Assembly: GCF_963576615.1 (NCBI RefSeq)
Contig: NC_088711.1
Coordinates: forward strand, 16,167,869 to 16,231,868
DNA length: 64,000 bases
Origin: Watersipora subatra
Taxonomy: Eukaryota > Bryozoa > Gymnolaemata > Cheilostomatida > Watersiporidae
Direction: 5' to 3'
This document shows positions 1 to 64,000 of the stretch, piece by piece. The notes beneath the pieces are model-generated. The model was not told the origin of the DNA. It worked only from the letters and a program-made list of their open reading frames with translations, and searched no databases. The position numbers and the translations under genes are program-made. Every line of letters begins with the position of its first letter. The first letter of the stretch is position 1.

Positions 1-580
1 GCAACCAGCTTAATCATTTCTACGCTTGTTTTCATTTTTGCTTACTGCTGTTGAATTGAGCAATAATGTTTTGGCGATTCTAATCAAATTAGTGACTTAT
101 GGTAGCCATCACTAGTATTAAATGAGTTACTAACCTGATACCGTCGGGTAGAAGATTACCTTAATATTTACTATAATAAGAGCTGTGTGTCTGTCTGTTC
201 GTCCAAAGCAACTGCTGGAGGTTGAGAACAAAATCGCATTTTATGAGATTCAAACTCGTGATGTTCGACTTTCCTGTCCATCACGCTACCACTTGCACCA
301 ATCATCCACCTTCAATAAGTTGAAATTAACTGTGCGCATACTTATTCTCTATGCTTTATTGGTACACCTGATGATCTCTCCACGACTACTAGGGTGCTAG
401 TCTTGTATTAGCAACAGCATAGACCATATTTCTCAGCTACTTGAAGTTTTGAGCATTCACCGTAATCTTCATGATAAATATGAATGTAATTAAGCTTGAT
501 ATGTCCATGCGTCAATGTAGCTGCGCTGAAAGTGTTACGTTTTAAACCATCTTGATTTTTCTTGCCCCGTGTTGTTCACC

Positions 581-637
581 AATTTACTTTCTGTGCAGCT
601 CATCACTTCTTTAGTGATGAGCTGCACAGAAGTAAAT
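581..637. repeat. hairpin palindrome
   Basis: Arms read AATTTACTT...CATCACT and its reverse complement with one bulged T; stem about 26 bp and loop of 5 nt. Confidence 0.85.
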
Positions 638-749
638 TAGTCTACTTGTAGACTAGTAGACTAATTAGTTTATCCATCGTTTTTTTTACGTCATCAAGCC
701 GTTTCTACATGGTCACATGTTCACGAAAAGACCACCGTATTTGTAGAAA

Positions 750-905
750 ATGATCGTTTTTCTTTTATTTAATAGTACTTTTTGGTGTTGTTTTGATACT
801 ATAATAAAAAAATTGCAAACAAAAGCATCGTTTTCTAACATTTATTGCAAAAGCTTCGTGTTTTTAACGATAAAATTGTCTATAAAGATGGCCGACAACG
901 ATAAT
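750..905 (+). repeat. dispersed repeat, copy 1
   Basis: The stretch from GAAAATGATCG to AAGATGGCC is repeated as reverse complement at about 61530-61690 with scattered differences. It is interspersed, non-coding and of unknown class. Confidence 0.75.
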
Positions 906-1086
906 AATACGTCTTGAAAAAACGAAGGATTAGTCTACTGTCAAGTCTTTTTCGTTAGCTCATTGCTGATTTTTGTGTACACATAAATGTGGAAAGTATT
1001 AATGTTAAGCTGCCTCTTTTTATTCAGGTATGCATACAATAGATTGTTTGGGTACAACTAGTGACACAATAAATGGTCTATTTCAG

Positions 1087-4000
1087 GTATCCGGGGATCA
1101 GACTGCTCTTATCCTCGTCTGGAACCCTGAATCCATGGATTTGCTTCATACATTTAAGGGACACAAAGGCCCAGTGACTGTGAGTATGTACAGAAAAGAA
1201 TACTTGAGTTAAGCACCTTGCTGTGAGTAATACTTCCACTAGGGAAAGTCGATATACATGTAGATTGTAATCCCAGCCACTATAAATTCCTCATTAGTCA
1301 CGTTAATCAGTGTCCTGCGAGGTAAGATTTTTTGGCAACAACTAAATTTCCTAGTAAATTAGTTTGCTACATCAAAACACGTATGTGTTATCTTTACATA
1401 AGAATGAAACTGGACACGCTTTGCACATAGTCACAATGGCAGTAGAAACATTTATAATGCATAACTTTGGTTGAGTGCAAATGCAAGTAACTTCATCAAT
1501 ATCAACATGCCACATGCTTCACAACTCAGGTAAAAAGTTTTCAGAGTAAAAGCAGCGCTAACTTCTGCATGATGATTGTAGAAGTTACAAACAATAGCAA
1601 ATAGTTACAGACATAAATTTCACATCGTCTAGATGAAACGGACAACTAGTGCGTGTCATAGGAACAAACTGTGTAGAATCTAAGTATAAATATATATATA
1701 AAATATCCAAAGAAAAAAATTATATATGTGGAACGCATCCAAATGAAATGGCAAGTGTTTTGAAGAATAAGATAACCTGGGAATAGCATAAAATCACAAA
1801 CTGTACCTGAAGGGGAAGGCAGGTGCTCTTCCCCACAATATTTGCCTGCATCACAATCAGGTCAATAAAATTAATAAAAAATTTACTTGTTTGTCACTTC
1901 CATCACCACGCACTATCTGTTGTTTATATTCTTGAATGTGGACCTAGTCAAGCTTTGCTGCTCATACTTTAACTAGCTTGTCTAGGAAAAGTCATCGCTT
2001 TGTTCAATTTGCTAACAGGGGGCTGTAGTCCAATTTGACACTTGATGCCTCTGTCTGAGATAATTCAGGGAGTTGTTTTCCCACCTGATTCTATGCCTGA
2101 GTAAACTCTGCTGCGTAGTTGTACTTTGTTTTTTTTTCTGCACTTCCGGTTTACATAGAGTTACGAAATTGTGGTGGTACCTTTGCACGTCATCAGTTTC
2201 TATTCTAATTTCGAGGTTTAAAGTTGGTTGTACTACTAGTTCTTATGATTTTACCAAAATACTGAGAGTCCTTCTAACATTAGTTCCTAGTGACGCACTG
2301 ATTGAAAGTATTGACAATGAAGTGTCTAATTTAGACAAAGATATAAAGCTTCTCAACAAGAATTATACATTAAAACTATTTGTTTTTCTATTCATAACAA
2401 ACATACATATTCTATCAGACTCGGTGTACTGCAGTCATTATGTTTCTTCAGTTATCTCTAAAACATCACTTCTTTGAAACAGTGTGAAAAAAACTATTTA
2501 CTATATTTGATTTCTGTTGTTTTTCATAGAGCTCTGCAATCTTTGGGCTTCAAAATGATATTCAGTTCAAAAGGAGTTGTGCACTCCTAAGTACTTTCAG
2601 AGTTGATGGAAGGTTGTTAATACTGTCTAGGATCAGGGGACTTGATTGTATATGCTAGACTGTTTCAATATGTTAAGCTATGTAAATCTCAGTGTGTGTG
2701 TGTGTCTGTGCAAAGCTAAAGGTATGGCCACACGTGTAGAACTATATAAATCGCTGCTAGAATCGGTCTCGCTAATAATTTGTTTAGCCAATTAAAAGCG
2801 TTTTGTCGGCGATTTCGGTGTGCATGCACAGATCTGACAATTCTGTCAATTTCGGCTGAATAATTTGGTGTTTTTCGTTCATTTCGTGATTTCGGTCAGA
2901 GCCAATGAAAAAATCAGCTCATGTAGCCGTACCGCCAGAGTGTTTAAGAAAGAGGTTGCATTATGCGAGAGTCAAACCTGGAGTTCCAGATTCAAAGGCA
3001 AGCACGCTATCATTACACCACCTAATCGCCTCAACTCATCAGGGGATAATTATCACATACTGCTTACTCATGACGATCTCTCACACTGCCTTGGACTGGC
3101 AAGCATACTAGCAAACATAGAATATAGGAATAGAATTCCACATTGTCACTCTGGTTGATCCTGGGCTGTTTGTATTTTATACAAGTACTGTCATGTAAGC
3201 TGATATCATCTCTTGACAGGGTCTAGCATTCAGGAGAGGTTGCAATGAGCTGTTCAGTGCCTCAGCAGACAAGTCTGTCAAAGTTTGGTCCCTTGATGAG
3301 ATGGCCTATGTGGAGACAGTGTTTGGACACCAGGATGCCGTCACCTCCATAGATGCTATGATGAGAGAACGGGCTGTCTCTGTTGGTGGCCGAGACAACA
3401 CCGTTCGTGTTTGGAAGATTGTTGAGGAGTCACAGTTTGTATATAACGGACCCGGGTGAGTGGCCAGATCTGCGTGTAAAAACTAAATTCTCTGTTGGTG
3501 TGAAAACTTTAACACGTATGACATATATCGCTAAGCACATTTCCATCTTATGCATATTTTATACAGTCTAAAAGTTTCTTGTTATTTTATTTCTTCTTTT
3601 TTTTAAATTCTAGAGTTCTTGTTAAGACAAGACATACTCTTAATTTGCATACTTACCAGTTCGATTCCAGCCTATCTATGATAGTAGCTCATAGACTTTA
3701 CCAGTTCATAGACTTTACCAGTTCATAGACTTTACCAGTTCATAGACTTTACCAGTTCATAGACTTTACCAGTTCATAGATTTTACCAGTTCATAGACTT
3801 TACCAGTTCATAGACTTTACCAGTTCATAGACTTTACCAGCTCATAGACTTTACCAGCTCATAGACTTTACCAGCTCATAGACTTTACCAGCTCATAGAC
3901 TTTACCAGCTCATAGACTTTACCGGCTCATAGACTTTACCAGCTCATAGACTTTACCAGCTCATAGACTTTACCAGCTCATAGACTTTACTAGCTCATAG

Positions 4001-6865
4001 ACTTTACCAGTTCATAGAATTTACCAGCTCATAGACTTTACCAGCTCATAGACTTTACCAGCTCATAGACTTTACCAGCTCATAGACTTTACTAGCTTGA
4101 TACTTTTTTATCCTTTGTTTCTAGCGATAAATGATAATTTTTGAAATACTTGTTTGTCTGGTGAAGAAAGTTAAATATTTCTATGGACTCTTTCCTTGAC
4201 TTGTTAAGATTTGAGGGTATTTTTTATTGTCAGGAACCATGCATCCTTAAAATGGCTAATTTAGATATGCCTATATAGCAAAAAGAAGAAAATTTAAAAA
4301 TGTTTTTTTCAAATCTGATAAAAATGCAAGTTCATACCACTTTGCTATATGGTTTACTAACAAGCCTATTTAAAGTCACCCAAGATTGTAATCAAACAGT
4401 TTTATGGCTTTTTCTTTTGTCTAAAATACAGGTAGTATTCATTTCAGGTAATTCGTCCTAAAAAACCCAACGATTAACGATTTCATCGTTAAATAGGTTA
4501 GGCCATTTTGTCATCATTCAGCAATACGGAATTTTTAACTTTTTTGATTTTTACGTTGACCGGGTACTTTGTTCAACCAGGACTACATGTACTACCATGA
4601 ACCATTTTAGGAACAGCAGTATTTTGAGCTGATTCTGCACTAGTGGAACATATAAATCCACTAGCAGTCCAATCTCTACATAAAAAGTTAATTACTTTTG
4701 AGATTTTCTTTGTGTATCAAAACTCTTATGTCAGAGCAACTATTATTAAAATTATAATACATTGTATTTTGTTTAATTCGTGTTAAAGCTCAAAAACCTT
4801 ACATTAGATACTTTAGGTAATTTAATATGGCATCAAAACAAAAGCACGATATAAAGTTATGTACTAACCAAATGCAGAAATGAAATTACATGTAAGACAC
4901 CAATAGAGCAATATTTAATAAAAAATGGTTTCTATTGTCAATTGCCTTTACGTTAGAGACAGGTTGACGGAGATATAACTTAAGACGATACAGGAGATAG
5001 TTGATATATATAGATAAGGTGGTAATAGTGATGCCTAACTGGTTTATAGTTCAACATTCACATAGAGTTTAGGCTGCGTGAACATAAAAATAAATCGTTC
5101 AAATAGGTTTTTGAAGTTTGCGACTCGCTAAATAGCTTCAAAATAATCAAACCTACAAGTATACATGAATGGGGTTGAGGTGGGAGAAAACTTCAAAATG
5201 AATTTAAAATTATAATTGTTATACAACCATAACTGTTAAAACGCCGTATCGTTGAAACATTTACTTGTTGATAACTCGGTGAGGGAACTTTAATTGACTA
5301 TAGTGTATAAATGTACAATACATAAATCATATGTCGTAATTATTTGGAATGCTTACTCATGATCACATTAATAATAAATCTTCCTTATATCCATCCACAC
5401 ATGTCTTTTAGGGGCTCTATGGATTGCGTTTGTCTAATAGACGAGGAAAAGTTTGTTACTGGCTCCGACACCAAGTGAGTGCATCTTCCTGATAAGCGAT
5501 GTCATGCTGCTTTCTATATGAGCTAACATAATGTGGAAACCTCAGTATAAAGTGTATGCGGTTGGCTCATACATGAAGCTATAGTGAATCTCTTCATCAA
5601 TTTGTATGTCATGAAATTGTGTAGGTCATACATCGGGAATAACTTTAAGCGTGGAGACAAGTTTTTGCTCAAGTTTTGCATCATGCTTTCAAAATATTTG
5701 TATACTGAGAAGATCCTCAGTTTGTTTGTATATATTTGTTGAGGTTTCAATGAGAAAATTGACCTCATTAATGGTAAAAAAGGTAAAACTAATCAGAACT
5801 TAAATGGCCATACGATATGAGTAGTGGATAGGGCATGCTATGTATGTACGCAACTAAGGGATGGAGCAGAATAGATTAAAATGCATATACATGAGCTAAA
5901 ACAAACTAACAATTTGATTTGGAAATTGGACTAGAATTCGAATTAATTGATTGTAATAACGAATACTAGTTGAAGCTTGGCAGTATCTCAATTATTGTTG
6001 GAACAAGTCTTTGTGGGCTGATAAAAACTAACAGAGATTCAAATACTCGACTGAGGCACTAGATTTGCAAAATTGCTGTTATCTGTACTTGAAGTGTGGT
6101 ATCACTATATGTTCTAAAATAATTTATTTATTTCAATCTGAATAACAAGATGCTTTCACTGATTTTACATACAATAATTTGTCTTTTTTTTTATTCAGTC
6201 AGATTTGTGTATGGAAAGTAATGAAGAAGCGGCCGGTGGCCACGGTGAACAACGCCCACGAAGGCGATGGGGAATGCTGGATAAATGCTTTGAGGGCTCT
6301 GAGAAACACTGACCTACTTGCGTCAGGTCAGCTTTATCACCTCTTTTCTCATCTTTTGTGTCATAGAGCATGTCACCAGCCTTGCCACTAGTTGCAGTAT
6401 ACAACTAGTAAAGTCATTTCCTTTCAAGCTAACATGTCAGTAGGCCTGCTTCTATTGATTTTTGCATCTTTCGTTGTAGCAGGCTCAAAAACTGGCCAGA
6501 TCAAATTGTGGAAAATCCCTGATTTTGGCCCCCCTAAAGCCATTCACGTCGTGCCAATGGTTTGTATCATGTACCTAGCAGTATATCTGTTAGTTTGTAC
6601 TGTTTATTATTCAACATTTTCATTGCCATACATATCTACCTAATATTTATGTCTACCTCTAAATCGGCTATAGCTATTTAACCATTCTTGTTTACAGCCA
6701 GGATTTGTAAATGATCTTCATTTTGCCACTGGTGGAAAGTTTCTGGCAGCTGCCGTTGGTCAGGAACATAAGCTAGGGAGGTGGTGGAGACTCAAGGAAG
6801 CTAAAAACTGTCTAGCAATCATCAATCTCCCTAAAGTAAAGACTAAATCAATCGTGAACGCGTGA
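1087..6865 (+). CDS. RRP9: RRP9 / U3-55K homologue, 3' part of gene (six exons, 5' end outside window)
   Basis: U3 snoRNP WD40 protein; in the family it binds the U3 snoRNA box B/C region in the nucleolus and acts in 18S pre-rRNA processing. Exons: 1087-1179, 3220-3455, 5412-5474, 6199-6326, 6483-6559, 6698-6865 (stop TGA 6863-6865); 254 codons plus stop, all phases compatible. Visible WD repeat pieces include SGDQTALILVWNPESMDLLH, GLAFRRGCNELFSASADKSV, FGHQDAVTSIDA, GGRDNTVRVWKIVEESQFVY and the family-specific tail VGQEHKLGRWWRLKEAKNC, which follow the human RRP9 order closely. The first exon here opens in the middle of a WD repeat, so the N-terminus and earlier repeats lie upstream of the window. 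The donor after 6559 (GTTTGT) is weak. Family assignment is secure; exon borders are inferred from splice consensus and phase. Confidence 0.93.
2721..2933. mobile_element. MITE-like element, short-TIR copy
   Basis: About 213 bp, ends GGTATGGCCACACG and, reversed, GGTACGGCTACATG. The interior (GCTAATAATTTGTTTAG to GATTTCGGTCAGA) is shared with the fold-back element at 13474-14145. It lies in RRP9 intron DNA. No clear target duplication, so the superfamily is undecided. Confidence 0.75.
3685..4097. repeat. 17-bp minisatellite in RRP9 intron
   Basis: About 24 copies of CATAGACTTTACCAGYT. The GTT variant dominates the first part and GCT the second, so the array is split into two sub-families. 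Confidence 0.95.
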
Positions 6866-7891
6866 TTGTACCTAACATTAGCTATTTACATTTGTCATTC
6901 TGCATTGTCTATTGCAGAGCTACAGTCATTTTTCACCATCATATAATTTATACTACACTGGTTCAGTATATTGCATTGTGTTTGGACATGAAGAGACAAG
7001 CTATTATTGAAATTTGTTAAAATAAATTTAATTTAAAATTTTCTACATGAACACATGACAATATTAGTAAATAAAAAGTAAACCGTTCTCAATTACATAA
7101 ATAAATTAATCTATGATACCATCATTTCTCAGCAAAATATCTAGCCAATGTTCATATGCATGTAATACCATTGCCATTCAAATTGTTGAATAGCCTAGCT
7201 TGCAGTTGCAAAAATATCTATGTTGCATAGCCAGTAAAATAATTCTGAAATATTTTCATAAAAATAACTGGCAATTCGCAGTTGCCAGATATGTTTGAGA
7301 TTCTTATCTGCATAACATTAGCAGCAAAGCTAATGATTCACCGATTACAGCTGCCACAAAGGTTGTCATAATGTAAGAAATTCTAAAGTCGCTGAAATGG
7401 AGACAAAAACTGTCACAGTCGTTTGGGCAGGTTACCAAAATCATGAATTAATCGTGCAATCCATTCCCAAAATATGGATAGGCATATCTGTTATGCGAAG
7501 CTTGTACATTTTTGTGCAAAAACCAATAAAAAAACCTTACGGTAGATTTGTTGTAAAAGCTAAAAGCTTTAGAAACTAAAGCTAAAGCTTTAGGGAGGTG
7601 GTTTTTAATTGTAACCATGAGTAATATAACTACTGCATTCAAATTTTTAGAGTATGAAAATTTTCATTCCGAGTTGAGATCTATGAAAATAGGTTACTTT
7701 CGCGAGACGCGGGATACGGATTCTAAGCTTCTTCCACACCTGTTAAACATGGTATCTGCAATTAATTTTAACTTTCAAGACCACATCTAATGCACTGAGG
7801 TAACATAAAATATCCTAGCTAATATCAAATCTTAACAAATATAAAAACGCTAGACAGTTCTACAGAGGAATGCGCAGATGAATGGATACCA
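6866..7891. other. convergent gap between RRP9 and hexokinase
   Basis: Both genes end here on opposite strands, so this stretch should hold two 3' UTRs. Only the AATAAA motifs near 7021 and 7069 stand out. No coding exon was recognised. Confidence 0.6.
7021..7026 (+). terminator. probable poly(A) signal of RRP9
   Basis: AATAAA 156 nt after the RRP9 stop codon; a second AATAAA lies at about 7069. No transcript data support which is used. Confidence 0.5.
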
Positions 7892-10800
7892 TCACTCTTC
7901 CTTCGCTTGAGATCTGGTCCACGCTACTGCTGCCACAAGAGCTGCTCCCTTACCACTGCCATCGGACGAGAGCATCAACTTGAACTAAAAAAAATTAAAT
8001 ACTTCATGCCACAACTTTCTGCCAGTAGTCAGCGAATGATGTGTGATTGTTTAGGACCAAATCAAGAAGCGTTCAGTGTTTCCTCCAAAATGCTCAAAAT
8101 ATTTATCAATGTTAATGTCAAAAAGCTTTTATCAACCTCAAATAAAGTAAATGTCCTAGACCTTCAGGGCTGAAAGATGTTTCAATTATACAAACAGCAG
8201 AGAAATTATCAGCTGATCGATTGCTACATCCATTATCGTAGCAGACGTTCACGAAAAAATCAAAACTAATGTGATGCCAGAATTATTTATGTTCACAATA
8301 TAATAATAATGTAATTATACTATTAGCTGCTTAATCAAAATGGATGATCATGTAAGATGCTACATTCCATGTTGTTGATGTTGAACACAAGGTTTTTTAA
8401 AGCTTACTACTTTGTTTGGCGAAAGTTCAGCCACTTTTTCTGTAATGAGGTCGTGAAATTTTGGATGGTACCTGTACAGTGATCCATCAACAGCGATAGT
8501 CACTTCTGGCTGAGTAACTGCGTCCAAAAGCACAGAAATGCCTAAAAAAGAGTAAGATGCAGTCAAACCATTTTACGACATGTAAACTAACCAGAATCTA
8601 TGTAAACTACATTGAAACTTGATCAGCACCCAAATGAATACATAATTCCTTTCGTGACAATATGGATTGAAGCAAAAACCAACTTTCTTCCAACATATAG
8701 TATGAAACGTCACCAGTTTGCACCAGTGTCGGTGTAATGGGGAATGCTTCATGTCTGACCTTGACCCAGAGGGAGGTCAGGTATGGCTACATGTCTGGAG
8801 TACATGCTACATGCATAATTTATGTTCCATAAAAAAAAAATTCAATGGTTCTTAAAACAGTAAATTGGGTAACTCTTTCTACATGCCGGTTTGATGCCTA
8901 CATGAGAATTCGTGTATTTAAGTTTCGATCTGAACAAACAGCAAATAAGGATAAAAAGCTTGCTGAGGCTTTTTAGACTGACTAAAACCCAAGCAGCCTG
9001 ACAGCTGCAATAAATCTTTGCAGCCAATAAATTCAATGACCATATAAATGTCAACTAATCACTTTTAGCTGTGCAAAACCTAGAGAGTTTCTAGCATATT
9101 TTTGGTGCAATATTACTGTATGCTAAAATGTGAATGGTAAAAACACTAAAACGTTCACTAAGAACTGTTCAGTCACATGTTTACTGCTCTGTGGCTAGCA
9201 AACAAACAAAAAGCAAATACGAAAAGTGGTACAGCCCGGTCGAGTACAGCACAATAATGGCGGATGCCATGTTATGATTAAAAATGCCGTCATAGGTTTG
9301 TTTGCTCATAATATATACCGTATTTTCACTGATATTTGATACACTATTATTTGATAGTGATATTTGATTTTGATCTGTGAAGTAATTTTAACACTTATTC
9401 GATTAAGCACCAATATACTATTATGAGTTTTTGTGATTTGCCCTCATGATGTTTATATTGCATGTATAATGGCGAAATTGCTTTTTCACATTTACACCCT
9501 ACTTGACTGGGCTGCAACATGTCCACAAACATTACTCTCGTATAAGTCGACCCCACAAATTTTACCTTAAAATCTTCCCCAGAAACTCAACTTACACATG
9601 AGTACGGTATATACGGTATACAAGCATTAGTTATTTAAAAACTTTTTCTTGAGGACAATTGGCTCAAACAAAAAGGAAATCTTTAGCAAGGAGGAAAATA
9701 GCGACGCAAGAGAAATAATGTAAATTGAAATGAAGCAAAGATGCTAAATACTCGCAGGTAGATTTAAGGAGTGTTAATAGCAAGACTGAGCTAACCTGCA
9801 GCAGCGAGGTATGCAGCTCTAGTAGAGACTACCTGACACACCTCCTGTATAACAAGACAGTCTGCTAGCCTGTAGTCTCTGATGTGTAGCTCGTCTAAGA
9901 CCTGCCTTGTCCTTACGAAGTTATCAAACTCTTCATCGCTAAACGAATTGGAATATAATGTAAATAAGAAGCGAGGTCAGAACTGACATGAATTGTGAGA
10001 CTAACAGCTTGTGAAAACAAGGGGAATGGCACTACCCTTTACAGTCGTATAACCAGCTGTTCAGGCTAAGGCACACATAGTTACAAGCTAAAGCCACCTT
10101 CAATAGAATTTTCATACTTTGTAGTTGGTAGTAGTATAAGTGAGGGTACACCTCGATATCGAACAATTTCAAATTTGAAAAAGGATAACATAAGTACCTT
10201 TCTATCTCAGATATGTATTTGGTGCGAAAGGACATAGATGTAGCAAGAGCTTGCGATGCAACACCATTGAACAGACATCCGGCATCCACGAGCTTCATGA
10301 TTACCTGACGGGCTATCTCTCCCATATACATTCCTGATATCATCTTTTCATAGCTACCAACATACAAGCGCTGCTCAAATCTGTTTTTAGTCATAAATAA
10401 ATTGGGTAATCACCAAATTGAGATCAACATGAATGAATCACAGTAAAGCCGATGCGCTACATGAACACGAGAAAACAACTCCTCTGTATACCGATATTCG
10501 TTACAAATGCACTACCTATTTGGTAGAGAAACCACCAACTACCACATGCAGATCTATTTGTCTACTCACATTTGTCTGCCAGGGTTTATAGACAAATTGT
10601 CAACATTGGCATCATATTCTGTGCAAATGAAATCTAGTGCTGAACCGTTTCCAAATGCACCCCATTCCGTGTTGATGACCACCTGAAGAAATAACCTCTC
10701 AACTTTGAACAAATACAATATCCTGTCGGAGAGATCAATAGAGTTGGTTAATTAGTTGAAGCGACACGGTTAGAGATCATGTGGAAGTACACGAGCAAAG

Positions 10801-12699
10801 AGATCAATTGTGAGCCCCAAGTAGCTATCCTGCTACCACCTGCTAACCCTTGTCGGCATGACTATGCATCAGCTTGAGCATACTTACAGGCTCTGATATC
10901 TGAAGAAGATGTCACAAGAGTTCTTCGTAAATGAAAGACAAAAATCATATTCAACAGATGAGATGCAAACCTTAGTTGTAACATTACCACAATTATCATG
11001 AGCAAAATGCTTAGTTATTTTCAAACTAGATTTGGAAGCATTGATAAACCAATGACTGCTTTTGTTTCGATCCATGGGATATTTTTGCCTGGTGACATCC
11101 ATAGCTGTAAAACTGAAAACTGTGGGGCAGTAAAAACTAGAAAAACTGCAAAATTAATTATTCTCAGAAGACATCAAAGCAACAACCTGTGAAAGGATAT
11201 CAAAATGGTCATTGACATTGCTGTGACATTCTCTCCGACTTTTTCAGGATACGCCTTCTAAGATTTAGCCTATGTACAAGTAAACCAAAAACAATCGCCC
11301 CTATCTCACGGCTTGTTGTCAACAAGAATTGTCAACATGAACAACATAATTAGAAATAAAAAGTCCAATACGCGGAAATGAAAGAAAAAATGAATGTAAC
11401 TATTAAATGCCCTATTAAAACCATTTACAACATACTTCCATAAACACATTATACCATAAAATGCTGTACTATACATGCAATTGTTAAAATCTGATCAAAG
11501 CTCAAAAAATCTTTTTCACCAATTAAATATAATTACCCAAATTCACATCATTGCTTTACTAAATAATGAAGAAAACAGCTGCATGGCTTATCATTACATC
11601 AGTACTACCAAGCATAAGAAATAAGGTTTACAAATAAGAATAGTTGTGTTCACGAACAGTTGAGCCAGCTACAACCTCAGCCTACCTACCAGCCTGACTA
11701 TACAGAACCACCTAATAGAATGTGTAGTGGTGCCTGCATATGTATAACTATCCAAGGCACTATTAGCATGCTGATAACAGAGTCATGACAGCGTAGCACT
11801 CAATATTGGGCTAAGTGGTTGAAATAATCCAGAGTCCAAGAGGACCAAGCGAGGAGTGCAAATCATTACTAGACGTATAATGTCATTGGTAGCCGAGGGT
11901 GCAGTGCTACGTAATAGAAAAACTACTAGAAAAGGAAATTAAGGACACAAATCTAAATGAGAGACTAATTATGCAAATATCTTACCTCTCTTGGCTCTTC
12001 ATCATCACCATCCCACTGGTGCACATTGGTCAGCCTCTCTAGGTAGCAGGCATTTGTACCAGTGCCTAAAAGAAACACCCAATAGTGTAAGCATTACTAA
12101 TCATAGTGTCTAGCTCTCATAAACTCTCTGTTCACTAATATAACGCTAATAATGTCTTCTTACTGGATGCATCTCAGTCAAAGCTGTTAACCAATTTGCT
12201 GCTTAAATTAATCTTATCGCTAAATGTAGGATACATACTGTACAAAGCATTTATCACAATCATCAATTGCAATCAAATGCATTAAAATAATTACAAACCC
12301 ACACACAATATCAGACCGCGGATTATATATATATATGTATATATATATATGTATATACAGTATATATATATATGTATATATATATACATGTATATATGTA
12401 TATATATATACATGCATATATATATACATGTATATATATATAAAAAAAATTGTTTCCTCACCCCCGGATACCCCGTATGGGTGGTGAATTCTGCTCTAAC
12501 TCGGGTCTCCTACCAGAGACCTGGGAGTTTGAGCACTCGCCTCAAGATCTTAGCTGTTCCCAATAGCGCCCTTTTCTGCAACTCACCTGAGTTGACTGCT
12601 GTTGGTATTTGGGCAAGCCACATTTTATGCGCCGGTGTTATTGCGCCCAGTGCCCCAATGACTACTGGGATTACAGTTGTTCTTACAACAGTTGTTCTT

Positions 12700-12760
<61 letters not shown>

Positions 12761-15700
12761 GTACTTTATGCAAGTTGCATTTTAAACAGGAAATGACATC
12801 ATACATACCAAGAATTAGACCTATATGACAGTTTTTGTCCTCATGGGCGCAAGACATCAGTGCACCGACTGTGTCATTTATAACTGCTACACACTTTACT
12901 CTTATGCTCTGCAATCATAAACACCGAGACATGGAACAACCAAAGTATTCTTGAATATTTTAGATATTCCACCTGAGAACAATCCACAACAATCTACAAA
13001 TTACACATACATCGAGGTTGTAGATATACAATGTTAATGTTTATAGGAATAGAAACCCAAGAGAAGCGTTTCAGTCATTAGATATGGATAATTAGCATTG
13101 ACAACAAAAGATTAAACTCTGAGAAACTTCCCAATAGCAGAGAAAATATTCCAGGATTGCGATTAATGAATCTGAGGCGACATTAATAGTTTGATAGATC
13201 AGCATTCAGCAAGATAACTTTCTAAGAGAAGGGTTTTAGTCATTAGATATGGATAATTAGCATTGACACAACACCAAAAGATTAAACTCTGTGAGAAACT
13301 TCCCAATAGCAGAGAAAATATTTCAGGATTGCAATTAATGACTCTGAGGCCACATTAATAGTTTGATATATTAGCATTCAGCAAGATAACTGTCTAAGGG
13401 AATTTCTGCTTTCACAATCTGCGAACGACTCACGTATATCCAGCTCTGGTACAATTTGGCAGAAAAGCATTAAGGTATGGCCACACGTGCCGATTTCTTC
13501 ATTGGTTCTGACCGAAATCTCGAAATGAACGAAAAACACAGAATTATTCGGCCGAAATTCACAGAATTGTCAGAGCTGTGCAATCACACCATAATCGTCG
13601 ACAAAATGCTTTTAATTGGCTAAACAAATTATTAGCGAGCACGATTCTAGCGGCTTGTGCAATCAGTATAGTCCAAGATACGTATTATGATACACAATAA
13701 AAGTACCAGTGCAATTCAACATAGTACACACGATGCAACTGCTTAGATTGCGCTAGTGTTGGTTTTTTATTGTTCAGACACTATGGCTACAAATCGTTTT
13801 TTCAATAATAACAATTTTTATTTAGCATCAAAATTTTTGTTGTAAAAGAGTTGCCATAATTAGCGCAATCAAGTCAATTGCATCATATTTACAATGGCGA
13901 ATTGCGTTAGTACTTTCCTTATGAGTCGCGTTATGTGCCTCCGACTACGTATATAAATTGTGAAAGTTGCTTGAATCGTGCTCGCTAATAATTTGTTTAG
14001 CAATTCAAAGCATTTCGTCTATGATTTCGGTGTGTATGCACAGCTCTGACAATTCTGAGAATTTCAGCCGAATAATTCTGTGTTTTTCGTCCATTTCGTG
14101 GTTTCGGTCAGAACCAACGAAAAAATTGCTACGTGCGGCCGTACCTTTATTCTGCAAAAGTGTGATAGAGCAGATCATGCTTAAACATGTTTCAAGCTGA
14201 GTGAATATTCAAGTTTATAGAAACTAAACATCTGAAATTACACATTACCAATATGAATACTGTTACAAAATGTTATACAAAGCTACTTAAAAAAATTGTA
14301 TAACAAAGTTGACCAGAAGCAGCAATAAATATTTTAAAACGCAATAAAAAATAAGCATTAGAAAGATGTTATCAGGAATATATGTGTTCAGACAAGCTTC
14401 ATGCAAAGGAAAGCGTTAGTTATAAAGGTGAAAAACTTTTGATATTTGACTGGCAAGAAAAAAATGTGACAGTATAGATGGGCTAAATATACTCACTCAA
14501 TATATTCTATATACATGTATAAGAGGGCATGTGAAAACTTTATAGTAAATAATTTTATATGACTAATGAAATATATCATCAATGCTCGTCTTAATTCTTC
14601 AACTAACTTTAGAGCATTTAGACATTAAACTAGCTTTACTACTATTTTGCTTTTTAGAGAGATCTAGCACTATTTTGCACATATCAGCCTATTGAACTTT
14701 TGTTGAGATTTGTCTGTCCATTCCAATGCACAGACTCATTCACTCGGTCTACTTTATCTTGGATGTAACCATCTCAGTCAAACCTTTATCAAACCACATG
14801 CTCATGTTAAACAGCGAGTGTCAATAATGAAGCCATAATGGTCAACACTAAGCTGATCAACAAGTGATAATCTGTATACGTGCAAGTGTCACGGCATCAG
14901 CAATAACATGGCAGCCTAAGCAGTCGCAATAGTACGCCTAAGGAATGTCTAGCGAGTTGTTCGCATTGCGAAGAAAAAAACTCTTTGTACATGAACCCAA
15001 CTACACGCTATTTAGAAACATATTTTGTGCTTAAGTAATAAATTACAGAAGCGAAAGAGCTGGAATAATGGCCATATAAAGCAGTGATGTGTTGGTAGTT
15101 TTTTAAGGACAAACACAAGTGGTGGCTGCAGTTGGCTCAGTTCATAGCTTTGCATAGATATCGTAATCATATGCTGAGCATGGAAAGCACTTGCAACTTG
15201 CTGTCACCCAACTCTGCTGCCACATACCTTTCTATCAAGAGCAGCGTGTAGCAGCTCTACTATATCCTCACCAACAACTCCTGAACAGCTAAAACCCTTG
15301 GTCCATGTAACAAGTCTGGCTTTGTCTAAACCTTCTTGTTTGCATGGAAATGAGAAAGTGAAGCCTAGAGGAATCGCTACATTCTTGTCTAGGTTCTGGT
15401 AGATCATAAAACTCTCTATACAGCCGGCGATATGGTCAAAGAGCTAAAACAAAAAAGCCAATAAATGTGGCTTTTGTTTAATGTTAGCTATAACTGATCA
15501 CATTACAGTAGTTAGACACCCACCTATAGAAACTACAGTTTTGAGTAAATACAAGCTATCAGCACTCGAAGTAGAGACGTAAGGAGTCTAAATTTAGGCC
15601 ACCTTGAGAAATAATCAGTGAGGAGTATCTCGATGTAACCTCTCTAATAGAATGAAGATGCGGCGCTCACAGTATATGCAGCATTTTATTACATAATCCG

Positions 15701-18700
15701 CTAGAGCAAGGAAGCGAATGACCACCAAAGGAGTCTCTACTTACAATATAATGTCATTAAACTTTACACAACATAAAAGTGATATTTCTGTAGTTAGTAA
15801 TTTAGAAGCTTGGACTTCAAAGTCTGATGGTCGAACTTTAGAACTTCTCACTTTGTGATTACCTTCATAGCAGCTTTAATTTGTGAATCACTAGCTTTGC
15901 TGACAATGTTAAAGTATGACTTTTTGATTTAAATGCTCTGAACAGCGCAGAGAGAGAACGCTGTTGTGTAGTTATCCCAGCTTCGATTTGGCAACTGTTG
16001 TAACTAACAGCAATTCTTAAAGGTTGACTTGCAACAAAATTCACATTACAGTTATTTGGTATCAAAAGATTCACCATGCCTTACTCTGCTGTGTTGTAGG
16101 TGTCAAATACCTGGATATGTGATTACAAGCTCTTAAAAGCTCAAAAACGAAAAGCCGCCGTAGATTGGAATCTCTTTATTTCTCTGACGTTGTCATTACA
16201 GTTTGGTTATCATCTTGTCACGTGATGTTCTCACGTGAATTGAAAGGCCAATAAAAGGCTCAATATAAAACTTCTAGTAGCACTAGTTTATGACAAACAC
16301 CGCGGGTTTTACCGAAGACCCCGTATCAAATATAGATGCTCGCTACTTTACAGTTTTGTTTCGGCATTATTCAATCGTCAAGTCGTAATCTGATCACGTG
16401 ACCCAATACTTTGCAAATAACTTTTGCAGCACTTTTCGATTATCACAGATGACCAACAGCCTCGTCATGATTATCAGACAATGATATGTACTCCTTCGAG
16501 CTAAAGTTAAAAAGTTTAACGATTTTTTACGGTAAGCTATAAGATATCACTGCTAAAAGTGACAGCATTACAATGACGATAAAACAGACGCGTAAGAACA
16601 ACAAACATGGTTTTATTGAATGCGTGAAGTATATTTGTGAAAATATTTCGACGAATGAGGTTGCATGAAAGTGTAAACAGAAACCATCCTGTAACAACTA
16701 CGTCCCATTTGAGTCATTTTGGAAAGCTAATCCAAACTACGGCGGTCTCGTGTGGCTGCGATTAACTGTTCATTCTTTAGCTTTTAAGAGCTTGTAATCA
16801 CATTCCCACATATTTTGCACCTACAACACAACAGAGTAAGACATGGTGAACCTTATGATACCAAATAACTGTAATGTGAATTTTGTTGCAAGTCAACCTT
16901 TAAAACAAGTGATTTTGAAAACACGTGCCCAATGTTCTCATGACTTCTAGAAATGTTTGCTAGCACTCTACTATCTAATGGAACCTCAAAAAGATTTGGA
17001 GATGAGCAGGAGAAACAAAGGAGCCAAGTGACTGCGTGTAAATTGCTGTAAAAACCATACAGTTACCTCAATTTTGCTATGAAATAATATGGTGGATAGC
17101 GTACCCGCCATATGAGCAGGAAACAAGAGTGCCAGACTCACAAGGTTGAAACGTTGATGAACACCTCGACTTAAGATAAGATAAAAGTGGAAACAAGGAA
17201 AGATGTTGAGCGGATGTAGTACCTGTACACCTGTGCCAGTCATGACATCCCGTGGCACCATGTAAATTTTACTTTCCATCTTCACCTCTTCCCCCGGACT
17301 CAGTTTTATGAGAAGCACTCGGAAATTTGTTCCTCCGAGATCCAGCGCCAAATAGTTACCCTTTTCTAACAAACAATAAATAATTTTGCAATATTTGTGC
17401 AGAATTTAATGTTATCCACGCCAGTTATGAATAACATCGATTGGCAAACTTCCAAGGTCATGTTAGGAACAATCGCACTATAGCTTTTATCTAAAACAAT
17501 GTTTACTCGAGCATACATGGCCTCATCTGATAAATTTGTAAACTATCACGCCTCTCGTTCGATAGCTAACTAGGAGTGAACTTCATTTGTGAACAGAACA
17601 CGAGATAGCTAGCTAGGAGTGAACTTCATCTGTGAACAGAACACGAGATAGCTAGCTAGGAGTGAACTTCATCTGTGAACAGAACATGATGTACGCACCT
17701 GAGTGTATGCAACATAGCGCACCTGCAACATAGCGTTTGCCTCATAATGAATTGAAAATTAAGAGTCACTGTTACTGAACCCTTCCAGTAGTAATTGTGT
17801 AATGGCTGGGCATTGAGCCAAACAACACGCATTGTTGATGTAAATAAAAAGTGAATAATACTAGTGTTGTAATACAGCCTTGAAATCATCCACTTGATTA
17901 GTTTACTAGATCGCTCTGCATGACCTCCAGAACCGGTGACATTGCTCAAATACTTGCCCTCGATACTGTTATTTATTGTTTATGTTCAGTCACAGCAGTT
18001 GCTAGCCAAGAAATGATACGATAAATTGTTTTGGTGAATATCATTTTAGATTACGCAAGACTTCTTATAATTTTAAAGGATACGATGGCTAAGAGCTCGA
18101 CCGTTTGCTACAAAAGTGAAAGGTCTGAAAATAGTTTCTCTGTTTTTCAGTCTGTTAGAAGGGTCTCACAACATAAGAAGTCATTCTTATGCTGTGAGAC
18201 TATGAATCACCTAAAACCCAAATTTTTAAGAAATAGCAAATTATATTTTCTTTTGTTAATATGTAGGATTTAAATGAGTCAAACAATTAAAATATTTAAA
18301 ACATTTTGAGTATTCACCGATTTGGTGTTGTGTGGTGGGTGTATATATGCCATGGTGTTACAGTGTTCCTGGGAAAGTATATCCTTGAGTGGCCAACTAA
18401 ACAACATTGTTCAGAAAAGCTAAGTTATGCTAATGTGTGCTTGCAGCCGTATCACCCCTTAACCTCACCATATAGTTCTACATCAGTGGTTTCATTCACA
18501 ATTATAAGTCCAGGCATAGTTCTACACTAATGCTAGAATAATGAGTATTTCAGACACATACCGGTATATCAACTTAGCCGGTTACCCATTACTTAAGGCA
18601 TGATTACAAAACACGACACGTCTGCCAAAAGCACACAAAAGTGAAACTACAGCTATGTGAGACAGTCTACAGAAAAAGACACAGATGATGGTATATTTGC

Positions 18701-20360
18701 ATGCACTCTCGCTCTTTTGCATTCTCTTTTAGATGCGTAAAACCAAACCTGAGTGAAAATTGACATCAAATACTAAGCAATGAGTTAAAGTTTTGTATCA
18801 TTTTCAGGTCACTCAACTTCATTTGCCATTGTGTGTTGCTTTCGCTAAATTTTTATGTGCATAAATATCTCAATAAACCACCTCACTATGTAAGAAAACA
18901 CGCACTTGCAAAATGAAAATGCTTACAGCCAACTACATGCCGAATGTACTGTTAGCAGAAATAAATGCATTACATTAATATGAGAAGGAACACAGGCTAG
19001 CGATTAAATTTATCAGTACAATCTCTAAGCTCACAGGGTATGAGACTGTTTACACTATTTGGAGAAAATATGTAAATATTTGTAAGACATGAATAACATC
19101 TTCTACTTACAGTAGTTACAGCTATATTTGACAAACAAACCAAAGAGTGGATGCAAGAAGAATCCTACCAGAGCCAGTGGGAACACAGCGGACATAAGTG
19201 ATGTACATTTTTGTGTCCGCATCCTGGTTCCTATCTGTACTGAGACCCATGTTCATATCGGCCCTCATCTTTTCTTTTAGTTTACCGTATGTTTCATCAT
19301 TGAGTATCAGGGGCTTCAGTATCTCATCTATCTGGGAATGTATTCAAACTTTTACCATAGCATTGTTCACCACTTAACCATTTCACCGGTTAGGTTAGAT
19401 TATGCGTTGATAGTTCACCACAAACTACAACTTAGTCTATCGCATAATGTAAACCTCTTTGTACGTAAATTAGACTGAACGCAAAGAATCTATCTAAAGT
19501 TTTTTATCGTATTGCATAAGACATTCCATATAACATAAAACATGAATTCAGTGAAAATTCTCAAATTCAACTTGAACAATGAGAGTCCTATAGTTACCCT
19601 TAAAATATTATTTTCTCTTTTGCTGCACTTTAGAGAGAAAACGACTTATAGGGGAATCTTTTATAGTTTTATATAATGTACATATTTTTTACATTATTTT
19701 ATACATATACATGTAAAATATCTTTTTTGCAGCATAGACCTTGCTGTCGAGAAAAAAAGTGAAAAAATCTATTGAAATAAAAATTGAAAGTATGCGCTTC
19801 CCTTAACTTAAAATTACCCTGAACCCTAAACTGAGTGCATGTGATAAGAAAAAAAGGGCAAAGTTGTCAATGCAAAATGAGTAGGAAAGTATACAGATGT
19901 ATGAAAGTGGTAAAAAATTAAGTGCTGTTGCTAACCTATATAACCGTAATGCATGTATATGGGTGAGTTGGGAAGATCGTGGAATGGATTGAGCTATTTA
20001 CATGTATTTTATGTAAACTCTATAATGTAAACGCTATCGGAGGATTATTTACTTTGTAGGGGTGTCTACTGTACTTAAATTATAGAAAAAAAGTTTCAAC
20101 TTAGAATACTGAAAATAGAATGGGTTAGAACCTTTCCCATTGATAGAGGGAAGATGAAAACGTAGAAAGGTATTTGTGAGGTTCAGCTAAAAGCAATGCT
20201 TATATAACTTGACTGGTTAGGTAACAACAGATTCAATTAACCTACATGAGTCACTAAATGTCTATCAACAAGTAAACATCTGAAGCTTTTTGAACAAATA
20301 GAAAGCTACCTTTTGAGGATGCTTAGGAAGCACACTATATTCTCTTCTGATGCCATCCAT
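7892..20360 (-). CDS. hexokinase, single catalytic domain, complete (11 exons)
   Basis: ATP-dependent phosphorylation of glucose and other hexoses in the cytosol, first step of glycolysis. Exons in transcript order: 20310-20360, 19169-19331, 17223-17365, 15228-15443, 12809-12908, 11986-12065, 10570-10682, 10198-10353, 9796-9938, 8408-8541, 7892-7984. Total 463 aa, the size of a 50 kDa single-domain animal hexokinase, not a 100 kDa tandem form. Motifs: phosphate-1 [12 protein letters not shown] (about 77-88), sugar-binding [11 protein letters not shown] (145-155) and TWTKGF, catalytic Asp in VAVINDTVG (D203), phosphate-2 [47 protein letters not shown], and [14 protein letters not shown] in the last exon. 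Start chosen because an in-frame TAA immediately precedes ATG 20360. The penultimate exon can be read past its donor (GTAAGC after 8408) to a false stop; splicing to 7984 restores the conserved C-terminus. LSSDGSG replaces the usual LSEDGSG. Confidence 0.95.
9316..9611. mobile_element. degenerate MITE-like repeat in hexokinase intron
   Basis: Bounded by ATATACCGTATTTTCACT on the left and GTACGGTATATACGGTATA on the right, with TATAAGTCGACCCCAC inside. The inverted ends suggest a small TA-type DNA element; the class is inferred from ends only. Confidence 0.45.
12326..12449. repeat. (TA)n-rich microsatellite
   Basis: TATATATG/TATATACA repeats. A second pure (TA)n tract lies at about 12707-12758; together they flank a LINE-like fragment. 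Confidence 0.9.
12451..12706 (-). pseudogene. LINE-type retrotransposon 3' end fragment
   Basis: The minus-strand frame reads [34 protein letters not shown] and ends at a stop near 12510. This resembles the C-terminal tail found after the reverse transcriptase of many animal non-LTR elements (VIGALG...LLGTA.ILR.VL). It is 5' truncated and sits between TA microsatellites in a hexokinase intron. Confidence 0.6.
13061..13396. repeat. 165-bp tandem duplication
   Basis: 13061-13225 and 13226-13396 align throughout (shared GATATGGATAATTAGCATTG, CTTCCCAATAGCAGAGAAAA, TAATAGTTTGATA) with a few substitutions and small indels. Intronic, hexokinase. Confidence 0.9.
13474..14145. mobile_element. fold-back element with long inverted arms
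   Basis: Left arm 13474 to about 13660 (GGTATGGCCACACGTGCCGA...) is the inverted counterpart of right arm about 13960-14145 (...ACGTGCGGCCGTACC), with about 300 bp between them. Same family as 2721-2933. No coding potential seen. Confidence 0.8.
16021..16899. mobile_element. TTAA-flanked long-TIR element, intact copy
   Basis: 879 bp flanked by TTAA at 16017-16020 and 16900-16903. TIR begins AGGTTGACTTGCAACAAAAT on both sides and stays similar for well over 100 bp. No transposase. A TTAA target duplication is typical of piggyBac-like elements. Lies in hexokinase intron 3. Confidence 0.85.
17555..17690. repeat. 43-bp tandem repeat, about three copies
   Basis: Repeats GCTAGCTAGGAGTGAACTTC followed by ATCTGTGAACAGAACACGAG in hexokinase intron 2. 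Confidence 0.9.
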
Positions 20361-22688
20361 TTAGTAACCTGATGCGTTTTACACAGCGAATCTGCAACTT
20401 AAATACACACAACATTAACACAATATTCCTGCAATATAAAAGTTTTCAGTAAACTAATTACTCATTTACGAAAAATAAGAATATAAATAAAACATGTTGA
20501 TTTATAAAAATAAACATCAAAGCAACTAGGAATGACTATTAATTTGTAAAAAGAGTACAAGTACAACCTGAATAAAGGAAAAAAACGCATGCTTATAAAA
20601 TGTTAGTAACATTAACACAGTCTTCTAGCTGCCTAGAATGGCTGGTAAATCACATATGTTGTTATAACGCAGCAAATATGGAACTTTATTCAGTTGCACA
20701 AGTCTGTCTCTCAAAAACAGGCATGATCTTTAAGCCCAAAGTTGTATCTACTTTAAATTGTAGGAGCAATTGTAACAATAGCTGAAGCACATGTACAAAA
20801 GGAGTGGCTTCCATCTTTTTTAAGGGTCTGTACCAATACACGTACAAGTGCATGTAGCTGATTGTTTGCCTAACACTAGTTTTGTTTATTGTTGAGTTTA
20901 AATTAGTACTATAAGTATTATTGTCTGGTAAGAACACCAAAAAACACACAAAGGTTATGCTGACTCGGATGGAAGCATTCAAAGTTTGAACATGTAGACA
21001 TGTTATGCACTTTAATGGTTTAGAAGAGAGAATTGTATGGATGACAGGTCTATATGAGGAGATACTTATTTGCAACAAACTGAGTGAATAAGGTCCAGAA
21101 AGCAACTCCAAGGATATAATCAATGGTATCACATAGAATGCCTTGCACCTAATTGCACTAGTTTTTACAGTGAAATATGACATAACCACAGATACTCAAC
21201 CAGTCAAACAAAACAAGACGTGACAAACTCACATTTTCATTCCCATAACTAATCAATTGATCAGTAATCCAACACTGAGATGCCATAAAGGTATCACTCA
21301 ATTCTATCTAATCGATGCAATATTTTATGATTATGAAAATCCTGTGCCAACTGATAATTACTTCTCAGTCTTGACCAAGATTTTTGTCTTGATTCCCAAT
21401 TGCACTTACTCCTGAATCTCTTTAATCAAGCTAGCCTTAGAAATCAAAACCATGAAAACAATAAAAACATAGTTTCAGCCATATATTTCATTATGCCAGC
21501 GTTCTTCTACCTTCTATGTATCAGTAAGTATCAGATAGGCCTATGCTTTTAGTTACCACTCTGGTTATAACAATTCTACTACAGAGAACTAAATATGTTT
21601 GTTTTTCATCGAACTAACAGTCGAGTGCAGCATGGCTTTTGATGGCCTTTGCATGTTATGCTACAAAGCAAAATTTGATTGATGCTTTGTGCAAAGATGC
21701 CAAACAAAACTTGTAAAACTGTACAACTTCGATAAAAAATCAAAAAATTGGTAAACCGAATTTTATCTTTGCAAAAGTGACAATGGACATACTTGCTAAC
21801 TATATCGTTTAAATTTAAAACCTGAATAGTTTTTTTTATATCTAATTCGTATTTCTGAACAGCGTTAAAAATAAGGATAAAAACATGAAACAACAATACA
21901 CCAACACACTCAACATCCCAGAAACTCTTTCTCTAATTCTTCCCTTTTCTGCAAATACTAAATACAGGCAACTAAATAATAGCACACTAAACAAGCAAAC
22001 CGAATGAGTAAATGGCAGCTTTTAGGTCGTCTGGTTTGAACTTGTGAACAAATAGGATTCTGTCACAAAATCAGGAGTAAGATTAATTTTGATAGCGAGC
22101 TATAAATAGTAGAATAAGAAGTAGTTATAGTTAACAAATTGTGAGTAATTCAAATTTACTACATTTATGAAAAATATAACAGTACGACAGTTGTAATAAG
22201 ATTTGATCATGTCCTTAACGTTACCTTCCTTGTTGATGAAGTGTCTTGAAAAACTAGTAGCCGGCCTTTTAAGATATTTCAACTACGTACACCGATTTGT
22301 TCAACTACGTACGAAGCCTAAGAATATCAAATTTTTCCAATAATAATCCAACGATTAGACATAGATCCCAGACTACAGAGACACAAAAAGCGATTCGATC
22401 GAACTTCGGGCAAAGGAGTTATCTGTTAAATGTTAAGACAACACTGAAGGCAAATATTGATAATTCATGCGCATGTAATTTTACCGCAAAGATGATACAA
22501 GTATTACGCAGTAATTTCATTTTTCATCGTCTATTTGATGTCTTGCAGAAGCAAAGATCTTCTAATACATTTAACGATTATCATCAGCAACTATTAACCC
22601 AAACCAGTTGTAACCACTATTAGCAATCACGTTGATTAATAATGACAGAAAACTTAATCATGTTATAAATTTCATGGCTTCTTGCTTT

Positions 22689-22745
22689 GTACGATCAATG
22701 ATATACAGCCACCCCCCAGGGGGGCTGTGTATCATTGGTACGATT
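22689..22745. repeat. GC-rich imperfect hairpin
   Basis: CAATGATATACAGCCACCCC pairs with GGGGCTGTGTATCATTG plus flanking bases; the loop is almost absent. It lies beyond the MAEA stop. Confidence 0.7.
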
Positions 22746-22930
22746 GAAAAGTGTTACTGACTTTTATTGCTAAAAAGAATTGATGATTAACCACTAGGTG
22801 AAAAACTAAAATGCAGATGCATAGCTTTTGCTTCTTTAATGTTGACTAAAGTATCATTATCATGCTAGAAGGTGACTTTAGAACAGAAAATAAAAAAAAA
22901 CTAACAAGAAATAAGATGTGCTAACGCAAG

Positions 22931-22936
22931 TTTATT
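22931..22936 (-). terminator. possible poly(A) signal of MAEA
   Basis: TTTATT on the plus strand (AATAAA on minus), about 330 nt beyond the MAEA stop. A further copy lies near 22766. Chance occurrence is possible in such AT-rich DNA. Confidence 0.35.
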
Positions 22937-23262
22937 GTTGGTGAAAACAGGTAACTGACAAAACAAATCAACTGAGTAACTAAATGCCTTTTAACAACAA
23001 ATCATGATTATAAAGGTTCAACAGACAGCCAGTCAATCATCAAAACCCGATTAAATTTGAAGGAGACATTTTAAACAGCTGTGGAGTAACAATAAATAAT
23101 AAAATAACATATACTAATTGTGCTCACACCACGCTATTTACATTTACAAGTAGCTATTGATATAACGTCAAAATGGATAGAACAGGTTTAGAACAAGTGC
23201 GTGTTTGATGGTGCACACACGCAAGTCTTACAAGCAACACAAAAGATAAGTTTTTTTTCCGA

Positions 23263-26200
23263 CTACATAATGAAGACCTTCTCTGCGTCACTCAACATGA
23301 ATACACGCTTTGTACGAGGGCAAGTGATGCGGCCATCATTTTCCTTAGCCATTTCCTCCAAAGCCTACAAGTATTGTCACACCTAATAATGCTGTGAAGT
23401 TTTTGTGACGAGTCATATCTTACCTGCAAGTATGACTCACTACACTCAAACACATCAAGTTTTCAAATTGAGAGCATTTCACACTTAGTTAAGCTCCCAA
23501 ACACGATGAGACAAGGAGCTTCAGAATATCGACAGCTAATACGCAAGTGTAGAATTGCTTTACTGGTCAACTACAGTAGTCAACTGCAGTGGTCAACTGC
23601 AGTGGTCAACTACAGTGGTCAACTACAGTAGTCAACTGCAGTTGTCAACTACTGCAGTTGACCACTGTAGTTGACTACTGCAGTTGACCACTGTAGTTGA
23701 CCACTGCAGTTGACTACTGTAGTTGACCACTGTAGTTGACTACTGCAGTTGACCACTGTAGTTGACCACTGTAGTTGACTACTGCAGTTGACTATTGTAG
23801 TTGACCATTGTAGTTGACCACTGTAGTTGACCACTGTAGTTGACTACTGCAGTTGACTACTGTGGTCAACTGTAGCAGTCAATTGTAGTGGGTAACTGCA
23901 GTGGTCATCTGGTCAACTTTAGCGGCCAATTGTAGTGGTCACTGGTCAATTGCAGTGGGTAACTGCAGTGGCCATCTGGTCAACTTTAGCGGTCAATTCT
24001 AGTCAATTGCAATCTGATCAATTGCAGTCAACCTGTGACAATCTGATGTATAGGTCAACTGTAGCAGTCATTGCAATGGTCAACTATGTATTTGCAACCA
24101 ATAAACTACATGTAGTTTAAATACATGTACCTCAAAAGCATCCTATCATTTTATTACAACTTCATAAACAGTTCATAATATTACAAACATTTGTGCGAGC
24201 TGCAATCTATACTCACTTTTGTCCTACCCTCTAAATACATGCTACCTAGATGTATTAGATATTTGTTATTGATGCATTTAAAACTAACGCCTTAGCTAAC
24301 GGGATATACATTTCTATACACTGCAACATTTTCATATTAAATTCTAGTAGCTTCAAGAGCAAGCAATTACCTTAGTTCCGTAAACATGCCCATTGGGTAG
24401 AGCCATGGGTGGGTTATGCTCATTTAGTACTTCTCCCGACATTGAACATACAAGCTTAGAGTGGGAGCAGTGAGACCGAGGAAACTCCTTTGCTAGTTCA
24501 TTGAAGTTACGTGAGCAGACAGGGCAGTTGGTGTTCTTAGTGCCTTCCTTATAACACTGTCTGTTTTACTAGTGAAGGACTAAAGCGCAGTCACTGAGAT
24601 CAGTTGCCACACTGGCAACTACCCATTTGCCAACAATTTGTTGCAATATGTGTTGCTGTGTTGATAATATTCAACAACAGGCGGATAGAAAAAAGACATC
24701 ATAACATCTTCATCATGAAACACTATGACAGACAAACATCTAACAAAGGTATAAGTATAGCAAGAGACAAAAACGTAGCAAGAAGCATAAATTTTCACCA
24801 TACACATTAAAATCAAAACGCAGTATTGCAATTAATAAACCACATCAGGGTTGTTGCGATGACAACATGCAGCCCAATACCCTATTCAACACCTGATTTG
24901 AGGTTACAATACAAACAATTATCGAAATGAGGTTATACAGAAAACACATGAAAATTAAAGAAACCCAAACTCTAGTGTCTGGAGAATATATTACTGAGAT
25001 ACATGGGTTGCATATCCACATTGCAGAAGGATGTGAGATGTGATTAATATATATTTTAATTGGTGCCAATAATTTTCATTTTTTATTAATTTTTTGCCTA
25101 CTGACTTGATAAAAACTAAATCTATCGACTGTACAAAACTCTTAAGTTAAAGCACAACGGTGACAAGTACACTGGTAGCATCAAGTCTGACACACAAAAG
25201 GATACGGAGTCTTCAAAGCAGATAATCCACATTGCAAGCTCACAAGAAATACAGAGTTGCCGCTTATTTGATGCAAGCCAAAATTCTCCTTTCGAAACTG
25301 CTCGATGAGACTCACCCATCTGTCTTCAGAAAAAAGCTCCTGCAAAAGCAGACTAGCAAGATATACTAACAATCAAGCAAAGCGTTAGGTTACTGTCAAC
25401 ACTTTTAATGATTTTAGCTTATGAATGATTATGTAAAATTGTAAAAAGTTATCTCCTCAGTCATATAAGGATGAATAAAACTACTATTCTAAAGTAAAAT
25501 GATACCTTTAACGTAAGATGAACCTGAAGAACTTTACTATGTGAGAGAAGTTAGATAAACACATACAACTACAATGTACTAGTCTGATATACACTCATAC
25601 ACGCAGTGTATAAATCAGATATACATCCACACTAGTAAGAAATACAGTTAGTGTACTAAGAAATCAGTTGGTACTACTGCTGCGGTACAGCTGTACGCTA
25701 AATAGCTATTGATCAAAACTGAAGAACAGAGTGGGCTGTACTCACAGCATAAGGATACACCGTGGTGTCGACAGTAAAAGCTAAGAGTCCCATTAACCGT
25801 TGAATTCTATGGAGAAATGCAGGTTCTACAGAACCAAAGTACTTTCTAGCATGCCTTACAGCTTCCATTCGGTTCTGCTCTTTAATAAGTTCTACAAACT
25901 CCTGTTCACGAAGGCTCAACTCTAGTGTGCTGCAAACAGAAAACCCAAAGAACTTAAGTAATCACAGAAATTTTGACGAATGACTTGCTTGCTATGAGTT
26001 TATAGAAGGTACTACAGACTATTGACTACAGAGAGAATATAATTTCAAAAAGATTTCCGAAATATTGCAAATCCAATGGCTGCAAGATTACTCCATCAGT
26101 GACACAAATAATATGATGATCATTATCACAACTCTACTAGTCACGAGCGTGTGGGAGAAATACATGACTATGGTTGTCCGGAGTGTCAAACATTTGAAGT

Positions 26201-29200
26201 TTAGAGTTTGTCTTTCGACAAGACATCAAAGGCTGGAGACGGAAACGAAGGCAAAATGCTATAATCAGCATCGGCTTTGCAATGACCTCTTTGTGAAGCA
26301 AACTGATTTTGAAAAACAAGTAGAATAACTTGTCTATAAAATCTATACATACAAATTTACATTCAAATCTCAACTTAGAATCAATCACAGCGCCATATAA
26401 TTTTTTTGAATTATGACATAAAATTTGAGGTTCTTTAAACATTGCGGTTTGGTATATCAATACATATGTATGCAGTTCTCCTTCACGTAGTTTGGTTCTA
26501 CATGTACCTTGCTCAAATGTTATTCAACAGCGCTTCAAAACCTCAAATTCATGGCTCCCAGAAAGACTAATACGAGTAATAGTGCTAAGAAAAAAAACCT
26601 AGGCTTTTCGTAATAGTAAAACATCCAGTAATAACAAAGAAATAAGCTAATATCTGTAGGTCAATTCTCAAAAACTCTTTAAAAGCGTCTGGTAGCTACA
26701 AAGAAAAAGTAAACCAAAGTAATGCAACAAAGAATTAGGCAGAAAACCAGTCAACTTGGAGAGACTGGCCGTGATAAATAAACATAATATTCAAATATAT
26801 ACCAAATGTAACAACAAAAAATATATATAAATAAGTTTTCTTAGGTAAAAGTTTAAAATAGCCAACCTCAAACTCCCCATTGCTATCCTATCATGCACAA
26901 TCAGTGTCCAGTACTCCTGTGGCTACCCCTTATGTAGTTAATATTCAATGACGGGATGTGACAATAAAAACATCGCTTTAATGATTATTATTTCATTCAA
27001 CTAATTTTTCATAATTTTAAATAACACATTCTTTTTAATATTATATGTAATTACCTAAAAGATTGACCATTGGGTTGAAAACCAGATTTAATGAAATACT
27101 ATATGCTTTTATAAATGCTTTTCCTCCGACATACAACTGTCTTGACATACGAAGCAAATAGTGGAACAGATCAACTAGGTATATTGAGGTTTGGCGACAT
27201 ATTATAACCTATAGATATTAATTCATATATTTTATATACTTTTTTTGATCATTTCACTTTTGAAGTATTTGTATTTCGAACTGTTTTATGATATTTTAAA
27301 ATGTCCTATACTGCATTTAAAATCACATTATTTTCATTAAATGAACAGCAGATTATACAATATAGAGCGTGTAAAGATTATCGTGTGCTAACCTGCGTGA
27401 CTTGCGTAGTTTCGTCTTGTTCTCGTGACACCAGGTCAGACATGGACCAGTCTGATGGCTGAGCAGAGCCTTTTCGATTGTCTTGGAGTGCATAAATATG
27501 TCAACATTAGTTAGTTCCTAAAACAATAATAGTGAAGCAGTCACCTTATCATAAAATAATACAAGATTATGTTTGCTACCAGATTTAGCCGATGACAATA
27601 GCAAGAGGATGCCAAGTGCCCTCTTATAAAGGCAGAATAACCTTGAGGTGTCATACAAAAATTCTAAAAGCAAACATGCATTATCCGAGTGAGTTGCTAA
27701 CTTGAGAGATGTGAATATGGTGAGAGAAACAGTCAACTCACCTTAATATCTGAGTGAGTTGCTAACTTAGGAGCTGTGAATATGGTGAGAGAAACAGTCA
27801 ACTTACCTTAATATCTAAATGAATTGCTAATTTGAGAGCTGCGGATATGGTGAGAGAAACAGTCAACTTACCTTCATATCTGAATGAGTTGCTAATTTGA
27901 GAGCTGCGGATATGGTGAGAGAAACAATTAACTTACCTTCATATCTGAATGAGTTGCTAATTTGAGAGCTGCAGATATGGTGAGAGAAACAATTAACTTA
28001 CCTTAATATCTGAGTGAGTTGTTAACTTGGGAGATGTGAATATGGTGAGAGAAACAGTCAACTTACCTTAATATCTGAGTGAGTTTCTAACTTGGGAGCT
28101 GTGAATATGGTTAGAGAAACAGTCAACTTACCTTCATATCTGAATGAGTTGCTAATTTGGGAGCTGCGGATATGGTGAGAGAAACAGTCAACTTACCTTA
28201 ATATCTGAATGAGTTGCTAATTTGAGAGCTGCGGATATGGTGAGAGAAACAGTCAACTTACCTTCATATCTGAATGAGTTGCTAATTTGAGAGCTGCGGC
28301 TATGGTGAGAGAAACAGTCAACTTACCTTAATATCTGAGTGAGTTGTTAACTTGAGAGATGTGAATATGGTGAGAGAAACAGTCAATTACCTTAATATCT
28401 GAATGAGTTTCTAACTTGGGAGCTGTGAATATGGTTAGAGAAACAGTCAACTTACCTTCATATCTGAATGAGTTGCTAATTTGGGAGCTGCGGATATGGT
28501 GAGAGAAACAGTCAACTTACCTTAATATCTGAATGAGTTGCTAATTTGAGAGCTGCGGATATGGTGAGAGAAACAGTCAACTTACCTTCATATCTGAATG
28601 AGTTGCTAATTTGAGAGCTGCGGCTATGGTGAGAGAAACAGTCAACTTACCTTAATATCTGAGTGAGTTGCTAACTTGAGAGCTGTGAATATGGTGAGAG
28701 AAACAGTCAATTACCTTAATATCTGAATGAGTTGCTAACTTAGGAGCTGTGAATATGGTGAGAGAAACAGTCAACTTACCTTAATATCTGAATGAGTTGC
28801 TAATTTGAGAGCTGTGGATATGGTGAGAGAAACAGTCAACTTACCTTAAAATCTGAATGAGTTGCTAATTTGGGAGCTGTGAATATGGTGAGAGAAACAG
28901 TCAACTTACCTTCATATTCGAGTGAGTTGCTAACTTGAGAGATGCGAATATGGTGAGAGAAACAGTCAACTTACCTTCATATCTGAATGAGTTGCTAACT
29001 TGGGAGCTGTGAATATGGTGAGAGAAACAGTCAACTTACCTTCATATCTGAATGAGTTGCTAACTTGGGAGCTGTGAATATGGTGAGAGAAACAGTCAAC
29101 TTACCTTCATATCTGAATGAGTTGCTAATTTGAGAGCTGCGGATATGGTGAGAGAAACAGTCAACTTACCTTAATATCTGAATGAGTTGCTAATTTGAGA

Positions 29201-32200
29201 GCTGTGGATATGGTGAGAGAAACAGTCAACTTACCTTAATATCTGAATGAGTTGCTAACTTGAGAGCAGTGTCATAATATCCAAGTCTGAGACAATATTC
29301 TACAAGCATTCGGTCAAGTCGTTTTTTTCTCCAAAGAGCCTGCTCGGATTCGCTTAAATTCTCATAGTTCTGCAAATGTGAAAGCCGCCTTCTGCACACC
29401 TTTGCAGCCTCTGTCTCATCCTCCATTGCTTCAGCAGCCTACATTAAACCTGATACTTAAACATTTGTATGTCAAATGATCTTAAAGGTCAGGTTACAAC
29501 CTAATTGATGTACGGTGTACTTATACGTATAGCTAAACCTCGAAGTACAGATTCAATCAGCTCTGATATTCGCTATGTATAATAAAACCGTCACATGTTT
29601 AAACTTAAAGGTCGGGTTACAATGTTCTTATTAGAATTGATATATCGCGATTAGTTTCATTCGCTTCACAGCTCCTAATCTTAAAAGAAAAAACAGTTCG
29701 AGTAATTATATAGATTTAATTATAGCATTAATACATAATTTATATAAATTATAAAAAATTAGATGTAACAAACCCGATGGGACAAACAAAACTATATGTA
29801 AGAAACTAAAAAATAAAGCAATAATCAATAAAAAGAGGTTTTTTGTCATTTCAATTTAATAAGTGACACTTGTTAAATTGTGACATTTGAAAAAGCTGTC
29901 ACATCTTTTATATATGAAACATAGGCATAAAATGTGCGAACATAGGTGTAACCTTGGCAATACAGGAGACCGTGGAGGTCGCAATAGAGAAAGGACGCTT
30001 TAAACTTTAAATGACGGAATTTATCCACGTATAAACTTTTGCTTTCCATTTGGTGCTTCAATAAAACTTCTTAATTATTACAGCTTCTCCACTTATTCTC
30101 GTTTTCCGCTTTCACTTTCTTTACCACACTAATTACGATATAGATGGTATGTCACAATCCATATGATTTTGCAAACAATTGATGCAATGGTATTTATTCA
30201 TGCCTTTTTTATTATTTGTTGGTAAGATTCCAAGAAAAGCTTTGCTCTTTTCTTTTCACTACCTTTTTTTCTCTTTTCAACAAATTATCTATTTTCAGAT
30301 CCATGAAGTTAAAACTATAAGGAGAAAGCATGAAGCACTGTCTAATACTAATCGAGAACAGAAACCGAATCATATGAAACATGAAGAGCTGTGTACATAT
30401 CTAGTAATTTACAAAACAGAAATGTTTCAAAAATCTTTCAATATTTTATTTTAGAAATTACTTTGTTTGTTGTGATGAGTTTGTATGTTGAGATGATTTT
30501 GTATGTTGAGAAGAGTTTGTATGCTGAGATGAGTTTGTATGTTGAGGTGAGTTTGTATGTTGAGATGAGTTTGTATGCTGAGATGAGTTTGTATGTTGAG
30601 GTGAGTTTGTATGTTGAGGTGAGTTTGTATGCTGAGATGAGTTTGTATGTTGAGATGAGTTTGTATGTTGAGGTGAGTTTGTATGTTGAGGTGAGTTTGT
30701 ATGTTGAGATGAGTTTGTATGCTGAGATGAGTTTGTATGTTGAGATGAGTTTGTATGTTGAGATGAGTTTGTATGCTAAGATGAGTGTTTGTATGCTGAG
30801 ATGAGTTTGTATGTTGAGATGAGTATGTATGTTGAGATGAGTATGTTTGTTGAGATGAGTGTTTGCTCAATATTTATACTCATATACATGTAGAGGTACT
30901 AGTAAGACAAGGTTTGAGCCCCGTTTGACTGCGGAGTACACCTAGCATTGATAGCATGCAATTTTTAAGGAAAGGCATTTGGTGCACAGCAGCACATCAC
31001 AAAGTAGATGACAACCAACAAATTTTTATGTTTGCAATAGAACTAAGCAATTGAACAAAAGTACATAAAGAACTTGGTCTGATGCCTGAAGGCTAACAGG
31101 CCGACATACAGAAAGTATACAATGTACCTGACGAGACAGTCTTATATTAGTATACACAAATACACAAAACTATTTATTATAATAACTGATATTCACTGTA
31201 TTACATGCTAACGAGCATGGTACATGACAAGTACACGCATGACTAATGGCAATGAAAAATCTTTCACCTAAGAAAATAAGTGATGTTACATTATAAGATC
31301 TGTTGATATTGATACTATAATATCAGCAGGTCACCTGGTCACTGCGATATTAAAGATAAAGAAACCTCACCAAATCCTAACCTCCACTTAGGATACTATT
31401 CCAACCAGCATTTATAATAAGAGCATCAAATTTTACTGCTACAGCTTCCTCATACCAAAAAATATCACTTGCATATCTGTTCAACTCTAAGTATCACCTA
31501 TGAATACACGCTCAGCCTATGAAAATGTTTGCTGCATTGCAGATAAAGAACAGTAAAAAGTTATAATATGCATTTACCTTGCGTTTGAGCACTTTGAGCT
31601 TGGCTACCATAGAGCAAAGTAGTTCTGAGACACTCTCTGCAGATGAATCATCCACCAGAGATGCCCCAATCTTTGTGGCAGCAGCGTTAACATGAGAGAT
31701 CTCCCTATCAATGTTTTTTTGTGCATTTCTAAATTTTCGGTTCAGAGACTCGTATGGAACCTGCATAAAAACTTACAACTCTCACTCCGAGAACAATTTT
31801 TGTTATAACGCTTCCTAGATTAGAAAATCAAAATGATTCTGCTGTTTGCAAGAGATAATATTGTTAATTGTTCTGGAAAATATTTTACAGACTTTAATCG
31901 TTACAACTCGGTTACTTTACTTATAAGAAAATGAAACAGTGGGGCGAAAATGGCTCCAACTGATCACTCAACATCTAAGCAGATTTTATCATATTTTATC
32001 AACAGAGAAAATTGCGAAACGAAGTAAAAAACCGAAAATTAAAGTATTAGCGAATCACACCAACATCTGTTGCTTTTTAAAACAATGGCTTTATTTACCA
32101 CTGAGTCGTCGATTTACTAGTACAGGATGATTTATGAACATGATCAGCTATAATATACAAGAACCATAACAAAGTGTGCAAAAACTCTGGTATTATGAAG

Positions 32201-32601
32201 CAAACTGTAATGTAACGAAGGAGTTCGAAAGATTCTTTGGTTTCTTGGGAATCTTTGGTTTAACCTTGATTAAGCTATCTTACTACTACTAGGGCTCATC
32301 GCAGTGTCTTCATCAGTGCCACGGTTTACTCGGCCCTTACAAGCGCATGTAACATATAAACAATGCTGGCAGTCTGCTTTCTCAGACTATATTCTCAAAA
32401 CGAATCAGAAGATGCAAGTATACAAATTGATGCTTTGATAAAATGAAAGAACAGGAAATTTTAGTGTGAGTCAAAAAGTGAAATAGAATCAATCATAACT
32501 AACACGAGATTTAAAATTTTCAAATAACTTAAATAAGACCATTTCAATTAATAAAAACATACCTTGAGTGTTGGGTGTTCGAGGATACGGACATCAGCCA
32601 T
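23263..32601 (-). CDS. MAEA: MAEA / Gid9 homologue, CTLH (GID) E3 ubiquitin ligase subunit, complete (8 exons)
   Basis: Member of the RING-type core of the CTLH/GID ubiquitin ligase, with RMND5 as usual partner. Exons in transcript order: 32563-32601, 31578-31760, 29235-29438, 27393-27517, 25746-25929, 25206-25339, 24371-24560, 23263-23364; 386 aa (human about 396). Conserved blocks: [20 protein letters not shown] with NIDREISHV near the N-terminus, LisH segment [20 protein letters not shown] (115-134), CTLH region with [23 protein letters not shown]-type [20 protein letters not shown], then the degenerate Gid RING: CPVC (302-305), the [10 protein letters not shown] segment, ALPNGHVYG, and [10 protein letters not shown], ending EKVFIM. 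Start ATG gives [13 protein letters not shown]. The ATG-containing exon is only 39 nt. Intron 3 holds an exon-derived tandem array, described separately. Confidence 0.96.
23566..24090. repeat. 13-bp minisatellite with internal strand switch
   Basis: GTCAACTRCAGTG units run forward from about 23566, switch to reverse complement near 23645, and switch back near 23865, so the array folds on itself. Located between the last two MAEA exons. Confidence 0.9.
27690..29275 (-). repeat. 65-bp exon-derived tandem array in MAEA intron 3 (24 copies)
   Basis: Each unit, read on the gene strand, holds 32 nt matching the last 32 nt of MAEA exon 3 (CTCTCAARTTAGC...AAG), then a GTAAGT donor and 33 nt of intron. 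Most units also carry a pyrimidine tract and CACAG or CGCAG just before CTCTCAA. The array abuts the true exon, which supplies its most upstream unit. Confidence 0.95.
30470..30865. repeat. 18-bp minisatellite in MAEA intron 2
   Basis: About 22 copies of ATGAGTTTGTATGTTGAG with AT/GC variants. The unit is a multiple of three, so artificial long frames open on both strands. No gene is implied. Confidence 0.95.
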
Positions 32602-35308
32602 TGAACAGCATGTATGTGTTCAGCTAGAGTATTGGTTCGATTCGACACTGGACAAAGCACATGAAGTACGATGCTGATCTGCAAGAAAACAGCAGGCCGA
32701 TTACAGTTGCAATCAGCCAGATAAATTAGATACACGTGTCATGCGCTTGTCAATTCAGTATCACTTTGACTGCACTAATTGTTAAAAGCTCTTGTCTCAC
32801 CCTGATGGCAATCATTCCGTGACTCAATACTAGCAATTAGCTAAAGCTGCACTAGCCATGCAAATACTAAAAAGCAACGAATCAAATGACCTGTTGGTCT
32901 GCATAGCCCGGCAGACGGACAAACCAACTTCATTTATTAAAAAAGTAATTACTTCTTGTTACTATGAACAGGTCAAAACAACTCCATATGGTCTAATACT
33001 TCACTGATTACACAATCATTTACAGCAGTTATAACCTGTAGCTGACATATGTCTCTGAATTAAACCAAACTGGTAATATTGTTAAAGCTAAGGAGATGGC
33101 TGAAAAAGCTCATGTTAGAATAGGGTGGAACATTTAAAAAAATCATGCATACAAAATAGTTCCTTTTACTAAGCTTTAAAATTCTGAAAACCTGATGCTG
33201 GTGCTTGAAAGAGTCCAGTCTATTAAATGGCTAAAACTTTATCTATTTATAGTATTTTATCACTTATCAATTGTGGATTGAATGTAAATAGCTAAATTAA
33301 CTATATCCAATTGCTGAGAGTAACTTTATGGGTCGTGTTGGTCATGTATGAGTGAAACGATCCGTTAACACCAAAAACATCAAAAAAACTACTGTCTCTG
33401 AGTTTCGAAATGCTTTAATTAATCGCCGTCAATTTCCAGAACAAAGATCTTTTGCTAGCAGTACATGTATGCGCAGAATAGAAGTACATGTATTCCAGTT
33501 GTACATTCACTCAGGCATCCATATTGTTTAGCAGTACTAGCGCAAGATCTGACATTCAATGACAAACTTCTACAAATCCGCATAACGCTCTCTATGTAAG
33601 ATTTGAATGCTCTTAATTCATTGATCAGCTACCCTAAATGATAATGAGCAATTCTTTTTACGCATTATTAAATGACCAGCTAAAATCGTAATTGTTTTTT
33701 AGCAATGGTAAAATATGTATGTGCATTTTTGGTGGTTGCAAGTAACCTGAAATTTGGCAGTTGCTCATAAAAACTCTGCTCAACAGATTGTATCACTTGG
33801 AAATGACCTAACAGGATTTTTATAGAAAAATTTGATAGTTTGAGCTTTTCTGAATGTTTCTATTTAGATATTCGCCATAACATCAGCATTACAATTTTAC
33901 CATTGCATGTGGTTAATTATTTCTGGAATGTTGTTTAGCTCTTTACGTAAAATAGATTATTTAAATATTGATTTGAATTTTAATCATGGCAGTTGGGTAG
34001 ACACTTGTGTATTGTGACTATCGTGGAATAAGAATAAATTTATTCTTATGAAGGAAGTTGACCATTTTAATCCTAAAATATTTATTGCATACAGGTTAAA
34101 AAGAGAACTTTATTAATTTGGCTGCTAGAAATGAACTATAATGCCGCATAAACTAAGAATGTCTGCTAAAGGTTTGCATAAAAAATCTGTTCATTCTGTG
34201 CATTTTTTCCTGTATCGGTTTGACTCAAATGTCTGAAGCAAAGATAAGAATGTGTTTAGAAAGATGAGTACAAAATATGCAAAAAGTATTAGTTTTAAAA
34301 GTTAAAAGCTTTATGCCAATAAAACTTTCGCAGGCTACTTAAGTCACAGAACATGCTTCCATGACAGTAGTATTTCAGAAATAATTGATAATAGGGAATG
34401 AATTTTACATCAGGACTTGAAACTGCAAAAGTGCTTATCAGTAATTGGATGACATACATTGTATGGGATCGCAAGTAGGAACAACCTTTGAAAGAAGTGG
34501 TGGAAAGCACACAAAGGCAGACAGTCAACTATAAAACTGCAAAATCTCTCAAGAAGAAAATGGAGAATTAATTACAACACAAATCTACATGAAAATTTAG
34601 ACAAATAATACTACAATGCAATCACTTTTTGTGGAAAACTGAACTTCTTGCTTTGAAAATTTACAAATGTTGAAACCATCTCAAAATCTTAATTACAATG
34701 TTGTAAGAGTCATGCATAAAAACTGAGGCCATCACTGTTAGCTAAACAAAAAGTTGTTGATTCAGGTGTAGTCAGCGATTTCATATGAAGTTCATAACAA
34801 CTAAAATGCTACAACCTACCTAATTTTTAATTGATTGATAGTTAGGCCAGGGGCTGGACTCAACAAGTTGCAATAGTTATAATCTTCCCAGCTTGATTCT
34901 AATTATAAAACCTACACCTATCTACTATATCTTTTGTCTAATAATGAAACAATGTGTCACTGTAAAAAGTTTTGGTTTTTAAATTTAATATATTAAACTA
35001 CTTATTCGCTAACAATTTAAACTGAAATCTAATTGCAATTAGTGGACAAATAAGTGACGAGCCAAATATCGCAAAAGGTAAGATTTTCCCTATTTGCTCA
35101 CTTGATAATCCGATTGTCAATTTTTATCAAATATGATGTAAAGAGACTGCATAATGATTTTGATGGTGGTTTTTGTATGCAGCTAGTTTAATCGTATAAA
35201 TATACAATGTCTGCTATAAATAGCGCTGATTAATAAAAATTAGTGTAGAAGTAATGATATAAATGTTTGTAACTCAGCAGGTTGAGATAATGGAATATTT
35301 AGCATTTA

Positions 35309-36685
35309 CTGTAAAACCTCCAATTGAACGCCACCTCTATTTGAACACCACCTCTATTTGACCGCCACTCTGAGAGAAAGGTTGAAAAATAGAGCGCCAC
35401 TCTCGAATTGAACACCTCCTCCATTCATTTGACCGCTACTTTGACAAGCTTTGATCTTTACGTACTCATAATATCAAGCGATCAGTAGAAAAGTGTTCAC
35501 AAAATCGTATTAATAACAATCACATCTCTCGTTGTCTAACTCTTAGAGCTTTTCATTTTTTTCTCAATAAAACTTTAAAAGCAACACCAAAGATATAATT
35601 AATAACTGTTTCAGATTAATAGTAGTTCCTTGTTTAACTCGGTCTTAATACTTTGAAGCACATGTATATAAAAAATGGTTTACATTTATGATAGTTGATG
35701 AACAACTAGTTTTAGGGTCAAGGTTGCGCTTATCGAGCATAACGTTTAACGCATTGCATTTGTGCTAAATGCAACGCGTAAAAGTGTTGCCCTGCCAAAA
35801 GATTGTTTGGATGCTAATATCGACTAATTCAGCACTGCAGAAGAGAAGTTGAGGTCAGAAGACATAGTGGAAGGTATTGGACAACCAGAAGATGTTCGTT
35901 CCATCGAAAGCAACAACAACGCAGCTATCTAAGCAAATGATGCAAATATTTGTTTGAAAAACTCAAATTTTTATTTTGGCCCATAATATGAGTGTGGTTC
36001 GTTTACGTTACCTGTTCATGAATATATATATATTTGTAGCATTTGATCGATTATTATTACATGTATATAACTTATAAATTTGCAAATTTATAGCATACAT
36101 GTATTATTTAATAGCATCCTTGCAGTTACCTCAGCACGGATTACAATGGATTGACAATACAATCCTCTTCTATTGCACATAAAAAGCCGGTTCTGGCTGC
36201 AAACTGTAGAAAACATATCAATGAGTACAATGAGCATTTATTCAACATTGTTAAATATAGATATAAAATAAAAATATGCCTTCAGATTTAGAATGAAATA
36301 AAAATTGAACGCTTCAACAAATTGTAAAGCAGTACATAAGCTATAATATTATCTCAGGTTAATTACAAGCAATAGATATCAACTGGTAAAAATATTTCTT
36401 GGTTTCTCAATGAATTTTATCAAGAGATCTTTGGCAAGTTGGAGATAAATTAGCAGATTTATTGCATCCTAAAGGTTTAATACCGTTCCACCAGAAAAAG
36501 AAGGCAAAATATAAATGACATTCACTTCGCCCGAATAAGGGCTAAATTTGTCTTCCCAGAATTTTGACGAGCTATTTGAAAAATACAACACCAGCCTCCA
36601 ATTGAATGCCACCTCCAATTGACCGCCACTATAGAGGAAGGGTTAACAAATACAGCGTCATGGCGTTCAATTGGAGGTTTTACGG
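35309..36685. mobile_element. TA-flanked DNA element, 1.38 kb
   Basis: TIRs CTGTAAAACCTCCAATTGAA and CCGTAAAACCTCCAATTGAA, continuing CGCCA, with TA on both sides. Sub-terminal GACCGCCAC motifs recur near each end. No transposase seen; Tc1/mariner/pogo-type inferred from the TA flanks. Confidence 0.75.
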
Positions 36686-39136
36686 TATATGCTATGAAAA
36701 CTTTTATTCCTCTACTTGACATGCTATCCCAAAGTAACTACACTAATAACCCACATTTCATGCATTGTTCGCAAACAATTACACTAGTGCATTACAACAT
36801 TATAGTAGTAGCTAGCTGCTCATCAAGCTTGCCTTTGGGCAAGTGTTACTTGTAATTTGAAATATGAAGCTCAGTTAGAAAGAGCCTGGTAACCTCCTAA
36901 TACAGGAATCTTGGGTTGTTGGTTTACATGGAATAGTTATTGTTGCAAGTGACACTTGGATCTACGAAAGAGCAATCAACCACAAGCAATGTGTTTACAT
37001 TTACAAAAAAACTGAATTAGCTGTTGACAGGAGTAAGAATGTAAGTCTTTCAAGAATTCACTGCATTAAATCCAGTAACAAAAAGCGATTTAAACCAGAG
37101 GCAAGCAACGAGACATTGCTAATATAGCTCAGTTGATAGCAGAGTCAAGAGAATGTGAAATTGCTCTGATATATCAGCTTATATTTGTAAAAACAATGCT
37201 AAAAAAAATCCTACGGCAACACAAATGCTTGATGAATAACCTTTGTCTCCCACAACCCAAAAGTTTATCTGATAGCAAAAGTCTAAATGGACGAAACTTG
37301 AGTTACTAGCCATTGCTTTTTGCAAGTAAAATTAGTCAAAAGTTTCTATACATGTAGGTCATGGACAAGTAAAACCAATATTCCAAAAAGGGTAGTACAC
37401 AATATTAGCTTTTTGACATTATTCAATCAGGTTTGTTAACAGAAGATATTAGAAAAGGCTGTTGTTAGAAAATTTAAATTAAATACAAATGTACAAAAAC
37501 CTTTTCTCAGAAACCAGAAATGTTTTAATAGCACGTTCAACAATAGACTGCAATGAAAAATGGTTTTGGACCGCTAGAAAAAATGCAAACATAATCAAAT
37601 GCAAAAATAACCCACTTCACTTGATACACTCATAATTGTCCTGTAAAATAAATTAGACATACTAGTTGGAACTTAGTATAAGTTTTTGCAGCTTTCAGTG
37701 GTAAACCTTTGGTAAAGCCATTTGGTAAACCTGTCAGTGAAATATATATTTGTAAATGCATTGTCAAACTGCTAATGAAATATTGGTCTGACATAAAACT
37801 TGCTAACCAGTTGCAACAAAAAAGCTCAAACATACAGACAAATGTGCTATATTTTGACCGTAGAAGAAAGTATACATCATTCTGAGAAATGTCTTGGAAT
37901 AATGAATACACATCATGAGGTTTTCATGTACCTTGACAATGACAAACCAGTTGAATCACAGAGCATATTCTGCTTACAAAAATAAAGAGTAAACAAAACA
38001 AATGTAGTATTACTGCATTCATTAAATGTGATCCACAATCATATTTTTAGTTTCAAACAGTAATCAGCTCCACCAGGCAGTTAAAACCATTCAATTTTTA
38101 TTGCATGCTAAGTATAATAAAAAATAGGTTATCACCACACTGCTGCTTTAGCAGAGCATCTATTAACAAATGACTTGGCATAAGCTGGGGTTTGCAACTA
38201 ACAAATGATTCATGAAAGCAAGCAGAACTATAACTGGCTCTACTCAGAAATCATTATACCTCAAGAGCTTCAATAACAATATGACTGATAAAAAAAAATT
38301 TGCACAGACAATGCAATCTATTTTACCAAAATGTATGTAAGTTGGTATTAAAATGATTTACAAGTAAAATCTCATACATACAGTACATATATTATATACA
38401 AAATTATATTTTTAAAAGATGTTTCAAAATATTAGATCATCAGCACTACCCGGAAATGTTCAAGCATACAAAAAAGATAGCCAAAAAAGCGGGTAGAATA
38501 AAAACTTTATCATCTCTCACGCATGATTAGCAACAGAAAATTACAGTATTGGGAAACAGGAGCAAGTTGGAATTAGCTAAAACTTTGATAATGGATATTG
38601 AGACAAAGCTCAGACACAAAGCACCAACAAACAGGTAGTCTAGTCCACATGAACGCGCATTAAGTTTTAGTGGCCCCCACCTGAAATTGTTTTTTTGCAT
38701 AAGAATGAGATGATAAAATTAATGCTTATTTCCTGTGGCTGGAAGTATGAACAATACACTGCTGTTATAAAGAATACTTATAAAGAATAGTTGCCTCAAA
38801 TCTCAAGCCCCGAAAAGCACTGTAGAACATTTAGAGGTCTTTGAATACGGCATATAAACATTCTGCATGTAAACTCATTTTGCATGTAAACTCGCATTTT
38901 GAGCCCAATCAACAATGATTGGGTCATACTATCAGGGATAAAACATCTTCTGAGTAATCAGAAAGGAACACATTATTTCGATCCGCCGTATGTATGGTAA
39001 AACTACTTTTTATAGGTTTTTAAAATACTTTTTGTAGTAGTTACCCAATTTCCTGACTAAAACTTTATTCAGATTAAACCTGTTAGCAGTGCAAAGCCCT
39101 ATTAAATGATTTGTGTAGATAACGTGTTGTAATGGT

Positions 39137-39715
39137 TACAGGCTCTTACTCTTGTGCAAGAGACCAAGTACCTTAGTGATATTTTACAATCCGACTTGAA
39201 ATTTACAATTCACATTGATAATAAAATATCAAACACAAAGCACCATGTTGGTGTGATCAAACATACTTTGTACAATGCTCTGGAGCAGGTCAAACTACTG
39301 GCCCACACAAGACTGTAGACCACATTTAGAGGATAGTGCAGCAGTGTGAGACCCATGCCAACAGTGTCAAGTGTACAGCATAAAATGGTTCAAAATACAA
39401 CTGTATGTTTCATTTTTGATGTAAGAGAAAGCATAACCAACACTTGCGAAGCGCTAAACCTAGAAACTCTAGCATCAAGGCGCTGCAACATTAGACACAA
39501 CCTTCTGCATAAACTTCGAGCCAAAAAGGAAAATCATTCACCTCTTATAGGCTTATACGACAAATTGATGAACAGCAAAATGAAAAACACTCCGAACACC
39601 AGAGCTAGCACTAGCAGTGACCCAGCTACAGTAGATGCAAAGGCTTCAACCTTGCAAGCTTTTCACCATAACCTGTGCGAATTAAAATCCAAGTTTCATA
39701 TAGCAAATTAGTTGC
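39137..39715 (+). pseudogene. LINE reverse transcriptase C-terminal remnant
   Basis: Plus-strand frames show KYLSDILQSDLKFTIHIDNK, then HVGVIKHTLYNALEQVKLLA, then ALNLETLASRRCNIRHNLLH, in the order seen at the end of CR1/Jockey-type reverse transcriptases (KYLGV.. ..D..W..HI...; SL..RR). Stops and frame changes separate the blocks, so it is dead. Confidence 0.7.
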
Positions 39716-42700
39716 CAATATAACAACAAAACTGTACACAGTGCTGGGTAAGAACTTAAAATACTGAGGCGTACCCATTGCCACAACCTCTAGTAAGTAC
39801 TAAAGGAGAAAAGCAGGAGTAACGTTTTGCATGGTAAGTAGGGCGATGAAAAGTTGTCACTAATTGAGTAGTTCGACTTGAGAACTTTATGGTAAATTAA
39901 TCAGACATCAGTAATTTTCCACTCCTATCTTAGCAGTTGATTGGGCCTTAAAAAGCCGATATGGAACACTGCGCTACAAAACGAAAAGCTTTAAGATCAA
40001 TATGAACATTTAGTTTTTGCTTAGATTCCCAAAACTTATACGCTTTTACATTCTGAATAAGCTTCATACGATAATTAAACATTAGCTCACAACAACTGCT
40101 ATTATGAACAATGTTTAATAACTCGTTAGAGCACTTTTTTGTAACCGTAAAATAAAACTTCACATCCAGAATAATTTTGGCCTATTACTCAATCATTTAT
40201 TAGCCCTAAACAGCGTTCGACAAATAGTAAATGGTTTGAGGTAACAACAAATTACAACTTATGAAGTACGAAGGCTACAAACCACGAGTCAGGTTTAAAG
40301 AGTCGCTTTATATCCCACTTTTGATAAGGAAAGCTACGATGCAGCATTAGAAAAAGATGCTGCATTTACGACAATTTAAGGATGTGCTATAGTCTAGCGC
40401 TCGATCAATTGTTGCTCGCTCACTTCAGTGCAACTAGGTAAATGCAACTAGACGCAAAATCGTGTCCGAATCGTAAATGTATGGTTAAAATTAATTTTTT
40501 TGAAAAACACAAAATTTCATTCATAATTAAAAAAAGCAAAAATGAAACAATATTATTCCTCATAATAATTTTTGAATTTTTTGTAACAACCGTTGAGTAA
40601 CACAATTCTCCTAAACGCGAGAATTAAACGAGATTGCAAACTCGAGCAAGCGAGATTTTCCTCTTAGCTCACGATTTAGCAAAGTTCTATCTTTAACCTG
40701 TCGTTCGCGTTGTTTAAATTTACTGTTGTGCTTTTTACGATTGGAAACTGATTTCGTATCAAATGGTAAAGGATGCTTTTTTGCTACTAGTAATACATAA
40801 AGTCATACCGTTGCTTGAAAGAATTTGCTCAGTATGCAAATTCTGCCGCATTCACTCACAGCTTTGGCTTATTTCTCTAAATAAATATTAAATGTTATTA
40901 AATCTTGTCGGCCATGATGTTTACATGATAATTGTGTTATCAATGCATGCTTTTTATTTGATTAATTATGATTCTACGAAGAAAGCTATACATTTTATCA
41001 ACGCTCGTGTATTTTTATTGGCTCATCGCTAATCACAAATATTTTATTAGCTGCGGCACTCACTAAACTCATTCAAAATGCACCATTATTTAGAAAAAAA
41101 GGCTTGTCATATAATCTCACATGGTGCATTTGCATGAAGAGGTCTAAATGCTAGTCTGTATACCCACAATACTCGTATCATGCCTGTGTCAATAACATTT
41201 TACTGGTACAGTAGCTTTTTATGCTATGCATTAACCCCTGTAAATTAAAATCAATCTTACATAGTAAATGACAAAGGAAATTGTTATACGATGTTGTAAG
41301 ATTAATGATGTGTCGTATTAAGCTTACTGTACTACTGATATGCTGATTAGTTTGCATCTATGAGGCCTCAAAGATGAGCTATAGGAAAATTCCAGGTTGC
41401 TACAAAATAGAACTGTTCAAAACATTAATAGCTTCATAATATAGAGATGGTTTGTGCTAACATTTCTTGGGGATTCAAAATCGCAAAAAATCAATGTTGC
41501 TTAAAAGCACTGTGAAGCACCGTCTGTCCTAAGATCAGTTAAGGCATGCTCAATAAAAACTACCATGAAAACAAATTTTTCTGTATATTGGTTTCCCTGA
41601 CAATTAGACAGAGCACATTGGCAGCACTAAACCAATTGCTATGTAACCTTGGAAATCATTAGTTGAACTAGTAATTGCAATAAGGATATCTTAACAATTG
41701 CTGTAGAGAAAATGTTTTCGAAGTACTCGACCGGCCTTGCAAACCTTTTGGAAATGTTAGACCCAAATTTATAGCGCAATTGAAATCTCCACACACAAAG
41801 CTAAACTTTTCCGACATTTTCTAAGCATGTCAAAACCGTTGCATGTGGGACCAAAATCTTTTAGAAAAATGATGCGTTGTATTTTTTTTGGTTGTCCCTC
41901 TCCTCAAAGACTTAATGTTAAATACTTTCTGTAATCACATATTACATTACAACTAAAGCATTGCCCGAACCTAGTTTAAAATAAATGTGAAAAGTTTTAA
42001 AGTTCATATCAGAAAATAATGAGTCAGTAAAAAGTTTTCTTTTATTGTTACAATACCATTATGTTAGAAACAGGCGAATTAAAGTGCATTCTTGACACAG
42101 AAAATAAATGATGTATAGGTAGAGGTTGTGATGGAGATGCGGAGGCAGTCTTGGTACTGCCTAAACTTTAATATAATGTGTTTATACTTTTTATGTGTTG
42201 TTTTGTGTGATTACTTATCACAGCTAGCTTTTTAATTTTTGCTTGTTGTTAACTTCCTTGTTTTCACATAGCTTTCTCTTTCTTCTTCATAGCAAATGTA
42301 ATGCAGCTTCACACATTTTAAAGAATTGTTTTAAGGATGTTTGCAATTATTTTTTTATAATTTCTTGTTTTTATAATAATAATTGTTGCTTTTTTCACCA
42401 CTGCTATCATTAGTCTAAAAATCATGTTATGAAGCATTGTTTAACTCTTTCGTTACCACAAGCTGTGTAGTACAACTCGACAAAGCGTCTGCGTATAGCA
42501 ATGAGCAGTGCGGTTCTGCTTTAGTGTGCTTCCTACAAAACATCCTGATTAGTGAGTAGTTAATTAATTAGCCAATCGTATCTGTACTTAAATGAAAGGA
42601 AACAAATATCTGCATGCGTTGAGCTAATAGAAAATGTGTTCACAAACCATTCTGAGCCTAGTTTTGCTTAGCAAAAACACTTATCGCAATTTTCTTCAGC

Positions 42701-43038
42701 AATGACCAGTTGTGTCAGACGCATTACAGCTACAGAGTTTGCACTAGTTGTAGATCAATGTACTTTGGGTGATTTTTATTCAAAAATAGCACTACGATGA
42801 GTGATTATTTTATTTTAGCAATCATAATCACTTTGTAAGCTGTAAGAATATTGATAACACATTGGACTAGGACATATTCACATGTAAAAATGACGGAAAA
42901 AGTGTCAGAGCTCATTTTGCAGCACATTTGTGCCATTTTTTATCGTATAATCTGATGTAAAATTTTATGCTGATTAATTTAGTATCAAACATTTTTTTAT
43001 AGACCGAATTGAGACCAAATGTGTGGTTTTACCGAATA

Positions 43039-43811
43039 CCCTAGGACACTTTTATTTCGCTAGTATTTAGTTTCGTGAGTAGCACACAGAGTAAAATTTC
43101 ACTGCAACTTAATTTCGCGGCTCTGATGAGTGCGAAAATATAGTAATGTGAAAATAAATACAGTGGAACAAATAGATTACATTCCTCGGGTCCAGTTCGC
43201 TAATAAGAAACTTTTTTTAATTTGGGACCATTTCGTATTTGTAAACCGCAGGTTGAAATGTGTGGGTGAGATCGATAATTCAATTTGATCACTTGCTGCC
43301 ATTTGTTTCTTGGACTATCATTGACGTCTCGGTCCCTCCTGCCGTGACTTTCACACTCGAGTCCCAAGAAGAAGAAAATAGATATCAACCAACTTCACAA
43401 CCAAAACTGTATAACGTGGTTGGACCTGGTGAGGGTTGATATTGTTTTTGGTTGGTAATAAAATTCATCACTACAATAATTATTATTCAATTTTATGACT
43501 TCACCTACCAGACTTTCATCTTCATCAGTTACAAATTCGGTGACTAAACTAATATCATCATAATTTGCTTTGCCATGCTGCTCAGTCGGTGTATTAGCTA
43601 TAATGAGTTTACCAGAAATTTCCCATTGAGCCCACTACACACGATAATTACCTGCATTTCTATTATGACGATTTTATTGTGGATATCAAGGAATAAAGCT
43701 ATTTAACTTCGCGTTTTCGTTCGTTATGATAGTTTAGTTTCGTTCATGAAATTTTCGCGAGAGGATGACTCCGCGAAAGTTAGATGACGCGAATACATAA
43801 GTGTCCTAGAG
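43039..43811. mobile_element. TA-flanked MITE-like element, 773 bp
   Basis: Ends CCCTAGGACACTTTTATTTC and CTCTAGGACACTTATGTATT, each followed by CGC, with TA outside both ends. TTCGCG-rich subterminal sequence. No coding potential recognised. Confidence 0.7.
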
Positions 43812-45272
43812 TATGTGATTATCTCCTGGTAAAGAGATTAATTTGGTCGCGCAAGAGTTACTATCGGGTGTAGAGCATTGTGAACACGTGTGCCAATTCA
43901 TAAAGCTGCAGTATTTCAAGATATGTCATGTCAAACATTGGGCATTATATAATATTTTTATTCAATAGTTTGTATTTTTTCAGATTCGTAACTTTAAAAA
44001 AAAGCTCAGGCTTGCATGATGAATCGTTGGCTTTTCTAGATCTTATTGCTATTATTCAGGTATACCATATAGTTGATTCTAATAAGTTTTATGAAGACTT
44101 GTTTGTTGCCTAGTTAGCCTGAAAACTGCCTTGAAGGTGCTTCAAGGTTAGCTGACAGAAAATAAATTTATTGCTTATTTGTGACTAAGGTTTAAGAACT
44201 CTAATTGAAAAGCTTTTCGATTAAAACTAGTTTTCTATATAAAGTCGTAATAGAGAACTGGATTGGATAACTTAGCACCAATTTACTCAAAAAATAAACA
44301 TTTTGTATTAGCGTTTCAGAATAGCACCCCAAATCTCGACATAAGTTTAATTGTCAGATTCAGTGGCAAAATTGAAAATTTTATTCGGTAAGAAAATGGG
44401 TGCAGAAATTTGCGATCAAACAACAATCCAATATCTCACCGAAATACTAGCCTTATCCAACTTCAAATTAAAAACAGAATTTTTAGTACACTCTTCGAAT
44501 ACACAAACTATGTGAAGTTAGACACTAAATGCTAAAAACCTATCAGTCTCATTGCTGAGTATAAAGATATGCTTGTAGCGCAAAGCATTATTGAATGTTA
44601 GTATAAAAATTGGATAACTATACATATAATAAGAGAAATTTAATTCCTTTTTAGATTGCTTGAAAAATAGTTGACATTGCCACATTTTGCAGAGCGTTAA
44701 TAATTCTGCTCAATGTTAGAGGTCAGTATGGACATTCACATAGTTTACCAAATTCTAGATGCTGAATTAAGTTTGTAAATTAACTAGGTGAATACCCGGT
44801 GTTGCCCTGGTAACAATAAAGTCTTTGGACATGAAATATAGTTTTATTTAACATATGCAACATTTACGATTTCAACTTTTAAAACTCATATCATGGGAAA
44901 AGTGTTTTTTGTGCAGTTCAAATGAACTAAGAGGCAAAAAACAACTGTAAAAGTTTTCAAACTTTTTTAAACAAGTGTAACTTTCAAATTTCATATTATG
45001 AAAGAAGTGTTTTGTTGAAATAAATTAAAAGAAAAATAAACCTGTTAAGGTGTTCCAATGTAAATATGACATCATTAGCAAGTAGTTGATAAATTAGTTT
45101 GTTTTGCTATGATTACAATGAAAAATTATTTGGTATATGATTTTAGTTCATTTCAGTGTTGGCATCGTAAGACGAAAGTATCGTATAGACGTAGAGAGTG
45201 GTATAGAAACCCATAGTAATTATATAATGCAATCACTGCCTGGTAAAAATAATCAAAATCATCATCATTTAA

Positions 45273-47302
45273 GGTTGACTTGCAAAAAAATTCACATTAC
45301 AGTTATTTGGTATCAAAAGATTCACCATGTTTCACTCTGCTGTGTTGTAGGTGCCAAATACAGTCAAACATGGATAACTCGGCCACGGATAGCTCGAAAA
45401 CATGGTTAATTCGAACGGTTTCTTTGGTCCGTTCCCACGTAATGATAAATTGCTATAGATAACTCGAACTCAACACTGTTAATTCGAACTGTTTTTTTGC
45501 CCAACGGCTACCGAAACGGTTGTTATCGCTTTAGAAAATCACTTTATTCAAAGCCATAGAGGTAAACCTCATCTTTTCGTAATTCATAAGCGTTGTTATT
45601 ACCACCATCGGCAAAATAATTTTGTCAACGACTTTTCTAAAGGTTTGGTCAAATTTGATTTATACTGCTATACGATTAATAGCATGGGCTTGCCGGGTCA
45701 CGCGCGCAAGGATTTTCGCCACGCACATACAAAACAAAAACAGCATGTTGTTTTGTATGTGCGTGGCGAAAATCCTTGAGTGCGTGACCCGGCTAGCCCG
45801 TGACGAATAGTTTTCCGACGTTGATTCCGTGTTGAATCAACGTCGGAGTGTTGAATGTTTAAAACGTCTTAAAATTGTTTTTATTAAACGTATACGTTGT
45901 CATAGCTAAAAAACTATTCATCGTTTGACCTAAACACAGAATACGTGTGTACATTCAATAACTATCCATTCAAAAAGCGTGAGTGATATACAATGTACCG
46001 TTAAACCTCGTAAAACTTTTAATTGGACTGCCTCGGAGTGTTGCTCTTAACTAATCCCAGGTAAAGTAAGGGATTTTTCTTTGGTAACTTTTTCTTGAAG
46101 TTGCATAAACTTCAAGAAAACTCGGCAAAATTGATCGTGGGTAAAACGCTCAAAAGAAAAAGATGTCTTTTCTTTTGAGCATTTCAACAACGATCAAGTT
46201 TTGCCAATGTCAATCTAAAAAAAACGTACTGGCAATAACATCACCTCAAACAACAAACCAATCTCAAGTGATAGAAAAATCTCTATACTTTTTGATAAAA
46301 ACGTTTTAAACTTTACATTAGAAGCATTTAATTCGAAACAAGCCATTTGTGCTTTTGATTTATATTATAGTTTGCATATGTACATGTATCTACTAATAAA
46401 TAAGTAAATACATGGACTTGTGACAGTGCTCTGATAACTTGAATGCTCTGATAATTCGAACACTTTTGCTCGGTCCCTTGAAGTTCGAGTTATCCATGTT
46501 TGACTGTATGTGGAAATGTGATTACAAGCTCTTAAAAAGCTCAAAAACGAAAAGCTGCCGTAGATTGGAATTCACGTTACTTCAGTTTATTTCTCTTTGT
46601 CATTACATTTAGTTATTGTTTTGTCACGTGATGTTCTCACGTGAATTGAAAGGCCAATAAAAGGCTCAATATAAAACTTCTCGTAGCACTAGTTTATGAC
46701 AAACACTTCGGGTTTTACCGAAGACCCCGTATCAAATATAGATGCTCGCTACTTTACAGTTTTGTTTCGACTGGGTCTAATCGTCTAGTCGTAATCTGAT
46801 CATGTGACCCAATACTTCGCAAATAATTTCTGCAGCACTTTTCGATTATCACAGGTGACCAACAGGCTCGTCTTGATTATCAGACAATGATATGTACTCC
46901 TTCGAGGTGAGGTTAAAAAATTAAACGAATTTTTGCGGTAAGTTATAAGATATCAGTGCTGAAAGTGACAGCATTACAATGATGATAAAACAGATGCGTA
47001 AGAACAATAGACATGGTTTTATTGAATGCGTGAAGTATATTTGTGAAAATATTTCGACGAATGAGGTTGCATGAAAGTGTAAACAAAAGCCATCTTGTAC
47101 AACTACATCCCATTTGAGCCATTTTGGAAAGAGATTCTAATCTACGGCGGTTTTGTGATGGCTGCGATTAACTGTTCATTATTGAGCTTTTAGGAGCTTG
47201 TAATCACATTTCCACATATTTTGCACCTACAACACAGCAGAGTAAGACATGTGAATCTTTTAATACCAAATAACTGTAATGTAAATTTTGTTGCGTCAAC
47301 TT
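45273..47302. mobile_element. TTAA-flanked long-TIR element, copy split by a nested insertion
   Basis: Same family as 16021-16899. TTAA at 45269-45272 and 47303-47306. Removing the nested element and one TA leaves about 882 bp, matching the intact copy. Located about 0.9 kb upstream of the CtBP start codon. Confidence 0.85.
45361..46506. mobile_element. nested TA-flanked pogo/Tigger-like element with hairpin cluster
   Basis: 1146 bp, TIR CAGTCAAACATGGATAACTC on both ends, TA at 45359-45360 and 46507-46508. Contains hairpins at 45684-45802, 45814-45847, 46090-46120 and 46125-46204. No transposase recognised. Confidence 0.85.
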
Positions 47303-48231
47303 TTAAAGATAGTAACAAAGCAGTATGTTAACCCTAGTAACTATAGTTACTTACAATAACTTCAGTGCATTTTGTGGTTATGATATGCAAGAAAATGTAG
47401 CATTACAATGTACTACGTACAGAGTTCTTACCTTTAAGACAAGCTGAAAGTTGTAACGCAAACGCTGAATTTAACATATATGAATTTAGCTCACTAAAAC
47501 ACACTTGAAGGAAGTTTTAGTATGCATTTAGTGACTTTCAACCAAAATTTTTTTACTCATCCGTTTGCAAACCTGTTTTTATCATGAGGGACGACGCTGA
47601 ACTGAGATACAATCACCAAATTTAAACTTCGGAAAAGAAGTGGAAGATCGGTAAAGGGTGTACGCAGTATATAATAAGAGCTATGATTTGTCAGCGCCTT
47701 CCTAGATTCTTGGTTGGACAATTAGATTACTAACCTGTGGTTGCGATCGTCGTAAGTTTGAATCCAGCAGTTTTTCAGCAATTTTCAGTCCGATAACAGA
47801 GAGAAAATGATGCCGTAATTGCATTAATTTTATTGCTTATATGAGTAGAGAGTCTGCTAAATAATTACAGTTGCAGCATTTCATGCTTGTTATAATCAAA
47901 AATGCTTTACAATTATTCACGGAATGATTCAAGAATGAGTTGTTCCTGACGAAAATAAAGATGTGAAAATCATTTTCACAACATGGTGCATTGCCGCCAT
48001 CATACATCCTCTAAGAAAAGAATAATCTCAAAGATTTAAACTGTCGCTTCAATGTTTTTGTAACTAGATCAATTTGCGTTCTAGTTGTTATTTCACATTG
48101 GCTCATGTATGCTTTGCCAATCCTTAACTGTTTTTTTAATCATGTAGTCTGTTAAAATTTCAATTACTTATTAGACCAAGATTTGATGCCCGTTAACTGC
48201 AGAGAATCTCGTGTTTAACGCAGCACATCCC

Positions 48232-63462
<15,231 letters not shown>

Positions 63463-64000
63463 CCACCAACATCCATACCAAAGTTTACTATTCAACGTGG
63501 ATCAAGCTTTCAACATTCGAGTCGATGTATTCTCATGGATTTTTTACAAATTTCTCCACACCTTCCAGCTGTAGTAACTTTGTTGGACAAGTGAGCACTG
63601 GTTTATGAGTTCAAACTGTCTCTGCACTAGCGGATGAATCTTTACAGACTGCATAAACGTCAAATGTTTTAGATTTCAATCTACCGAGCAGAAGGGTTAG
63701 ACCTAGCACATCTTTGAGCACATTGGAACATACCAGTAGATATTTCTTCGATTTACCATCTTCCATTGCGTAGGGTTCCTTTATGCAACAGTTTCTGTTG
63801 TCACTCGTTCATCTTCCCCTGATTGCTTTCATGAAGCTAATTCTTTATAGGCCTATCCCATTGTCAAACGTGAAGCGATTTTATTGGAGTTCTTTGCTAC
63901 CATTTTATATCAGGCTTGTGCCGCACTCATTGTAGATTTTATTGAGTAAATTGTACATGGTGAAATTCTATAACATTTATTCACTTGTATCATAGCTTTG
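63463..64000 (+). other. CtBP 3' UTR and window end
   Basis: Follows the TAA at 63460-63462. No AATAAA was found before the window edge and no further coding exon was recognised, so the transcript probably extends beyond the window or uses a variant signal. Confidence 0.5.

Follow-up and report, generated by a model that had tools for sequence, protein, structure and literature searches.

A minisatellite that repeats the exon 3 donor of the MAEA gene in Watersipora subatra

Results

The MAEA gene and its product

The window analysed here is a stretch of 64,000 nucleotides (C4:16167869-16231868) from a genome of 784 Mb in 239 contigs, which was also the genome searched. Among the 15 contigs that were measured, C1 to C11 are 46-79 Mb long and the other four at most 1.1 Mb. 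The window contains the gene for MAEA, a subunit of the GID/CTLH ubiquitin ligase, and its third intron holds a long tandem array (Table 1).

The reading frame of MAEA is intact, and human MAEA (8pjn_i) was matched over residues 4-386 (E 2.1e-134). The junction of exon 3 and exon 4 is gapless in this alignment and the array must therefore be removed whole in the functional product. Pfam finds a CTLH domain and a RING/U-box finger (zf-RING_UBOX) in the protein. A first-pass annotation of this DNA had placed the array in a LisH-coding part of the gene, a label that Pfam does not bear out, as it gives no LisH in MAEA at E ≤ 0.001. When the genome was searched with the protein, all seven matches (7/7) were the gene's own exons; MAEA is single-copy, and the search found no second copy or retrocopy that could rescue it. 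Since all seven matches are own exons, MAEA must work with the array inside it.

Table 1. Positions of the MAEA gene, of the array in its third intron and of a second array in the window
Feature	Position	Strand	Remarks
MAEA coding span	23263..32601	-	8 exons, 386 aa; all 7 introns GT-AG
MAEA exons 1-4	32601-32563, 31760-31578, 29438-29235, 27517-27393	-	
MAEA exons 5-8	25929-25746, 25339-25206, 24560-24371, 23364-23263	-	
MAEA exon 3	29235..29438	-	204 nt; ends in phase 0 (HSDIK/ELTN); unit 0 has the last 32 nt as its exon part
MAEA intron 3	27518..29234	-	1717 nt; removed whole in the sole enumerated path that keeps the frame
TRF call across the exon 3/intron 3 border	27682-29271	-	period 65, 24.5 copies, 92% matches, score 2543
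Unit 0	29202..29266	-	real exon 3 end (32 nt), real donor GTAAGT (from 29234) and 33 nt
Units 1-23	27709..29201	-	23 complete copies within the intron, each with a GT donor; AG before most unit starts
Unit 24	27682..27708	-	terminal stub; 27 nt exon-like, without donor
CtBP array	62538..62777	+	50 bp x 4.8; over branch/pyrimidine region before inferred acceptor (AG 62781-62782)

Anatomy of the array

The gene, the exon 3 end, the donor, the 65-bp unit and its 32/33 split, all of them described in the first-pass annotation, were confirmed. The pyrimidine tract, and the AG at the place where a 32-nt exon would begin, are there as well: an AG stands directly before 20 of the 24 unit starts (units 1-24) and CAT at the remaining 4. 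GT is present in each of the 24 full units, as the same annotation had counted, but since unit 0 carries the real donor there are 23 decoy donors and not 24. GTRAGT is found in 22 of the full units, units 8 and 13 having GTAATT, and in 20 of the 23 units numbered 1-23 the 9-mer AAGGTAAGT is the same as that of the real donor. Two of these 23 units are 64 nt long. Judged by a rough count of pyrimidines, the acceptors of the array seem no worse than MAEA's own (fractions of 0.71-0.76 vs 0.41-0.76 in the 7 real acceptors).

The order of the units is not random. There is a block pattern of 5 units (325 bp), in which the mean mismatch at lag 5 is 2.74 vs 5.11 over all pairs; this value was unmatched at any lag from 1 to 12 in 20000 shuffles of the unit order, and units 10, 11 and 12 are identical to units 15, 16 and 17. 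Such an order is the usual trace of block amplification. The array is not a product of chance, as a first-order Markov sequence of 200 kb gave 2 TRF rows. In the genome search, which skips very common words, its 1 match was the array itself.

Potentially, the number or order of the units could have been mis-assembled. Tandem arrays are hard to assemble, and one aberrantly assembled mirage (the kind of minisatellite discussed below) is reported in the available part of PMC3087553. On the other hand, the full units differ from each other at 22 of 65 columns, the blocks are ordered, contig C4 is 67 Mb long and further arrays of this kind exist, which makes an assembly artefact very improbable.

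Coding outcome of array splice sites

In the phase-0 frame carried on from exon 3, all 24 downstream copies have the codons CTC-xxx-xxx-TAG or -TAA, with the stop as the fourth, and the intron that follows exon 3 reads GTA AGT TGA in the same frame. We enumerated the products. The reading frame ends after 145 residues in all 242 single pseudo-exons (from any AG to any GT further on), in all 1140 combinations of three microexons and in all 20 extended exons 4; in each of the 23 extended exons 3 it ends after 144, vs 386 aa in full MAEA. Mixed longer splice paths each start with one of these enumerated steps. Exons 1 and 2 have phase-0 ends as well, and therefore an entry into the array from either of them, which lies outside the enumeration, would meet the same stop.

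The suggestion that three inserts of 32 nt would restore the frame is wrong, since every enumerated product ends after 144 or 145 residues. This bears directly on the array as a generator of isoforms, in which several 32-nt microexons would yield in-frame variants of the protein. Most units do have splice-like borders, as such a generator would need, but with 0 of 242 single pseudo-exons and 0 of 1140 triples open, coding isoforms by microexon inclusion are ruled out by the enumeration and the generator is refuted for phase-0 entry from exon 3; we give it practically no chance. As protein isoforms made by the array, another of the earlier proposals, are excluded for the enumerated paths, only truncation is left, presumably with nonsense-mediated decay. 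Use of the extra splice sites would shorten the MAEA protein.

Constraint and accessibility of the array sites

Within the array, and in this one species, 3 of 12 splice-critical columns are variable vs 19 of 53 others (Fisher p 0.74); for the donor columns alone the figures are 2 of 9 vs 20 of 56 (p 0.71). Counted as single cells, 3 of 216 are variant in the donor. The other exon positions have 48 of 696, the other intron positions 32 of 576 and the three final bases 4 of 72. The donor looks quieter by raw cell count, but not by column, and the cells of an amplified array are not independent. Selection on the splice sites inside the array is thus without support by the column test, though the donor cell counts lean towards it. 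The exon copies show 12 distinct codon variants, and 9 of them are non-synonymous.

The RNA of the first four units (269 nt) folds worse than 200 of 200 shuffles (z +2.93), and the sites of the array are therefore not hidden. An RNA structure that hides the decoys is rejected for these four units by the shuffle test.

These results have to be weighed for the array as a poison-exon rheostat, that is, a regulated use of its sites that would give truncated, decaying transcripts and so set the dose of MAEA, with copy number tuning that dose. The 23 decoy donors and 20 AGs are near real-site quality, every enumerated use truncates the frame as a poison exon does, and the RNA of the first four units is open; a minisatellite over-represented near alternative splicing regions is also known from C. 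elegans (PMC4039745, as far as the available part of the paper goes). Against this, the splice columns have no excess conservation, 4 of 24 AGs and 2 of 24 GTRAGT are lost, and amphioxus mirages are reported to leave splicing undisturbed (PMC3087553, in part). Nothing here supports a tuning of splicing by the array (the splice columns vary as the others do, AGs are lost and amphioxus offers a precedent), and we consider such a rheostat unlikely.

Related arrays at other genes

Junctions in the window were placed for MAEA and for one CtBP exon, and two arrays touch them: the MAEA array on the donor side and an array on the acceptor side of the CtBP exon (identified as CtBP with E 4.7e-24). The latter, with its 50-bp unit, stops 3 bases short of the inferred AG and has a decoy CAG in three units. 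A second donor-side case was found in a patatin-like gene on C1, where an array with a 27-bp unit (about six copies by eye, five with GTAAGT) begins at the inferred real donor (exon end C1:3783884). The joined exons of this gene give Pfam Patatin with 1.5e-11; taken singly, the upstream exon gives no Pfam family and the downstream exon falls under the Pfam cut-off.

Minisatellites and donor motifs in the genome

The base rate comes from 20 pieces of C1-C7, each 10 kb long and taken at a fixed position (200 kb). Arrays of period at least 10 cover 26.5 kb of this sample (13%), and 3.9 of 64 kb (6%) in the window. Added up over the 32 arrays that have 5 or more copies, the periods come to 810 bp per 200 kb, and about 0.4% of random points would lie within such a founder unit (1.7% counting all 92 arrays). 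The former value applies to splice junctions under random, neutral seeding, and because of it arrays over junctions are expected. Strict GTRAGT in half the copies was seen in 0 of 43 sampled arrays (period at least 10, at least 3 copies, 200 kb). Weak donor-like words are common in arrays, since 20 strand cases among the 109 arrays of sample and window, 4 of them in window arrays, have GTRAG or [AC]AGGTR in half or more of their copies.

In the whole genome, three copies of AGGTAAGT spaced 48-78 bp apart gave 1665 + 1470 = 3135 matches (matches, not arrays) vs 139 + 147 = 286 for the reversed motif. As a single word, the motif is not commoner than its reverse (7 vs 6 in 264 kb with the MAEA array masked). 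In the same 264 kb, 560 permutations of the motif have a mean of 10.1 with an sd of 10.5, and 369 of 560 are at least as common. Such counts scatter widely from motif to motif, and the 11-fold ratio may therefore come from a few long arrays. The matches listed come from 4 arrays on C1, most of them from one long array that extends past them (L040 is array throughout). Of the 4, one (L037) is placed at a coding donor that can be recognised; no exon was evident by eye in the 1 kb read for two others (L036, L038), and one end was seen of the fourth (L039).

It is possible, though somewhat doubtful, that many arrays of this genome (perhaps hundreds) repeat the 5' splice-site consensus and that a good part of them were seeded at real donors. 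Mirages would then be a genome-wide class, and tandem duplication would be biased towards exon ends, or best tolerated there.

Discussion

The MAEA array belongs to an already known kind of repeat, the mirage minisatellite, in another gene; it is likened to the amphioxus mirages by structure, and is known here from the sequence of one assembly and at one locus. Most probably its transcripts join the real donor to exon 4, and the array is a by-product of this repeat-prone genome that is tolerated and not selected.

In amphioxus, mirages have been described in Adh3, BflGb6 and BflGb9, and RT-PCR suggests that splicing is undisturbed there (PMC3087553, here and below as far as the available part of the paper describes them). 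They too are tandem repeats across a real exon-intron border, as is the MAEA unit with the last 32 nt of exon 3 and 33 nt of intron. AG and GT occur in many but not all of their units (GT in 24 of 24 and AG in 20 of 24 in MAEA), and the units evolve in concert, which has its counterpart in the lag-5 block pattern (0 of 20000 shuffles). Amphioxus mirages hit both 5' and 3' borders; here the donor side is hit in MAEA and the acceptor side in CtBP. The gene differs, MAEA instead of Adh3 and globins, and so do the copy number (24 full units vs 6 and 3 in two BflGb6 haplotypes) and the unit length (65 bp vs 10-72 bp in Adh3 and 150-160 bp in the globins).

As to how the MAEA mirage came about, a local tandem duplication in this minisatellite-rich genome probably seeded it, and unequal exchange or slippage would then have expanded and homogenised it. 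Normal splicing would join the first, real donor (29234) to the exon 4 acceptor (27518) and discard the array. Exon definition and limits on short spacing are general background of splicing; exon 3, which is 204 nt long and has an acceptor of its own upstream, would be recognised by exon definition, and the 32-nt pseudo-exons and 33-nt pseudo-introns would be too short to pair, so that the real donor would be the one used. Where array sites were used now and then, the reading frame would be cut short.

Some points count against this mirage reading. Most donors of the array are identical to the real one and its sites are unhidden, and at high U1 levels intron-proximal donors can win. The donor is also quieter than the remaining exon positions in the raw cell counts, though not by column. 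There is also the genome-wide excess of donor motifs at array spacing, which may be more than chance seeding gives.

The minisatellite of human IFI6 (6-16/G1P3) reportedly has a shorter unit and repeats the donor only. It was described in 1995 as having multiple splice donor sites (a reference in PMC2572611) and, like the MAEA array, repeats a donor site. By the title of that reference its donors are provided to the transcript, whereas most MAEA units also have an acceptor-like start; going by that title, IFI6 is the nearest case where such donors are said to serve the transcript.

Introns born from tandem arrays or internal duplication (Rogers 1989; Zhuo 2007; Gao and Lynch 2009, as cited in the available part of PMC3087553) share with the MAEA array the duplicated segments with AG and GT. 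Unlike them, the MAEA array makes no new intron but sits inside intron 3. It could still be an intermediate of intron gain, in which a mirage offers new exon-intron borders for later recruitment (Figure 7 of PMC3087553, and Rogers as cited there). Most units are indeed a ready cassette of acceptor, exon and donor; however, entry from exon 3 meets an in-frame stop in every unit and further mutation would therefore be needed first, so that we regard this reading as very unlikely.

As a mirage, the MAEA array is a natural test of how the spliceosome chooses between 24 donors when most of these share the same nine bases, and each enumerated wrong choice of donor ruins the MAEA protein. If the excess of donor motifs holds for arrays, the genome offers many such tests, and with them a means of finding out if tandem duplication favours exon borders and contributes to intron gain. 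If mirages are indeed a genome-wide class here, intron 3 of MAEA would be one of many natural versions, in this case 24-fold, of the classic experiments with duplicated splice sites.

Tandem arrays at splice sites

Beside the MAEA array, the array in a patatin-like gene on contig C1 is a second donor-side case, the donor being a predicted one. On the acceptor side, the MAEA array has a counterpart in the 50-bp array at the CtBP exon, if the putative acceptor AG is used. Two further arrays on C1 are built from GTAAGT...ACAG units, such that AG and GT abut at every unit border, and in this they resemble repeated exons of zero length.

Tandem arrays and their positions (coordinates without a contig name are those of the window)
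Array	Location	Context
27 bp, repeating CTACARGTAAGT	L037, G000:C1:3783501-3784500	directly 3' of putative donor, patatin-like gene
50 bp x 4.8	62538-62777	ends 3 bases upstream of putative acceptor AG, CtBP exon
unit GTAAGT...ACAG	L036, C1:1754101-1755100	
unit GTAAGT...ACAG	L039/L040, C1:3480201-3480700 and 3483101-3483600	
17 bp x 24	3686-4097	
18 bp x 22	30462-30860	MAEA intron 2, distant from splice sites
13 bp x 21 and 67 bp x 2	23564-24003	MAEA intron 7, distant from splice sites

Genomic background

Three spaced copies of AGGTAAGT gave 1665+1470 matches in the whole genome assembly, against 139+147 for the reversed motif, where the figures count matches and not arrays. Minisatellites with a period of at least 10 make up about 13% of a sample of 20 stretches of 10 kb (L009-L028), and among its arrays are one with 85 copies of a 57-bp unit and one with 68 copies of a 33-bp unit.

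The window holds both MAEA (23263-32601) and a CtBP-like gene (57069-62952), a pairing also present at human 4p16.3, and it is possible that this linkage is conserved.
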